From an uncultured Myxococcales bacterium (GTDB taxonomy: Bacteria; Myxococcota_A; Polyangia; Polyangiales; Polyangiaceae): a DNA stretch of 64,000 bases. Positions 1-64,000 of this stretch are shown here, in pieces. A program made the translations under genes and the position numbers. The first letter of the stretch is position 1. Each line of letters begins with the position of its first letter. The stretch is taken from positions 1 through 64,000 of the forward strand of contig CALMUT010000086.1 of the NCBI GenBank assembly GCA_937872925.1, read 5' to 3'. The notes beneath the pieces were generated by a model. It searched no databases, was not told the DNA's origin, and saw nothing but the letters and a program-made list of their open reading frames with translations.

Positions 1-61
1 CACTCGCGACGCCCTGGGGTGCTTTGGCGCTCCGAGCTATCGCGACGCAACACACAAAATA

Positions 62-90
62 GCAAAACGGCGGCCCACCAGGAGCCGCCG
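62..90 (-). terminator. Rho-independent terminator of the ompA-agmX pair
   Basis: A perfect 7-bp stem (68-74 with 84-90, arm CGGCGGC) closes a 9-nt loop. On the minus strand it is followed by TTTTGCTATTTTG. It lies about 30 bp past the stop codon of the leftward lipoprotein gene, where a terminator is expected. Confidence 0.75.
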
Positions 91-119
91 CTTCGCGGGT
101 TTACCCACTAGCTAGTGAA

Positions 120-530
120 TCAGCCGGCGGGGGGTGCCTCGACCGGCGCAGCGGGCGGGGCCTCCGTCACGAACTCCCAGGTGTAGGTGGCTTGACCGTC
201 GCTTTGATCCGGCGGAGCCAACTGCAATCCGTTGATCGAATTGATCACACAGGTCGACACCTCAGCGGGAGCCGTGGTGCCCGCTGCGTCCACCTGGGGA
301 TCCACGATCGTGCCGGTGTCCTTCTGAACCATGAACGTCACGCGCACGGTGCCCGCGGCGGCCTGGTTCACCTGCAGCTGCTGATCGTAGCAAGCTTTGA
401 TCTCTGCGTTCTTCGTCTCAAGCAGAGCGGACGTGTCGTCACGGTACATCTCCGGAGAGCGGGCCGCGAAAGAGCAGCCCGTGGCGGCTGCGAGCAGAGT
501 GAGAGAAAGGGGCATGAGGAACTTCTTCAT
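120..530 (-). CDS. AgmX/PglI C-terminal-like lipoprotein
   Basis: A 136-residue protein with a lipoprotein signal: MKKF, a hydrophobic core, and a lipobox ending AATGC near residue 19. The rest resembles the AgmX/PglI C-terminal (TonB-C-like) domain of myxobacteria: an IKACYDQQL helix start, a TVRVTFMV strand, a central STCV and a WEF strand, then a short Pro/Ala tail. I chose the start at 530 because AGGAG lies 7 nt upstream; a start at 566 would add 12 residues in front of the signal peptide. It follows the OmpA-like gene by 32 bp, so the two are probably cotranscribed. AgmX relatives are linked to gliding and envelope machinery, but no motility gene lies nearby, so its role is open. Confidence 0.8.
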   Translation of the reverse strand: MKKFLMPLSLTLLAAATGCSFAARSPEMYRDDTSALLETKNAEIKACYDQQLQVNQAAAGTVRVTFMVQKDTGTIVDPQVDAAGTTAPAEVSTCVINSINGLQLAPPDQSDGQATYTWEFVTEAPPAAPVEAPPAG

Positions 531-562
531 GGCTGGACTCCTTCTGAGTGTGCGCGAAGCGC

Positions 563-1225
563 TCACTTCTTTTCCTCGGGCTTGACCGGGGCTTTAGCAG
601 CGCCGGGCTTCTTCAGAGCGCCGACCGCCGGGGTCGCGGGCGTGGTGGGAGCCGCCGCCTTCGCGTCCTGCTCCGTGATGTTGAATTCGACGCGGCGGTT
701 GGCTTCTTTGCCTTCCTCGGTGTCGTTCGTCGCGATGGGCTTTTCAGATCCGAAACCCTTGGCGGTCAAGCGAGTCGCTTCGACTCCCTTGGCGACCAGA
801 GCGGCCATGACTGCCTTGGCGCGCTTGTCCGAGAGCGTCTTGTTGTAGCCCGCGTTGCCTTCCGAGCTGGCGTGGCCTTCAATGGCGATCTTCTTGATGT
901 GCGGGTGCTTCTTGATCACGTCCGCAATCTCCGTGATCAGTCCGTCGGACTCCGCCTTGATCTTCGAGCTGTTGTATTCGAACTGGATCTTCTCTCGGAT
1001 CTCGATCTTGTCAGCCTTGACCTCGACGCGCTTCGGCTCCTCTTTGACGGGCTCCTCTGGCGGCGGGGGTGGCGGTGGAGGCGGGGGCGCCGGTGGCGTA
1101 CCCTGCACGGCAAATGCTGTCTGGCCTTCAAAGACCTTCGTGCCCGCGCAGCCGGCCACGAGGGCGAGGCTTGCGGCGGCACCGAGGTACAGGCCGATCT
1201 TCCTGAAACGATAAGGTGCAGTCAT
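563..1225 (-). CDS. OmpA-family peptidoglycan-binding lipoprotein
   Basis: A 220-residue protein with a lipoprotein signal (lipobox LVAGC near residue 26), a long Pro run (PPAPPPPPPPPPP) and a C-terminal OmpA-like domain. The domain shows IQFEYNSSKIK, the IEGHASSEG segment (like the usual EGHTD.RG), NKTLSDKRAKAV and NRRVEFNI, which are the peptidoglycan-binding signatures. It should tether the outer membrane to the cell wall, as Pal-type proteins do. AGGAG lies 7 nt before the ATG at 1225; the ATG at 1243 has no such site. It is first in a two-gene leftward unit. The poly-Pro stretch is probably a stiff spacer across the periplasm. I do not call it Pal because no tol genes are adjacent. Confidence 0.88.
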   Translation of the reverse strand: MTAPYRFRKIGLYLGAAASLALVAGCAGTKVFEGQTAFAVQGTPPAPPPPPPPPPPEEPVKEEPKRVEVKADKIEIREKIQFEYNSSKIKAESDGLITEIADVIKKHPHIKKIAIEGHASSEGNAGYNKTLSDKRAKAVMAALVAKGVEATRLTAKGFGSEKPIATNDTEEGKEANRRVEFNITEQDAKAAAPTTPATPAVGALKKPGAAKAPVKPEEKK

Positions 1226-1640
1226 GTGGAAACTCCTGGGCATCCGATGGGATACACTTCCAAGGGCTCAAGCCCCCCTTTGGTCGGGCACCGGTTTGCC
1301 ATTAGGAGGCATCGCGGGTCAACCCGAGTCTTTGTGAAGTACGAGCCAAATAAAGCGCTGATTATGGACGTCGGCTTAGACGGGGCGGCGTGGAGAAGCA
1401 TTCTTTCAATCGTTAACTCATTGAATTTACTAGCGTATTCACGCTGGTAGGCGTGGTGTGCCCCGGCAGCCCAGCCGGCGTGGTGCGCGGGGCACAGTTC
1501 GGGGCTCCGAGGGCAAAGATCATGCGGGATTTGCGGGGCAGCGGGGGTGGCATGTCCCTTGCGAAGCCGGTGCCGCAGTCCCGTGACGGAGCGGGCTCGG
1601 GTTTGAGGACAAGCGTGCCATGATCCAGTGGAGCTTTGAA
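1226..1640. other. Divergent intergenic region, relatively AT-rich in the middle
   Basis: About 415 bp separate the divergent ompA-like and kinase genes. I find no gene in it. The stretch from about 1340 to 1440 is distinctly AT-richer than its surroundings and holds an inverted repeat and a promoter candidate (separate entry). No clear promoter for the leftward ompA gene was found. Confidence 0.6.
1405..1441 (+). promoter_or_regulatory. Promoter candidate with an overlapping operator-like inverted repeat
   Basis: TTAACT (1413-1418), 17 nt, then TATTCA (1436-1441) is a weak sigma-70-type pair. Around the -35 is the inverted repeat TTCAAT-N9-ATTGAA (1405-1410 and 1420-1425) with the palindrome GTTAAC at its centre. 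A regulator bound there would cover the -35. It would give the kinase gene a leader of about 190 nt. Sequence inference only. Confidence 0.35.
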
Positions 1641-3056
1641 ATGAGCGCAGAAGCCGATGCTTTCGACACGACGGTCTTGGCCGAGAGCGGTCCCCGCAAG
1701 GCCGAAGACAGCACCCGTGCCGAACTGAGGCGCTGGGTCGGCGCCCGCTTCGATCATTTCGACGTGCTTGAACCCCTCGCTCGCGGCGGGATGGGCGCCG
1801 TGTTCCTAGGACACGATCGCTCCTTGGATCGGCGCGTGGCCATCAAGGTGTTGCCAGAGGACTTCGCCGGAGACGCCGCGCTGCAAGAACGCTTCATACG
1901 CGAGGCGCGCGCCCAGGCCCGACTCAACTCCAGGCACGTCGTGCACATCTATCACATCGGGCGAACGCCCCAGGGCGACGCCGAGCAGCGTTCACTGTAC
2001 TTCGCGATGGAGCTGGTGGACGGCGGAGCGTTAGAGGCCGCGCTCGATGCCGGCGAGCTCCTCGACCCCGAACGGGCGCGGGCCTTGATGATCCAAGTGG
2101 CGCGCGGGCTGAGTGACGCTTGGCGCGCGGGCATCGTGCACCGCGACATCAAGCCGAGTAACTTGCTGCTCAGCAGTTCCGGTGAGGTGAAGATTGCCGA
2201 TTTCGGAGTAGCCAAACCCATGGACAAGACCGATTCCAAGATCACGCAGGAAGGCGCGGTCGTCGGTAGCCCACTGTACATGGCGCCGGAGCAGGCCCGG
2301 GGCGAGGACCTGGATTTTCGCGCGGATATGTATTCCCTCGGCTGCACCTTCCACCACTTGCTCAGCGGAGCGCCGCCTTTCGACGGCAAGACGCCCCTGG
2401 CCGTGGTGAGCAAGCACTTGACGGAGCCGCCCCCGGAGTTGAAGACCCCGGGAGTGCCGAGGCGCCTCGCCAGCATCGTGGCGCGCTTGATGGCCAAAGA
2501 TCCCAAGGACCGACCTGGCAGCTACGAAGAGCTGATTCGGGATTTGGAAGCTGCGGCGCCGGAGGCGGTGCGCCATGGCGGCTTCTGGGTGCGCGGCGCC
2601 GCCGTGAGCATTGACGTCGCCTTAGCGGGGCTCGTGATCGGTTTGCTCGGCCTCTGGGGCCTGGCCTTGCACCTGGCCTACATCACGACCGCCCATGCCA
2701 CCTGGGGGCAAACCGCCGGCAAGTACTTGATGAGCCTACGGGTGCGCGGACCGGATGGGAAAGCGCTGGGCTGGGGCCGCTCCCTGGCCCGCACCGTATC
2801 AAGCATGTGGCTGCCGTTTCTGGCGGGCCTTGTGATCCTGCTGACCCAAGGCAGCGGCGGACTCCAAGTGGCCGTGCAACAGATCCAGCTGAGCGACATG
2901 GACGCATTTCAAGCGTTGGTGCTGGCCGTCGCGGTCAGCAACGTGCTTCTCAGCTTGCTCTATGCCGTGGGGCTGATTCTGGCCGCATTCCACCCGCAAA
3001 AGCGCGCGGTGCACGACTTGGTCGTGGGCTCGGAAGTGATCTACAAGCTGCGCTGA
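1641..3056 (+). CDS. Ser/Thr protein kinase fused to a membrane RDD domain
   Basis: A 471-residue protein. Residues 40-305 form a Hanks-type kinase: glycine loop LARGGMGAVFLG (47-58), VAIKVL with catalytic Lys69, HRDIKPSN (168-175, Asp170), ADFG (186-189) and MAPEQ (214-218). Residues 312-470 form an RDD-family domain with about three membrane helices and the conserved stretch GQTAGKYLMSLRV. I chose ATG 1641 because GTGGAG lies 7 nt upstream; an in-frame ATG at 1620 would add 7 residues with a worse site. Kinases of myxobacteria often carry extra C-terminal domains, but RDD domains usually occur alone as membrane proteins. Here the RDD probably anchors the kinase or senses at the membrane. 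The kinase looks active because all catalytic residues are present. Confidence 0.9.
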   Translation: MSAEADAFDTTVLAESGPRKAEDSTRAELRRWVGARFDHFDVLEPLARGGMGAVFLGHDRSLDRRVAIKVLPEDFAGDAALQERFIREARAQARLNSRHVVHIYHIGRTPQGDAEQRSLYFAMELVDGGALEAALDAGELLDPERARALMIQVARGLSDAWRAGIVHRDIKPSNLLLSSSGEVKIADFGVAKPMDKTDSKITQEGAVVGSPLYMAPEQARGEDLDFRADMYSLGCTFHHLLSGAPPFDGKTPLAVVSKHLTEPPPELKTPGVPRRLASIVARLMAKDPKDRPGSYEELIRDLEAAAPEAVRHGGFWVRGAAVSIDVALAGLVIGLLGLWGLALHLAYITTAHATWGQTAGKYLMSLRVRGPDGKALGWGRSLARTVSSMWLPFLAGLVILLTQGSGGLQVAVQQIQLSDMDAFQALVLAVAVSNVLLSLLYAVGLILAAFHPQKRAVHDLVVGSEVIYKLR

Positions 3057-3241
3057 TCACGAAAATACGCCGCCCATTCGCAAAAAAAGCCCGACAATTG
3101 CCAAGGTAGGTCGAGCTAGACCGAGCCAAAAGGGGTGCGCAAAGGTGCGAGGCTTTTCCAGCCTGGCGAAAACGTCCCCAGACACCGGCGCGTCCGCTAT
3201 CCTGGACCAGATCCTTTCCTCACTTTGAAGGAGGCTTTGCC

Positions 3242-4957
3242 GTGTCGGTCAAGAACCCAGTTCGATTCCTCGTAAGTGCCTTTGTTGCACTGCTGCTTCC
3301 CATTTCACTCGCCCTGCCAGGTTGCGGCAGCGACGACGGCGGAGGAGGCGGGGGAAAACCCAAGACTGACGCGGGCACCGGCGGTGTTGGGGGTCAGGGC
3401 GGCGCCGGCGGAGCCGGAGCCACGACGGGTGGCGTCTGTTTCTTGACCAATTGTTCCTCGGACCAGGAATGCGCTGGTTGTTCTTTCGACCGGACCAAAT
3501 GCGACACCGCAACGAAGCGATGCATCGCCTGCAACCCCTCCACCGGCGAGGGCTGCCCCCCCGGCAAGACGTGTTCGTCCTTCGGCACCTGCGCCGACAA
3601 AGAGTGCTTAACGGACGCCCAGGGCGAACCGACCATCACGTGCACTAGCAACTCGGACTGCCTCGGCTGCGACCCTGCACACCAGCTGTGCGACACGGCC
3701 ACCAGCAAATGCGTCGCCTGTACGGATACAAACACCAGCCTGTGCAAGCCCACCGACGTGTGCGAGAACAACAAGTGCGCCAACAAGTGCCCTGGCAGCT
3801 GCTCGACGGACAACGAGTGTTCCCGCTGTGAAACCGCCGCAGGCAAGAAGGCCAAGGGCTGCTTCAACCACGTCTGCGCCGAGTGCTCGGATACCTACGC
3901 TTGCCCCACGGGCCTGGAGTGCAAGAAGGGCACTTGTGTAAAGCCCTGCGGTTTGCCTGGCAGCACCAGCGGCGCCTGCACGGACGATACGAACTGCGAA
4001 GGTTGCGGCGACGCCACCAACCCCTGGAAGTGCAAATTCCCCATCAACGGCGGGGTGTACGGCACCTGTTCGCCTTCGGCGGCGGGCTGCTCGGACCTGG
4101 GCCCGGGCGTGGCGGTGTTGCCGGCGCCTTTCGACAAGGTCACCAACACTTGCTCCAAGGACGACGACTGCAAGGGCGTCGGGATCCAATACAACGTCGG
4201 CGAAGCCATTCGTGACCTGATTGGCGGCCCGGAAATCGACGTGGCCGGCAAGAAGATCAAAATCCAGGACGCGAACGTGAACTACAACATGCCGGCCTGC
4301 GCCAGCGTGAAGATCACGGAGAGCATCAAGTGCGGCGTGTGCGTGCCCTGTCGCGAGGACAAGGACTGCGCGAAGATCGAAATCGACCCGCTCATCTCCA
4401 GCTTGTTCAAGGGCGACCCGCTGGCCACCATCGCGGGCAAGCTCTTGATCGACCTGCTCTACGGCTCGAACAAGGATCACAGCCTGCACTTCCAGTGCCT
4501 GGAGATCGCCGGCGGCTACGGCGTGTGCATTCCCTGCGCCAACCCGACCAAAGCCTGTGGAGACACCGGTGGTGGCACGGGTGGCGCGTGTGAAGGCACG
4601 ACGGGCGGCCACAGCCCCTGCGTTGCAGGTGGTCCGCTCAAGTCGACGTGTGACGCTTGCACAGCCGAGGTCTGCAAAGCAGACGCCTTCTGCTGTGGCG
4701 GCTCGGACGGCACCGGCACCTGGGACAGCCTATGCGTCGATCAGGCCAAGAAGGTGTGCCCGGCCTGCGGCGGTGGCACCGGCGGAACCTGTGACCACGG
4801 GCCGTGCGTCGAGGGCACGGCATTGGCAGAGTCTTGCGGCGCCTGCGAAAAGGCTGTGTGTCAGGGCGACGCCTTCTGCTGCGATGGCCAGTTCGGCAAG
4901 TGGGATAGCTACTGCGTAGCCGACGCCAAGACGACGCCAGGCTGTAGCTGTCCCTGA
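3242..4957 (+). CDS. Cys-rich lipoprotein with paired CC-WDS-CV repeats
   Basis: A 571-residue exported protein. It starts at GTG 3242, with AAGGAGG 7 nt upstream. The signal ends in lipobox ALPGC (near residue 28), followed by an Asp/Gly linker (GGGGGGKPKTDAGTGG). The rest has dozens of Cys in short CxxC-spaced modules, of the type CTSNSDCLGC and CSTDNECSRC. The last 110 residues hold two copies of a motif, C-x2-C-x3-VC-x2-DAFCC...WDSxCV, separated by a GGGTGG linker. Such modules are common in surface proteins of myxobacteria and planctomycetes and presumably make disulfide-bonded rods or adhesins. No enzyme domain was recognised. It stands alone, 185 bp after the kinase gene. Confidence 0.82.
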   Translation: MSVKNPVRFLVSAFVALLLPISLALPGCGSDDGGGGGGKPKTDAGTGGVGGQGGAGGAGATTGGVCFLTNCSSDQECAGCSFDRTKCDTATKRCIACNPSTGEGCPPGKTCSSFGTCADKECLTDAQGEPTITCTSNSDCLGCDPAHQLCDTATSKCVACTDTNTSLCKPTDVCENNKCANKCPGSCSTDNECSRCETAAGKKAKGCFNHVCAECSDTYACPTGLECKKGTCVKPCGLPGSTSGACTDDTNCEGCGDATNPWKCKFPINGGVYGTCSPSAAGCSDLGPGVAVLPAPFDKVTNTCSKDDDCKGVGIQYNVGEAIRDLIGGPEIDVAGKKIKIQDANVNYNMPACASVKITESIKCGVCVPCREDKDCAKIEIDPLISSLFKGDPLATIAGKLLIDLLYGSNKDHSLHFQCLEIAGGYGVCIPCANPTKACGDTGGGTGGACEGTTGGHSPCVAGGPLKSTCDACTAEVCKADAFCCGGSDGTGTWDSLCVDQAKKVCPACGGGTGGTCDHGPCVEGTALAESCGACEKAVCQGDAFCCDGQFGKWDSYCVADAKTTPGCSCP

Positions 4958-5028
4958 GGCTGGCCTCCGTCCAAAGCGGTCCGCGGCACTATCGCCGCGG
5001 CCGCCTCCCGGCGGAGTATGAGGCACGC

Positions 5029-5041
5029 TAGAATCGCAACA
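5029..5041 (+). promoter_or_regulatory. Leaderless -10 element of the RCC1 gene
   Basis: TAGAAT at 5029-5034 ends 6 nt before the ATG at 5041, and no Shine-Dalgarno sequence is present. A start of transcription at or next to the ATG is the simplest reading. The hairpin CCGCGG-N8-CCGCGG at 4981-5000 just upstream may terminate the preceding gene. Confidence 0.5.
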
Positions 5042-6264
5042 TGGGGCACCCAGCAGTACGCACGGTCTTTCTTGGTGTTCTCGCGTTGGGTTGTAACGCG
5101 CTCTCCGGAGTGAGCGATCTGGAAAAAGTCGACTGCGTCGACTGCGGCAGCGGCGGCGGCGCGGGGAGTGCCGGAACGGGTGGCGGCGCGGGCACGTCGC
5201 CGGTGTCCATCACCGTGGGCCCCAAGAGCAGCTGCGCCATTCTGGCCGACAAGAGCCTGTGGTGCTGGGGTGCGAATCCAGGCGTGGAGCCCGGCGCGGT
5301 GAGCACTAAGGCCGTGAAGGTCGAAGGCATCAGCGACCCCAAGCAAGTGTCCATCGGGTTGGAACACAGCTGCGCGGTCAGCGACTCTGGAGTGGTGTAT
5401 TGCTGGGGTCGCAACGACGCTGGACAATTGGGCGACGGCTCCACTAACGCCAGCGCCGTGCCGAAGGTCGTGCCGCAGCTGGGCGCCATGGACACCGTCA
5501 GCGCCGGCCGCAGTCACACCTGCGCGTACACCGATCCAGGCAGCCCGCCAGTGCAGACGTTTTGTTGGGGCGCCAATGCCTACGGGCAGCTCGGGGACGG
5601 AACAAAGACGGACGCCCTACAGCCGGTCAAAGTCACGCTACCGGGCAATGTCCTGCGCATGGGACCCGGAGGCGACTTCACTTGCGCGGTGATCGACGTG
5701 GGCGGCTCCTTTGACGCCTACTGCTGGGGACGCAACGACATGGGGCAGTGCGGCCAAGACCCCACCGGCACACCCACCGTCGATGCGCCGACGAAAGTCG
5801 CGAACCTAGGACAAGTGGAACGCGTGTATCCCGGCGGCGATCATATGTGCGTGCGCACGCTGGGTACCCGTCTGCCCTGGTGTTGGGGCGCCAACGACCA
5901 CGGCCAGGTTGGCATCAACTCCACCAGCGCCTGGGAGCTACCCCAGGCCGTGGTGGGCGGGTATACGATCGACACCATGTCGCCCGGGGCCCGACACACT
6001 TGCCTCACCGTGCGTACCACCATCGAGGGTGTGTGCTTCGGCGCCAACGAGCTGGGCCAGTTTTCCGGCATCCCCGGCGGTGACCAACCCTTGCCCACCG
6101 CTGTGCCATTCCTTGACGGAATCGGCCATATCATGCGCCGCGCAGACCATGGCTGCGGCATCAAAGACGACAAGGTGCTGTGCTGGGGAGCCAACGACAG
6201 CGGCCAACTTGGCAACGGCACGACGGGCAGCTTCGGAGCGGCCGCCGAGGTGCCCTTTGAGTAG
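5041..6264 (+). CDS. RCC1-repeat lipoprotein
   Basis: A 407-residue protein with a short signal and lipobox LALGC (near residue 18), a Gly-rich linker (GGGAGSAGTGGGAGT), then about seven RCC1-like blades. Each blade carries the C-x-W-G core (CWGANP, CWGRNDAGQLGDGS, CWGANAYGQLGDG, CWGRNDMGQ, CWGANDHGQ, CFGANELGQ, CWGANDSGQLGNG) plus a preceding H-x-C or C-A strand. The fold should be a seven-bladed propeller exposed on the cell surface. In eukaryotes RCC1 acts on Ran; in secreted bacterial lipoproteins the family is taken to be a binding scaffold. The next gene starts 2 bp after its stop, so the two are coupled. Confidence 0.88.
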   Translation: MGHPAVRTVFLGVLALGCNALSGVSDLEKVDCVDCGSGGGAGSAGTGGGAGTSPVSITVGPKSSCAILADKSLWCWGANPGVEPGAVSTKAVKVEGISDPKQVSIGLEHSCAVSDSGVVYCWGRNDAGQLGDGSTNASAVPKVVPQLGAMDTVSAGRSHTCAYTDPGSPPVQTFCWGANAYGQLGDGTKTDALQPVKVTLPGNVLRMGPGGDFTCAVIDVGGSFDAYCWGRNDMGQCGQDPTGTPTVDAPTKVANLGQVERVYPGGDHMCVRTLGTRLPWCWGANDHGQVGINSTSAWELPQAVVGGYTIDTMSPGARHTCLTVRTTIEGVCFGANELGQFSGIPGGDQPLPTAVPFLDGIGHIMRRADHGCGIKDDKVLCWGANDSGQLGNGTTGSFGAAAEVPFE

Positions 6265-6265
6265 C

Positions 6266-7249
6266 GTGCCGCTATGGGCGCGGGCGCGGGCTCGTCGCCC
6301 CCTGGCCTTCGCGCTTTGCCTGGCGCTCTTGTCCGCACCAGCGCTGGCAGAGCCAAGCGCCGCCGAAAAAGAAACGGCACGCAAGCTCGTCAAATCCGGT
6401 CGCGCCAAACAGAAGAGCGGCGACATGGCCGGCGCCCTGGAGGATCTGAAGGGCGCGCACGCGATCATGAACGTGCCCACAACGGGTTTGGCGCTGGGCA
6501 AGGCGCAGCTGGACGCGGGGCGCTTGGTGGAAGCGCGAGACACGTTGCTTTCCGTGGCGCGGATTGCCAAACAAGGCCGCGAACCATTCGCATTTACGAA
6601 AGCGCGAGCGACGGCAAAGACCCTCGCCGCGGACATCGAACCCCGGGTGCCGCAGCTTGAGCTGGACCTCAACGGCGCCGCGGAGGGATCAGACGTGCGC
6701 GTGAACATTGACGGCGTCGAATTCAAGCCAGCGGCCCTCGGCGCCGCCATCTCCCTGAACCCTGGGGAACACACCATCGTGATCAGCGTCAACGGTGACA
6801 AGAAAGAGACCACGACGTCCCTCAGCGAAGGGCAAAAGTCCCTCGTCTCTATCGATCTTTCCGGGCTGGGCATGAAGAAGGCGCCGCCGAAGCCGCTGCC
6901 AATAACCGACTCGCCATCGCAAACGGATCCCTTGGTCTACGTGGGCTTCGGCGTCGCCGGGGTCGGCGTCTTGGTCGGCAGCGTGACTGGGGTCATGGCG
7001 CTGTCGAAAGCATCGTCGGCAAAAGACGGCTGCACGAGCAACCGCTGCCCGCCGGCCACCCACGACGACATCGACGCCAGTTCGACCCTGGGCACCGTCT
7101 CGACGGTCTCCTTTGTGTTGGGCGGCGTCGGCGCCGTAGTGGGCGTGTGGGGCCTCACCCGCAGCGGCGGCAGCAGCGAAAAACCGCCCGGTGCGTCGGC
7201 GTCGGTCTGGCTGGGCCCCGCGAGCGCGGGCGTGTCCGGCAAGTTCTAG
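6266..7249 (+). CDS. TPR/PEGA envelope protein with two C-terminal membrane helices
   Basis: I place the start at GTG 6266, one base after the RCC1 stop. This gives 327 residues with a clean signal peptide (RARARRPLAF core, cleavage after SAPALA near residue 23). Upstream in-frame sequence overlaps the RCC1 gene and is not credible. A TPR-like helical part (ARKLVKSGRAKQKSGDMAG onward) is followed by a PEGA-type beta domain (about 130-200: VRVNIDGVEF ... LNPGEHTIVISVNG). Two hydrophobic helices near the end are joined by a loop with two Cys (DGCTSNRC). The same layout occurs in the proteins at 8917 and 21803. It is convergent with the kinase gene, 19 bp away. Confidence 0.82.
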   Translation: MPLWARARARRPLAFALCLALLSAPALAEPSAAEKETARKLVKSGRAKQKSGDMAGALEDLKGAHAIMNVPTTGLALGKAQLDAGRLVEARDTLLSVARIAKQGREPFAFTKARATAKTLAADIEPRVPQLELDLNGAAEGSDVRVNIDGVEFKPAALGAAISLNPGEHTIVISVNGDKKETTTSLSEGQKSLVSIDLSGLGMKKAPPKPLPITDSPSQTDPLVYVGFGVAGVGVLVGSVTGVMALSKASSAKDGCTSNRCPPATHDDIDASSTLGTVSTVSFVLGGVGAVVGVWGLTRSGGSSEKPPGASASVWLGPASAGVSGKF

Positions 7250-7268
7250 CGCGAACGCGCTCAGTCTC

Positions 7269-8852
7269 TCAGAACTCGAGATCCGAAGACGTTCCGCCAC
7301 CTTTGGGCTTGGGGCGTGGTGCCGGTCGCACTACGGCGGGGGGCGTCTTTTGCTTCTCCGACAGCACCGCGTTGGCACTCGGCTTCACGCTCAGCTTGCT
7401 CGGCTCGTACCCGTCCGCCTGGATTGTCAGCTCGATTTGCTCGTCGGCGCGATCGACGACGATGGTATCTGCAGGGAGGCTGCCGAGCTTCTTGTCGCCG
7501 AGCAGCACGTCAACTTCCTTGGGCTCGGATTGGATATCCAGAGTGACGGTCTTGGGCGCGTCCACCGGCTCGACGACAGGTTCGGCGGACGAGGCAGCCA
7601 CCGGCGGCGCCGAGGCCAGTGCCTGGGCCGTTTCACTGCTGGGCGGGGCTGCCTCGGAAGGTCGGGTGAGCGCGAACGCCCCCAGGCCGACGCCGACCAC
7701 CCCCAGCAGGCCCAAGATCGCGAACACCAGGACGCTTCTGCTCGACCCCGCCGGCGCACTGGTCTCGAGGGGCGGGGCGGTGCGCGCCGACAAGTCCGGC
7801 GGGGCGGCCGCGCGCAACGCCGCCAAGTCCGCTGGAGTCGCAGCCCCCAGCATCACGTCCGCTGGGACGGTCGCCCCCGCGGAAAATTCGCTGAGCGTGG
7901 CGCCGGCCGGCACGCAGGCCGCAAAGCTCTCAATCGCCTGACTTGCCGACTGGGGTCGCGCGTCCGGCTCCTTCTCGAGCATGGCGAGGATCACAGCGTC
8001 AAAGCGTGTTCCAAGCTCCGGCACGACGGTAGAGGGTAGCGGCGGCGGTTCGCTGGCGTGTTTGAACAGCACCTGCATGAACGAATCCGCGACGAACGGC
8101 AAAACACCGGTGATCAGCTGATGGATCACCACGCCAAGGGAGTAGATGTCGGTGCGATGATCGATCTTGGCGCCACGGCATTGCTCGGGAGACATGTAGT
8201 AGGGCGTGCCCATGGGCACACCGGTACGTGTCTTGGCACTGCCCTTGTCGCCAGCAAGCTTCGCGATACCGAAATCCAGCAGCTTGGGCGTGACGCTTCC
8301 GTCTTCTTCGCGCACCAAGAAAATATTCTCGGGCTTGAGATCTCGGTGCACGATGCCCGCGGCGTGCGCCGCATCCAGTGCGCGGGCAATACTCCGCAGG
8401 AGCTGTGCGGTTTCTGCCGGTGAAAGCCGGCCCTGGGCTTCCAGATGATCCTCCAGCGTGATGCCGTCAAGGAGCTCCATCACGAAGTACTGGCGCCCGT
8501 CAGGAAGAGCACCGAACGCAAAAATATCGATGATGTGACGGCTGCGTATCTGATTGACGGCGCGAGCCTCGTCCACGAAGCGCGACACCATCTCGGGATT
8601 GCTCGACAGTTCGCGGTTGAGGATCTTGATCGCAACAGGCTTTCCGATCACCGGTTGCACGGCGCGATACACGGTGCCGAAGCCGCCCTCGCCGAGCTTC
8701 GCCTCGACTCGGTATTCGCCAACCATGTGTCCAGCCGCTAGCTCCTTGTCGAGCCCCTGCACGGCCACGTCAGGCAGCAGCGTCGTGCCATCGTCCGCGC
8801 ACTGGTGCACGTCGTCTGGGAAGTGCTTCTGACACTTGGGGCACGTAGCCAT
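7269..8852 (-). CDS. Ser/Thr kinase with N-terminal zinc ribbon and C-terminal PEGA domain
   Basis: A 527-residue protein. Residues 4-21 are a small zinc-ribbon-like knuckle (CPKC ... HQCADDG) common at the front of myxobacterial kinases. The kinase domain (about 47-310) has LGEGGFGTVYRA (53-64), VAIKIL with Lys76, HRDLKPEN (169-176, Asp171), LDFG (192-195) and MSPEQ (220-224). A single membrane helix spans about 373-396. A PEGA domain (about 434-492: DIQSEPKEVDVLLGDKKLG ... ADGYEPSKLSV) follows on the outer side. The PEGA domain probably reads a wall or surface signal for the inner kinase. It is the last of three leftward genes, 64 bp after the double-PEGA gene; no Shine-Dalgarno site is seen. 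Confidence 0.92.
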   Translation of the reverse strand: MATCPKCQKHFPDDVHQCADDGTTLLPDVAVQGLDKELAAGHMVGEYRVEAKLGEGGFGTVYRAVQPVIGKPVAIKILNRELSSNPEMVSRFVDEARAVNQIRSRHIIDIFAFGALPDGRQYFVMELLDGITLEDHLEAQGRLSPAETAQLLRSIARALDAAHAAGIVHRDLKPENIFLVREEDGSVTPKLLDFGIAKLAGDKGSAKTRTGVPMGTPYYMSPEQCRGAKIDHRTDIYSLGVVIHQLITGVLPFVADSFMQVLFKHASEPPPLPSTVVPELGTRFDAVILAMLEKEPDARPQSASQAIESFAACVPAGATLSEFSAGATVPADVMLGAATPADLAALRAAAPPDLSARTAPPLETSAPAGSSRSVLVFAILGLLGVVGVGLGAFALTRPSEAAPPSSETAQALASAPPVAASSAEPVVEPVDAPKTVTLDIQSEPKEVDVLLGDKKLGSLPADTIVVDRADEQIELTIQADGYEPSKLSVKPSANAVLSEKQKTPPAVVRPAPRPKPKGGGTSSDLEF

Positions 8853-8916
8853 GACAGCGGAGAGGAGCGTACCGCGGGAGAGCGGCAGTCGCTACCCTCG
8901 CGCAAAAAAGGGCGCG

Positions 8917-10158
8917 CTAGAAGCGACCTCGCAGCGATAGTGCCGAAAGCGACGGTCCCACGCTGGGAGCCAACGAGATTTCCATGCTGCTGGGCGCGGC
9001 AGGAGACTGTTTGGGCGCGGGGCCCGTCGAACGATCCAGTTCCGGGACCTGCACGCGGGGCTCGTCGAAGGAGAAGAGCACTATCGACGTGCCAACCAAC
9101 GCCAGGCCTGCGCCGCCGGAAATGAACGACGCCAAACGGAAACGATCGCGATGGTCTCGCTTGCGTTCGTAGTCTCCTAGCGCACTTGCCTTCGCGTTGC
9201 CGGCGCCCTCGGCGTCGTCCAAGATCGCTTCTGCGTCGCTCTCTGCTTTGAACGCGAGAGCGCCAAACACGCCGCTTCCGACCAGCGCGCCCGCGCCGAC
9301 GCCCAGGGTGATCCACGCCGCGGTGCGCTGCCCCGTAGATTCCAAGTCCACAACAAGCTTCTGCTTTTCGCCGCGACTCAGACGCAGCGTCTTGGTGAAT
9401 GCGCGACGGCCGTTCTGAGTCACAGCCAAGAAATGGCTGCCCGCTGGCAGCTTCAACGCCGGTTGGGGCGCAATCCCGACGAAACGGCCGTCGACTGCGA
9501 TCTCAGCGCCCTCGGGAGCCACGACGGAAACCTCTGCTGGCTTCTCGGTCAACGCAACGTCGATGGGCGGCGCGCCGGCCACAGGGTCAACGGTGACCTC
9601 GCGAGCGTAGTCTTCGTACCCGGCCGCGCGGATCAAAACCTGATGCTTGCCCGGCGTCACTTCGGAGATGAACGTGGAGCCGTCGACCGGCCGACCGTCG
9701 AAAATGATCTGAGCACCTTCCGTTGGGGAACTCACCATGACTCGTGGCTTCTGCGTGGCCGGGGCCGTCGCCGCTGGAGGCGCGCCTTCGGGATCGCTGA
9801 TCTTCTCAAGCAGGGGAACCAGCTTCTCTAGGGCCTGGGTAGCCTCTCCAGCGCGTTTGCCTCCAGACTCGTTCTGCAAGTACTCGCGATAGTAGCGCAC
9901 CGCTTCCTGGAGCCGCGCCGCGTCGCTGTCCTTGAAGAACTGCATGCGGTTCGCTTGGCCCAAAGAAAACAACAAGCCGGGACGCTGCGCGCGCTTGTAG
10001 GCTTCCTCAAACGCACTGATCGCGTCCTTGTACTTTCCGGCCTGGTACGACTTCGCACCAATGTTGAAGAACGCGCGAGCGTCGTCGCTCTTGCCCTGAG
10101 CCAGGGCCCCGCCGCAAAGAAGCAGGGCAGCGCCGAAAACGCATGCAGACCGTCTCAT
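8917..10158 (-). CDS. TPR plus double-PEGA envelope protein
   Basis: A 413-residue protein with a Sec signal peptide (cleavage after GGALA, residue 20), a TPR-like region (ARAFFNIGAKSYQAGKYKDA and the next repeat, about 25-110), then two PEGA domains (about 128-195 and 197-265; RAAGYEDYAREVTV and LPAGSHFLAVTQNG). Two membrane helices follow near 275-300 and 335-360, with a charged loop. Its ATG overlaps the TGA of the FG-GAP gene (ATGA at 10155-10158), so translation is coupled, and the kinase gene follows. It probably acts in the envelope as partner or input for that kinase (inference). The layout matches the proteins at 6266 and 21803, but the inter-helix loop lacks Cys. Confidence 0.85.
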   Translation of the reverse strand: MRRSACVFGAALLLCGGALAQGKSDDARAFFNIGAKSYQAGKYKDAISAFEEAYKRAQRPGLLFSLGQANRMQFFKDSDAARLQEAVRYYREYLQNESGGKRAGEATQALEKLVPLLEKISDPEGAPPAATAPATQKPRVMVSSPTEGAQIIFDGRPVDGSTFISEVTPGKHQVLIRAAGYEDYAREVTVDPVAGAPPIDVALTEKPAEVSVVAPEGAEIAVDGRFVGIAPQPALKLPAGSHFLAVTQNGRRAFTKTLRLSRGEKQKLVVDLESTGQRTAAWITLGVGAGALVGSGVFGALAFKAESDAEAILDDAEGAGNAKASALGDYERKRDHRDRFRLASFISGGAGLALVGTSIVLFSFDEPRVQVPELDRSTGPAPKQSPAAPSSMEISLAPSVGPSLSALSLRGRF

Positions 10159-12884
10159 CGGGATTCCTGTCCTTTCAAAACTCGCAGAGAGCCATTGAAA
10201 CCCAGCACCAGATCCTCCACACCATCCGCGTCGATGTCCCGAGCCAAGAGGGCGAAGGCGCGGGAGTCCCGGGCGCCGAGGCCAGGCAGCAGCTTGGGTT
10301 TGTCCGGGTTGTTCCCACCCAGGAACTGCCCAGCGAAGTCCAAATCCGCAACGGGCCTCTGGATCGTCGCGAGCTGCGCCCCTAGGTCCAGCTCCGCGAT
10401 GACCAGGCCTTCGTTGGTGATCAGTGCAACTTCCTGAGCTTCGTCCTGGTCGGCTTGGATCAGCGCAAACCCGACGAGGGAGGTCGCCCCGGGAACCGAT
10501 AGGTTGATGGGTGCGTCGAAGCGAATGCCCCCACCCGCGTCGCCTGGATACACCACCAAACCGGTGATGCCGGTGTCGTTGGCCGGTGCCATGGCGATCA
10601 CGTCCTTGCCGGGCTGACCGTCCAACTCAGCGGCCGCGGCTTGTCCGGTGCCAACTGCGTCGAAGATTGGCTTGTTCTTGCCTAGCAGGGCCGCGCGGAA
10701 CTGGTCACAGGTCAGGCGCTGAACAAAGGGTGCACTGAAACGAAAACCCACCGGCTCCGGTCCTTGCGCCAGTTTGAACTCCGGCGGTTCTCCCGTCGCC
10801 TTGAGTACCAGCGCCTGACCATTTGAGCGCTCCAATTCCAGAATGCCACGGGAAAGGAGCACGAGCTCCATCACGCCATCGCCGTCTATGTCCATCGGCA
10901 GCGTGAGCGCGCCGCAAGCGTCGAAGCCTTCCGGCAGATCGAGCGGCGTGCCAACGCTCGAAAGCGTGATCAGCGCTTCGTCCTCCGTCGAGAGCAGCCA
11001 GGCACGTTGCTTGAGCCCGCCAGCTGCGGTGCCGAGGAATGAGAGCGCCGCGATGTCGTTGCCCAAAGTTCCGAACTGCCCGACGCTCGCGCGCATCGCA
11101 AGATCCGGCTCGTCGGTGGTCGACTGCAAGAGCAAATACGGCGACTGCAACAAGCGGCTGCCGCTGCCCTGAAAGATCGCGATGGCGCGGTTGCCGTCGT
11201 CGTCCGTGGACAGCACCCCAATGTCTGCCACGGTATCCACCCCCGCAAAGTCCAGCCGGCCGACCACGAGCTGCTCGACGGAACCGAGTTCCGCAAAGGT
11301 TTGGGGCGGCAGAGGCGGACCGAAAGCTTGACTGAAAAGGACGCTCAAGGTGTCGTCACCAGCGCTCGCCGTCGGATCGGAGAAATCCGTCGGCTCGCTG
11401 CGCTCCAGGATGGCCAGATCCGTCAGTAGGTCTCCGTCGAAGTCTCCGGTGACCAGACGCACGGGAAACCCGGAGGTGGGGATGAGGAAGCCGTTGAACG
11501 CGCCATTGCCAAAGCCGTTTAAGAATTCAACGCTGAGGGTGCCCTGCCGCAAAAGCGCGATGTCCACACCGGGCGTCGCATTGAACTGGCCAATGGCGGC
11601 GTCGATCCACGGCGGCCCGTTGTTTCGCGCGCAAATATATCCCGGCACGCTCTTGTCGCAGTCCCCCTTGTCTCCGGGCGAACCTGGCGCGCTCACGATG
11701 ACGCCGGAGGGGAAAACGGCATCGGTGAAACCATCCGCATTGACGTCACCCAATGCCAAGGGGGCGCTCGGCACGGGCGACGCAACCAGAGCAAACTTCT
11801 GGTCCGGTAGGATCAATCCGGGGACCTCCGAGGCGACGGAGTGGAACTTGCCGTTGCCCAGGCCGAATGTGACGAAGATGCCCTGAACCGGACCCACGCT
11901 CGCCGTGGCCAGGATGTCGGCGTTGCCATCTCCATTGACGTCTTGGAGCATGACTCTCCCGCTGATCTTTGCGTTGCCCGGCAACGCCACCGGCGGATAC
12001 AGCGCAGGATCGTGGTTCCACGCATTGGCGCCAGGTTGCGCCACCGCCATGACCAGGATTTGCCCTCCGTCCTTTTTCGCGAGCACCAGTTCGGCGGATT
12101 GTCGTCCGTCTTGAGCATCCACGTCCGCAGCCGCCACCGGGAGTTGCAGGTCGGCTGCAGGGAACGGCAGATCGAAGAGCTTTTCGTTGTCGAACTCGTG
12201 TTCGATTCGGCTTTCAATGAAGCGGAGCACTTCGTCGGCAGCAAAATAAGCGTTCTGGGAGTTGGTCGGCTGGCGCGCTTCCAACACCGCGTACGTCACC
12301 GTTCCCGCCGCCACGTTTAGGGACGAGTACGACGTCGCCTGGAAGGTTTCATCCGCTTGCCCCCGGAAGACACTCACGCCAAACGTCGTTAAGTCGACCA
12401 GGTCGCCCACGCCATCGGGAACACCGTCGAAATCCGCGGTCAGGTTGCCGACTGCCGGCGCAGCAGCCATGGCGGGCAGCGTCGCTTCGCTCACCACGCC
12501 ACCGGACTCCTCCAGGTACAGCGCGCGCACCTGCAGGCTGCCGAAGGTCACCAAGTCACTGACACCGTCCCCGTCGAAGTCGGCGATGTCCGCGAACGCC
12601 GCGCCCGGCGTGCCGATTTCGTTGACGAGCTCAAAGCTACCACTCGCTGTTCGACACACGCCGTCGAGTCCGCAGGTGGCCGCGCCGCCGCCGCATTCGT
12701 CGTCGGCTTGGCACAGCCTTCGACAGGCTTCGTCCGTGTCCGGCTGCCCGCAGCTGATGTCAGCGGAGTCGCAGGCTTCCCCGGCTTCCACGACGCCGTT
12801 GCCACACACGCCGGCGGGCAAATCCGGTAGCTCCGCGCAGCCCAACGCGGCAGCCGCGATCACCCAAAGGAGTACACGCTTCAT
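10155..12884 (-). CDS. FG-GAP/VCBS repeat lipoprotein
   Basis: A 909-residue lipoprotein (lipobox AALGC, Cys16). A Cys-rich module follows (CGNGVVEAGEACD, the myxobacterial Cys-rich repeat), and then a long array of FG-GAP/VCBS blades. Many carry the calcium-binding DxDxDGxxD loop: DFDGDGVSDLV, DVNGDGNADIL, DVNADGFTDAV, DFDGDLLTDLA, DIDGDGVMELV, DIDADGVEDLV. The fold should be an integrin-like beta-propeller displayed outside the cell, suited to adhesion or ligand binding. It is the first gene of a leftward operon with the double-PEGA protein and the zinc-ribbon kinase. The start at 12884 has no Shine-Dalgarno site but has a -10-like box 8 nt upstream. Confidence 0.88.
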   Translation of the reverse strand: MKRVLLWVIAAAALGCAELPDLPAGVCGNGVVEAGEACDSADISCGQPDTDEACRRLCQADDECGGGAATCGLDGVCRTASGSFELVNEIGTPGAAFADIADFDGDGVSDLVTFGSLQVRALYLEESGGVVSEATLPAMAAAPAVGNLTADFDGVPDGVGDLVDLTTFGVSVFRGQADETFQATSYSSLNVAAGTVTYAVLEARQPTNSQNAYFAADEVLRFIESRIEHEFDNEKLFDLPFPAADLQLPVAAADVDAQDGRQSAELVLAKKDGGQILVMAVAQPGANAWNHDPALYPPVALPGNAKISGRVMLQDVNGDGNADILATASVGPVQGIFVTFGLGNGKFHSVASEVPGLILPDQKFALVASPVPSAPLALGDVNADGFTDAVFPSGVIVSAPGSPGDKGDCDKSVPGYICARNNGPPWIDAAIGQFNATPGVDIALLRQGTLSVEFLNGFGNGAFNGFLIPTSGFPVRLVTGDFDGDLLTDLAILERSEPTDFSDPTASAGDDTLSVLFSQAFGPPLPPQTFAELGSVEQLVVGRLDFAGVDTVADIGVLSTDDDGNRAIAIFQGSGSRLLQSPYLLLQSTTDEPDLAMRASVGQFGTLGNDIAALSFLGTAAGGLKQRAWLLSTEDEALITLSSVGTPLDLPEGFDACGALTLPMDIDGDGVMELVLLSRGILELERSNGQALVLKATGEPPEFKLAQGPEPVGFRFSAPFVQRLTCDQFRAALLGKNKPIFDAVGTGQAAAAELDGQPGKDVIAMAPANDTGITGLVVYPGDAGGGIRFDAPINLSVPGATSLVGFALIQADQDEAQEVALITNEGLVIAELDLGAQLATIQRPVADLDFAGQFLGGNNPDKPKLLPGLGARDSRAFALLARDIDADGVEDLVLGFNGSLRVLKGQESR

Positions 12885-12898
12885 TTGGGCACACAGTA
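12885..12898 (-). promoter_or_regulatory. Leaderless -10 element of the FG-GAP operon
   Basis: On the minus strand TACTGT (12898-12893) is followed by 8 nt and then the ATG at 12884. No ribosome binding site is present. The same hexamer precedes the receiver-like gene at 24324. No convincing -35. Confidence 0.45.
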
Positions 12899-12972
12899 AC
12901 CCGGCCCCCGGAAAAGGAAAACCGCCCGCGGCGCGCCGACTGAAGTGGGCCGCCTCAGTCAGCGGGCTGAAG

Positions 12973-15372
12973 TCAGCGGCTGAGACGGATGGGCAACACC
13001 ATCATTTCATCGGCAATATTAGACTCGTATAAAAACGCATATGCCGCCCGGCTGGCGAGCACGCGCTTGGTGTAGCGGCGCGTTTCGTTGAACGGGATCG
13101 CCTCGACCCAGACATCGAAGTCCATGCTCGGGCGCTCACGCAACCAACGCCGGGGACGCCCGGGGCCCGCGTTGTATCCAGGGATCGCGAGCACCGGGTT
13201 CTGGCGGAACGACTTGTTCAGTTCGGCTAGCCCTCGGCTGCCGAGCGAAATGTTGACGCTCGGGCGCTTCAGGGACGCGGGGTCGTAGGGCAGGCCGACG
13301 GGCTTGGCGAGCATCTTCGCCGTGGGAATGATCAGCTGCATCAAGCCGTAGGCGTCCGCGTGACTGACCGCCGAAGGGTCGAACGCGCTTTCCTCACGCA
13401 TGACGGCGTAGACAAGGCATTCGGGCACGGCGTTTTTCTTGGTCTCACGCACAACGAGATCGTGGTGCGGCCGCGGGAACGCCAGCTCCCACGCCTTCGC
13501 CCAATCGCCGGACGGCCAGCGCGCGAGCCAATCCGTCAAGAGCCCGCGAGTCACCTGGTGGGCATCTTTCGCGGAGCCTGCCCGAGCGTATAACAGCGCC
13601 ACGGCCCACAACAGCTCGGGAGCGGCGCCGGCTTTGACTAATCCCAGCGCCTCGATTTCCTGACGCGCCAAATCGAACTCGCTCTGGCGCAGGAGTTCCA
13701 TGGCACGCTCGAATCCCGGCTGCTGGAGTTCCGGCCGTTGGGGGAAGGTAAAAGGCTCCGCGGCCGACTTCTGCACGGCTTCGTCCCGGACGCGTTTTGC
13801 CCCGAAGGGGTCGCGCTCCACTAGCCGTGAGTAGGCGTGCAGCATGTAGTACGAAAGCGGCAGCTCGCGGACGATGGCCTCCAGTTCGGCGAAGCCTCGC
13901 TCCACCTCACCGGTTTCCATCCACGCACGCGCCCGGAAGTAGCGCTCCCGTCCCGAGAACTCCGTGCCCCGGGCACTATCTCGCCCCTGAACCAACTCGG
14001 CGGCCCGATCGAGAACCGAGGCCGCGCCGGACCAATCCCCCTTCTCCATGCGACGCATCGCGAGGCGGAACACGCCGTCGAGCATCATGTCGCCATCGGG
14101 GTAGTCCTGGGGCATTGCCGTGAGTAGTTCGGTGAAGCGCGCTTCCACGCCCATGTCGAAATAGGAAAGCGCGCCGAGCATGCGAGCATCGTCCGCCAGC
14201 CGATGCTTGGGGAGTTCCTTTTCCAAGCGCGCGAAATGCGCCACGGCTTGAGCATGGCGTCCATCCCGAGCGGCAAAGCGCCCAGCGAGATACAGGGCTC
14301 GGGCCCGTTGGTCAGGGTCCTTGCAATGCAGAACCGCTTCCTTCAAGGAATCCGCGGCACGCCCCGTTTCGCGCTGGGCCGAGATGGACTTGCCACGCAG
14401 GATCAGTGCCTCGCAGCCCACCACGTTGTAGCGCTGGTTGCGTGGGGCGGCTTTCTGCAAATCGTTGGCGGCACGTTCCGCGGCTTGGTGCTCCCGGGCA
14501 TCGGAAAGCGCGCGCACGCGTGCCAGGCGCTCGTCCGGCGAAGGCTGCGCATGGCGCGCACGCTGGGCGCGTGGCAAAGCCTCAAGGGCGCGGTTCGCGA
14601 GCGCTTCGGCTTGCCGCGACCGAGCGCTCGGCAAAGCGGACTCCGCCGCCACGCGCCGTGACAACCGCAGCGCTTCAACGACGTCACCATCGGCGGCGCC
14701 GGGGCTCGATGTGCGTGATGCCGCCCGCCCCAGCAGCGCTTCCGCCAAGCGCAGCGCGGTGCCCGCGTCCGACGGGGCCGGCGTCTTGGCCATATGCTCC
14801 CGCCAAATCTCGATGGCCTCATCCCAACGCTTCAGCCCTGCAAGGGCATCCGCACGTAAGAGGCGCATCTCTTCGTAGATCGGCTGCCCCCGCGTCACCT
14901 TGTCAAAGTACGCGAGCGCCCCAGCGCCATCCCCCCGGGAAGCGGCGATCTTGCCTTGAAAGAACCTGGCGTGATCGCGCAGCGCCCACGCGCTGCCCGC
15001 GGAGGCCTCATAAGCAGCGAGGGCACCCGTCCGATCTCCAGCGCGCTCCAGCACCCGTGCGAGAAGAAATTGCAGGCGCAGGTGGCGCAGGCTCCCCGAG
15101 GGGGACGCCTTCACTTTGCTACGGATCGCTGCCGCCGCACGCCGCGGGTCGTTTTGCTCCAGCGCCTTGCGCGCCACGCTCAACTCCGGCAGCGAGAGCA
15201 GCGGCACGAACGCTTCCAAGGACACACCGTCAACGCCGGGCGCGACGGACGCGCTGGCGGAAGCCACCGGTTTGGTCTGGGTCAATGGCGGCGGCGCCCC
15301 CTGCTCCCGGGGCTTCTGCTGGGCGGAGCATGCGCAAGCAACGCCGAAGAAGATGATGCCAAGGGATCTCAC
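12973..15372 (-). CDS. Slt70-like lytic murein transglycosylase lipoprotein
   Basis: The start is GTG 15372, which overlaps the stop of the upstream gene (GTGA). This gives 799 residues with a lipoprotein-type signal (FFGVACAC). In-frame sequence further upstream runs through the previous gene. Residues about 40-630 are helical TPR-like repeats, as in the Slt70 U-shaped superhelix. The last 150 residues are the SLT domain: REES (659-662, catalytic Glu), AYGLMQLIIPTA (674-685), PGYNAGPG (731-738) and RRYTKRV (766-772). It cleaves the MurNAc-GlcNAc bond of peptidoglycan to leave 1,6-anhydro ends. It is 800 residues where E. coli Slt70 is about 620, because the helical part is longer. Cotranscribed with the coiled-coil protein before it. 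Confidence 0.92.
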   Translation of the reverse strand: MRSLGIIFFGVACACSAQQKPREQGAPPPLTQTKPVASASASVAPGVDGVSLEAFVPLLSLPELSVARKALEQNDPRRAAAAIRSKVKASPSGSLRHLRLQFLLARVLERAGDRTGALAAYEASAGSAWALRDHARFFQGKIAASRGDGAGALAYFDKVTRGQPIYEEMRLLRADALAGLKRWDEAIEIWREHMAKTPAPSDAGTALRLAEALLGRAASRTSSPGAADGDVVEALRLSRRVAAESALPSARSRQAEALANRALEALPRAQRARHAQPSPDERLARVRALSDAREHQAAERAANDLQKAAPRNQRYNVVGCEALILRGKSISAQRETGRAADSLKEAVLHCKDPDQRARALYLAGRFAARDGRHAQAVAHFARLEKELPKHRLADDARMLGALSYFDMGVEARFTELLTAMPQDYPDGDMMLDGVFRLAMRRMEKGDWSGAASVLDRAAELVQGRDSARGTEFSGRERYFRARAWMETGEVERGFAELEAIVRELPLSYYMLHAYSRLVERDPFGAKRVRDEAVQKSAAEPFTFPQRPELQQPGFERAMELLRQSEFDLARQEIEALGLVKAGAAPELLWAVALLYARAGSAKDAHQVTRGLLTDWLARWPSGDWAKAWELAFPRPHHDLVVRETKKNAVPECLVYAVMREESAFDPSAVSHADAYGLMQLIIPTAKMLAKPVGLPYDPASLKRPSVNISLGSRGLAELNKSFRQNPVLAIPGYNAGPGRPRRWLRERPSMDFDVWVEAIPFNETRRYTKRVLASRAAYAFLYESNIADEMMVLPIRLSR

Positions 15373-15872
15373 GAACCGTTCCGCTCCCCATTGAAACGCC
15401 GCGCCAGCCACGCCTCTTCCGCAGTCTGTTCTTCGGCGCTGTCCTGGGAGCGCTTGCGCGCCGCGCTCCAGGCTTGTTCGTGCTTCCCGACCGCTTCGGA
15501 GGCAGCGTCCGCATGCGCCAACCCCCTGCGTGCTCTGGCTTCCTCGGCGAGTTGCTGGCCGAGATTTGCTTCGGACTGCTCGCGCTGCTGCGCCAGGGCG
15601 CGCCGCTGCATCTGCGCAGCGTGCTCCCAACCCGCCGCGTGCGCCAAATCCTGCGCACGCAGCTTTCCGCCCTCAAGCTGCGCCCGCTCCTCGTCCTGAG
15701 AGCGGGCGATCGCCTGAGCATGGCGCTGAGCCTCCTCTTTGGCACGCGCAGCGGCGGCCTCTGCCTCGACCGTGCGCTGGCGCTCCGCAGCCAGCGCACG
15801 CGCCTGGGCATCCACGGCAGACTTTCGCTGATCGCGCAGCGCCTGCAGGGGATAGCGCGGACGTTTGCTCAC
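15369..15872 (-). CDS. Coiled-coil protein, FliJ/YscO-like candidate
   Basis: A 167-residue protein, almost all charged helix rich in Ala, Glu, Arg and Gln. The beginning (SKRPRYPLQALRDQRKSAV) resembles the N-terminus of FliJ and the type III secretion stalk proteins YscO/SctO, and the length fits. No other flagellar or type III gene lies nearby, so this is only a resemblance. The start is chosen at GTG 15872 because TAGGTT ends 7 nt upstream of it; a TTG at 15881 is in frame but would lie inside that box. It overlaps the transglycosylase start by 4 bp, so the pair is coupled. A structural helper for wall remodelling is an alternative. Confidence 0.6.
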   Translation of the reverse strand: MSKRPRYPLQALRDQRKSAVDAQARALAAERQRTVEAEAAAARAKEEAQRHAQAIARSQDEERAQLEGGKLRAQDLAHAAGWEHAAQMQRRALAQQREQSEANLGQQLAEEARARRGLAHADAASEAVGKHEQAWSAARKRSQDSAEEQTAEEAWLARRFNGERNGS

Positions 15873-15885
15873 CCTGCACAACCTA
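15873..15885 (-). promoter_or_regulatory. Leaderless -10 element of the coiled-coil/transglycosylase unit
   Basis: Minus-strand TAGGTT (15885-15880) ends 7 nt before GTG 15872. It faces away from the SLC12 promoter about 80 bp to the right. Confidence 0.45.
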
Positions 15886-15963
15886 ACAGCGGAGTGGCGT
15901 TTGGGCGAATTGAGGGCACAAATGGCCTAAGCATTGAATATCTATGAACAAACGTCACCATGC

Positions 15964-15978
15964 TAGGCTGCGCCGCCG
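15964..15978 (+). promoter_or_regulatory. Leaderless -10 element of the SLC12-like gene
   Basis: TAGGCT at 15964-15969 ends 8 nt before GTG 15978. Exactly the same TAGGCTGC context precedes pheS (25997-26004). If real, it rules out the ATG at 15960 as the start. Confidence 0.5.
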
Positions 15979-18281
15979 TGGCAACCGGCGCTCCGACCCG
16001 TCCAGCTGCAGGCCCCGCTTCTGCGGACGGAGCCGCCGGCCCGCTGCCTCCCGGGCGCTTTGGGTTCTTTGGCGGAGTCTTCACGCCGAGCATCCTGACG
16101 ATTCTCGGCGTGATCATGTACCTGCGCTTCGGCTGGGTCGTCGGCAATGCCGGGCTCAGTGGAGCGCTTGTCATCGTGGTGGTCTCGCATCTGATCACAG
16201 CCTCGACGGGACTGAGTATTTCGAGCATCGCCACCAACCGCCGGGTGGGCGCCGGCGGGGCGTACTTCATCATCAGTCGCTCCCTGGGCGCGCCATCCGG
16301 CGCCGCCATCGGTATTCCGCTCTTCCTCGGCCAGGCGCTTAGCGTCAGCTTCTACGTGGTCGGTTTCGTGGAATCGCTGGGCGATCTCGTGCCCATGGTG
16401 CCTCCCAAAGTTGCTGGCACTGTCGTGCTGCTGTTGCTCACTGCCGTCGCCGCAAAGAGCGCAGAACTCGCGATTAAGTCGCAGTACGTCGTGATGGCGG
16501 CGATCCTGCTCTCGTTGGTTTCCTTCTTTGCCGGCCAACCGGCGGGCGCACCCGCAGACACCGCGTGGGCGCCCGTGGAAGGCGCAGCGCCCTTTGGCAA
16601 AGTCTTCGCGGTGTTCTTCCCGGCGGTCACCGGGATCATGGCGGGCGTGGGCATGTCCGGCGATCTTAGGGATCCACGACGCGCCTTGCCCCGTGGCACG
16701 TTGCTGGCGATCCTAGCCGGCTTCGTCGTGTACATGATCTTCCCCATCTGGTTGGCGAAGAACGCGACGGCGGCAGAGCTAGTGCAGAACAAGCGCATCG
16801 TCTGGGACATCGCCCGTTGGGACGTCCTGATCTACGCGGGGGTGTGGGGCGCGACCATCTCGAGCGCCGTCGGAAGTCTGCTCACCGCGCCGCGCACCGT
16901 ACAGGCATTGGCGTCCGACGGCCTCGCGCCACGCATTCTCGCCCGGGGCTCCGGGCCCCACAACGAGCCACGCTACGCGTTCGCCGCCACCTTCGTCTTG
17001 GCGCAAGGCGGCATCCTATTTGGCAACCTCGACGCCATCGCGAACCTACTGACCATGTTCTTCCTGGCGACCTACGGCTTCACGAACCTGGCCTGTGGGT
17101 TGGAACGCTGGGCGGCAAGCCCGAGTTTCCGTCCGGATTTCCGGGTCCCCTCGTGGGTGAGCTTGGGCGGCGCCTTGGCTTGCTTTTACGTGATGAGCAT
17201 CATCGATCTGGTCGCCATGGTCGGGGCCATCGCCATCGGCGCGCTCATCTTCGTCTACACCCAGCGGCGGGCTCTGAATACGACCTACGGCGACGCACGC
17301 CACGGCATCTGGTCAGCCATGGTACGCACAGCCCTGCAGCGCTTGAGGCGAACAGAGTTTCATCCCCTCAACTGGCGGCCCAACGTCGTGATCATGGGCG
17401 GAGGGGTCGAGAAGCGGCCCCACCTGCTGGAGCTCGGAAGTACCATCGTGCAAGACCAAGGCATCGTCACGTACTTTCACTTGCTCAAGGGCAGCGTAGA
17501 CGACAACGCGAAAACCAGGCGGCAGCTGACCGTGGAGATGGACAGCCAGGTCTCCGAGGCGCACCCCAACGTCTTCACACGCGTCGACGTCGTAGACGAC
17601 GTGTATCGCGGCGCGGTGAGCGTGGCGCAGTCCTACGGTGTTGGCAGCTTCGAAGCCAACACCGTGATCCTAGGTTGGCCGCAAAAGGCCGAGCGTGGCC
17701 CCAGCTACGTTGAGATGTTGCACGACCTCGAACATCTCGACAAATCCCTGCTGCTTGTCCGCCACCGCGCCGACTTGGGTTTCGGGCGCAAACGCAACAT
17801 CCAAATCTGGTGGGGTGGTCTGGAGGGCAACGGCGGGTTGATGCTGCTATTGGCATTTCTGATCACGGCGCACGACGACTGGCGCGACGCAGAGGTGTCC
17901 GTGATGACGGTCGTCGGTGACGAAGCTGAGCGCCCCGAAGCTGAAAGCGCCATCACGCGGGTCCTGAGTAGTGCGCGGCTCGATGCGCGCCCCCGGGTCA
18001 TTGCGCGGGACGGTCGCAGCATCGGCGAGATCATGGAAGTGGAGAGTCGCGGTGTGGACTTGGCCATTATCGGCATTCGCTTGCCTCCTCCCGATAGCAA
18101 CCCTGAGGACTTCTTCACGCGCATGAACGAATTGCTCGACCACCTGCCCACGACCGTCTTGGTACGTTCTGCGCGTGGGTTCCGTGGTGAACCCGTGCTC
18201 TTCGACGCCCCTGCCCCCGCGGCAGCCGCGGCGCCCCCTACGCAAGCGCCGGACGCGAAAGCGCCCGACGGTGCAAAGTAG
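15978..18281 (+). CDS. SLC12-type cation-chloride cotransporter homologue
   Basis: About 767 residues (start GTG 15978; an ATG at 15960 is the alternative). The first half has about 12 membrane helices of the amino acid-polyamine-organocation fold, opening with FGFFGGVFTPSILTILGVIM, very close to the first helix of animal NKCC/KCC proteins, then GAGGAYFIISRSLG. The second half is soluble: it has LEGNGGLMLLLAFLITAHDD followed by WRDAEVSVMTV, matching the SLC12 C-terminal domain (WW.. DGGL..LL ... W..C.. RVF in animals). Known relatives move Na, K and Cl together without net charge. Substrate here is unproven; an amino acid is possible. It is a single gene between divergent and convergent neighbours, ending 29 bp from carB. 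Confidence 0.85.
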   Translation: MATGAPTRPAAGPASADGAAGPLPPGRFGFFGGVFTPSILTILGVIMYLRFGWVVGNAGLSGALVIVVVSHLITASTGLSISSIATNRRVGAGGAYFIISRSLGAPSGAAIGIPLFLGQALSVSFYVVGFVESLGDLVPMVPPKVAGTVVLLLLTAVAAKSAELAIKSQYVVMAAILLSLVSFFAGQPAGAPADTAWAPVEGAAPFGKVFAVFFPAVTGIMAGVGMSGDLRDPRRALPRGTLLAILAGFVVYMIFPIWLAKNATAAELVQNKRIVWDIARWDVLIYAGVWGATISSAVGSLLTAPRTVQALASDGLAPRILARGSGPHNEPRYAFAATFVLAQGGILFGNLDAIANLLTMFFLATYGFTNLACGLERWAASPSFRPDFRVPSWVSLGGALACFYVMSIIDLVAMVGAIAIGALIFVYTQRRALNTTYGDARHGIWSAMVRTALQRLRRTEFHPLNWRPNVVIMGGGVEKRPHLLELGSTIVQDQGIVTYFHLLKGSVDDNAKTRRQLTVEMDSQVSEAHPNVFTRVDVVDDVYRGAVSVAQSYGVGSFEANTVILGWPQKAERGPSYVEMLHDLEHLDKSLLLVRHRADLGFGRKRNIQIWWGGLEGNGGLMLLLAFLITAHDDWRDAEVSVMTVVGDEAERPEAESAITRVLSSARLDARPRVIARDGRSIGEIMEVESRGVDLAIIGIRLPPPDSNPEDFFTRMNELLDHLPTTVLVRSARGFRGEPVLFDAPAPAAAAAPPTQAPDAKAPDGAK

Positions 18282-18310
18282 CGACGGGCGCGCTTCGGTG
18301 GGAAACGCGC

Positions 18311-21300
18311 CTAGCGGCGCAAACCAGCGGCGCTGTTGGAACGGTGGTGCCACTCTTGCAAACTGCGAACATGGCTCTGACCGCGGAGTACTTCGCGCAC
18401 CTCAAGTGCGTCCACGGCGGCCAGCGCGGCGCTCAAGGTGGTGAAATAGGGGATGTTCGCCAAAAGAGTGCTGCGCCGAATGCTGTAGCTGTCCCGGATC
18501 GCCTTGTCGCCCTGGGTCGAGTTGATCACCAACTGAATGCTGCCGGACTGCACCGCATCGACGATGTGCGGCGAGCCTTGTAGTACCTTGTTGATACGCT
18601 CTACGGGCACGCGCGCACTCTCGATCACGTCCGCCGTGCCGCCCGTTGCCACAATCGAAAAGCCGAGGTTTCGGAGGCGCCGCGCGACTTGGCAGGCCTG
18701 CGCTTTGTCTTCGTCGGCCACGCTGATGAACGCGCGTCCGCGGTCTGGCAGCACGTAGCCACTCGCCGCCAGGCTCTTCTCGAAGGCCAAGGCCGCGCTC
18801 GTGGCCACACCCATGACTTCCCCAGTGGAGCGCATCTCGGGGCCGAGGATGGTGTCCACCCCGGGGAACTTCGCGAAGGGGAATACGCTTTCTTTCACGG
18901 CTACGTGCGTCGGCACGGCCACGTCGGTGATCTTCAGTTCGTCGAGGGACTTGCCGACCATGACCTTCGCGGCAATCTTGGCCAGGGGCCTACCGGTCGC
19001 TTTCGAAACGAATGGCACGGTGCGCGACGCTCGTGGGTTGACTTCAAGCACGAAGACCGAATCGTCTTTGACCGCGAGCTGCACGTTCATCAACCCGATG
19101 ACGCCCAATTCGAGGGCAATCGCGCGCACGCACTCTTCGATCTCGGCGACGACGCGAGGGTTCAAGGTATGCGGCGGCAGAACACTCGTGGAGTCCCCGG
19201 AGTGCACGCCAGCCTCCTCGATGTGCTGCATCACTCCGCCGACGACCGCGCGCCGACCGTCGGACACGCAGTCGACGTCCACTTCGATGGCGTTCTTCAG
19301 GAACTGGTCAATGAGCAGAGTCGGCTGCTGCCCCTCGTCTTGGGCAGCGTCCATCGCCAAGCCCACGTAGGCGTCGAGTTCCGCGGCCGTCCAGCAAATC
19401 ATCATGGCACGCCCACCCAGGACGTAGGACGGCCGAACCAAGACCGGGAAGCCGATGTCGTGGGCGATGGCACGTGCTTGTTCGACTCCTGAGGCGATGC
19501 CTGCTTTCGGTCGCTGCAAGTTCAGCTTCGAAAGCAGTTGGTCGAATCGCTCGCGGTCCTCGGCGCGGTCGATAGCGTCGGCGCTCGTACCCAGAAGCCG
19601 CACACCAGCCTGTTCCAACGCCACGGCCAAGCGCAGCGGCGTTTGGCCGCCAAACTGCACAATCACACCGAGCAATTCGCCTTCTTTTGTTTCCTCCTCG
19701 ACGATGTTCAGAACGTCCTCAAGGGTAAGCGGCTCGAAATAGAGCCGGTCGGCCGTGTCGTAGTCTGTCGACACCGTCTCCGGGTTGCAGTTGACCATGA
19801 TCGTTTCGAGTCCAAGCTCTTTGAGAGCAAAGACCGCGTGGCAACAGCAGTAGTCGAACTCGATGCCTTGACCGATGCGATTGGGTCCGCCTCCTAGAAT
19901 GATCACTTTGCGCGACGACGTGACGCCGCTCTCCGACAAGGACTCGTAGGTCGAATACAAGTACGGTGTGTGCGCGACGAACTCAGCAGCGCAAGTGTCC
20001 ACCCTGGAGAACACAGGGGATATGCCTGCGGCTTTGCGCATCGCACGCACTTCGGTCTCGTTGGTGCCGAGCGAAGTGGCCAACTGGCGGTCGGAAAACC
20101 CGAGCTGCTTCGCAGCTTTGAGCTGGTCGTGGTCGAGGCGCTCGCTTCCGGCGATCGCTCCTTCAAAGCTCACGATGCGCTGCAGCTGGAAGAGAAACCA
20201 CGGGTCGATGGCAGTGAGGCTATGCAACTCCTCCACGCTGAGGCCGGCGCGCAACGCGTCTGCGACATAGAAGAGTCGGTCCGCCGTCGCCACGGGCACC
20301 ACACCGCGCAACAGATCCGCAAGCTCACCAACGGGCGGGGGCGGCATCGTGGAACGGGGCTTTGCGATGGGCGGGGCATCGTAGACCAAGTCCCGCGCTG
20401 CATTGGGGTCTTGGGCCAGGGCGCGGTAGTCCACACGGTTTTGCAAGCTGACCAAGCCATCTCGACCGCGTTCCAGGCTGCGCGCAGCCTTCTGCAATGC
20501 CTCGGGAAAGGTGCGCCCGATGCTCATTGCTTCACCCACGCTCTTCATTTGAGTGCCCAGCCGATGGTCGGCACCCGGGAACTTCTCGAAGGCAAAGCGA
20601 GGCCACTTCACGACGACGTAGTCGATGGTCGGTTCGAAGGCAGCGCTGGTCTGAGTGATGTCGTTCTTCAACTCGTCCAGGGTGAAACCCACAGCAAGCT
20701 TCGCCGCGATCTTGGCGATGGGGTAGCCCGTCGCCTTGCTAGCCAAGGCACTCGAACGCGAGACGCGCGGATTCATCTCGATCACGAGCACGCGACCGGT
20801 CTTGGGATCGACCGCAAATTGCACATTGCTGCCGCCGGTCTCGACGCCGATCTCGTGCATGACCGCGCGGGAAGCGTCTCGGAGGCGTTGGTACTCACGA
20901 TCCGTCAGGGTCATGGCCGGAGCAACGGTGATGGAGTCGCCCGTATGCACCCCCATCGGGTCGATGTTCTCGATGGTGCAAACGACGATGAAGTTGTCGT
21001 TCTTGTCGCGGATGACCTCAAGCTCGTATTCTTTCCACCCCAATAGGCTCTCTTCGATCAGCACTTGGTGGGTGGGGGACTGGGCCAGCGCCCAGTCGAT
21101 TCGAGAGGCCAACTCTTGCTGATTCTGTACGATGCCGCCCCCAGAACCGCCCAGAGTGAAGCTGGGGCGCAAGATCAGCGGGAAGCCAGCTTTGTCCGCG
21201 AAGGCCTGGGCCTCAGCGACGCTGCCCACATGCGCGGACAGCGGCGAGGACAAGCCGACGCGGTCCATGGCTTCCTTGAAGAGCTGTCGGTCCTCGGCTT

Positions 21301-21673
21301 TGCGAATGGCGTCGATGCTGGCGCCGATCAACTCCACACCATGTTGGCTGAGCACGCCCTGCTCGTGCAGGCCAATCGCCAAGTTCAGCGCAGTTTGCCC
21401 GCCGAGGGTGGGCAAGATGGCATCCGGCCGCTCGCGCTCGATGATGGCGCTGAGATTCGCTATGTCCAACGGCTCGATGTAAGTGCGACGTACCAACTCC
21501 GGGTCCGTCATGATCGTGGCGGGATTCGAGTTGACGAGCACCACGTCGTAGCCCAGTTCCACCAACGCTTTGGCGCCCTGGGTCCCGGAGTAGTCAAACT
21601 CACACGCTTGACCAATGACGATGGGGCCCGAGCCAACGAGCAGGATCTTGCTGATGTCTTCGCGGCGGGGCAT
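18311..21673 (-). CDS. carB: Carbamoyl-phosphate synthase large subunit
   Basis: A 1120-residue enzyme that makes carbamoyl phosphate from bicarbonate, glutamine-derived ammonia and two ATP, for pyrimidine and arginine synthesis. The start at 21673 ([20 protein letters not shown]) matches CarB N-termini; 26 extra residues upstream have no match. Two ATP-grasp halves are visible: [30 protein letters not shown] and [20 protein letters not shown] in the first, and [29 protein letters not shown] and [18 protein letters not shown] in the second. The C-terminal MGS-like allosteric domain contains [17 protein letters not shown]. Slightly longer than the usual 1073, mostly in the middle. The small subunit carA is not in the window. 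Confidence 0.97.
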
Positions 21674-21790
21674 GAGCCCCGCGACTAGACCAGCTGGAGG
21701 CGGCCAGCAACGCCCGGGAGATCTCCCTGGGGCAACCCGCCGAAAACGCAAATATGCGCCTCAAGACTGGAGACAAAACCGGCGCCGCGG

Positions 21791-21803
21791 TATGAATAGG
21801 GAA
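21791..21803 (+). promoter_or_regulatory. -10-like element before the TPR gene
   Basis: TATGAA (21791-21796), 6 nt, then ATG 21803. AGGGA touches the ATG and is too close to act as a ribosome binding site. Position fits leaderless initiation, but the sixth base is A rather than T. Confidence 0.35.
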
Positions 21804-22585
21804 TGTCGGGGATGGCAAGATCGACGCTTTGGGCCCTCGCTGTGCTGCTGTGCATGCTCGGTGTGGCTAGCGCGCAGACCGCGGACGAGCGCGCCAAACA
21901 ACACTTTGAATCCGGCGTGGCCTATTTGCAGGAGAGCGACTACGACAGCGCCCTGCGTGCCTTCGAAAAAGCTTACGAGCTTTCCGGCCGACCCGAGGTG
22001 CTGCTGAATATCGCAACCGTGCACGAGCGCACGGGTGCCCTCGCATCGGCGATCGCTGCTCTGGAAAAGTACCTCCAGACCAAGCCGAGCGGCGAGCACT
22101 CGGAAACCGTCGCCGCGCGCGTCGAAAACCTGAAGCGGCGGCTCGCCGAAAAACCAAAAGAAGAGCCGGCGCCCCAGGTTGTGCCGCCGCCCCCACCCCC
22201 CGTGACGGAGTCGAAGCCACAGCCCGCGCCGGCGCCTGCGCCCCGGGACGAAGTGTCGCCAAATCGCGTTCCCGCCTACGTGGCGTTAGGCATTGGTGCG
22301 GTTGCCGCGGGCGGGGCCGTCCTGACGGGCGTGCTCGCGAAAGGCGAACACGACGACGCGAAGGGCAACTGCTCCCCAAGCTGCAGCGACGATGATCTCT
22401 CCAGCGGGCGGGCGCTGGCGCTCACGAGCACCATCCTGACGGGCGTTGCCATCGTAGGAGCGGGCGTCGGCGCCGTGCTCTGGTTCGGAACCGACGATTC
22501 TTCACAGCGAGCCATGCGCACGCGGCCCGGACGCTTTGGCCTGCGGCTGGCGCCCACTTCCGCCCACGCCCTTTGGCAGTTCTGA
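21803..22585 (+). CDS. TPR envelope protein with two C-terminal membrane helices
   Basis: A 260-residue protein with a signal peptide (cleavage after GVASA near residue 24), two to three TPR units (HFESGVAYLQESDYDSALRA, GRPEVLLNIATVHERTGALA) and a Pro-rich linker (VPPPPPPVTESKPQPAPAPA). Two membrane helices are joined by a loop with two Cys (GNCSPSC). It lacks the PEGA domain of its relatives at 6266 and 8917 but shares the order signal, TPR, linker, helix, loop, helix. The next gene, a lipoprotein, starts 3 bp after its stop, so they form an operon. A periplasmic scaffold is likely; function unknown. Confidence 0.8.
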   Translation: MSGMARSTLWALAVLLCMLGVASAQTADERAKQHFESGVAYLQESDYDSALRAFEKAYELSGRPEVLLNIATVHERTGALASAIAALEKYLQTKPSGEHSETVAARVENLKRRLAEKPKEEPAPQVVPPPPPPVTESKPQPAPAPAPRDEVSPNRVPAYVALGIGAVAAGGAVLTGVLAKGEHDDAKGNCSPSCSDDDLSSGRALALTSTILTGVAIVGAGVGAVLWFGTDDSSQRAMRTRPGRFGLRLAPTSAHALWQF

Positions 22586-22588
22586 GCC

Positions 22589-23971
22589 ATGCGCCTCTTC
22601 GCCGGGACGGCCTCCGCGCTTCTAGCTCTTGCGGCGGCCTCTTGTGCGCTGATCCTGGACTTTGACGACCTGACCCAAGGAGACGGCGCCGAGGCCGGCA
22701 TACCGTGCACCACGGATCTGGCCTGCGACGACGGCATTCCGTGCACGGAGGACCGCTGTGTTGCTGGTTCGTGCAATTCGGAGCCCCGCGCCCTCGTCCG
22801 CATCGGTGATCGAAAAACCATCACAGGAGAAATTGGACGAGCGTTTCGCCTGTCCATGGCGGCAACCGGCAAGCGCTTCTATCTCTCCGTCTTCTACGAG
22901 ACGCCCGCCACCAGCACGCGCGAAGTGAGCCTGCACTACTGGGACGTTGAAGGCGACGAGTACCGTGAAATCCCCGCACTGTCGCAGCTGAACGCAGGCC
23001 CGGTCTTGAGCAAGCCGGCTAGCCGCGCCGCGCTCGTGGCTACGAGCACTTTGCCGCCGGCCATCCACGCCTACCTGGCGTCTGGGGATCCACCCGCGGT
23101 ATTCCACCTGGAGCTGGACGGAGACCTCAACCTCGACGAGTTCCGCTCGCGCGCGGCCGAACAGACCCCGAGCTTCGACGCCAGCATCGAAACCCGAGGC
23201 CCCGTCGCGTGGCAGACCGGGGGCGGCAAGGTCTGGGGCGGTTGGCTCACCACGGCCGGCACCATTCTACTGCATAGCGGCACGGCCCCCTTGCCCCCAG
23301 CGCCCAGCCCGGACTTTGCGCCCTCGCCACCACCTGCTTTGATCGCGCCCCTTGCGGGCGAGGCCGAGCCCGGCGTGCTGTGGCACTCCTCGGCAGGCTT
23401 GTTTGCCCAGTTGCGAAACGGGTCCCAGCCCTTGTCGCTGGTCCAGTGCGACACCAGCGGCACCGCGCTGAGTCTCAGCAGCACCTACCTGGAATTCGGC
23501 AACGCCTTTTTGGCGGTGTGGACCCGGGAGCAAAACCCATCGGGGCCGACGGTGCTCGAATCCGCGCTGGTGCAATGCGTAGACACGGGCTTCTGTCAGC
23601 AGTCCGCCCCCACCTGCGACGGGCCGAACGCTCCGACGCGCGTTGGCAGCCGCAACGGCGCGCTGGCGTTTTACCAACGCAAGTCCAAACCCGATTCCGG
23701 CTATCAATTCGCTGCGCTGCCAGCCGTAGAGGGCCAAGAGGCATCGCTTTCGCTGCGACTGCGCGAAGTGACCGTCGGTCAAGAGGCCTCGTCCAAGGAG
23801 CTCGAGCTGCGCGAGATCGCCCGCACCCCGCTCGGGGCGCTGGCGAACGGACCGAATTGGCCGGAGGTCGCGGTCGCGACGGAAGACATCGTGTCCGTCG
23901 CGTGGATCGAACCAGCGAACGCCCGTGAGGTCGTGCACTGGGAGCGCTACCGGGTCTGCTACCCAGACTGA
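22589..23971 (+). CDS. Lipoprotein with Cys-rich N-terminus, unknown function
   Basis: A 460-residue lipoprotein (lipobox AAASC, Cys19). It is followed by a short Cys-rich segment (CTTDLACDDGIPCTEDRC) of the dickkopf-like type frequent in myxobacterial lipoproteins. The main body, about 390 residues, is mostly beta strand with repeated Trp and Gly turns (AWQTGGGKVWGGW, AVWTREQNPSG, VAWIEPANAREVVHW) and could be a propeller, but I do not recognise the family. It is translated right after the TPR protein. Its 3' end overlaps the convergent receiver-like gene by 13 bp. Confidence 0.75.
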   Translation: MRLFAGTASALLALAAASCALILDFDDLTQGDGAEAGIPCTTDLACDDGIPCTEDRCVAGSCNSEPRALVRIGDRKTITGEIGRAFRLSMAATGKRFYLSVFYETPATSTREVSLHYWDVEGDEYREIPALSQLNAGPVLSKPASRAALVATSTLPPAIHAYLASGDPPAVFHLELDGDLNLDEFRSRAAEQTPSFDASIETRGPVAWQTGGGKVWGGWLTTAGTILLHSGTAPLPPAPSPDFAPSPPPALIAPLAGEAEPGVLWHSSAGLFAQLRNGSQPLSLVQCDTSGTALSLSSTYLEFGNAFLAVWTREQNPSGPTVLESALVQCVDTGFCQQSAPTCDGPNAPTRVGSRNGALAFYQRKSKPDSGYQFAALPAVEGQEASLSLRLREVTVGQEASSKELELREIARTPLGALANGPNWPEVAVATEDIVSVAWIEPANAREVVHWERYRVCYPD

Positions 23972-24324
23972 CGCTGCACGAGTCGCTCACTAGCGCCGAC
24001 CACTCCGGCCCAAGTTCCGAACTGCGCCCGGGGCAGCTCTTTCTTGACGCGCGCGACGTCTTTGTCGGGCACATCCAGGAACAGAAACGGAACCACTCGC
24101 CAGCGGGACAAGGACGAAAGCCAACTTGCCGTGGCGCGCCCATGGGAGGGCGCCGCCAGTCCGTCGACGATCACGAGCTGGGGACGCGGCCCATCCAGTT
24201 CCGACTTGCAGTCGGGAAAGCGCGGCTCAACCACCGTGAGCACGTGGCCCGCGTTCCGCAGCGCTGCGACCTCGCTGGCGCGCTGACTTTCACCCCCCAT
24301 GAGCAGCATGACGATGCTCGCCAT
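23959..24324 (-). CDS. Receiver-like (CheY-fold) single-domain protein
   Basis: A 121-residue protein with a receiver-like pattern: first strand ASIVMLLMGGE, helix ASEVAALRNAG, second strand HVLTVVEP, third strand PQLVIVDG with Asp at the phospho-acceptor position, and a late strand VVPFLFLDVPDKD. The usual acidic pair after strand 1 is reduced to one Glu, and the late Lys is uncertain, so phosphorylation is doubtful. I chose ATG 24324; longer in-frame readings to 24720 run antisense through the next gene. It diverges from the hydroxylase-like gene (75 bp between starts) and both have leaderless-type boxes. No output domain and no adjacent histidine kinase. Confidence 0.6.
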   Translation of the reverse strand: MASIVMLLMGGESQRASEVAALRNAGHVLTVVEPRFPDCKSELDGPRPQLVIVDGLAAPSHGRATASWLSSLSRWRVVPFLFLDVPDKDVARVKKELPRAQFGTWAGVVGASERLVQRQSG

Positions 24325-24336
24325 CCACCAACAGTA
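24325..24336 (-). promoter_or_regulatory. Leaderless -10 element of the receiver-like gene
   Basis: Minus-strand TACTGT (24336-24331), 6 nt, then ATG 24324. It is the mirror of the rightward TAGACT box 52 bp away. Confidence 0.45.
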
Positions 24337-24387
24337 GCGCCTCGGGTGCTCGGACGCGAGCCTCTCGATTCTGCTCGATTGCTGCAC

Positions 24388-24400
24388 TAGACTGGACGCG
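24388..24400 (+). promoter_or_regulatory. Leaderless -10 element of the hydroxylase-like gene
   Basis: TAGACT (24388-24393), 6 nt, then GTG 24400. No Shine-Dalgarno sequence upstream. Confidence 0.5.
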
Positions 24401-25095
24401 TGCCACCGCCCGCGCCGGCAATGAAGCTTGCTGAGTTCGATGTCCATGCCCTGCAGCGTGATCTGCAGGTCGCCCGCAGCATCCCCAGCGCGCGGCAAGC
24501 CGGGCCGTATCACAACGGCGGCTGGAAGGGTGTCAGCTTGCGGTCGTCGTCCGGCGACGCAGCCACCGCCTTGGCTGGCGCTCCGCCCTTCGTCCCCTAC
24601 CGCGACACGCCACTTTTGGCGCGCACTCCGTACTTTCGCCAGTTGCTCCGATGTCTGGCGCTGCCTATGAAAGGCGTGCGCCTGCTTTCTCTCGATCCTG
24701 GCGGCAAGATCGAGGCACATCGGAATCCTGACCTGTCCTTGGGATCACCCATGGCGCGCTTGCACGTCGTGGTGGATACCAACCCGCACGTGTTTGTCGT
24801 ATTCGATGGGCAGCGGCAACACTGGCGCGCTGGCGAACTCTGGTACGGCGACTTTGCGCGTCCCCACTGGGTGGTCAACGCGGGTGACACCACGCGCGTG
24901 CACATGGTGCTGGACGTCTACGTGACGCGGCGTTTGCTTTCGATGTTCCCAAGCAGTTACTTGAGGACGTTGCGGAAGTCGGGGCGGCGCCCCGGCGGCA
25001 GCCTGATGCGCCGATTGCTGCTATCGGCCAATTTCGGCAACCACACCTATCCAGCCACTGAGCATGGGTCGGCCCCCCCCGAAACTCGCCCCTAG
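24400..25095 (+). CDS. Aspartyl/asparaginyl beta-hydroxylase-like protein
   Basis: A 231-residue protein starting at GTG 24400. The C-terminal two thirds match the cupin-fold Asp/Asn beta-hydroxylase family, an Fe(II)/2-oxoglutarate dioxygenase. Visible motifs are a His in KIEAHRNPD (His107), ARLHVVVDTNP (119-129, His122), GELWYGDFARPHWVVN (145-160, His156) and TRVHMVLDVY (165-174, Arg166 and His168), in the family's order. Bacterial members hydroxylate Asp, Asn, Pro or lipid-linked groups, so the substrate cannot be read from sequence. It diverges from the receiver-like gene and ends 221 bp before rpmI. The first 60 residues are poorly conserved. Confidence 0.8.
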   Translation: MPPPAPAMKLAEFDVHALQRDLQVARSIPSARQAGPYHNGGWKGVSLRSSSGDAATALAGAPPFVPYRDTPLLARTPYFRQLLRCLALPMKGVRLLSLDPGGKIEAHRNPDLSLGSPMARLHVVVDTNPHVFVVFDGQRQHWRAGELWYGDFARPHWVVNAGDTTRVHMVLDVYVTRRLLSMFPSSYLRTLRKSGRRPGGSLMRRLLLSANFGNHTYPATEHGSAPPETRP

Positions 25096-25141
25096 CGGCC
25101 CAATACCCCAATAAACGGCGCTCTGCCGCCGAGTCTCGCCA

Positions 25142-25264
25142 GGCCTGGCTGGAGCCTCGGCTCCGGCCGTCCCTGGCACTTCTTGACGAAGGGGCGCCCT
25201 TCTGCCAGAAACTCCGCCCCCCGGCCTTTGCTCGGCCCCGCCGGTCCTTTGGACCGAGACGGGT
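25142..25264 (+). promoter_or_regulatory. Structured leader upstream of rpmI-rplT
   Basis: The 221-bp gap before rpmI holds two strong hairpins. One has stem GGAGC/GCTCC (25151-25155 and 25160-25164) with a 4-nt loop; the other has stem CGGTCC/GGACCG (25242-25247 and 25251-25256) with a 3-nt loop. A weaker GGCC pair lies between. In many bacteria L20 binds a leader to repress its own operon. A similar role is inferred here; I cannot match a known L20 leader fold. Confidence 0.4.
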
Positions 25265-25316
25265 GCTGCCGGAACTTCGGAAGGCTCATCCTTCCACCTT
25301 CGAAACGGAGCCCCCA

Positions 25317-25514
25317 ATGCCCAAAATGAAAACAAACCGCGCCGCTGCCAAGCGCTTCAAAGTGACTGGCACCGGACGCGTCCGCCGCCCCAAGGCCGGT
25401 GGCCAACATTGCATGAACGGCAAGTCGCGCAAGCGTCGCCGCCGTCTGCGTGACAACGACATGGTCGCCCCCGCGATGGAACATCGCGTGAAGATCATGC
25501 TTCCCTACGGTTGA
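25317..25514 (+). CDS. rpmI: 50S ribosomal protein L35
   Basis: 65 residues, the normal length for bL35. MPKMKTNRAAAKRFKVTGTG at the start and the basic KSRKRRRRLR block are diagnostic. The start at 25317 has GGAG 6 nt upstream; a longer reading from 25263 has no support. L35 binds 23S rRNA in the large subunit. rplT follows after 15 bp. In most bacteria infC precedes rpmI; here a hydroxylase-like gene does, so infC has been separated. Confidence 0.98.
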   Translation: MPKMKTNRAAAKRFKVTGTGRVRRPKAGGQHCMNGKSRKRRRRLRDNDMVAPAMEHRVKIMLPYG

Positions 25515-25529
25515 GATCGGAGAAGCACG

Positions 25530-25883
25530 ATGTCTCGCGTCAAACGTGGAAAAGTGACTCATGCGCGCCACAAGCGCGTTCTCAAGCAAACGGAAGGCTT
25601 CTGGGGCGGTCGGAAGAACCGCTACCGCCAAGCCATCCGGGTTCTCTGGAAGAGCTGGCAGTACGCCTACATCGGCCGCAAGCTGAAGAAGCGTGACTTC
25701 CGCCGGCTTTGGATCACCCGCATCAACGCCGCATGCCGCATGAACGGCACGACCTATTCACGCCTCATGGGGGCGCTGAAGAAGAGTGGCGTCGAACTGG
25801 ACCGCAAGGTCCTGGCGGACATGGCTGTCAATGACATGGCGGCTTTCAAAGAGCTCACCGCTCTAGCCCAAGCAGCCAAGTAG
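25530..25883 (+). CDS. rplT: 50S ribosomal protein L20
   Basis: 117 residues, the usual length for bL20. It has the basic N-terminal extension (MSRVKRGKVTHARHKRVLKQ) that threads into 23S rRNA, then FWGGRKNRYRQAIRVLWKSW, RRLWITRINAACRMNG and YSRLMGALKKSGVELDRKVL. L20 is needed for early large-subunit assembly and often represses its own operon. GGAG lies 11-14 nt before the ATG. A strong terminator follows within 50 bp, so rpmI-rplT is a two-gene unit separate from pheS. Confidence 0.98.
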   Translation: MSRVKRGKVTHARHKRVLKQTEGFWGGRKNRYRQAIRVLWKSWQYAYIGRKLKKRDFRRLWITRINAACRMNGTTYSRLMGALKKSGVELDRKVLADMAVNDMAAFKELTALAQAAK

Positions 25884-25904
25884 TCGCTGCAGGGAAAAAG
25901 AACG

Positions 25905-25933
25905 AGGCTCGGCGTAACAACCGAGCCTTTTTT
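25905..25933 (+). terminator. Rho-independent terminator after rplT
   Basis: Stem GGCTCGG/CCGAGCC (25906-25912 and 25921-25927, plus an A-T pair) with an 8-nt loop, followed by TTTTTTCTTTTTG. A textbook intrinsic terminator. Confidence 0.93.
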
Positions 25934-25996
25934 CTTTTTGTGTGTATCACCCCGGCTGAGAACGACGCGGCCATTTTCAAGGCTGGCAGCGCGCGC

Positions 25997-26010
25997 TAGG
26001 CTGCATCGCG
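25997..26010 (+). promoter_or_regulatory. Leaderless -10 element of pheS
   Basis: TAGGCT (25997-26002), 7 nt, then GTG 26010. It sits about 65 bp after the rplT terminator, so pheS needs its own promoter. A weak -35 (TTTCAA, 25975-25980) lies 16 nt upstream. Confidence 0.6.
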
Positions 26011-27086
26011 TGACTGACGCAGCTACCGAAATCGAAACTGGCCTGGTCGCATTCGGTGAGCGCTTCCGCGAGAGCTTTGCGGGCTGTGCGGACGAGCCCG
26101 CCCTGCGCCAGGCAAAGGCCGAAGTCCTCGGCAAGAAGGGCGAACTCACAGCGCTGCTCAAACGCATGGGCGAGGTTTCACCGGACAAGCGCAAAGCGAT
26201 CGGTGAACTGGTCAATCGCACCAAGTCCGCAGTCGAAGACGCGTTCGAGCGCCAGCTCGCGGCGCTGCTGGCCGCGAAGCGCAAAGCGGATCTGGAAGCT
26301 CCCCCCTACGATCTGAGCCTACCGGGCCGGCTGCCTGCGGCACGCGGGCACACGCACCCGCTGACTCGGGTGAAAGACGAGATCTTGGACATCTTTCGGT
26401 CCTTGGGCTTCGAAGTCGCTTGGGGCCCCGAGGTCGAACTCGAGACCAACAACTTCGAGAAGCTCGCTTTTCCACCGGACCACCCCGCCACGGACATGCA
26501 AGATACCTTCTGGGTGAATGTGGACGGGGGCGTCGACAACGCACGGGTGCTGCTACGCACCCACACCAGCAACGTACAAGTGCGTGAGATGAGCACACGC
26601 AAGCCGCCCATGGCCATCGTGAGCGGCGGTCCGGTATATCGCCGTGACGACGACGTCACGCACTCGCCCATGTTCCACCAGATTGAGGGATTCCTCGTCA
26701 ACGAGCGGGTCAGCTTTGCAGAGCTCAAGGGCGTGCTCACTGCCTTCGCGGAACGGCTCTACGGCCCCAGCACCCCAGTGCGCTTTCGGCCCAGCTACTT
26801 TCCATTCGTCGAGCCAGGCGCAGAAATGGACGTTGGGTGCGTGTTCTGCGACCCCGATGACGGCTCCCGAGCTGGTTGTCGAGTGTGCAAGGGCACCGGC
26901 TGGTTGGAAATCTTGGGCTGCGGCATGGTGCACCCGGAAGTCTTTGAGCACTGCGGCATCGACCCCGAGCGCTACACGGGCTTTGCCTTCGGACTTGGCG
27001 TCGAGCGCGTGGCCATGCTGCGCTACCAAATCCCGGATATTCGACTTTTCTTCGAGAACGACCCGCGCTTCTTGGCGCAGTTCTGA
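26010..27086 (+). CDS. pheS: Phenylalanine-tRNA ligase alpha subunit
   Basis: A 358-residue catalytic subunit that charges tRNA-Phe with phenylalanine. It has an N-terminal coiled coil (about 1-90), then the class II core: GHTHPLTRVKDEILDIFRSL, FEKLAFPPDHPATDMQDTFW, LRTHTSNVQVR, FRPSYFPFVEPGAEMDV and the motif 3 region GFAFGLGVERVAMLRY with IPDIRLFFENDPRFLAQF at the end. A Cys-x2-Cys insertion (CDPDDGSRAGCRVCKGTGW) is as in many bacteria. The start at GTG 26010 follows a -10-like box; a longer reading from 25938 enters the terminator. pheT, the beta subunit, is not adjacent: a convergent LRR gene follows after 49 bp. Confidence 0.97.
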   Translation: MTDAATEIETGLVAFGERFRESFAGCADEPALRQAKAEVLGKKGELTALLKRMGEVSPDKRKAIGELVNRTKSAVEDAFERQLAALLAAKRKADLEAPPYDLSLPGRLPAARGHTHPLTRVKDEILDIFRSLGFEVAWGPEVELETNNFEKLAFPPDHPATDMQDTFWVNVDGGVDNARVLLRTHTSNVQVREMSTRKPPMAIVSGGPVYRRDDDVTHSPMFHQIEGFLVNERVSFAELKGVLTAFAERLYGPSTPVRFRPSYFPFVEPGAEMDVGCVFCDPDDGSRAGCRVCKGTGWLEILGCGMVHPEVFEHCGIDPERYTGFAFGLGVERVAMLRYQIPDIRLFFENDPRFLAQF

Positions 27087-27135
27087 GGCTCGCTGCGCGG
27101 CCGCCGAAGGCGCCCATTCGAACGAAGCGCCGCGC

Positions 27136-27909
27136 TTAGATCTCGAAAATCTTGAGACCGTTCGCTCGCAGCGGCGCCAGCGCGCTGGTGTCCTGCACCG
27201 CGGAATCCTGAATGTAGAGGAACTTCAGGTTCTTGAGACCCTTGAGAGGACTGACATCTTTGACCCGAGTGCGCTGCAAGCTCAAGCGCTCGAGCTTCTC
27301 GAGTTTGGCAAGGGCCGTCACGTCGCTCACAGGGGTATCATCCAGGGCCAGCTCGGTGAGATTCGTGAGGTTCGCCAGCGGACTCACATCGCGCACTTGG
27401 GTGCGTCCAAGGTCGAGGCGATCGAGCTTAGTGAGTTCTGCCAGGGGCTTCAGATCGCTCACCTTGTTGATGGACGCTCGCAGCGTCTCGAGTTTCTTCA
27501 GGTCGGCCAAGAGGGAGAGATCTTCCACATCGCCGGGGCCCAGGAACAGCTCCTTCAAATTCTTGGTGTGAGGGAAGATACAGGGGTCGAGTTGGTGGGT
27601 CTCACTCTGCGAGAGATTGAGCGAGGTGAGCCTGCCAAGGTCCGTCGCGCTGATGTCCCCGTCAGGCTTCTGTAATTTGAGACGCAGGGCAGCCTCGACT
27701 TTTTCGTCATCAAAGCTGAGCGTCTTGCCGCAGTCGTCCTTGGTCTTGAGCTTGCGCGCGGGTTTCTTTTCAACCTTGGGCAGCGGTGCTTCCGTCACGG
27801 CGGGTGCGGGCGCCGCGGAGGTCGCGGGACTGGGTGCAGTTTTCGTCTCCTCCTCGCAACCGAGGGAAACGAGGGGAACCACTAGCAAATACGGAAGTCG
27901 GCGCAGCAT
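27136..27909 (-). CDS. Leucine-rich repeat lipoprotein
   Basis: 257 residues from ATG 27909, with lipobox VSLGC (Cys18), then an Ala/Pro linker and a 60-residue cap (CGKTLSFDDEKVEAALRLKL). Six or seven 22-23-residue repeats of the internalin kind follow: LADLKKLETLRASINKVSDL, LAELTKLDRLDLGRTQVRDV, LANLTNLTELALDDTPVSDV, LAKLEKLERLSLQRTRVKDV and LKGLKNLKFLYIQDSAVQD. Such arrays bind proteins or sugars at the surface. The start is set by the lipobox and the -10-like box; a reading from 28002 adds 31 residues without a signal. The ABC exporter gene ends 53 bp upstream. Confidence 0.87.
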   Translation of the reverse strand: MLRRLPYLLVVPLVSLGCEEETKTAPSPATSAAPAPAVTEAPLPKVEKKPARKLKTKDDCGKTLSFDDEKVEAALRLKLQKPDGDISATDLGRLTSLNLSQSETHQLDPCIFPHTKNLKELFLGPGDVEDLSLLADLKKLETLRASINKVSDLKPLAELTKLDRLDLGRTQVRDVSPLANLTNLTELALDDTPVSDVTALAKLEKLERLSLQRTRVKDVSPLKGLKNLKFLYIQDSAVQDTSALAPLRANGLKIFEI

Positions 27910-27922
27910 GTCCCCAAGGGTA
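27910..27922 (-). promoter_or_regulatory. Leaderless -10 element of the LRR gene
   Basis: Minus-strand TACCCT (27922-27917), 7 nt, then ATG 27909. No ribosome binding site nearby. Confidence 0.42.
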
Positions 27923-27961
27923 CACAGCCGCGACGGCAACATCCACTTCAGCGTGGATGGT

Positions 27962-29653
27962 CTACTCTGCGGCAACGCGCTGCGACTCGTCGGCGCTGGC
28001 ATCGACAGAGCTCAAAGTCACGACACGCTCGCACAACTCGAGGGTCTGCGACCGGTGGGACACGATCAGTACGGCATGGTCCTCGCTCAAGGATCGCAAA
28101 GCGCTGTGCACGAGGCGCTCGCTATCCGAGTCGAGTCCTTCGGTGGGTTCGTCTAGAAGCAGAATGCCGTGCCCACTCGCCACGGCCCTCGCAAGGGAAA
28201 CGAGTCGCCGCTCACCCCCTGACAGCGGACGCCCGCCGGGCCCAACGATCTCCTGACCGAGCGCCGCAAGATGCTGCGCGCCGACCCGCGCAAGCACAGC
28301 GTCGACATCGATTGCCGATTGTTCGCGAAGGGCGAAAACAGCAACGTTGTCTCGAATGGTCCCGGTCACCAGCGGCGCGTCTTGCGGTACCCAGGCAAGC
28401 GGACGCTCCCTAGGACCGACCCCCGCCGCGTGGCAGTCCGTTCCATCCAACAGCAGCTGCCCAACCGACGCCTCAAGCCCAAGAATGCAGCGAAGCAGCG
28501 TGGTCTTCCCGCTGCCCGTTGGGCCCGCGAGTCCCAGGATCTGTCCCTGCTCAACCCGCACGGACACCCGCGGACCACCACGCGCCGCGCCAAACTCCTG
28601 CAACACAAGCGACGTCGGTCGGAACTCGCGCGCTGGCGCAGACCGCGGGGTTGGACTTCGATGGGCAAGCCGATCCAACTCCGCAAGTGCGACGCCGCCG
28701 CGCGCACAGTGGCTGCGGGCGTCCGCGAGATCGCGAAGCGGGCGATAAGCCATGAAAAACACGGCGGCGAACGCGACGACGGTGCCGTCCGTGACAAACG
28801 CGCCACTGTGTCCGACCAGCACGATCAAAAGCACGAGTCCCAGGGCACCCAGCACTTCGTTGCCGCCGGAGAGGCCAGCGCGTAGGGATTCAGCCCGCGC
28901 TTCCATCTTCATCGCTTTCGTTCCGGCCAGTCGCAACATCTGCAGCACGCGTGATCCCGCGCCGTAGCTCCGGAGTAGGTCCAGGTGCGACACCAACTCA
29001 TCGACGCCCGCATGCACCTCCAGCGCGCTTCGCTGCGCGGACTGGTGCGCACGCCGCAGATGACGCCTCGCGTAAGAAAGAGTTGCGGCAAAGACCAGGA
29101 GTGCCGCCATGCCCCCCACTGCGAGGGAGGCTGACACGAAGATCAGGGCTAGAGCTAACGGCACGAGTTGCGCCAGGGCGCGCACCTCGGCGAGCAATCC
29201 GTTTTCAACCGAATTTTCAAATGTCCGCACACAGACAGCGAGGCGCGCCCCGGTGCCTTGGGGGGTGCCCGTGGCTCCGGCGGCGAGCAGGCGCTCGGCG
29301 CTCGCCTCCCGCAAGCCCTGCCCGCTCCCTCGAGCAGCGTAAACCTGCGAATACGCTAAGGAAACACCAGAGACAGCCTTGACGACTGCGGCGCCGAGCC
29401 CCACGAAGAGAATAGTCGTGAGCCACGCGGGTTGCGCGGGCTGCACGAGCGCTTTCCCCAAAAACCCCGCGCAAAGCGCAACTGCGCCGTGTGCGGCACC
29501 GTAGATCACCGCAGACGCCCCAATCGTCAGGCCGACAACGCCCCGATGGGGCAAATATCGCCACAAACGTCGCGCCAAATCCCAGGAGCCACGGATCTCT
29601 GGGAGCCTATCAGCCGTAGATAGGGGATCCGCTTGAATTTTCGACGCTGCCAT
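27962..29653 (-). CDS. ABC exporter half-transporter (membrane and ATPase fused)
   Basis: 563 residues from ATG 29653 (an ATG at 29668 is possible). The membrane part has about six helices in residues 30-300. The nucleotide-binding domain at the C-terminus has Walker A GPTGSGKTTLL, a Q-loop in VPQDAPL, signature LSGGERRLVSLARA, Walker B GILLLDEPT and the switch His in VLIVSHRS. The layout (half-transporter, homodimer likely) resembles CydC/CydD or lipid/peptide exporters. No partner half is adjacent. The last helix of the membrane part lacks motifs that would name the substrate. It diverges from the sigma factor gene. Confidence 0.88.
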   Translation of the reverse strand: MAASKIQADPLSTADRLPEIRGSWDLARRLWRYLPHRGVVGLTIGASAVIYGAAHGAVALCAGFLGKALVQPAQPAWLTTILFVGLGAAVVKAVSGVSLAYSQVYAARGSGQGLREASAERLLAAGATGTPQGTGARLAVCVRTFENSVENGLLAEVRALAQLVPLALALIFVSASLAVGGMAALLVFAATLSYARRHLRRAHQSAQRSALEVHAGVDELVSHLDLLRSYGAGSRVLQMLRLAGTKAMKMEARAESLRAGLSGGNEVLGALGLVLLIVLVGHSGAFVTDGTVVAFAAVFFMAYRPLRDLADARSHCARGGVALAELDRLAHRSPTPRSAPAREFRPTSLVLQEFGAARGGPRVSVRVEQGQILGLAGPTGSGKTTLLRCILGLEASVGQLLLDGTDCHAAGVGPRERPLAWVPQDAPLVTGTIRDNVAVFALREQSAIDVDAVLARVGAQHLAALGQEIVGPGGRPLSGGERRLVSLARAVASGHGILLLDEPTEGLDSDSERLVHSALRSLSEDHAVLIVSHRSQTLELCERVVTLSSVDASADESQRVAAE

Positions 29654-29780
29654 GAACCCGAATGACATCTACGACGAGCGCGTTGTCCCGAAAAGGCTTT
29701 CGGACCCGCGCCCGCCCCAACCCAGCCTGGGCATGAAGCTTGCAGCCAAATTTACCTGGTTCCCCAACCACCCGCCCGCC

Positions 29781-29878
29781 CCCCAGGGGCCACACCCGCC
29801 CGCCGCCCCAGTCACCCCGACGTCAAGGGAATGCATCCCCGCTGACGGCAGGTTGATCCCCCAGGGGTCACACGCCCA
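29781..29878. repeat. Two direct repeats with a CCCCAGGGG core, upstream of the sigma gene
   Basis: Two 20-nt copies at 29781-29800 and 29859-29878 agree at 16 positions (CCCCAGGGG then C or T, then CACAC). They are 78 bp apart, with the second ending 27 bp before the ATG at 29906. The core is itself a palindrome. They could be binding sites for a regulator of the sigma gene. Confidence 0.4.
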
Positions 29879-29905
29879 GTGACCCCCAACTACGGACAAA
29901 GCACC

Positions 29906-31267
29906 ATGTCCCGAAGCCGTACCGCCCAAACAGCCGCCGACGTTGAAGAACACGACGAGCAAACCTCCATCCGTTCGCGCCCGGCGCTCCTGCGTCGCGA
30001 TGGCAGCCCAGAAGCGTCTTTGAACAAAACCGCGGCGAACGAGAACATCAAGCCCCGCGCGACGGAGTCGAGCAATGACACCATGTTGTCGCGCTACTTC
30101 CGCGACATGGCCACCCATCAAGTGATGGGGCCGGACGAGGAGCTGCAAACGGCGCAGGCCGTCGAGCAAGCCGAGGTCGACTTCTGGGTCGCACTGCTGT
30201 CGTATCTTCCGGCCGCGGCCATCCTGCTTGAGCAACTCGACGCGGACATTCTCACCATCTCCAGCGAGGACGACCGCCCACCCGCCAAGCAACGCGATGA
30301 GCTGCGCAAGCTCATGAAGCTCTACAAGAAGCAGCGCTCCAAGCTGCGTGCCGAGCAGCAACGCACTTGGATCGAGCTGTGTGAACAGCTCGCCCGTGAA
30401 GTGCGACTGCCCGACTCGGACCGCATTTGGGTGGCCAACGCTTTCAAGGCGGCCCACACCGCCGTGACGGCGCCGACGGACGGCAGTGAACGTGCGGTCA
30501 TTCCGGAGTCCCCCGCCTACAAACGCTACCTGAGCGAGGTACGCCGCGCGGATCGACGCCAAAGAATGGCAAAAAACCGCTTCGTAAAGGCCAACCTGCG
30601 ACTAGTTGTCAGCATTGCGCGTCGCTACAACCGTGGGCGGCTGCCGCTGATTGACCTGATCCAAGAAGGCAACATTGGTCTGATGAAAGCGGTCGAACGC
30701 TTCGATCACACGCGCGGTTATCGCTTCTCCACCTACGCTTCGTGGTGGATCCGGCATGCCATCAGCCGTGCGCTCGCAGACAAAGGTCGCGCCGTGCGTA
30801 TTCCCGTCCACATGCTGGACACCTACAACCGTGTCTCTCGCGCGACGCAAACCATCATTGCGCGCACGGGACGTGAGCCCACCGTCGAAGAACTCGAAAA
30901 AGAGACCGGCGTCCCGCGCGAAAAGCTGGACAAGGTGAAGGACCTCTACGCAGACACTCCGTTCTCACTCGACCGCCCAGTGGGCGACGAGGACGGTCGC
31001 CGCTTCCTCGACTTCTTGGTCGAAGAGAACAGCCTGTCGCCCTACGATTGCCTTGCGAATCAGAAGTGGGCCGAAGAGGTCCAGCGTCTGCTTGGAACGC
31101 TCACGCCTATCGAGTCCCGTATCATCCGCTGGCGCTTCGGCTTGGACAACGAGGACGAGCTCACGCTGAAGGAGATCGGCGACAAGTACAACCTGTCGCG
31201 GGAACGCATCCGTCAGCTGCAAGAGCAAGCCATCGGCAAGATCCGCAAGCAGATGCGCGACTTCTGA
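29906..31267 (+). CDS. Sigma-70 family RNA polymerase sigma factor (RpoD-like group)
   Basis: 453 residues from ATG 29906; GTG 29879 would add 9. Region 1.2 is [20 protein letters not shown], near residue 60. An unconserved stretch of about 130 residues follows. Then region 2 ([60 protein letters not shown]), region 3 ([31 protein letters not shown]) and region 4 ([35 protein letters not shown]). The regions needed for -10 and -35 recognition are all present. It is shorter than housekeeping RpoD and looks like a group 2 or RpoH/SigB-type factor. No anti-sigma gene lies nearby. Confidence 0.93.
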
Positions 31268-31631
31268 GTCGCGTCGGCTCATCGCGCAAGCCGGTCATCT
31301 AGAGAGCTCGGACCGGCCGGCCGGAGGCCCCCAGCTGACTGCGACGGTTGGCCCGGCGGCGGCGTGAAATCCAGATCTTGCGGTCACTAGCGCAAGCATT
31401 GCGCAAGTCCGGCTGATCGCAGCGGAACTCCAAACGGCAAAATTGCGGCCCCGGGCGCTCTTCTGTCGCCAAGCGGCCCCCGATCGTGTTACCGGGGGGC
31501 GCCCTGAAACGGGCCTCGAACCGACCTCACGCTTGCGCGAGAGAGGGAGAGTCGATGAGCCGATTTTCAACCAAGAACAGACACCGACGGCAACACCAGG
31601 TCGCCGGGTCGATCAAAACGGGTCCGGAGCG
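31268..31631. other. Intergenic leader region before the act-cox operon
   Basis: About 364 bp with no gene that I can support. It should hold the promoter of the respiratory operon, but no clear -35/-10 pair was found. It contains the repeated GCGCAAG motif (separate entry) and a GC stem, CCCCCG/CGGGGG, at about 31477-31498. Confidence 0.5.
31284..31538. promoter_or_regulatory. Cluster of GCGCAAG motifs upstream of actA
   Basis: GCGCAAG occurs at 31284-31290, 31390-31396 and 31401-31407, and as its complement CTTGCGC at 31532-31538. CTTGCGG at 31377-31383 pairs with the second copy as an inverted repeat (CTTGCG-N8-CGCAAG). A 7-mer this frequent in 250 bp suggests a regulator binding region for the operon. 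Confidence 0.4.
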
Positions 31632-32312
31632 ATGAAGCTGTTCGTATTTCCCCGTTGGGCCAACAAGACGCGCCCGATTTTCGGCGCGGTGTTGGGCATC
31701 GCGCCGCTCTACCTGACCGGCCTGGTCTGGTATGGCTTTTCACCAAAGACGACCGACGTCGGCTACATGCCGAAGCAGCCGATCCCGTACAGCCACGAGC
31801 TGCACGTGGGGCAGCTTGGCCTGGACTGCCGGTACTGCCACAGCACCGTGGACAAGGCGGCGCACTCCGCCGTGCCGTCCTCGGCCACGTGCATGAACTG
31901 CCACTCGCGAGTCAGAACCAAGAGCCCACTCCTCGAGGTGCTGCGTGAGAGCTGCGGGTGGTCCGACGAGAAGCGTGCCTGCAAGGAGGACGGACCGTCC
32001 ATTCAATGGACCAAGGTTCACGACCTGCCGGACTACGTCTACTTCAACCACAGCGCCCACGTGACCCGCGGCGTCGGCTGCGTGAGCTGCCACGGCCGCG
32101 TCGACAAGATGGTCGAGGTTCACCAAGTGGAGCCCCTGAGCATGGGCTGGTGCCTGGACTGCCACCGGGCGCCGGAACAGCACCTGCGCCCACCGAGTGA
32201 GGTCACGAACATGAACTGGGCTCCCGACGGCGACCCCATCGAGTTCGGCAAGAAGTTTCGCGAGCAGAACAACATCAACCCCTCTGAGGATTGCTCCACA
32301 TGTCATCGCTGA
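31632..32312 (+). CDS. actA: Alternative complex III subunit A, pentaheme cytochrome c
   Basis: 226 residues with an N-terminal membrane helix (about 14-36) and five CXXCH heme sites: CRYCH (66-70), CMNCH (87-91), CVSCH (150-154), CLDCH (174-178) and CSTCH (221-225). Five hemes and this size match ActA of Rhodothermus marinus. It carries electrons out of the quinol oxidase toward the terminal oxidase. The start is ATG 31632, next to GGAG at a short distance; longer in-frame sequence lacks features. It is the first gene of a ten-gene-plus operon and overlaps actB by 13 bp. Confidence 0.95.
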   Translation: MKLFVFPRWANKTRPIFGAVLGIAPLYLTGLVWYGFSPKTTDVGYMPKQPIPYSHELHVGQLGLDCRYCHSTVDKAAHSAVPSSATCMNCHSRVRTKSPLLEVLRESCGWSDEKRACKEDGPSIQWTKVHDLPDYVYFNHSAHVTRGVGCVSCHGRVDKMVEVHQVEPLSMGWCLDCHRAPEQHLRPPSEVTNMNWAPDGDPIEFGKKFREQNNINPSEDCSTCHR

Positions 32313-35300
32313 AGAACGGCGACCGCCCGAAAGCCGCCGGCGCGGAGCCGGTACTCCCGACCTACTGGCGTAGTCTTCCGGAGCGCGAAGCTTCGCCGGA
32401 GTTCCTTGAAAAGGCCGCGAGGGAGTTCGCCACCCCACCGGAAAACGAGACGCCCAACTCACCGACCCGCCGCCGCTTCATGCAGATCCTCGGGGCTGGC
32501 TCGGCGCTGGCAACCGCCGCCGGCTGCCGCTGGACCGAAGACAAGATGCTGGCGCCCTCGAAATCCCAAGAGGGACGCATCCCGGGAGAGACCCGCAAAT
32601 TTGCGACCGCCGTGGATATTGCTGGCGTCGCCGTGGGTGTGCTCGCCACTAGCTACGACGGACGCCCCATCAAGCTCGAGGGCAACCCAGCCCAATCATC
32701 GAGCCTGGGCGCGCTCGGCGCCGTGCAACAAGCTCAGGTCCTGGAACTGTATGACCCGGACCGCAGTCGCCATCCGCGACAAGGCACCGAAAAAAAGACT
32801 TGGGATGACTTTGCAACGTTTGCACGCACACACATCGACGAGCTGAAGGCCAAGGACGGAGAGGGGCTCGCGATCCTGGTCGGCGCAAGCTCGTCGCCAA
32901 CCCGCGCGTATCTGAAGACGAAGCTCACAACTCTGCTGCCGAAGGCGCGCTTCGTCGAATGGGAAGCTGCAGACGGGGAAGGCACACGCCGCGGCACACT
33001 GCTCGCATTCGGCGCAGCCCAACAGGTACGCTTTGATCTGGCCGCAGCCGACATCGTGCTCACCCTCGATGCGGACATCGCGCACGAGACGTACCCAAAC
33101 GGCCTCGCCAACGCTCGCGCCGCCATCAAGCGCCGAGATCCGGACGCGGTGATGAACCGCATCTACGCAGTGGAGAGCGGATACACACGCCTGGGCAGCG
33201 TGGCCGACCACCGTCTGGCCTTGCGCGCGGAGCTGATCAAGGCCTTCACCGCTGCTCTGGACGCGCAGGTGAGCGCGGCATTGAGCGCGAGCGGGGCCCA
33301 GGCCAAACCGAGCGCTGCGTTCCTTTCCGACACGAAGACCGCCAAGTTCTTGGAGGTACTCGCCAAGGACCTCGTCGCCGCCAAGGGCCGCTGCGTCATT
33401 GCCGCCGGCGAACACCAGCCGCCGGAGGTGCACGCCTTGGTCGCGCGCCTGAACACGACCCTCGAAAACGTCGGCAAGACGGTGTTCTACACCGAAGACC
33501 CCCGGGGCGAAGCGCCCAGTCGCCTCGCCGATCTGAAGGCGCTCACGGCCGAGCTGAATGGCAACAAGATCAGCAGCCTGATGATCCTGGGCAGCAACCC
33601 GGCCTACACCGCGCCTTCGGATCTGAACTTCGCGGCGGCGATCCCCAAGGCCGCCACGACTGTGCACGTGGGCCTCTATGATGACGAGACGGCAAAGCTG
33701 TGTGGCTGGCACGTCAACGAAGCACACTGGCTCGAGAGCTGGGGCGACTCCACGGCACCAGACGGCACGGTGAGTCTGCAGCAGCCGCTGATCGCGCCAC
33801 TCTTCAATGGCAAGAGCGTGTGTGAAGTGCTCGGAATGCTGTCAGGAGAATCCGCGGCGAGCGGGTTGGATCTCGTCAAGTACACCCACCGAGACGCCCT
33901 CGGGGACCCGCGCAAGCTACGTCGCGCGATCCACGATGGCGTGGTGCCCGGGGCAAAACCCGAAGCGAAGATCCCAGAGCTCAAGGAGCTCGCTCCCGTG
34001 GCGCTGAATGAGCGCGAGAACGGCGCGGCGGACGTGGGCAACGGCCAGTATGAGCTGCGCTTCGTCAACGACGGCAAAGTGCTGGACGGGCGATTTGCCA
34101 ACAGCTCTTGGCTGCAAGAACTCCCCGATTCCTACACCAAGCTGACCTGGGGGAACGCGGCACTGATGGCGCCGAAGACGGCGGAGGCCATCGGTGCAGT
34201 GGACGGCCAAGCCGTCACGCTGAACGTCGCGGGCAAGAGCCTGCCCACCTTCGCAGTCTTGGTGCCTGGCTTGGCCCAGGGCTCGGTACACCTCGCGCTG
34301 GGCTACGGTCGAACGCGCGCCGGTCGCGTCGGTGGCCACGAAGAAAAGGACATCGCCGCTGTCGGCGCCAATGCCTACTCGATACGCACCAGTGAGGCCC
34401 ACGAGTTTGTTGGCGGGCTGCAGGTGGCCGCCGGCGCCGCAAAAAAGCGCCTCGCCACGACTCAAGACACCCACACCATCGACCAGGTCGGACGCGAGGG
34501 CGTGACGGAACGCCTGGGCATGCTGGTTCGTGAAGGCAGCCTCAAAGAGTACAAAGACAAGCCCGACTTCGCGAAACACGCGGTACACCATCCCCCATTG
34601 CTCAATCTGTGGACGGACCCGATCGCTTACGACGGGCACAAGTGGGGCATGGCCATCGACTTGAGCAAATGCATTGGCTGCTCCGCGTGCATCACCGCAT
34701 GCCAAGCGGAGAACAACATCCCGTCCGTCGGCGAAGAGCAAGTCGCCGTTGGCCGCGAACTGCACTGGCTGCGCGTCGACCGTTACTTCAAAGGCAGTGC
34801 AGACGAGCCGGAGGTCGCCTGGCAACCCCTGCCCTGCATGCAGTGCGAAAACGCACCCTGCGAGCAGGTCTGCCCGGTGGGCGCGACCATGCACTCGCAT
34901 GAGGGGCTGAACGACATGGTTTACAACCGTTGCATCGGCACGCGGTACTGCGCCAACAACTGCCCCTACAAGGTCCGGCGCTTCAACTACTTGAACTACA
35001 ACCTGGACATTCAGGGCACGACGCCCTTCCACGGTTTCAAGGACGACGACGCCCGCGTCAAGAGCATGGTGTTCAACCCGGAAGTGTCCCTACGTGCCCG
35101 CGGTGTGATGGAAAAATGCACCTTCTGTGTGCAGCGCATCCAGAACACAAAGATCAAAGCCAAGAACGCCAAGCAAGCGATCCCCGATGGCGCCATTGCG
35201 ACAGCCTGCCAACAGACGTGCCCCACGGGCGCCATCGTTTTCGGTGACTTGAACGACTCGGGCAGCGCAGTCGCCGCCGAGCAACGTTCGCCGCGTTCCT

Positions 35301-35383
35301 ACGGCCTCTTGGAAGAACTGAATAACCGACCGCGCGTCCGCTATCTGGCGCGCGTGAAGAACCCGAACCCGGAGCTGGTGTGA
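32300..35383 (+). CDS. actB: Alternative complex III subunit B, molybdopterin-like and iron-sulfur protein
   Basis: 1027 residues. After the ActB-type opening (YWRSLPEREASPEFLEKAAR) comes a twin-arginine signal, RRRFMQILGAGSAL, with AAGC after it, so it is exported folded and perhaps lipidated. The middle is the molybdopterin-oxidoreductase-like fold, which in ActB holds no cofactor. The C-terminal third is ferredoxin-like with four clusters of Cys: CIGCSACITAC, CMQCENAPCEQVCPVG, CIGTRYCANNCPY and CTFCVQRI with CQQTCPTGAI. ActB known members carry three 4Fe-4S and one 3Fe-4S. It relays electrons from the quinol site in ActC. Confidence 0.96.
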   Translation: MSSLKNGDRPKAAGAEPVLPTYWRSLPEREASPEFLEKAAREFATPPENETPNSPTRRRFMQILGAGSALATAAGCRWTEDKMLAPSKSQEGRIPGETRKFATAVDIAGVAVGVLATSYDGRPIKLEGNPAQSSSLGALGAVQQAQVLELYDPDRSRHPRQGTEKKTWDDFATFARTHIDELKAKDGEGLAILVGASSSPTRAYLKTKLTTLLPKARFVEWEAADGEGTRRGTLLAFGAAQQVRFDLAAADIVLTLDADIAHETYPNGLANARAAIKRRDPDAVMNRIYAVESGYTRLGSVADHRLALRAELIKAFTAALDAQVSAALSASGAQAKPSAAFLSDTKTAKFLEVLAKDLVAAKGRCVIAAGEHQPPEVHALVARLNTTLENVGKTVFYTEDPRGEAPSRLADLKALTAELNGNKISSLMILGSNPAYTAPSDLNFAAAIPKAATTVHVGLYDDETAKLCGWHVNEAHWLESWGDSTAPDGTVSLQQPLIAPLFNGKSVCEVLGMLSGESAASGLDLVKYTHRDALGDPRKLRRAIHDGVVPGAKPEAKIPELKELAPVALNERENGAADVGNGQYELRFVNDGKVLDGRFANSSWLQELPDSYTKLTWGNAALMAPKTAEAIGAVDGQAVTLNVAGKSLPTFAVLVPGLAQGSVHLALGYGRTRAGRVGGHEEKDIAAVGANAYSIRTSEAHEFVGGLQVAAGAAKKRLATTQDTHTIDQVGREGVTERLGMLVREGSLKEYKDKPDFAKHAVHHPPLLNLWTDPIAYDGHKWGMAIDLSKCIGCSACITACQAENNIPSVGEEQVAVGRELHWLRVDRYFKGSADEPEVAWQPLPCMQCENAPCEQVCPVGATMHSHEGLNDMVYNRCIGTRYCANNCPYKVRRFNYLNYNLDIQGTTPFHGFKDDDARVKSMVFNPEVSLRARGVMEKCTFCVQRIQNTKIKAKNAKQAIPDGAIATACQQTCPTGAIVFGDLNDSGSAVAAEQRSPRSYGLLEELNNRPRVRYLARVKNPNPELV

Positions 35384-35386
35384 GCC

Positions 35387-36760
35387 ATGGCTGTCCTTAG
35401 CGACGTCAACCCATTCATCGAGCCACCCAAGGGTGAGAACGAGTTTGCGCGCATCACCCACAACGTGTCGCGCGTTACAGAGACCCCGCGCCCGCCACGC
35501 GCTTGGTACATCGCCTTCGGCATTGCGCTGTCACTCCTTGGTCTGTTCGGAGCCAGCATTGCCTGGCTGTTTTGGACCGGCATCGGCATCTGGGGCAATA
35601 CCAGCCCGACCTTCTGGGGCTTCCCCATCGTCAACTTCGTATTCTGGGTCGGTATTGGTCACGCCGGCACGCTGATCAGCGCCATTCTCTACCTGCTCCG
35701 GCAAACTTGGCGCACGGCGATCAATCGCTTCGCCGAAGCCATGACCATCTTCGCCGTCGTCTGCGCCGCGGTGTTCCCGGGCCTGCATGTGGGCCGGCCC
35801 TGGTTGCCCTACTGGATGTTCCCCATCCCGAACGCCATGAACATGTGGCCGCAGTTTCGCAGTCCGCTGGAGTGGGACGTATTCGCCGTCGGCACCTACG
35901 CGACCGTCAGCGTGCTGTTCTGGTACATGGGCATGATTCCGGATCTCGCGACGTTCCGCGACCGATCGACCTCCACGATCCGCCGCGCCATCTACGGCGC
36001 TTTCGCCATGGGCTGGCGCGGCTCCAGTCGGCAGTGGCATCGCTACGAGCGCGCCTATCTGATCCTGGCCGCCCTCGCCACGCCCCTGGTGCTCAGCGTG
36101 CACAGCGTGGTTTCCTTCGACTTCGCGACGGCGCAGATCCCCGGCTGGCATACCACCATCTTCCCGCCCTACTTCGTCGCAGGCGCCATCTTCGGCGGCT
36201 TCGCCATGGTGGTCACGCTGGCCGTTCCGGCGCGTCAGTTCTTCGGACTCAAGCGCATCATCACGATCCGCCACCTGGAGCTGATGGCGAAGATCATTCT
36301 CGCGACGGGAATGATGGTTGGCTACGCCTACGGCATGGAGTTCTTCATCGCCTGGTACAGCGGTGCCATGTACGAGAACTACGCCTTCGTGAACCGCCTA
36401 TTCGGCAACTACTCCTGGTCCTACTGGACGATGATCGCCTGCAACGTGATTTCACCCCAGGTGTTCTGGTTCAAGAAGATGCGCACGAATGTTTGGGTCA
36501 TCTTCATCGTCGGTGTGATCGTCAACATTGGCATGTGGTTCGAGCGCTTCGTGATCATCGTGACCTCGATGGCGCGGGACTTCCTGCCCTCTTCCTGGGG
36601 TTACTTGGTACCCACGCCCTGGGACTACGCCACCCTCGCGGGCAGCTTCGGGCTGTTCTTCACCTTGTTCCTGCTGTTCTGCCGCTACCTGCCGATGGTC
36701 GCGATGGCAGAGGTCAAAGCCTTCGTGCCTTCGGCGCACGCGGGCGGGGATCATCACTGA
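35387..36760 (+). CDS. actC: Alternative complex III subunit C, NrfD/PsrC-like quinol-binding membrane protein
   Basis: 457 residues with about ten membrane helices. The start [20 protein letters not shown] and the helices with [20 protein letters not shown] and [20 protein letters not shown] are typical of ActC. It binds menaquinol and hands electrons to the Fe-S clusters of ActB. It starts 3 bp after actB and is followed by actDE after 9 bp, so it is tightly coupled. Proton translocation by the complex is thought to involve ActC and ActF. Confidence 0.96.
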
Positions 36761-36769
36761 GGTCGAGCC

Positions 36770-38014
36770 ATGGCTAAACCGAAACACAACGACAGCCACG
36801 AGTCGGAAGAAGCCGGCGAAGCGCCGCTGCACGGTCTACTTGCTGAGTACGACACCACCGGTGACCTGATCGCCGCCTCCAAAAAGGTACGCGACGCAGG
36901 TTTCGAGAAGTGGGACACGTTCACGCCGTTCCCGGTGCACGGCATCGACGGCGCGATGGGCATCAAGATGACCAAGCTGCCCTGGATCGTGCTGGCGATG
37001 GGGCTTACCGGCCTCACTATCGCCATCTCGCTGCAGTGGTGGACCAACGCCGTGGACTACAAGTTCATCAGTTCCGGCAAGCCGTTCTGGAGCATTCCAG
37101 CGAACGTGCCCATCTTCTTCGAGCTGACGGTACTGCTCAGCGCGTTCGGAGCGCTCTTCGGCATGCTGGCGCTCAACAACCTGCCCCAGCCCGCGCACCC
37201 ACTCGATCTGAAGAAACGATTCGCTCGTGCCACCGACGACAAGTTCTTCCTGCTGATTCAGGCGGCAGACACCCGCTTCGACGAAACCGAGACGCGCGCC
37301 CTGCTCGAATCCACGCACCCGACGGTGCTCGACGAGGTGCCGGAGGATCGCACCACTTCGAACAAGCTGCCCTCGGGGCTAGTGTACGCGCTGATCGTCC
37401 TGGGCGTTGCAGCGCTGGTGCCCTTTGCCTTCATCGCCAAGGCCCGCGCGGCGAAAAGTGACGCGCCTCGTATCCACGCCATGGGCGACATGGACTGGCA
37501 GCTCAAGTACCAGGCGCAGCAGGAGAACACCATCTTCGCCGATGGTCGGCAGGAGCGACCCGACGTGCCGGGCACCGTAGCCGTTGGCGAGTTGCGCGAA
37601 GACGAGCACCTGTACCAAGGCAAGGAAAACGGGGTTTGGGCACGCACCTTCCCACCCGCCATCGAGCCGACGGCAGAAAACATGACGCGTGGCAAAGAGC
37701 GCTTCGGCATCTACTGCGCGCCCTGTCACGGAATGAGTGGCAACGGTGACGGCGCAGTGGCCACCCGCGCCATGGGCCTGGCCGAAGGCACCTGGATCCC
37801 GCCAACCAACCTGCACCAGGACTACCTGCGCTTCATGCCGGTTGGGCAGATCTTCGACAGCGTGACCCACGGCGTCCGCAACATGGCCGGCTATGGCCAG
37901 CTCGTTCCCACTGAAGACCGGTGGAAGATCATCATGTACGTGCGCGCGCTTCAGCGCAGCCGCCAAACCAGCATTGCCGACGTGCCGGAAGCCGATCGGG
38001 CTTCGCTCAAGTAA
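36770..38014 (+). CDS. actDE: Fused ActD-ActE: membrane subunit plus monoheme cytochrome c
   Basis: 414 residues combining two subunits that are separate in Rhodothermus. Residues 1-195 are ActD (DUF3341): HGLLAEYDTTGDLIAASKKV, DTFTPFPVHGIDGAMG, two helices near 68-90 and 112-135, then a DKFFLLIQAADTRFDE end. After a short link, residues 203-223 form a membrane helix and 235-414 are ActE: ARTFPPAIEPTAENMTRGKE, heme site CAPCH (316-320), NLHQDYLRFMPVGQIFDSVT and NMAGYGQ. There is no stop or frameshift between the halves. The heme half lies on the outside. Confidence 0.92.
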   Translation: MAKPKHNDSHESEEAGEAPLHGLLAEYDTTGDLIAASKKVRDAGFEKWDTFTPFPVHGIDGAMGIKMTKLPWIVLAMGLTGLTIAISLQWWTNAVDYKFISSGKPFWSIPANVPIFFELTVLLSAFGALFGMLALNNLPQPAHPLDLKKRFARATDDKFFLLIQAADTRFDETETRALLESTHPTVLDEVPEDRTTSNKLPSGLVYALIVLGVAALVPFAFIAKARAAKSDAPRIHAMGDMDWQLKYQAQQENTIFADGRQERPDVPGTVAVGELREDEHLYQGKENGVWARTFPPAIEPTAENMTRGKERFGIYCAPCHGMSGNGDGAVATRAMGLAEGTWIPPTNLHQDYLRFMPVGQIFDSVTHGVRNMAGYGQLVPTEDRWKIIMYVRALQRSRQTSIADVPEADRASLK

Positions 38015-38033
38015 TCGAAAGCGATTTTTCCTC

Positions 38034-39317
<1,284 letters not shown>

Positions 39318-39337
39318 TCGTGGAGCACTGAACGCAG

Positions 39338-39847
39338 ATGGCGACAGAATCAGACAATATGAACGCGGGTGCCGTTGGCACCATGATCGCAGTGCTTGCG
39401 CTCGGGGTACTGGCAACTTCCCTGGCGCTGACCGCGCTGGTGCGCGGAGAATCCGACGCGGACGCAATGGCAAACACCCCCGCCAGTGAATTGCTGGCTG
39501 CGCGCCAAAGCCAGGTGGACGAGCTGAACCAACCTGCCGCCTGGGTCGACAAAGCCGCAGGACAAGTCAGCGTGCCGGTCGAAAAGGCGATGGAGCTGAC
39601 TGCCAGCAGCCTCAAAGCCGATCCGCAAAGCGCGACTCCATACCCCCCTGAAAAACCCGACGCCGGAAGCGACGCGGGCGAGGACGCAGCCGCGGAGGTC
39701 GAAGACGCAGGCGCGGCGCCCGACGCCGCAGCCCCGGAAGAGGCGCCGGCCCCTGAGGCCCCCGCGCCACCGGCACCACCGGCACCCAAACCCCCGGCCC
39801 CAGAAGAGCCGCCCCCGGCACCAGCGCCAACCGATGAAGCACCCTGA
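39338..39847 (+). CDS. Small single-helix membrane protein with Pro/Ala-rich tail, in the act-cox operon
   Basis: 169 residues. One membrane helix (about 10-32: NAGAVGTMIAVLALGVLATS) is followed by a helical part with AWVDKAAGQVSVPVEKAMEL and a low-complexity tail rich in Glu, Ala and Pro (EEAPAPEAPAPPAPPAPKPP). I recognise no family. It sits between actF and the SCO gene and overlaps the latter by 14 bp, so it is translated with them. A link between complex III and oxidase, or an assembly factor, is possible (inference). The reverse strand also has long open readings here because of the codon pattern, but they lack coding features. Confidence 0.65.
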   Translation: MATESDNMNAGAVGTMIAVLALGVLATSLALTALVRGESDADAMANTPASELLAARQSQVDELNQPAAWVDKAAGQVSVPVEKAMELTASSLKADPQSATPYPPEKPDAGSDAGEDAAAEVEDAGAAPDAAAPEEAPAPEAPAPPAPPAPKPPAPEEPPPAPAPTDEAP

Positions 39848-40697
39848 GTTTCGCCTGCTGTGGCTGCCGCTGCTGGCAGCCTGCCTCGTCGCATTGTCGA
39901 CGCAGGATGCCCGTGCGCAAACCGATCCGGTTGAGCGCAAGACGCGCATCGAGGAAATGCCCAAGCGGCTCAAGGGTGTCGACGTCGACGAAAAGCTCTC
40001 CTCCCAGCTGCCCCTGGACCTGGGCTTCAAAGACTCGAATGGAAAAGACGTTGCCCTCGCGGATTACTTCAAGGGCGACATCCCGGTCATCCTCACCCTG
40101 AACTACTCCGACTGCCCCATGCTCTGCAGCCTGCAGCTGAACGGTGTGGTCGAAGGAATGAAGCGCTTGGACTGGTCTGCGGGCAAGGAGTACCGGGTCG
40201 TCACGGTCAGCATCAATCCCGGGGAAACCACCGAACGTCTGCACAAGTTCAAGAGTCGCTACATGCAACAGTACGCGCGACCCGGCACAGAGCCAGGCTG
40301 GGCGTTCCTAACCGGCTCCGAGAACAATGTGCGCCGCCTCGCGGACGCGATGGGGTTCCAATACAACTACAACGAAAAGCGAGAGGAATGGGTCCACCCA
40401 GCCGCCATCCTCGTCGCCACTCCAAACGCAAAAATTGCCCGCTACCTGTACGGCCTCGAGTACCACGAGAAGACCCTGCGTCTATCCCTAGTGGAAGCCT
40501 CGGAAGGCCGCGTCGGAAGCACCGTTGATCGCCTTTTGCTCTACTGTTTTCACTACGACGAGACCGAGGGCCGCTATGCTCCGGTCGCCCGCAACATCAT
40601 GAAGGTCAGTGGCGCCATTGCCGTGGTGCTACTCGGTGGCTTCATCGCCGCCCTCTGGATCTCCGATCGCAAGAGAAAACCCGCCCTGGTGACCTAA
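39834..40697 (+). CDS. SCO1/SenC-type copper chaperone for cytochrome oxidase
   Basis: 287 residues. Signal peptide (cleavage after QDARA near residue 28), then a thioredoxin-like SCO domain: LTLNYSDCPMLCSLQ with the copper Cys pair (Cys94 and Cys98), VVTVSINPGETTERLHKFK and the third ligand in EEWVHPAAIL (His188). A C-terminal membrane helix (about 255-278) anchors it. It delivers copper to the CuA site of CoxB, encoded immediately downstream (TAATG overlap). It is longer than usual because of the C-terminal anchor; most SCO proteins are anchored at the N-terminus. Confidence 0.93.
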   Translation: MKHPEFRLLWLPLLAACLVALSTQDARAQTDPVERKTRIEEMPKRLKGVDVDEKLSSQLPLDLGFKDSNGKDVALADYFKGDIPVILTLNYSDCPMLCSLQLNGVVEGMKRLDWSAGKEYRVVTVSINPGETTERLHKFKSRYMQQYARPGTEPGWAFLTGSENNVRRLADAMGFQYNYNEKREEWVHPAAILVATPNAKIARYLYGLEYHEKTLRLSLVEASEGRVGSTVDRLLLYCFHYDETEGRYAPVARNIMKVSGAIAVVLLGGFIAALWISDRKRKPALVT

Positions 40698-41689
40698 TGT
40701 CGAACGCCCTGATTGCCCCCCTAGTTGCCGCGCTGCAGCCGGCTGCCACGCCATTCCCAGAGTCGGACTCGTTCTGGATGCCCAAGTCGGCATCCACCGG
40801 CGCGGGCGACGTGGACTCGCTGTACTTCTTCATCTACTGGACGTCCGTCGTGTCCGTGGCGGCAGTCGTGCTGGCCATGGTTTACCTGATCTGGAAGTTC
40901 CGCTCTAAGGGCCGCAGTGCCTCGGATCGCGCGCAGAGCCAGCATGACCACAGCACCGCCATGGAAGTTGTGTGGTCTGTGCTGCCGCTGCCCTTCGTGA
41001 TCGCGATGTTCTACTTCGGGTTCAAGGGGTTCGTGGACCTGCGCACGCCGCCCAAGGGGTCTGCGGAGGTGCACGTTACCGGACAGAAGTGGAGCTGGAG
41101 CTTCACCCACAAAGGTGGCTGCAACGACAACGTCCTGCACGTGCCTGTGAACAAGCCGGTCCGCTTGGTGATCTCGAGCATGGACGTGCTGCACTCGGTT
41201 TGGGTCCCGAACTTCCGAGTCAAGATGGACGCCGTGCCCGGTCGCTATACGGACCTGTGGTTCACCGCGACGGAAACCGGTGAATTCCCCCTCGAATGCG
41301 CTGAGTACTGCGGCACCAGCCACTCAAATATGCTCAGCAAGGTCATCGTCGAGAGCCAGGACGCTTACGACACCTACCTTTCCGAGTGCGGCAAGGTCGA
41401 CATTTCCGCAGAGGGCGGCAAGGTACTCTTTGAGAAAAAGGGCTGTCCAACCTGCCACTCCATCGACGGCAGCCCGAAGGTCGGACCCAGCATGAAGAGT
41501 CTGTGGGGCAAAGAAGAAACCCTCACCTCTGGAACTGCCAAAGTCGACGAAAACTACATTCGAGAGTCGATCCTGGAACCCCAAGCCAAGGTCGTTCAGG
41601 GTTTCCCGCCTGCCATGCCCACGTACAAGGGCCAGCTATCCGATGACGAGATCACGGCGCTGATCGAGTACATCAAATCTTTGAAGTAA
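40697..41689 (+). CDS. coxB: Cytochrome c oxidase subunit II with fused cytochrome c (caa3-type)
   Basis: 330 residues. Two membrane helices (about 43-66 and 93-112) hold the protein. The CuA domain carries VLHSVW (His166) and CAEYCGTSHSNM (Cys201, Cys205, His209, Met212). A cytochrome c domain is fused at the C-terminus: CPTCH (250-254), with GPSMKSLWGKEETL and a late Met in PPAMPTYKGQL. This fusion defines caa3 oxidases, which take electrons directly from cytochrome c or from complex III. It overlaps the SCO stop by one base. Confidence 0.96.
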   Translation: MSNALIAPLVAALQPAATPFPESDSFWMPKSASTGAGDVDSLYFFIYWTSVVSVAAVVLAMVYLIWKFRSKGRSASDRAQSQHDHSTAMEVVWSVLPLPFVIAMFYFGFKGFVDLRTPPKGSAEVHVTGQKWSWSFTHKGGCNDNVLHVPVNKPVRLVISSMDVLHSVWVPNFRVKMDAVPGRYTDLWFTATETGEFPLECAEYCGTSHSNMLSKVIVESQDAYDTYLSECGKVDISAEGGKVLFEKKGCPTCHSIDGSPKVGPSMKSLWGKEETLTSGTAKVDENYIRESILEPQAKVVQGFPPAMPTYKGQLSDDEITALIEYIKSLK

Positions 41690-41701
41690 AGGACCGAACC
41701 G

Positions 41702-43384
41702 ATGGCGTCACCGAGCACAACCGCAGAAGCTCTCGCCCCGGAGCGGGCGAGCACCAGCGACAGCTACCTCACCCACGAAAAAGGCATCGCCTCGTGGATC
41801 TTCACCCTGGACCACAAGCGCATCGGGGTGATGTACCTGATTGGCGTCATCAGCGCGTTCGCGCTGGGCGGGTTCTTCGCGCTGGGCGTGCGCGCGGAGC
41901 TCTTCACCCCCGGCCGCACCCTGATGGACGCGGACACGTACAACCAGTTCTTCACGCTGCACGGCGCGGTGATGGTGTTCCTCGTCATCATCCCGGGCAT
42001 CCCGGCTGCCCTCGGCAACTTCGTCTTACCCATCCAGCTCGGGGCCAAGGACGTCGCATTTCCCAGGTTGAACCTAGCGAGTTTTCATCTGTGGATGCTG
42101 GGCGCCATCTTCCTCTTGCTGTCGCTATTCATCAGCGCCGCGGACACAGGCTGGACCTTCTACACGCCCTACAGCACGACAACGAATACCGCCGTGATCC
42201 CGGCCACCTTCGGCGCCTTCGTGCTCGGTTTCAGCTCGATTTTCACGGGGCTGAACTTCATCGTCACCCTGCACAAGCTGCGCCCACCAGGAATGACCTG
42301 GTTCAAGATGCCGCTGTTCCTCTGGGCCATTTACGCCACGGGCATCATGCAGGTTCTGGCCACTCCGGTGCTCGGGATCACCCTGCTGATGCTGATCGTC
42401 GAGCGCGCCTTCGGGATCGGCATCTTCGACCCCGCGCTGGGCGGAGATCCAGTGCTGTTCCAGCACTTCTTCTGGTTTTACTCCCACCCAGCTGTGTACA
42501 TCATGGTCGTTCCGGCCTTCGGAGTGATCAGCGAGATCATTCCGGTGTTCTCCCGCAAGCGCATCTTCGGCTACAGCTTCATCGCGCTATCGAGTGTGGC
42601 CATCGCCATCCTCGGGTTCCTGGTGTGGGGCCACCATATGTTCACCAGCGGGCAGTCCGTGCTGGTGGGCACCATCTTCAGCGCCATCACCATGCTGATC
42701 GCCATCCCGACGGCCATCAAAGTCTTCAATTGGTTGTCCACTATGTATAAGGGCAGCATCCACCTGGACACGCCCATGCTGTACGCCCTGGCGTTTTTGT
42801 GGGTGTTCACCATTGGCGGCGTTACCGGTCTGTTCCTCTCCACGATGAGCACCGACGTGCACTTGCACGACACCTACTTCGTAGTGGCGCATTTCCACTA
42901 CGTGATGATGGGCGGCGCGATCACGGCGTTCTTCGGCGGGCTGCACTACTGGTGGCCGAAGATCACGGCACGCATGTACAACGAGCGGACCGGCCGCATC
43001 GGCGCGGCCATCGTATTCGTCGGACTAAACGTCACTTTCTTCCCGCAGTTCATCCTGGGAACCCGGGGCATGCCGCGGCGTTACTACAACTATCTGCCCG
43101 AGTTTCAGGAACTGCATCAGCTGTCCACCATCGGTGCCTTCGTCTTGGGCACGGGATTCTTGATCACGGCGGTGTCGCTGCTGAACTCGCTGCGCAAGAA
43201 GCCGGACGCGCCGATGAACCCTTGGGGCTCAGCTACCCTCGAGTGGACCGTGAGCTCCCCGCCGCCCTACTACAACTTCCACCACACCCCGACCGTTACG
43301 AAGGGGCCCTACGACTACGATGACCTGGAGTACGACGAAAAGACTCGGGGCTACGTGCTGAAGAAGGAGGCCTCAGCGTCCTGA
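41702..43384 (+). CDS. coxA: Cytochrome c oxidase subunit I, A2-type heme-copper reductase
   Basis: 560 residues with 12 main helices. Heme and CuB ligands are visible: [11 protein letters not shown] (heme a His), [16 protein letters not shown] (CuB His and cross-linked Tyr), [10 protein letters not shown] (two CuB His) and [17 protein letters not shown] (heme His pair). The motif YSHPAV in place of GHPEV marks the A2 subfamily: the D-channel Glu is absent and a Tyr-Ser pair takes its role, as in Rhodothermus caa3. It reduces O2 to water and pumps protons. It follows coxB after 12 bp. Confidence 0.97.
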
Positions 43385-43403
43385 CGCTGAGGAGACGATT
43401 TCC

Positions 43404-44342
43404 ATGGCGGAAGCAACACAGCAAGAAGCGTCCAAGGGCAAGCTACACGCCCCGCCGGTCGGCGCAGACGCCCATGATGACGATGGGCATCACGGCCACG
43501 GCGAGTATCCGTTTCTCGCGCACCATTTCGACACGCCTGAGCAGCAGTTCGAAGCTGGCAAACTCGGCATTTGGCTGTTCCTGGTCACTGAGGTCCTGTT
43601 TTTCGCCGGGTTGTTCTGCGCCTACACCCTCTACCGCGCCCAGCACCCCGAGGTATTCTATTACGCGCACTTCTTCCTGGACACGAAGTGGGGTGCCATC
43701 AACACCGTCGTTCTGCTCGTAAGCAGCCTGACGGCGGCCTGGGCCGTGCGCAACGCGCAGATGCGCAACAAGCAAGCGTTGGTGATCAACATCGTCGTCA
43801 CCATCCTGTGTGCCTGCACCTTCATGGGCATCAAGTACGTGGAATATTCCCACAAATTCCATGACGGACTGCTGCCCGGTAAGCGCTTCGCCCCAACGCA
43901 CATGGCTTGGGAGACAGAGTCCTTCAAGCACAAGTACCCAGACGCGGCGGCCGCGGCGGAAAAGCTGGTCGGGATCGGCCTCGCACCCGCTGGCGAGGGC
44001 AGCGACCCCAAAGCCGCGCAGCGAGAGTTTGCTCGCACGCTTCCGGGGAAGACGAAGAAGCCCTTGGTCGACGCCGGTCTCGTGAATCCACGAACGGGTG
44101 ATGTCACCATGGCACCGCCGAACCGCACGGCGACCTTCTTTGGCATCTACTTCTTCATGACCGGCCTGCACGGCCTGCACGTGCTGATCGGCATCGGCAT
44201 TTGGATCTGGCTACTGATCCGAGCCACCAAGGGCGTGTTCAACGAAAACTACTTCGGACCGATCGACTTCGCAGCGCTGTACTGGCACTTGGTCGACTTG
44301 ATCTGGATCTACCTGTTCCCGCTGCTGTACCTCATTCATTGA
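43404..44342 (+). CDS. coxC: Cytochrome c oxidase subunit III with a large inserted loop
   Basis: 312 residues. FEAGKLGIWLFLVTEVLFFA, GAINTVVLLVSSLTAAWAVR, NRTATFFGIYFFMTGLHGLH and YWHLVDLIWIYLFPLLYL are standard subunit III helices. Between the fourth and fifth helices lies an extra stretch of about 90 residues (HKFHDGLLPGKRFAPTHMAW onward to MAPPNR), so the protein is longer than the usual 200-260. The insert is hydrophilic and should face the periplasm near the CuA domain. Subunit III stabilises the proton entry of CoxA. Confidence 0.94.
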   Translation: MAEATQQEASKGKLHAPPVGADAHDDDGHHGHGEYPFLAHHFDTPEQQFEAGKLGIWLFLVTEVLFFAGLFCAYTLYRAQHPEVFYYAHFFLDTKWGAINTVVLLVSSLTAAWAVRNAQMRNKQALVINIVVTILCACTFMGIKYVEYSHKFHDGLLPGKRFAPTHMAWETESFKHKYPDAAAAAEKLVGIGLAPAGEGSDPKAAQREFARTLPGKTKKPLVDAGLVNPRTGDVTMAPPNRTATFFGIYFFMTGLHGLHVLIGIGIWIWLLIRATKGVFNENYFGPIDFAALYWHLVDLIWIYLFPLLYLIH

Positions 44343-44362
44343 GGCCACGAGAGAGAAGACCG

Positions 44363-45073
44363 ATGGCAGACGACGACAAGAAATCGATCCCGCCCGTGGA
44401 CGACGAGGAAGAGGTCAAGACTTCCGTGGAGACCATCGACGCCAAGCGCGCCGAGGCCGAGCGAGAGAAGGCCGAATCCGAGCGTCCTGCGGCCAAAGCG
44501 GACGATGACTCGGACGATAACGACGCTGGGTCCACGGACGACGACGACGGCGCTGGGGCTGCGGACGACGCGGACGACGCTGGGGCTGCGGACGACGCGG
44601 ACGACGGCGCTGACTCGGACGAAGACGACGACGCAGAAGGGTCAGCCGACGACAAAGAGCCCGCAGAAGCGCCGGTCGCCGCCGCTCCGAAGACGGACGG
44701 GGCCTATCGCGAATCCGCGGGCCATGGGCACGAAGAGCACCACGGCTTCGCCCACGTCACCCCCCTGAAGCTATTGTTCGGCGTGCTGGGGATCCTGTTG
44801 GTCCTCACCGTCGCCACCGTTGCCGTGACCTCCATCGACTTGGGCTCTCAATGGAACCTGGTCGTCGCTATGGTTATCGCGACAATAAAGGCCGGCCTGG
44901 TCGTCACCTTCTTCATGCATCTGCTTTGGGACAAGCGCTTCCATTTGCTGGTCTTCTTGAGCTCGGTGCTGTTTTTGATCTTGTTCTTGGGTCTGGCCAT
45001 CACGGACCACAAGGAATACCAGCACGATATCGACGCAAAGGAAGCCGACCTGAAGGCTCAAGCCCAGAAGTAG
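44363..45073 (+). CDS. coxD: Cytochrome c oxidase subunit IV-like protein with acidic N-terminal tail
   Basis: 236 residues from ATG 44363, after GAGAGAAG. The C-terminal 115 residues are the prokaryotic subunit IV (COX4_pro) with three helices: LKLLFGVLGILLVLTVATVA, LVVAMVIATIKAGLVVTFFM and HLLVFLSSVLFLILFLGLAI. A His-rich patch (HGHEEHHGFAH) precedes them. The N-terminal 100 residues are a disordered, strongly acidic Asp/Ala/Glu run made partly by a 27-bp duplication. The tail is unusual and is probably cytoplasmic. It is the last gene of the operon, followed by a terminator. Confidence 0.85.
   Translation: MADDDKKSIPPVDDEEEVKTSVETIDAKRAEAEREKAESERPAAKADDDSDDNDAGSTDDDDGAGAADDADDAGAADDADDGADSDEDDDAEGSADDKEPAEAPVAAAPKTDGAYRESAGHGHEEHHGFAHVTPLKLLFGVLGILLVLTVATVAVTSIDLGSQWNLVVAMVIATIKAGLVVTFFMHLLWDKRFHLLVFLSSVLFLILFLGLAITDHKEYQHDIDAKEADLKAQAQK
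44552..44605 (+). repeat. Perfect 27-bp tandem duplication in coxD
   Basis: Two identical adjacent units, 44552-44578 and 44579-44605, each coding AGAADDADD. They keep the frame and lengthen the acidic tail. A likely site of length variation between strains. Confidence 0.85.
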
Positions 45074-45091
45074 TCTCCAAGATTCGAAACG

Positions 45092-45124
45092 GCGCCTGCG
45101 TTCTCCGAGCGCGGGCGCTTTTCG
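45092..45124 (+). terminator. Terminator of the act-cox operon
   Basis: Stem of about 9 bp (45092-45100 with 45110-45118, one T-G pair) with a 9-nt loop, then TTTTCGTTTGTT. It lies 19 bp after the coxD stop and 5 bp before the convergent dacB end, so it may serve both. Confidence 0.75.
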
Positions 45125-45128
45125 TTTG

Positions 45129-46601
45129 TTACTTGCTGAGAATGCTCGCAACCACGCGATCCACCCGCGCCCGGGTGTCCGCGTGGGGGGCGCGCACGTC
45201 TTGCACCAGAATCGAAAACGCGACGGGGCCCCGCCCCGAACTGCCCAGCACAAAGCCGGAAAGGGCGATCACTTTCGCGAGGGTCCCGGTCTTGGCACGC
45301 ACCCGACGCGCGCCGGCGTGAGAGCGGAATCGGGAGCGCAGGGTACCGTCCACGCCGCCGATCGCCAGCTGCGCCGTCAACTCCGGTCCCACCCGTGGCT
45401 CCTGGTAGGCCCGGGAAAGAAAAGTCGCGAGCCCTCGGGCGCTGACGCTTCCGCCGTCGAAGAGCCCAGAGCCGTTGCGAACTTCAAGTTCCGCTGCGGG
45501 CACCCCCAAGCTCTTGGCGTAGGCGAGTACTTCAGCTGCGCCTGCCGCGCTGGTTCCAGGCCGGCCCTTGGCGCGCGCGGCGATGGCCTTCAACAGCATC
45601 TCGGCGACGAAGTTGTCGCTCTCCTTGCCCAGGGCGTGCACAAGCTCGCGCAGGGGCTGCGAAGTGTGCTCCGCCAACACCGGAGCGGAGCCGCTCCCCG
45701 CTCTGACCGCGCCAGAAATCTGCACGCCTGCTCGGCGCAGTGCCTGCGCAAACACCACGCCAGCCCAAATCGACGGGTCCGGGATGCGACGGCGCAGCTG
45801 CTGCACGGGCAAGCCGGCGGCAATGCTGCCATGGACTTGCACTGCCAAACTGTCGCCGTGTTGCAGCACCCGCACGCCCGCCTTCTGGCCGCTTCCTGCC
45901 GCCGCAGTGCCCACCTTGCCCTGAACCGTCGCCACACCATCTGGGGCCGTCCACACTTGCGCGGGCTCGCCGGAAGCGCCCGGGGCGACGAATACCGTCA
46001 CGGCATTGCGGTCCACCGACAGCCCCCAGATCGGCGCGCGAAACGCCGCTTGCTCCTTGGGTTGGACTTCGAAACCGGGCGCAAGGGGGCGCGCGTCAAA
46101 GGCGCTTGCGTCCACCAAGATCTCGCCGCGCACCTGACGCAGGCCCCGCAGCACGAGGGTGTGCGCCATGGCGTTCAGGTGTTCGGCCCGCAAGTCTGGG
46201 TCGCCGTCGCCCTTCAGCACTAAGTCTTTGACCGCGCCCTGGCGGAGCTCTCCCAGCACCACCGTACGGAATCGATGCGCTGGGCCGAGGCGATCCAGGG
46301 CGGCGCCCGCCGTCAGTAGCTTCAGGTTCGAGGCTGGATTCTGGGCGCGTTCGGCGTCGGACTCTGCCAAGACCTGACCGCTGCCCACGTCCACAAACTG
46401 GGCGCTCAGCCGACCGTTCTTTTGCTGCACCCACTTCGCCAGCTGTGCCAGCTCTTGGCGCAACGCCCCCCGGGCGGCGTCTGAGAGCGCGGGTGTGCTG
46501 GCCAGCGCGGGGTTGCCGCCAAGAGCGTCCGCCACGGCAGCTTGGCAACAAAGCGACCCGGCGAGGACTGAGGCGTACAGGCTGAGACGGCGACGCTTCA
46601 T
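45129..46601 (-). CDS. dacB: D-alanyl-D-alanine carboxypeptidase/endopeptidase (PBP4, peptidase S13)
   Basis: 490 residues from ATG 46601, with a signal peptide (cleavage after VADA near residue 26). All three penicillin-binding motifs are present: SNLK (91-94, nucleophile Ser), SDN (328-330) and KTG (437-439, AKTGTLAKVIALSGFV). The insert between the first two motifs is as in S13 enzymes. It trims D-Ala and cuts cross-links in the periplasm. A reading from 46979 adds 126 residues antisense to the next gene and is rejected. It diverges from the solute-binding gene with 57 bp between starts. Confidence 0.93.
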   Translation of the reverse strand: MKRRRLSLYASVLAGSLCCQAAVADALGGNPALASTPALSDAARGALRQELAQLAKWVQQKNGRLSAQFVDVGSGQVLAESDAERAQNPASNLKLLTAGAALDRLGPAHRFRTVVLGELRQGAVKDLVLKGDGDPDLRAEHLNAMAHTLVLRGLRQVRGEILVDASAFDARPLAPGFEVQPKEQAAFRAPIWGLSVDRNAVTVFVAPGASGEPAQVWTAPDGVATVQGKVGTAAAGSGQKAGVRVLQHGDSLAVQVHGSIAAGLPVQQLRRRIPDPSIWAGVVFAQALRRAGVQISGAVRAGSGSAPVLAEHTSQPLRELVHALGKESDNFVAEMLLKAIAARAKGRPGTSAAGAAEVLAYAKSLGVPAAELEVRNGSGLFDGGSVSARGLATFLSRAYQEPRVGPELTAQLAIGGVDGTLRSRFRSHAGARRVRAKTGTLAKVIALSGFVLGSSGRGPVAFSILVQDVRAPHADTRARVDRVVASILSK

Positions 46602-46614
46602 GTCTGCAGGGTTA
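46602..46614 (-). promoter_or_regulatory. -10-like element of dacB
   Basis: Minus-strand TAACCC (46614-46609), 7 nt, then ATG 46601. The sixth base differs from TANNNT, so the match is weaker than at the other leaderless candidates. Confidence 0.3.
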
Positions 46615-46658
46615 GCCCCGTAGGTCTGGGTATTCCACCCCAAAGACCGCCGTCTGCT

Positions 46659-48170
46659 ATGAAGACGGCGTTGCGTTTTCTCGGTTTTCCCATGCCTGGC
46701 GGCTTGCCAGCACTTGCAGCGCTGCTTTTCTGCGCCTGCCAGTCGCAGACCGCGCCGGAGGAGCGCGACTACGAAGTGGTGATCCCACAGGAGCTCTCGA
46801 CGCTTGATCCGAGATTTTCGACCCGCGGCTTCGATATCAAAGTTACCCGGCTGGTACACGCCGGACTCGTGGGCTTGGACGAAAACACTCTCGCGCCGAT
46901 CCCACTGGTTGCAAAGTCCTGGACTTACCGCGACGAACGCACCCTCGACGTTGAGTTGCGATCCGGCCTGCGGTTTCACAGCGGTGCCGCCCTCGGCCCT
47001 GCGGACGTATGTGCCACTATCGACGCGCTCAAAGACGACGCCCTAGGCAGTCCGCATCGAGCCGTCGTTCGCGCCATCGGCAGCTGCGTCCCGCGGCCAC
47101 CGCTCGCCCTGAGCATCGTGCTTTCCGAGCCGCGCGCAACGCTCCTAACGGACTTAGAAGTTCCGATTCTGCGGCGCGACCAAGTGAGCGTTTCGCCGCG
47201 CCCCCTGGGAGATCTCGACGGCCTGGGACCGTACCGCATCGTGCACTCGACCCCGAGCGAAGCGGTGCTGGCGCCGGCGGAGACCAGCGCATTCGCCAAA
47301 CCGAACCGCGGCGTGGTCGTGCGCACCGTGCGGGACGAGAATGCCCGGGCGCTGCGGCTGCTGGCGGGACGTGCGGACGTTGCTCCGAACGCCATCTCGC
47401 CGGCGCTACTGCCCGCCCTCGAGGGCCGCAACCAGCTTGCCGTGCAGGCTAGGGCCGGCGCCAACGTCACCTACTTGCTGCTGCAAAACGATCGGGCACC
47501 CCTCGACCGCACGCAAGTGCGGTACGCCCTCGCTCAGGCCATTGATCGCGAAAAGATCGTGAAGACGCTGATGGCCAACCGCGCTCAGGTTGCCCATTGG
47601 ATCTTCCCTGCCCAGCACTGGGCATCTGTGGCCAGCGAGCCCCTGAACTACGATCCGGACGCAGCACGCAAGGTGCTCAGCGGCGTGCGCCCACTGAAGC
47701 TTCTGACCAGTACGGACCGGGCGCGAATCACTGTGGCCAGGGCCATCGCGCAGATGCTGGGAGATGCCGGCGTGCAGGTGCAGGTCGTGAGTCTGGACTT
47801 CGGGGTCCTCTTGGCACGACTGGATACGGGCGACTTCGACATGGCGACCTTGCAGATGCCTGAGCTCACGGAGCCCCATTTGCTCAGCTGGTTCTTCCAT
47901 CCCAAGGGGGTGCCAGGCGAGGGCGGCATCGGAAAGAACCGCGCACGCTGGCGCCACCCCCAGGCGGGAGAGTGGCTCGACCGCGCGGGAGAGAACCGCG
48001 ACATTGGGGTACGGCGTCTGTTCTACGGAAAGCTCGCTGCGTTGATGCAACGCGAGCTTCCGGTGATCCCACTGTGGCACGAAGACCAGGTTGCGGTTGT
48101 GTCCGACCGAGCGCGCGGCTTCACACTCAGCGCCGAGGGACGCTGGCTGAGCCTGGCCTCCCTGCCGTGA
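46659..48170 (+). CDS. ABC transporter solute-binding lipoprotein (family 5, peptide/nickel type)
   Basis: 503 residues with a lipoprotein-like signal (ALLFCAC, Cys near 27). The body is a family 5 binding protein: YEVVIPQELSTLDPRFST at the start, the family motif LVHAGLVGLDENTLAPIPLV, VAKSWTYRDERTLDVELRSG, YALAQAIDREKIVKTLM and VQVVSLDFGVLLARLDTGDF. Such proteins bind oligopeptides, opines or metals. No permease or ATPase gene is adjacent, so the rest of the transporter is elsewhere or the protein has another use. An in-frame ATG at 46692 is a second start option. Confidence 0.9.
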   Translation: MKTALRFLGFPMPGGLPALAALLFCACQSQTAPEERDYEVVIPQELSTLDPRFSTRGFDIKVTRLVHAGLVGLDENTLAPIPLVAKSWTYRDERTLDVELRSGLRFHSGAALGPADVCATIDALKDDALGSPHRAVVRAIGSCVPRPPLALSIVLSEPRATLLTDLEVPILRRDQVSVSPRPLGDLDGLGPYRIVHSTPSEAVLAPAETSAFAKPNRGVVVRTVRDENARALRLLAGRADVAPNAISPALLPALEGRNQLAVQARAGANVTYLLLQNDRAPLDRTQVRYALAQAIDREKIVKTLMANRAQVAHWIFPAQHWASVASEPLNYDPDAARKVLSGVRPLKLLTSTDRARITVARAIAQMLGDAGVQVQVVSLDFGVLLARLDTGDFDMATLQMPELTEPHLLSWFFHPKGVPGEGGIGKNRARWRHPQAGEWLDRAGENRDIGVRRLFYGKLAALMQRELPVIPLWHEDQVAVVSDRARGFTLSAEGRWLSLASLP

Positions 48171-48281
48171 CGCAGCGAAACCCGCGTATTGCGCCAGCAA
48201 TCTCCGCCGGGTTCGGTCCCAAACCGCGCTCGGGCAAGAGTCCTTGATTCTGGCTCGGTTGTGGGTGAAAAGGCCTGTCTC

Positions 48282-48815
48282 ATGCGTGCCCCGCTCGCAG
48301 CCATGATCGCACTTGCCGTGCTGATCTCCACGCCCCCAGCGGGCGCGGACGAACCCGTGCGACCCGAGCGCTTTGATCCAAGCGACTACCCGCCCCCGCA
48401 CGCGCGTTGGAATCTACTGCTTGCCGGTGCCGGCACTACGGCCGCCTGGTACGGCGCCGCCGTCGGCTTTTCCTATCTCTGGCCCGACGCTCCCGGCGCC
48501 GACGACTTGCGGATCCCGGTCGCAGGCCCCTGGATGGCGCTAGCAGACACGGGCTGCGCCGACGACGATCCCGGCTGCAGTACGTTTACGGTCGTGCTCC
48601 GCGCGATCCTGACCACCATGGACGCAGTCGGCCAAACCGGCGGCGTAGCCGTCATGGTCGAGGCCCTGGCAACGCCGACCCAAGTTGCCACGCCACAGCG
48701 CAAGAAGCTGCCGCCCGTTCGACTTCGACGCGAGGGCGCCAAGTTCGAGTGGCGCCCCGTGCCATACACTGCCGGCAAAGACGGACTCGGCCTCGGTATC
48801 GCCGGCCGCTTCTGA
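48282..48815 (+). CDS. Exported protein with two hydrophobic segments, unknown
   Basis: 177 residues from ATG 48282, with AAGG 8 nt upstream and a signal peptide (cleavage after PAGA near residue 22). Two further hydrophobic segments (ARWNLLLAGAGTTAAWYGAA and the stretch around VVLRAILTTMDAVGQTGGVA) flank a loop with two Cys (DTGCADDDPGC). A basic tail follows and ends in DGLGLGIAGRF. I do not recognise a family; an outer-membrane-associated or inner-membrane role cannot be decided. It stands alone between the binding protein and GST genes. Confidence 0.6.
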   Translation: MRAPLAAMIALAVLISTPPAGADEPVRPERFDPSDYPPPHARWNLLLAGAGTTAAWYGAAVGFSYLWPDAPGADDLRIPVAGPWMALADTGCADDDPGCSTFTVVLRAILTTMDAVGQTGGVAVMVEALATPTQVATPQRKKLPPVRLRREGAKFEWRPVPYTAGKDGLGLGIAGRF

Positions 48816-48872
48816 CTGCGGGCTACGCCGCGCTGGTTGACGTGTCGCCAAGACGGCACAAGAACCCACGGC

Positions 48873-49541
48873 ATGATCGAACTGCTGACGGCGGCAACGC
48901 CGAATGGACACAAGGCCAGCGTCGTTCTCGAAGAGCTCGGCCTCCCCTACGAAGCACGGCGGATCGACCTGTCTGCCCTCGAACAACGCGAGGACTGGTT
49001 CTTGAAACTGAACCCGAACGGGCGCATCCCTGTCATCGTCGATCACGATGCCGAAGATTTCGTCGTCTTCGAGTCCGGCGCGATCATGGTCTACCTCGCC
49101 GAAAAGACCGGCAAACTGCTGCCCACGGACGTGAAGGGCCGCTCCCGAGTCATGCAGTGGCTGATGTTCCAGATGGGCGGCGTCGGCCCGATGATGGGCC
49201 AGGCGAACGTCTTCGTGCGTTACGCCCCGGAGAAGATCCCCTATGCGATCGAGCGCTATCAGAAAGAGTCGCGGCGCCTGCTGCAGGTGCTGGACACGCA
49301 ACTAGCGAAAAGCGAGTACTTGGCCGGCGACTACTCCATCGCGGACATTGCCAACTGGTGCTGGGCGCGTACCCACGAATGGAGCGGTATCGACGTGACT
49401 GGTCTCGACAACCTTGCACGCTGGTTGGAAGTCATTGGCGACCGACCCGCAGTGCAGCGCGGCCGAAAGGTGCCGCAGAAGGTCGACCCGGAGCGCGACG
49501 CAGAAGCGATCAAAGGCAGCGCGCGCAAGATGTTAGTCTGA
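48873..49541 (+). CDS. Glutathione S-transferase family protein (YfcG/Ure2p-like)
   Basis: 222 residues. N-terminal thioredoxin-like half: [20 protein letters not shown] (with the Asn/Gly of the nu-class active site), [13 protein letters not shown] (cis-Pro) and [20 protein letters not shown]. The C-terminal helical half has [20 protein letters not shown], typical of the YfcG/Ure2p group. It should act on disulfides or peroxides with glutathione. The start is ATG 48873; a TTG at 48837 is in frame but less likely. The end overlaps the convergent cupin gene by 9 bp. Confidence 0.9.
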
Positions 49542-49964
49542 AGGCGGGGGCCAGGGATCTGGATCGCAAACCTCGACGCGGTCGCCCTCGCCGCCCGCGC
49601 TGGCAACCAGTAGCTCGACGTCGCGTTCTGTCGAGTTAAATAGCATGTGATAGCAGTCCCCTGGGGGCAGCCCGACCACGCTGCCTTCGGTCAAGGCTAG
49701 CTCCGTTCCGTCTTGCCACAGCGTGGGCTCCCCACTGAGCACATACACGACCTCCTCGCGAGTTGTGTGGCGGTGCGGCGGAGACGAGCGATGCCCCGGA
49801 GGCAGACGTTCATGGTGGAAGCGCAGGTGCGCCAGGCCAAAGCGCTCCGCGCCAACGCGGACCGCGCGAAACCGAGAGTGAACGCGAGTCGCACGAGGCC
49901 CAAGGCGCTCGGCGCCAGCGCGGACCGCGCCAAGCCCAACGTGCTCCGGGTCAACACGAGTCAC
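49533..49964 (-). CDS. Small cupin-domain protein with expanded N-terminus
   Basis: About 143 residues from GTG 49964; the start is uncertain because the upstream 180 bp are repetitive and open. The cupin core is clear: [18 protein letters not shown] (metal-binding His pair), [17 protein letters not shown] and [17 protein letters not shown]. It is a single double-stranded beta-helix; many such proteins bind sugars, metals or small ligands. The N-terminus holds a repeated peptide (AVRAGAERL and AVRVGAERF), so one segment has been duplicated in frame. It is antisense to the repeat region before the HNH remnant. Confidence 0.7.
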
Positions 49965-50060
49965 CCGAAACTCAATGTGGTCCGCGCCAGCGCGGACCGC
50001 GCCAGGCGAAGCGTGCCCCGGCCGCCGCCCAGAACAACCCGCGCCAGCGCGGGCAGCCCG
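49849..50060. repeat. In-frame tandem degenerate repeats of about 57-72 bp
   Basis: A 19-nt core (GCGCCARCGCGGACCGCGC) occurs at 49849-49867, 49912-49930 and 49984-50002, with a decayed copy from about 50041. Spacings are 63, 72 and 57 bp, all multiples of three. In the leftward reading they code AVRAGA-type peptides of the cupin N-terminus; in the rightward reading they code PRQRGPR-type peptides before the HNH remnant. Confidence 0.7.
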
Positions 50061-50077
50061 GCGTACCCCCATCCACG

Positions 50078-50314
50078 AACAGTCGCTACATTCCGGTGCG
50101 CGTCCGCGCGGCTGTTTGGAAACGGGACGGCGGACGCTGCGCATTCGTCGATGAGCGCGGGCAGCACTGCCGCGAACGAGGTGGGCTCGAACAAAGGCCC
50201 GCCCTCAGCGGCGGTCCGCACGTGGGAATGATTTCCGACCCGCGAAAAGATTTGCGACCCGCGGTCAATGCCGCCGTCCCGCCACGTGTCCCGGTGCGGC
50301 CGCGGGAGCGGTGA
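50078..50314 (+). pseudogene. Remnant of an HNH endonuclease gene
   Basis: The rightward frame reads NSRYIPVRVRAAVWKRDGG and then RCAFVDERGQHCRERGGLE (50078-50191). This is the front half of the HNH nuclease type found in many myxobacteria, where LE is followed by F-H-H and the catalytic core. Here the His pair is missing: sequence goes on as QRPALSGGPHV, resembling only the end of the usual GGxxxxxN segment, then unrelated residues to a stop at 50314. A small deletion has removed the catalytic His. No intact start or upstream domain is left, only the repeats. Confidence 0.6.
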
Positions 50315-50361
50315 AACGAACGGAATAGCAGCGTCGCGCGCGGTCCCTACCGGGCCATTGC

Positions 50362-50379
50362 ACTGATCTTTAGTTCAGT
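50362..50379 (+). promoter_or_regulatory. LexA-like SOS box upstream of dinB
   Basis: An imperfect palindrome with arms ACTGA/TCAGT (50362-50366 and 50375-50379) and an inner CT/AG pair. It contains GTTCAG (50373-50378), the core of the LexA operator reported for Myxococcus xanthus. It ends at TATACC (50379-50384), a plausible -10 element, so a bound repressor would block it. Confidence 0.55.
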
Positions 50380-50398
50380 ATACCTTAGAGAGCCCGCC

Positions 50399-51637
50399 AT
50401 GACCCGTGCGGCGCCTCGCATCTGCTGTCTCGATCTGGACACGTTCTTCGTCTCCGTCGAGCGGCTCTTTGATCCCAGCCTGGTCGGAAAAGCGGTCGTC
50501 GTCGGAGGGCGGCCCGGGCAGCGCGGAGTCGTGACGGCGGCTAGCTACGAAGTGCGTGCCTTGGGCGTGCGCTCGGGCATGTTCCTGACCCGCGCCTACG
50601 AGCTAGCTCCCCGGGCGGTGTTTCTACCGGTGCGCCACGGAGAATACTCCCGGCTCTCGGGGCGCGTGCGCAAGATCGCGGAGGGCTACAGCCCGGTCGT
50701 GCAGATGGCCAGCATCGACGAGATGTATATCGACTTCGCGGGCTGCGAGCGGTTGTACGCCGCACCCGATGACGCCGACGCGGACGCCACCGTCGAGCGC
50801 ACCGTGCGTCGACTGACGGCGGAGATCCAATCCACGCTGGGACTGCCATCGAGTGCGGGCATCGCCACCAGCCGCCCCATGGCCAAGGTTGCCTGCGGCC
50901 TGGCGAAACCGGCGGGGGTGCGACTGGTGCGCGCCGGATGCGAAGCAGACGTCCTGCGCCCGCTTTCCGTGCGGAAGTATCCGGGCATTGGCCCCGTCGC
51001 AGAAAGAAAGCTCGCGGACCTTGGCATCGAAACCTTAGGGCAGCTGGCCGACGCGCCGGCGCAGCGCTTGCGCCGCATCTTTGGCGCGTTCACCTGCAAG
51101 GTGCAGCTGGGCGCGCGCGGGCAAGGTCGCAGCGAGCTCGGCCGCGAACGGCCGGCGTTCCAAGAGCACGATCCCGCAGGCGAGCTCGTGGGCAGTATTT
51201 CGAACGAGCGCACCTTTCGCGAAGACGTCTGCGACCCGATCTCCATCGAAGCCATGTTGTGTTCGCTATGCGAACGGGTCTGCTGGCGGGCACGCAAACG
51301 CGGTATCAAGGCACGCACGGTGACGCTGAAGCTGCGCTACGCGGACTTTCAAACTCTCAGCCGCAGCACAACCCTGTCGCCCACGCATTCCGAGCTCGAA
51401 TTGTATCCGGTCGTGAGTGGCATGTTCCAACGCGCCCGCAGGCGACGCACACCTATCCGGCTGCTCGGGCTGGCCCTGTCGAATCTCGGCCACTACGACG
51501 AGCAACTGACGCTATTTGCCGACCATGAGGAGCTGCACCGCACCGTGGACGGCATCCGCGAGCGATTTGGCTACGACGCCCTGCGCCTGGCGCTCCCTCG
51601 CACAAACAACAAGGGCAGTGTGCGCGGGCCAGGCTAG
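50399..51637 (+). CDS. dinB: DNA polymerase IV (Y-family translesion polymerase)
   Basis: 412 residues. Palm motifs: CLDLDTFFVSVERL (metal Asp pair, residues 10-12) and SIDEMYIDFAGCERL (catalytic Asp-Glu); fingers VVVGGRPGQRGVVTAASYEV; thumb helix-hairpin-helix RKYPGIGPVAERKLADLGIE; and a little-finger domain after that. Near the end is QLTLF (369-373), the classic clamp-binding motif. It copies past damaged bases at the cost of fidelity. A LexA-like box just upstream suggests SOS control. There is no ImuA-ImuB-DnaE2 cassette next to it. Confidence 0.95.
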   Translation: MTRAAPRICCLDLDTFFVSVERLFDPSLVGKAVVVGGRPGQRGVVTAASYEVRALGVRSGMFLTRAYELAPRAVFLPVRHGEYSRLSGRVRKIAEGYSPVVQMASIDEMYIDFAGCERLYAAPDDADADATVERTVRRLTAEIQSTLGLPSSAGIATSRPMAKVACGLAKPAGVRLVRAGCEADVLRPLSVRKYPGIGPVAERKLADLGIETLGQLADAPAQRLRRIFGAFTCKVQLGARGQGRSELGRERPAFQEHDPAGELVGSISNERTFREDVCDPISIEAMLCSLCERVCWRARKRGIKARTVTLKLRYADFQTLSRSTTLSPTHSELELYPVVSGMFQRARRRRTPIRLLGLALSNLGHYDEQLTLFADHEELHRTVDGIRERFGYDALRLALPRTNNKGSVRGPG

Positions 51638-51749
51638 CGCCGGCGCGCCCACGGGGCCGTGCAATCCTGTGGCCTTCCGTGTTTTCAGTCAGCGACGCAA
51701 TCCGCTCCTTGCGCGCCGCGCGTGGCAGCGGCACCCTGGGCGAGTGATT

Positions 51750-53138
51750 GTGATTGGCTCGAGGTTCACAAAAGCTGCGGCTCTGGGCAGCGCCCTCTCG
51801 CTGGCGGTCGCGTGCGGCGGGTCGAGCGAGGACGACCCAAAACCCAAAGGCGATAGCGCCGCTGGAGGCAACGGCGCATCCGGCGGGTTTGCGGCATCTG
51901 GGGGGGTTGCGGCCACCGGCCGCAATAACCGCGGCTCAGCCACCGGAAGCACGGGCCCCGTCGATGCCGGTGACGGCACGATCGAAATCAGCAAATCAAA
52001 TCTGAGCGGTGCAGAAACCGAAACGAATCTGGCGGTCGCGGCAGACGGGCGCATGTTGGCGGTGTGGATTGGTGTGCTCACCGCTGGCGGCTCTACGAAC
52101 GGCTACGCCTTCAGCCTAGACGAGGGCAAGACCTGGACGCCGCCGATGGGCCTGCCGGCGCCGGGCGGTCGGGTGGCGAGCGATCCCGTGGCCTTCGCCG
52201 CTCCCAACGGGCGGATGTACATGACGTTCATTGCGTTCCAGCGCGACGCCCAAGGCCAGCCCTTCGACATGCGCGCCTATCTCTCAGAGTCCGCGCCGGG
52301 CTCGACCACCCTAGACGCACCGATCGATCTCACCGGACCGGTGGCAAGCGACAGCATCGACAAACCCTGGGGCATCGTCACTCCGGACGGAAAGATCTAC
52401 GTGACCTGGCTCGACACGGGGCAGCCGCGCATGCGCGTTGCCATCGTGGACCCGAGCACAAAGGCCGTGAATATCGTCAATATCGACAGCGGGCAGGGTT
52501 TCCGCAATCTGATCTACCCTTGCCACGACGCCGTGACTGGGCGGCTTTACGTCGTTTACCACCCGGGCGGCGGCATTGGCCTCCGCGGCAGCGACGACGG
52601 CGGACTGACCTGGCCGCTGACCACTGCCGTCGCACTGCAGAGCGATCTGTCCCCTATCTTCGATGACCCGACCTGCGCGGCTCACGATGGCAAGGTGTGG
52701 GTGAGCTACGGCATCGGTACGGACAACTTCGACCCGTCTGAAAACCCCCGTTCGGATAATCTTCGCATCGCCCGTAGCGACAACGGCGGGCAAACCTTCA
52801 GTCATATCTTCGCGGAAGACACCGCCGCCGGCAGCAAGTTCCTGCACCCGCAGCTCACCCGCACGTCAAACGGGGACTTGCACCTGCTGTACTACGCCGG
52901 CACGAATCAGGATCCGGATCTGCAAGGCACGGTCCGCCTGGCAACGTCGACAGACGGCGGTAACAGCTTCGCGCCGAGTCGCGTGGTGCGCAAACCCGTC
53001 CGCTTCACCAAGGTCCGCTCCAACCAACTCTGGCTGGGGGACTACATCGGCGTGACCGCCAAAGGCCCCGCGGTGTACGGAGTTTTCGCCGACAACATCT
53101 CGGGGGCGAGCCATGTGCGCTTTTTCGCAGGGCAGTAA
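51750..53138 (+). CDS. Sialidase-like Asp-box beta-propeller lipoprotein
   Basis: About 462 residues from GTG 51750 (GTG 51744 is equally possible). The signal leads to lipobox LAVAC, then a Ser/Gly/Ala linker (GGNGASGGFAASGGVAATG). At least four Asp boxes of the BNR/sialidase type are visible: SLDEGKTW, SDDGGLTW, SDNGGQTF and STDGGNSF. The fold should be a six-bladed propeller. The Arg triad and catalytic Tyr/Glu of true sialidases cannot be assigned, so it may only bind glycans. It lies alone between dinB and pyrG. Confidence 0.8.
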   Translation: MIGSRFTKAAALGSALSLAVACGGSSEDDPKPKGDSAAGGNGASGGFAASGGVAATGRNNRGSATGSTGPVDAGDGTIEISKSNLSGAETETNLAVAADGRMLAVWIGVLTAGGSTNGYAFSLDEGKTWTPPMGLPAPGGRVASDPVAFAAPNGRMYMTFIAFQRDAQGQPFDMRAYLSESAPGSTTLDAPIDLTGPVASDSIDKPWGIVTPDGKIYVTWLDTGQPRMRVAIVDPSTKAVNIVNIDSGQGFRNLIYPCHDAVTGRLYVVYHPGGGIGLRGSDDGGLTWPLTTAVALQSDLSPIFDDPTCAAHDGKVWVSYGIGTDNFDPSENPRSDNLRIARSDNGGQTFSHIFAEDTAAGSKFLHPQLTRTSNGDLHLLYYAGTNQDPDLQGTVRLATSTDGGNSFAPSRVVRKPVRFTKVRSNQLWLGDYIGVTAKGPAVYGVFADNISGASHVRFFAGQ

Positions 53139-54950
<1,812 letters not shown>

Positions 54951-55215
54951 AGGCTGGGGCGGGGACAGGGTCGGCGACGGCGGCAGCGGCAGCGACAGTG
55001 CCGCAGAGGCCGAGGCAGTGCCGGCGGCAGCGGTGGCAGTTGCGGGCTGCTGCCACTGACCCCAGACACCGCCCACCCGGCCAGAGACTCATTCGCTGAC
55101 TCGGACACCGGACGAGGCCCCTCGCACTCCCGGGAACCGATCGAGGCTACCCGTAGCGCTGCGGGGCGTTGCCATTCGGCGTCAACGCCGGTAACACCGA
55201 GCCCGGAGTCGAAAC

Positions 55216-56973
55216 ATGATCAAACGCCTCATTCTATTGTCCGCACCGGCAGTGCTGCTTCAATCCCTGAATCTGGGCTGCGGCCCGGGCGGCGCCGCCC
55301 AGTCCGTGCGGCCAGAAGCCAAAACCGCCGGCGACGCCTTGGGGGAAGAGAAGACGAACTGCAGAGACGTCAGCAAAGGCGCCGAGCCGCTGGTGGTCGA
55401 CTGGAAGCCAGAGCAACGCGGCGATCTCGAAGTCGCCATGAAAGATGGCATCGCCGTGGTGAAGTACGACTGCAACGGCATGAAGGTGCTCGCTGACTGC
55501 AAGCTCAGCGGCGAATACGGCTACATCGCCATGACCAAGCGCGAGCAGGTCGTGCGTCTATCCGACGCCGACGAAGTGCGCGCCAACCTGCCGTTGTCTG
55601 GAGCAACCCTCGGGGGCGAAATGCAACGCGGCTCTGCGCTGGACGTCGGCATCGTGATGGTCGGCAAACATCGCACGACTTGGCGGCAGCCAACCCAAGC
55701 GGACCTACAGGGCGAGTGCGGCGGCGCGTCGCACATCGTGCGCTCCGCTACCGTCGGCGCCTTCGTGATGTCCACGGGCACCAGCGCCAAGGTGGCGGCC
55801 GCCGCGGAGCTGTTTGGCGCCGGGGCGAGCACCAAGAGCGAGAGCAGCCGTCAGACCAAGAATCAAGATGGCGATCCGAAGGCCTGCGGCAATGCCAAGC
55901 CCGACGACAGCACACCGCCCGCGCAATGCGGCGCGGCGATCCGACTCGTGCTGTCGCCCATCGGCCCGGAACCCAAAGCCGATGCCGCAGCCCCCGCGGC
56001 GGCCGCGCCGCCCGCAGAAGAAACCAAATGTCCGGAAGGACTCGTGCTTTCCGAGGGCAAATGCGGCAAACCAAGCGCCGAAGCCGCGTACCAGTGCAAA
56101 GGTGGCGACGCAGCTGAGTGCAAGGCGCAGTGCGACAAAGGACACGCCGGCAGCTGCAACAGTCTGGCCCGCCTGACCATGGGCGCCGACCCAAAAGCCG
56201 CCATCGCACTCTTCGACAAGGCATGCCAGGGAGACGAGGGCGCGGCATGCGCGGCGCTTGCGGCCGAGCTCTTGAGCGGGAAAAACACCACGGCGGATGC
56301 CGCGAAGGCAAAGTCCACCGCGGAGCGGGCCTGTGATCTCGGCACTGCCGAGGGCTGCACGGTCCTGGGGCGTACCCTGGGCGAAGATGCCGCAGCAGCG
56401 CAGGCTGCATTCACCAAGGCGTGCGAGGGCGGCGACCCCAAGGGCTGCGCCGAGGCCGGCAAAGCCGTGATTGCCACCGACGCCACCAAAGGACTAAAGT
56501 TCCACGAACGTGCTTGCCACGGCGGCGTGAGCGACAGCTGCATTCCCGTTGCCAACGCCTACGACGCAGGAGGCAACGGTCTGGGCAAGAACCCAATCCT
56601 GGCCAGCATGCTGTACCGGCGGGCCTGTTACAGCGGGAACGCACTGGGCTGCTTCCATCTCGGCCGCGTAGACTTCGCGTCCAACCCCGATTCGGCCAAG
56701 CGCAACTTCAACATGGCCTGCATGCGCGGCGAGAAACTGGGCTGCGCGGCGCTCGCCGTCGGCTTCGGCGAAAAGCGCGCGGCCATGTTCGACCCCGCAC
56801 GCAAGAGCGCCGCAATGCAAAGCTGTACCCGGGGGAACAACCTCGACTGCGTGCTCACGGGGTTGATGGAAGGCGCCACCGGCATGCCCATGGCCGCCAC
56901 GCGCTTCAAGTCCGCCTGCATGCGCGGCGACAAGACCGCGTGTGCCTTCGAAAAGGCCTACAAGAAACCCTGA
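55216..56973 (+). CDS. Sel1-like repeat lipoprotein with Cys-rich repeats
   Basis: 585 residues with GGAG 7 nt before the ATG and lipobox LNLGC (Cys22). Residues 30-260 form an N-terminal domain I do not recognise, including DWKPEQRGDLEVAMKDGIAV and an Ala/Pro linker after about 250. Residues 290-585 are Sel1-type helical repeats with paired Cys: KGGDAAECKAQCDKGHAGSC, DKACQGDEGAACAALAAELL, TKACEGGDPKGCAEAGKAVI and RACYSGNALGCFHLGRVDF. The Cys should form disulfides in the periplasm or outside. Similar proteins in related bacteria are of unknown role; Sel1 arrays usually bind other proteins. Confidence 0.84.
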   Translation: MIKRLILLSAPAVLLQSLNLGCGPGGAAQSVRPEAKTAGDALGEEKTNCRDVSKGAEPLVVDWKPEQRGDLEVAMKDGIAVVKYDCNGMKVLADCKLSGEYGYIAMTKREQVVRLSDADEVRANLPLSGATLGGEMQRGSALDVGIVMVGKHRTTWRQPTQADLQGECGGASHIVRSATVGAFVMSTGTSAKVAAAAELFGAGASTKSESSRQTKNQDGDPKACGNAKPDDSTPPAQCGAAIRLVLSPIGPEPKADAAAPAAAAPPAEETKCPEGLVLSEGKCGKPSAEAAYQCKGGDAAECKAQCDKGHAGSCNSLARLTMGADPKAAIALFDKACQGDEGAACAALAAELLSGKNTTADAAKAKSTAERACDLGTAEGCTVLGRTLGEDAAAAQAAFTKACEGGDPKGCAEAGKAVIATDATKGLKFHERACHGGVSDSCIPVANAYDAGGNGLGKNPILASMLYRRACYSGNALGCFHLGRVDFASNPDSAKRNFNMACMRGEKLGCAALAVGFGEKRAAMFDPARKSAAMQSCTRGNNLDCVLTGLMEGATGMPMAATRFKSACMRGDKTACAFEKAYKKP

Positions 56974-57088
56974 GCCAGCGCTCCAGCCCCCGGTAGAACC
57001 CCACGGATTCCCAGGGGAATTCCCCTTGGGGGCGCGCTCTGCGCCGCCCACCGCTCAGGCGACGGCTGCCGGGATGCGACGCTTGCGC

Positions 57089-57102
57089 TAGCTTGCGCCC
57101 CA
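57089..57102 (+). promoter_or_regulatory. Leaderless -10 element of the lamin-tail gene
   Basis: TAGCTT (57089-57094), 7 nt, then ATG 57102. A TTG at 57093 is in frame but would lie inside the box. Confidence 0.48.
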
Positions 57103-59669
57103 TGCGGGCACTTCTTTCTTGGGCACTGGGGATTGCAGCGGTGTGCACGGCCGCCGCGTGCGGCGTGGACGACACCGGGGGCAACAGCGGCGGCGTGGGC
57201 GCCAGCGGCGGCAGCAGCGCCACGGGTGGCTTCGGCGCTTTTGGCGGCACTTCCGGCAGCGGCGGCGTTGGAGGCGCATCGGGTAGCGGTGGCAGCGGCG
57301 GCTGCGCTTCCCCCACCGAGTGTCCGGCACCCCAGAACCCGTGTGCCGAGGCTACGTGTATCAATCAAGTCTGCGGCACGGCTCCGCTCAAAGCGGGTTC
57401 GGTCGCCGCGACGCAGATCCCAGGGGACTGCAAGCGCACCGAATGCGACGGCAGCGGCAACACCACTGAGGTCAACGACGACACCGACATCTCGGACGAC
57501 AGCAATGAGTGCACCGACGACGTTTGCAACAACGGCACGCCCGAGAACAACGCCAAGCTGAGTGGCACGACCTGCAGCGCTGGCCTATGCGACGCGAGCA
57601 GCAATTGCGTGCAATGCCTCGCGCCCAACGACTGTCCCGGCACCGACGACGAGTGCCAGAAGCGTGCCTGCACCGCGGGAGTGTGCGGCATGACCTTCTC
57701 CACGGTGGGCACAGCCGTCACCGCGCAAACCGTGGGCGACTGCAAAAAAGCGCAGTGCGACGGCGCCGGCAAGATCGAGAGCGTCAACGACGACAGCGAC
57801 CTGCCCGACGACAGCAAGGCCTGCACGGACGACACCTGTAGCAACGGCACACCCGCCAATACGCCCAAGACCCAGGGCACAAGCTGCGGGACCGCTGGGG
57901 TCTGCGATGCTTCCGGCGCCTGTGTCGGCTGCAATGTGCCCGCCGACTGCCCAGGGAGCGACGACGAGTGCAAGACCCGCACCTGCTCCGGCAACGTCTG
58001 CGGAGTGAGCTTTACAGCGGCCAATACACCCATCACCGCCCAGACCAGCGGAGACTGCAAACAAGCCGTCTGTGACGGCAGCGGCAACGTCACGAGCATC
58101 AACCTGGCCACTGACCCCATCGTCGACGGCAAGCAATGCACCCAAGACTTGTGCAATGCGGGCACTCCCGAAAACCCACCAGAGAACCAAACCAAGACCT
58201 GCACCGAGTCCGGCGGCAAGTTCTGTGACGGAAATGGCAGCTGCGTCGAGTGTAACTCCGCCACGACCTGCGGCGGCGGTACCTGCACCGCCAACCAATG
58301 CGCGCCCGCGGTTGTGGCAACGACCCCAACAGAAGGCGCGGTGGGCGTCGCTATCACGACGAGCATCGCCGTCACGTTCAGCGAAGCCATGAGCCCCGCA
58401 ACCCTCACGGCCCAAACGACCAGCGGCGCATGCACGGGAAGCATCCAACTGTCCTTCGACGATTTCGCCAGCTGCGTCGGCATGAGCCAAGCAGCCCCGG
58501 CGATGTCCAGCGGCAATACCATCGCTACCCTGACTCCCAGCGCGTCCTTGGCCTACGGCGTGCGCTACAAGATCCGCGTGACCACCGCCGCAACCGACGC
58601 AACCAGCGTCGCCATGGCCGCAGAGTTCACGTCTGCAACGGGTTTCACCACGCCCTTCCCGGCTGCATGCTCAGGTTCGGTTGTGATCAGCCAAGTCTAC
58701 GGCGGCGGCAGCAACTCGGGCGCGCCCTTCACACACGATTTCGTCGAACTGCACAACCGCACCAAGAGCAGCGTGCAGCTCAGCGGTTGGTCCATTCAGT
58801 ATGCTTCGTCCACCGGCACCAACTGGACCGTCCTGCCCCTCGACGGCACGATCCCCGGCGGCGGCTACTTCTTGGTGCAGATGGCCGGCGGCACGACCGG
58901 CAGCCCCCTGCCCACCCCTGACCAAGTCGGCACGATCGCCATGGCGGGCACCGCCGCGAAAGTCGCCCTCATCGCAGGCACCACGCCATTGACGGGCGCC
59001 TGCCCGGTGCTCACCGCGCCGCCGGTAGTCGACTTCATCGGCTACGGCTCGAGCGCCAACTGCTCCGAGGGCACAGGATCCACGGGCAACCTTTCGAATA
59101 CAAAGGGCGCGATCCGCGACGTGGCTGGCTGCGCCGACACGAACGACAACACCGCCGACTTCATCGTAGCGACTCCGATCCCGCGAAACAGCGCGTCTCC
59201 CGTCGCGTTCTGCCCGTGTCCCAGCGATACGAAGAACGAAACCAATACGCCTGGCGAAGCCGACTTCTGCAACCTGCAATCCCCGGCCTCCTTGTCCGTG
59301 ACCACAGGCACGCAAAGCGCGATCGTCTACGGCCGCATCTTCGAATCCGGTGTTACCCCCGCTGCGGGAGCACACGCCAACGTGCGCGCGCAACTCGGCT
59401 ACGGCCTGGCGGGCAGCGACCCGTCCACGCAAACCTCCTGGGCCTTCGTCAACGCAACCTACAACGTGCAGGTGAACAACGACGACGAATACCAGGCAAC
59501 CCTCACCGCACCCCCACTCGCTTCCGGAGCGGTCAGCTATGCCTACACCTACCGCATGAGCGTCGACGGCGGCCTGACCTGGACCTACTGCGATACCGAC
59601 GGAGCGGGCTCCAACGCCGGACTCACCTTCAGCGCCGCAGCGCTGGGCAGCATGAGTGTGACTCCATAG
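57102..59669 (+). CDS. Lamin-tail-domain lipoprotein with Cys-rich repeats
   Basis: 855 residues from ATG 57102, lipobox TAAAC (near residue 15), then a Gly/Ser-rich linker. Residues 65-390 hold three repeats of about 90 residues with many Cys (CTDDVCNNGTPENNAKLSG, CTDDTCSNGTPANTPKTQG, CTQDLCNAGTPENPPENQT). An Ig-like domain follows (VVATTPTEGAVGVAITTSIA, FSEAMSPATL). Then comes a lamin-tail domain (VVISQVYGGGSNSGAPFTHD, FVELHNRTKSSVQLSGWSIQ). The C-terminal 130 residues form another beta domain. The whole looks like a long secreted adhesin or matrix protein. A T7 run follows the stop at 59671, without a hairpin next to it. Confidence 0.86.
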   Translation: MRALLSWALGIAAVCTAAACGVDDTGGNSGGVGASGGSSATGGFGAFGGTSGSGGVGGASGSGGSGGCASPTECPAPQNPCAEATCINQVCGTAPLKAGSVAATQIPGDCKRTECDGSGNTTEVNDDTDISDDSNECTDDVCNNGTPENNAKLSGTTCSAGLCDASSNCVQCLAPNDCPGTDDECQKRACTAGVCGMTFSTVGTAVTAQTVGDCKKAQCDGAGKIESVNDDSDLPDDSKACTDDTCSNGTPANTPKTQGTSCGTAGVCDASGACVGCNVPADCPGSDDECKTRTCSGNVCGVSFTAANTPITAQTSGDCKQAVCDGSGNVTSINLATDPIVDGKQCTQDLCNAGTPENPPENQTKTCTESGGKFCDGNGSCVECNSATTCGGGTCTANQCAPAVVATTPTEGAVGVAITTSIAVTFSEAMSPATLTAQTTSGACTGSIQLSFDDFASCVGMSQAAPAMSSGNTIATLTPSASLAYGVRYKIRVTTAATDATSVAMAAEFTSATGFTTPFPAACSGSVVISQVYGGGSNSGAPFTHDFVELHNRTKSSVQLSGWSIQYASSTGTNWTVLPLDGTIPGGGYFLVQMAGGTTGSPLPTPDQVGTIAMAGTAAKVALIAGTTPLTGACPVLTAPPVVDFIGYGSSANCSEGTGSTGNLSNTKGAIRDVAGCADTNDNTADFIVATPIPRNSASPVAFCPCPSDTKNETNTPGEADFCNLQSPASLSVTTGTQSAIVYGRIFESGVTPAAGAHANVRAQLGYGLAGSDPSTQTSWAFVNATYNVQVNNDDEYQATLTAPPLASGAVSYAYTYRMSVDGGLTWTYCDTDGAGSNAGLTFSAAALGSMSVTP

Positions 59670-59724
59670 TTTTTTTGGGTCGGGTCCCGCGGCGACGCGA
59701 CCGCACTCATCCAGAGGCTTTTCG

Positions 59725-60660
59725 TCAGTAGACCGCGATGCGTAGCTGCGGCCCTGCGCGTATCTGGAGCCGCTCGGAAAATAGCACGTCACCGTCGAGT
59801 ACCCATGGCCCGCGCCCATCTGGAAACTCGATTTCCAAGTCGCCGTACAAGCCGTCAAAGTTCTCGGCGCCCGAAAGCGCACGTCCCAGCAGCACCCGCG
59901 GCGCCTGCGGTCCCAACTGGCGGGCGGCGAGTGGCGACGCGACCAGATGCGGACGATCGGGATCTTCGCCCGCACGATGGGTCACCCGCATATGAAGTCC
60001 CAGATCACGCACAACGCTTGTCACCACCAAGCTGAAGGCGTCCGGGCAGAGTGCCTTGCCGTCCACACGAAGCCGACATGGCAGCGGATCCAGAATCGAG
60101 CGCGAGTAGCTGTCCGCCAAGAACGACCCAACGAAGGTACGCGCCACGATGCGCGCCGCGCTGGCGTAGCCCCCGCCGCCGCGGGCGTAATACTTCTCGA
60201 AGAAACGCGCCACCAAGCCGGTGCCCAGAATGAATCCGATCCGCTCAACCGCTTCCGAGCAGTCAAGCACTCGGAGCGAAGGCGAGGTCAGTCGCTTGAG
60301 GGGCGCCGCTCCGGTGGTCGCGCGGGCGACGGTCGTCAGCAATTCTGCGCGCTGGCCCCAGTTGCGCGCCACGGTGGCCACGGTGCCCGCCGGAGCCACG
60401 ACCAGCTCCGGGAGCGCCCGGCCTTCGCTGGCGCGCCAGAGAGCTGTGACGCTCGCCATGAGCGTGCCGTCCCCGCCGCAAAGCACGACCCGGTCGGGCT
60501 CCCATTCGAGCAACGCTTGTGCCGCCTGGGCCAAAGCGCCTTCGTCGGCGGTGATCCAGATGCGCGCGGCGCCCCCCGCACGAAGGCGCACGGCGGAAAT
60601 CAGCTTTTCGCGGAGTCGAAAGGCGCGCGCTTGAGGATTGACGACTAGGGCGGTCTTCAC
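59725..60660 (-). CDS. Diacylglycerol/lipid kinase-like protein
   Basis: 311 residues from GTG 60660; AGGTGA lies 7 nt upstream. The fold matches the DAGK/YegS/sphingosine kinase family: ALVVNPQARAFRLREKL at the front, VVLCGGDGTLMASVTALWRA with the catalytic GGDGT, and a second-domain beta sandwich with DAFSLVVTSVVRDLGL. The second signature, normally P-x-GTGN-D-x-AR, reads APAGTVATVARN, so the usual Gly-Asn-Asp is lost. It probably phosphorylates a lipid. Its start is 20 bp from the divergent HEAT lipoprotein start. Confidence 0.82.
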   Translation of the reverse strand: MKTALVVNPQARAFRLREKLISAVRLRAGGAARIWITADEGALAQAAQALLEWEPDRVVLCGGDGTLMASVTALWRASEGRALPELVVAPAGTVATVARNWGQRAELLTTVARATTGAAPLKRLTSPSLRVLDCSEAVERIGFILGTGLVARFFEKYYARGGGGYASAARIVARTFVGSFLADSYSRSILDPLPCRLRVDGKALCPDAFSLVVTSVVRDLGLHMRVTHRAGEDPDRPHLVASPLAARQLGPQAPRVLLGRALSGAENFDGLYGDLEIEFPDGRGPWVLDGDVLFSERLQIRAGPQLRIAVY

Positions 60661-60680
60661 TGTGCTATCACCTGCCCACT

Positions 60681-61946
60681 ATGCGTCGGGCAACTGCCCT
60701 GCTTTCGGCCTTGTGCCTGGTTTGTGCCTGCGGGGGAAGTACCGTCGTGCAGACGGCGTTGTCTGGGGATTTGGCGAGCCTCAAGCGCGAAGTCAAATCC
60801 GCTCAAGATGCGGGCAAACTAAACGACAGCGCGGTGCGTGAGCTAGCCCACGCCGTCGCCTCCCGAGAGATCCGCAGTGCAAAGGGGCCGGACGCCGCCC
60901 TCGCCTTCCGTTCATTGCGCAGCTGCGCCCCTCAGCTCACCCGCGTACTCGAAGATCGCGCGGAGCGCGGCGACGATGCCGCCGCCGAGGCAACGCTGAT
61001 CCTCTTCGAGCTGGGGAAGCGCAGTTCCAGGAAGCTCGTGTCGCAGTACCGCGAAAGCGCGGCCGGTTCGTGGCGCGCCGTCGCAGCGCGCGCTGCGGTG
61101 TCGCCCGCTGACGCCATGTTCCGCCGCGAGTTCATGCGAGACGCGGACGAACGCGTGCGCCGAGCTGCCCTGGCGGCGGCCCTTGCGGCGCCGCTGCCAG
61201 ACGACACCGAAGCGCTGTTCGAGGCGGCGCGCCTGGACCCGGATCCATTGAGCCGCAGCATCGCCATTCGCGCCTTTGGCGCTCTCGGTGGCACGGACAA
61301 CGTCAACCGCCTCGACGACTTGTGGGCGAAGGCCGACGAGACCACCCGCGTCACCTTGATTGACGCCTGGGCCATGCCGGCTGCCGCACGCGCGGGGGGC
61401 GAGGGCAAGCTGCTTCGGATTGCGGAGACGGAACGCGGGATCCCGGCGCTCGCCGCAGCTGCCAGTCTGGCCCGAGGCTCCGGCAATGCGGCCAACGTGG
61501 GTCAGGCGGTCCTCACCCGGGCAGTGCAGCACGGCACCCAGGACGAGCGACGCCTGGCCATCCGCATGCTGCCCCTCGACGACCCAGACGCCCGCAAGGC
61601 CGTCGAAAAGGCCGCCAAGGACGAAGACAAAGACGTCCAGGTAATGGCCTGGGCGCGCCTGGCCGGGTTTTCGGATACCCGCGCGGCCGCCGTGCGCCAG
61701 CTTGCCACCCTGGCCACCCCGGACGACGATATCGCGCTCCAGGCCCGAGTCGCGCTGGCCGCCGCAGGCGAAAAGAGCGTGCTGCCGCAGCTCACCCCCC
61801 TGCTCAACGCAAAAACGGCCCGAGCCCGCCTGGTGGCTGCCGAGGGACTGCTCTCCCTGGGCGAGGGGCGACGCGCAGCCACGGCTTTGGCCGACGACGA
61901 CCCCTGGGTGCGCATGCGCATCGCGTGCGTGATTCTAGGGCGCTAG
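60681..61946 (+). CDS. HEAT-repeat lipoprotein
   Basis: 421 residues with lipobox LVCAC (Cys17). The rest is a helical array of HEAT/PBS-lyase type: RRAALAAALAAPLPDDTEAL, DPDPLSRSIAIRAFGALGG, DERRLAIRMLPLDDPDARKA, DKDVQVMAWARLAGFSDTRA, DDDIALQARVALAAAGEKSV and TARARLVAAEGLLSLGEGRR. Such arrays bind protein partners. There are no catalytic residues. A weak -10-like TATCAC (60666-60671) lies 9 nt upstream. It is followed by the TatT gene after 57 bp but on its own promoter. Confidence 0.82.
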   Translation: MRRATALLSALCLVCACGGSTVVQTALSGDLASLKREVKSAQDAGKLNDSAVRELAHAVASREIRSAKGPDAALAFRSLRSCAPQLTRVLEDRAERGDDAAAEATLILFELGKRSSRKLVSQYRESAAGSWRAVAARAAVSPADAMFRREFMRDADERVRRAALAAALAAPLPDDTEALFEAARLDPDPLSRSIAIRAFGALGGTDNVNRLDDLWAKADETTRVTLIDAWAMPAAARAGGEGKLLRIAETERGIPALAAAASLARGSGNAANVGQAVLTRAVQHGTQDERRLAIRMLPLDDPDARKAVEKAAKDEDKDVQVMAWARLAGFSDTRAAAVRQLATLATPDDDIALQARVALAAAGEKSVLPQLTPLLNAKTARARLVAAEGLLSLGEGRRAATALADDDPWVRMRIACVILGR

Positions 61947-61967
61947 GGCGTCCTCCGGCGACAAGCG

Positions 61968-61996
61968 TTGAATTTCCAGCGGTTTGCGAGTATTCC
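61968..61996 (+). promoter_or_regulatory. Promoter of tatT with both boxes
   Basis: TTGAAT (61968-61973), exactly 17 nt, TATTCC (61991-61996), 7 nt, then ATG 62004. It has the best -35 among the leaderless candidates, and no ribosome binding site. Confidence 0.55.
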
Positions 61997-62003
61997 GGCG
62001 CCC

Positions 62004-62936
62004 ATGAAGTGGGTGAGCGGGATCAGGGCGGTACTGCTGGTAGCGGTACTGGGAACCACAGCCTCAGGTTGCCTCAAGAAGGTGCTCCTGAACGGACAAA
62101 TCAAGGGCACGCGCCAAGGATCGGCGGCGGTCAATACGTTGCACGACTACGAAGTCGCACGCGGCGCGGCGCAAGCCGGCATGGCGCAGCTCGAAGGCAT
62201 GCACAGCCTGGCTCCGGACAACACGGACGCACTGTTCATGCTCACGCGAGGCTGGGCCGGTCTCTCCTTCGGTTTCACCGAAGACGACTACGAAGTCGCC
62301 TACGAAAAGGGCGACGACGTCATGGCCGAGTATCATATCCTGCGCGCCCGCGCCGGATTCCTCCGCGCTCGCTACTACGGCATCGAGCTGCTCGGTCATC
62401 ACGGCGAAGGCTTCAAAGAAGCCAAGCGCAACCAAGAGACGATCCGCAACTGGCTGGTGGAGAACTTCACGGACGAGGAGCAAGCGGAAGACCTGCTCTG
62501 GGCCGGCTATGCTTGGATCGGACACGTCGCCGCTTCGAAAGAAGTCCCGGAGGCCGTCGGTGAGCTGTACGTCGGTGTCGAGATGGTCAAGCGCAGCGTC
62601 GAACTGGACGACAAGCTCGTCTACGGCACTGGCTACACCATCTTGGGCGCGTACCACGCGCGCTCGGCCATGGCCGAGCTGGACAAGTCCAAGGAGATGT
62701 TCGACAAAGCTCTCGCCATTAACGGCGGCAAGTACCTGGCGACCAAGCTCAACCTGGCCCAACGCTACTACTGCTACAAAGGCGACAAGGACGCCTACGT
62801 GCGGACCTTGAACGAGGTGCTGGCGGCGGGCGACGAGCTGCCCGAGGCGCGCCTGCCCAACGTCATCGCCAAGCGCCGCGCGCGGCGATACCTGGGCAAC
62901 AAGATCTGGCAGGAGGAGTGCGGCTTCCGCCTATAA
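62004..62936 (+). CDS. TatT-family TRAP-associated lipoprotein (T component)
   Basis: 310 residues, lipobox TASGC (near residue 23). It matches the TRAP transporter T-component family (Tp0956-like) throughout: RGAAQAGMAQLEGMHSLAPD, MLTRGWAGLSFGFTEDDYEV, ARYYGIELLGHHGEGFKEAK, LLWAGYAWIGHVAASKEVP, LGAYHARSAMAELDKSKEM and an end in GNKIWQEECGF. In Treponema it forms a ring of helical pores bound to the P-component. It starts at ATG 62004 rather than TTG 61968, since the latter lies in the promoter. The DctP-like gene follows 163 bp later, as expected for this system. Confidence 0.92.
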   Translation: MKWVSGIRAVLLVAVLGTTASGCLKKVLLNGQIKGTRQGSAAVNTLHDYEVARGAAQAGMAQLEGMHSLAPDNTDALFMLTRGWAGLSFGFTEDDYEVAYEKGDDVMAEYHILRARAGFLRARYYGIELLGHHGEGFKEAKRNQETIRNWLVENFTDEEQAEDLLWAGYAWIGHVAASKEVPEAVGELYVGVEMVKRSVELDDKLVYGTGYTILGAYHARSAMAELDKSKEMFDKALAINGGKYLATKLNLAQRYYCYKGDKDAYVRTLNEVLAAGDELPEARLPNVIAKRRARRYLGNKIWQEECGFRL

Positions 62937-63099
62937 ATCCCTGGGCTTTTGCGGCGCTGACTGCTCTGAACGCGCTTTCAGCGGGCGCGGCGAATCTTTT
63001 TCGCGTAAATGTTGAACGCTTTGGGGCAACCGCCCGTCTGACTTGCGCCGGGCGGCCTCTGCCCGCAAACCTTTCGGTCTCTTTGAGGAGGATCACAGT

Positions 63100-64000
63100 A
63101 TGTTTTCAAGGCTGATGGCGGCATGCATTGCGGCCGCTTTCCTAGTGATGGGCACGGGCGAAGTCGCTCACGCCGGGACGACTCTCAAGATGGCAACGCA
63201 GGCCCCGCCGCGCAGCCCTTGGGGGAAGGTCTTCAAGACCTGGTCCAAGGCGGTGGATCAAAAGACCAAAGGTGAGGTCAAGATCGACTGGCTTTGGAAC
63301 GGTACCGCGGGCCCCGAAGGTGGCGTGGTCGGCAAGGTGAAGTCCAAGCAGCTCGACGGCGCGGCGGTCACCGCCGTTGGCCTTTCCACCATCGACAAGC
63401 GATTCCTCGCGCTGCAAATGCCAGGCGCCTTCAAGAGCTGGGGCGAGCTCGACCGCGCTCGCGCGAAGCTTGGCCCGGAGCTAGAGGCTGCCGCCAAGAA
63501 GGACGGATTCCACCTCGGTGGCTGGGGTGACGTGGGCATTGGCCGCGTGTTCTCCAAGGGCTTCGGCGTGAAGGTGCCGAGCGATCTAAAGGGCAAGCGT
63601 CCCGGCGCCATCGCCGAAGACGTCATTGCACCGAAGGTCTACGAGGCCATTGGCGGCGTGACGCCCGTCCCGTCCACCATCACGGGCTTCTTGCCCAAGC
63701 TGAACTCCGGCAGCATCAACGTGATGAACACGCCGTCCCTTGCGGCAGAGCTGCTGCAGTGGGCGTCGCGCCTGGACCACGTCAACGCCAATGCCACTTA
63801 CTTCGGAGTTGGCGCGGTGATCATGAGTCAGAAGTCCCTGGACAAGCTGCCCGCGGATCAGCGCGAAGTTGTGATGGATACCGGCAAGCAAGCCGCAAAA
63901 GCCCTCACCAAGCGCATCCGCAAGGCGGATGACAAGGCCTTCGACCGCCTCAAGAAAAAGATGAAGGTCCACGAGCCCACGGGCGCCGAAAAGGCCGAGT
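63100..64000 (+). CDS. TRAP transporter solute-binding protein, cut by window end
   Basis: The first 300 residues of a DctP-family binding protein; the gene runs off the right edge. GAGGAGG lies 8 nt before the ATG. A signal peptide ends in VAHA near residue 26. The mature start TTLKMATQAPPRSPWGKVFK, the conserved LKGKRPGAIAE (Arg that contacts a carboxylate in P-components), and MNTPSLAAELLQWASRLDHV fit the family. It binds an organic acid or similar ligand in the periplasm and hands it to the TRAP membrane subunits, presumably encoded beyond the window. The TatT lipoprotein upstream is its partner. Confidence 0.92.
   Translation, partial: MFSRLMAACIAAAFLVMGTGEVAHAGTTLKMATQAPPRSPWGKVFKTWSKAVDQKTKGEVKIDWLWNGTAGPEGGVVGKVKSKQLDGAAVTAVGLSTIDKRFLALQMPGAFKSWGELDRARAKLGPELEAAAKKDGFHLGGWGDVGIGRVFSKGFGVKVPSDLKGKRPGAIAEDVIAPKVYEAIGGVTPVPSTITGFLPKLNSGSINVMNTPSLAAELLQWASRLDHVNANATYFGVGAVIMSQKSLDKLPADQREVVMDTGKQAAKALTKRIRKADDKAFDRLKKKMKVHEPTGAEKAE

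Follow-up and report, generated by a model that had tools for sequence, protein, structure and literature searches.

Gene anatomy of the locus

Myxobacteria possess very many Ser/Thr kinases, the input of most of which is unknown. The present locus raises the question whether one such kinase receives its input from a surface lipoprotein and a membrane protein encoded directly beside it, as the initial annotation of the window (the whole analysed stretch of 64,000 nucleotides from an uncultured Myxococcales bacterium; draft genome size 9.39 Mb) had proposed. The genes concerned and their two neighbours are:

5909–7249, plus strand: convergent neighbour, weakly TPR/PEGA-like two-helix protein ending in GKF
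7269–8852, minus strand: Hanks-type Ser/Thr kinase with PEGA ectodomain (527 aa)
8917–10158, minus strand: TPR/double-PEGA two-helix membrane protein (413 aa), below termed PEGA protein
10155–12884, minus strand: FG-GAP lipoprotein (909 aa)
12973–15630, minus strand: TPR lytic transglycosylase (SLT), neighbour upstream of the trio

The minus-strand order is thus SLT, FG-GAP lipoprotein, PEGA protein and kinase. The stop of the FG-GAP gene overlaps the start of the PEGA-protein gene by 4 nt, and 64 nt separate the latter from the kinase gene. A scan for sigma-70 promoters found none, and the surroundings of the 64-nt gap display no outstanding structure (z −1.64). Open reading frames and Pfam scores confirm the earlier designation of the three leftward genes as FG-GAP lipoprotein, double-PEGA protein and PEGA kinase: (i) FG-GAP_3 at 54.5 bits (cut-off 26.9), (ii) PEGA (PF08308) at 66.0 bits in two stretches (cut-off 20.8), with TPR matches on the same protein below cut-off, and (iii) Pkinase at 164.8 bits.

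The kinase comprises an N-terminal CxxC..C ribbon-like motif, a catalytic domain (47–307), a transmembrane helix (374–392) and a 135-residue ectodomain with PEGA at ~432–503. In the whole protein this PEGA domain scores 17.3 bits (below the cut-off of 20.8), in the ectodomain scored alone 22.1 bits (above it). PEGA is matched at E≤0.01 by 26 of 31 homologous kinase ectodomains and in 24 of 45 scanned whole kinases. The score of the isolated ectodomain and the recovery of the aligned PEGA segment in 62 of 64 modules bear out the outer PEGA domain claimed for the kinase. Of 64 module kinases, 63 (that of the window among them) possess the canonical glycine loop, VAIK lysine, HRD and DFG.

The PEGA protein consists of a TPR part (~23–121), two PEGA domains (~139–191 and ~208–269), two transmembrane helices and a Pro-rich tail ending in LSLRGRF. 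Its structure model (four sequences, mean pLDDT 65) is confident for the TPR part (~23–121) and two beta domains (~139–269) only. A fold search against BFVD returned phage baseplate and surface proteins, which were set aside; profile matches in the PDB nearly all concern the TPR part, hardly probing the PEGA part. A C-terminal Phe on a beta-strand-like tail occurs in 48 of 51 module PEGA proteins (window 8920–8990), and the same tail is found on most other PEGA/TPR two-helix proteins examined in the own genome (window 7200–7246; L002, L003, L006, L008, L242–L249). Such a Phe-ending strand resembles the C-terminal signal of outer-membrane barrels; no barrel is present in these proteins, and contact with the outer membrane, BAM or a PDZ domain is possible. 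The host genome carries 57 PEGA matches altogether, an expansion to which none of the open-licence papers found assigns a function.

In the FG-GAP lipoprotein, the lipobox LG^C16 of the signal peptide can be read directly from the sequence. Across the family, a rule-based lipobox is present in 39 of 67 matches, the others being truncated, over-extended or atypical ORFs. The FG-GAP profile matches all 35 aligned homologues at E≤0.01; members of this alignment were picked for a lipobox and >800 aa, so that invariance of the lipid Cys is given there by construction. Eight further Cys of an N-terminal Cys-rich segment (C27–C77) are kept in 97–100 % of these homologues. This segment is followed by ~13 FG-GAP-like blade motifs with conserved Asp loops, the one feature that points to calcium binding; a propeller of this kind is probably calcium-stabilised. 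The single-sequence structure model of the protein reaches a pLDDT of 31. The PDB entries matched by its profile comprise integrin alpha V, CRTAC1, fungal lectins and a secreted esterase, so that one would naturally guess at a propeller that binds a ligand. At residues 263 and 282 of the window lipoprotein, Ser and Ala replace a Cys pair found in 86–89 % of homologues; both halves of a possible disulfide are thus absent together.

Co-occurrence of the three genes

Loci were collected with three anchors via sequence search, i.e., not at random, and one profile set with fixed thresholds scored all 120 of them. Contig ends conceal partners in many of the draft genomes, and the resulting misses were separated from true ones by inspection of locus maps. 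All three genes are present at 72 of the 120 loci (window included), distributed over several families. Hence, the three families do occur together in other genomes, the contrary of which had been named in advance as the observation speaking against a joint system.

With the FG-GAP anchor, matches were obtained in 41 of 144 genomes of the order, and the trio is whole at 38 of 40 regions, the two misses (L063, L070) being located at contig ends. When the kinase served as anchor (E≤1e-80), 49 of the 144 genomes contributed 72 sites: 47 are complete, 8 are cut by contig ends, one is rearranged (L087, half a kinase fused to the end of an FG-GAP gene) and 16 harbour the kinase without partners. Considering these 16 close relatives, the kinase type can work alone, which counts against the relay proposed below; seven of them (L089–L095) form a related set, six with shorter outer parts. 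The PEGA-protein anchor (E≤1e-40) matched in 92 of 289 genomes of the class. Among its 39 regions, 22 are complete, 9 lie at contig ends, 3 contain the FG-GAP and PEGA genes accompanied by a less closely related kinase (218–237 bits), and 5 (L209, L214, L217, L220, L221) are without a partner or its full match. Outside the class, one family contributes three further complete loci (L251, L254, L255). The FG-GAP protein family was detected at E≤1e-30 in 35 of 377 genomes sampled across the phylum. In the complete locus of genome G284, the module ORFs lie in shifted frames.

The own genome contains a single full-length copy each of the FG-GAP partner (738 bits, next match 45) and of the PEGA protein (473 bits, next match 85). 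Chance neighbourhood was rejected as an explanation, as none of 11 regions around the other FG-GAP matches of this genome contains the trio; in four of them (L263, L264, L265, L267) no FG-GAP ORF reaches the profile threshold used, and in two (L261, L270) an ordinary kinase has a weakly PEGA/TPR-like gene next to it on the opposite strand. Ordinary kinases near weakly TPR/PEGA-like genes were encountered at L145, L171 and L162 as well as at these two loci. A kinase paired with a PEGA/TPR protein may therefore represent a broader arrangement, the FG-GAP trio being one form of it.

Anatomy and co-inheritance identify the trio as a real, widespread and apparently unnamed three-gene module; no description of an FG-GAP/PEGA/kinase module was found in open-licence PMC full text. 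At five loci (L101, L108, L201, L205, L237), two or three FG-GAP genes accompany a single kinase, which suggests that the recognition part has expanded.

Gene order and comparison of orthologous loci

From the order of the genes in the window, a path from surface binding via PEGA contacts to phosphorylation had been suggested. This was not borne out: the usual order is kinase–FG-GAP–PEGA (58 of 72 complete loci), while the order of the window, FG-GAP–PEGA–kinase, is shared with one other locus only (2 of 72, the second being L078). Kinase–PEGA–FG-GAP occurs in 3, and the nine other complete loci display extra genes, a different order or mixed strands. Gene order varies and that of the window is rare; it therefore carries no pathway meaning. 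Of 63 FG-GAP/PEGA pairs that are adjacent on one strand, 60 display the 4-nt overlap between FG-GAP stop and PEGA start.

A constant fourth gene is absent, as within 5 kb no neighbour family exceeds 9 of the 72 complete loci, the commonest (9 of 72) being other kinases. The convergent TPR/PEGA-like neighbour was rejected as part of the module since it is not conserved with the trio, and the SLT transglycosylase was likewise rejected, its family being found near the module in 5 of 72 loci. In the window and in three sister-genus loci, the SLT gene lies directly next to the module; it marks the orthologous locus in the sister genera. The three sister-genus genomes share the arrangement CarB–SLT–kinase–FG-GAP–PEGA–(3242 homologue)–kinase/RDD, i.e., the kinase gene precedes the FG-GAP/PEGA pair there, whereas it follows the pair in the window. 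In a genome of the same genus (G063), SLT borders directly on the 3242 homologue; all three module genes are missing there, as are the RCC1 and P0005 genes. Presence or absence as one block at the orthologous locus, by gain or by loss, fits a single function of the trio.

One might argue that a stable operon, with products acting in one process and no physical relay between them, accounts for all of this, since operon structure and descent suffice for agreement between gene trees. Persistence of the trio through changes of order (kinase–FG-GAP–PEGA, kinase–PEGA–FG-GAP, FG-GAP–PEGA–kinase and mixed strands), together with relocation of the kinase gene within one and the same orthologous locus, makes mere co-inheritance improbable, even though the distance correlations given below partly reflect phylogeny.

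Kinase clade and correlated divergence

The kinase tree places 69 of the 72 module kinases in one clade, which also contains 8 partnerless kinases; a search of genome contigs with the kinase-alignment profile returned mostly ordinary kinases among the matches listed. The three module kinases outside the clade are presumably the outliers L048, L050 and L052, whose catalytic domains are ~38 % identical to the rest. Their ectodomains still match that of the window (E 3e-7, 9e-7 and 3e-8, respectively), suggesting that the catalytic half was naturally exchanged while the outer half was retained.

Distances were computed from uncorrected identities over 64 complete modules of 49 genomes. Median identity decreases from the catalytic domain (0.59) via the PEGA protein (0.34) and the kinase ectodomain (0.27) to the FG-GAP protein (0.25). 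The ectodomain distances correlate with those of the FG-GAP protein (0.78) and the PEGA protein (0.76) and to a lesser degree with those of its own catalytic domain (0.44), the highest value being that between FG-GAP and PEGA protein (0.87); saturation and shared descent contribute to these Mantel correlations and are not fully removed. None of 999 permutations reached any observed correlation. After removal of four outlier kinases, the values are 0.78 (ectodomain/FG-GAP), 0.76 (ectodomain/PEGA protein), 0.60 (ectodomain/catalytic domain) and 0.86 (FG-GAP/PEGA protein); partialling out the catalytic distance in this reduced set leaves 0.66 (ectodomain/FG-GAP), 0.60 (ectodomain/PEGA protein) and 0.77 (FG-GAP/PEGA protein). 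In 17 within-genome pairs, the ectodomain correlates at 0.84 with the FG-GAP protein, at 0.70 with the PEGA protein and at 0.29 with the catalytic domain, and FG-GAP with PEGA protein at 0.87. Nearest neighbours agree in just 20 to 32 of the 64 modules. The kinase ectodomain thus follows its two partners more closely than its own catalytic domain.

These profiles bear on two rival explanations. In the first, lipoprotein and PEGA protein would form a structural or adhesive scaffold in an envelope-assembly module without outside ligand, with the kinase regulating assembly or being itself regulated by peptidoglycan via PEGA in a PASTA-like manner. PEGA has been named a peptidoglycan-associating domain (PMC7159879), and the transglycosylase next to the module in the window and its sister-genus loci would be in line with such a role; however, the scarcity of this family across the complete loci and the fastest divergence being that of the lipoprotein (0.25 versus 0.59 for the catalytic domain), which is better suited to recognition than to a scaffold, render a purely structural role unlikely. 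In the second, the kinase would sense a cytoplasmic state and phosphorylate, or control in another way, the PEGA protein through its short charged cytoplasmic loop, thereby changing display of the lipoprotein or adhesion. While co-inheritance of all parts and a near-invariant residue (Y330 in the alignment) in the predicted loop joining the two helices of the PEGA protein would agree with signalling in this direction, the strongest correlated divergence is that of the extracytoplasmic parts and no conserved Ser/Thr is evident in the loop; we regard inside-out control as very unlikely.

Proposed function and relation to known systems

Taking together gene content, co-inheritance, translational overlap, intact catalytic residues and correlated divergence of the extracytoplasmic parts, the best reading of the module is an envelope-spanning Ser/Thr kinase relay of three components that transmits an outside signal into the cytoplasm, to which we assign a probability of roughly 60 %. 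Localisation, topology, contacts, signal direction, activation, ligand and substrate are those that we infer in the following. At the outer membrane, the FG-GAP lipoprotein, with Cys-rich neck and propeller, would serve as the variable part responsible for recognition. The PEGA protein would act as coupler, anchored by its helical hairpin in the inner membrane and exposing TPR and PEGA domains to the periplasm. The single periplasmic PEGA domain of the kinase would then receive the signal; as a result, the cytoplasmic kinase domain would change in activity, dimerisation or stability and phosphorylate a target encoded elsewhere.

The closest functional parallel is provided by the kinase PpkA. 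In Serratia marcescens, periplasmic RtkS is reported to bind the periplasmic domain of PpkA (two-hybrid and co-precipitation) and to be required for stability and activity of PpkA as well as for substrate phosphorylation (PMC6082577); in Pseudomonas aeruginosa, TagR, which is associated with the outer membrane, is proposed to target PpkA (PMC10482370). According to these accounts, the TagQRST–PpkA and RtkS–PpkA systems resemble the proposed relay in that a membrane Ser/Thr kinase is influenced at its periplasmic domain by outer-membrane TagQ and periplasmic TagR/RtkS. They differ by serving type VI secretion together with Fha, PppA and an ABC transporter (TagST), whereas the trio lacks a constant fourth gene and possesses an FG-GAP lipoprotein and a TPR/PEGA coupler. 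No constant neighbour family corresponding to the type VI secretion, Fha or PppA components of this threonine phosphorylation (TPP) pathway was found within 5 kb of the 72 complete loci. By analogy, the trio is best read as working like TagQR/RtkS–PpkA, yet it falls outside the genetic definition of that pathway. With Foldseek, the PEGA-protein model matched two 76–77-residue chains of the RtkS–PpkA complex 9k1u (E ~1e-4) over ~77 columns (TM 0.15 of the query, aligned range in the model not given); judging by the lengths of the published constructs, these chains would be the PpkA part. A profile of the kinase PEGA sequences had no match to 9k1u and no solved relative below E 0.3. As a precedent for contact between PEGA protein and kinase, the model-based match is suggestive only.

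Other systems share single traits with the trio. The Rcs phosphorelay (RcsF–IgaA–RcsC/D) is likewise described as relaying from an outer-membrane lipoprotein to an inner-membrane kinase regulator; to our knowledge, it is a histidine phosphorelay devoid of FG-GAP, PEGA and Hanks kinase. PASTA kinases (PknB/Stk1) correspond in having a Hanks kinase with one transmembrane helix and a small extracytoplasmic domain, but the trio kinase reaches only 283.6 bits against the NCBIfam PknB_PASTA_kin cut-off of 450, and the Pfam scan of this kinase detected no PASTA repeats. We know of no dedicated lipoprotein partner required by PASTA kinases. The integrin alpha propeller has FG-GAP repeats with Asp loops in common with the trio protein, which differs as a bacterial lipoprotein with a PEGA protein and a kinase for partners, so that the relation holds at the repeat level only. 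As a rather doubtful specification of the relay, one may speculate about an integrin-like outside-in adhesion receptor: a fast-diversifying, often multi-copy FG-GAP propeller on the surface would sense contact with matrix, with prey or with a partner cell and, via PEGA–PEGA contacts spanning the envelope, switch the kinase, with copies of one genome differing in ligand and an exchangeable catalytic domain.

The pkn4 region is described in the Sorangium/Myxococcus phosphatome paper as the sole kinase region syntenic among seven myxobacteria (PMC2887360). In the recurrent trio, a single kinase clade is combined with a surface protein and a coupler of its own, which offers a testable input chain in dozens of genomes.
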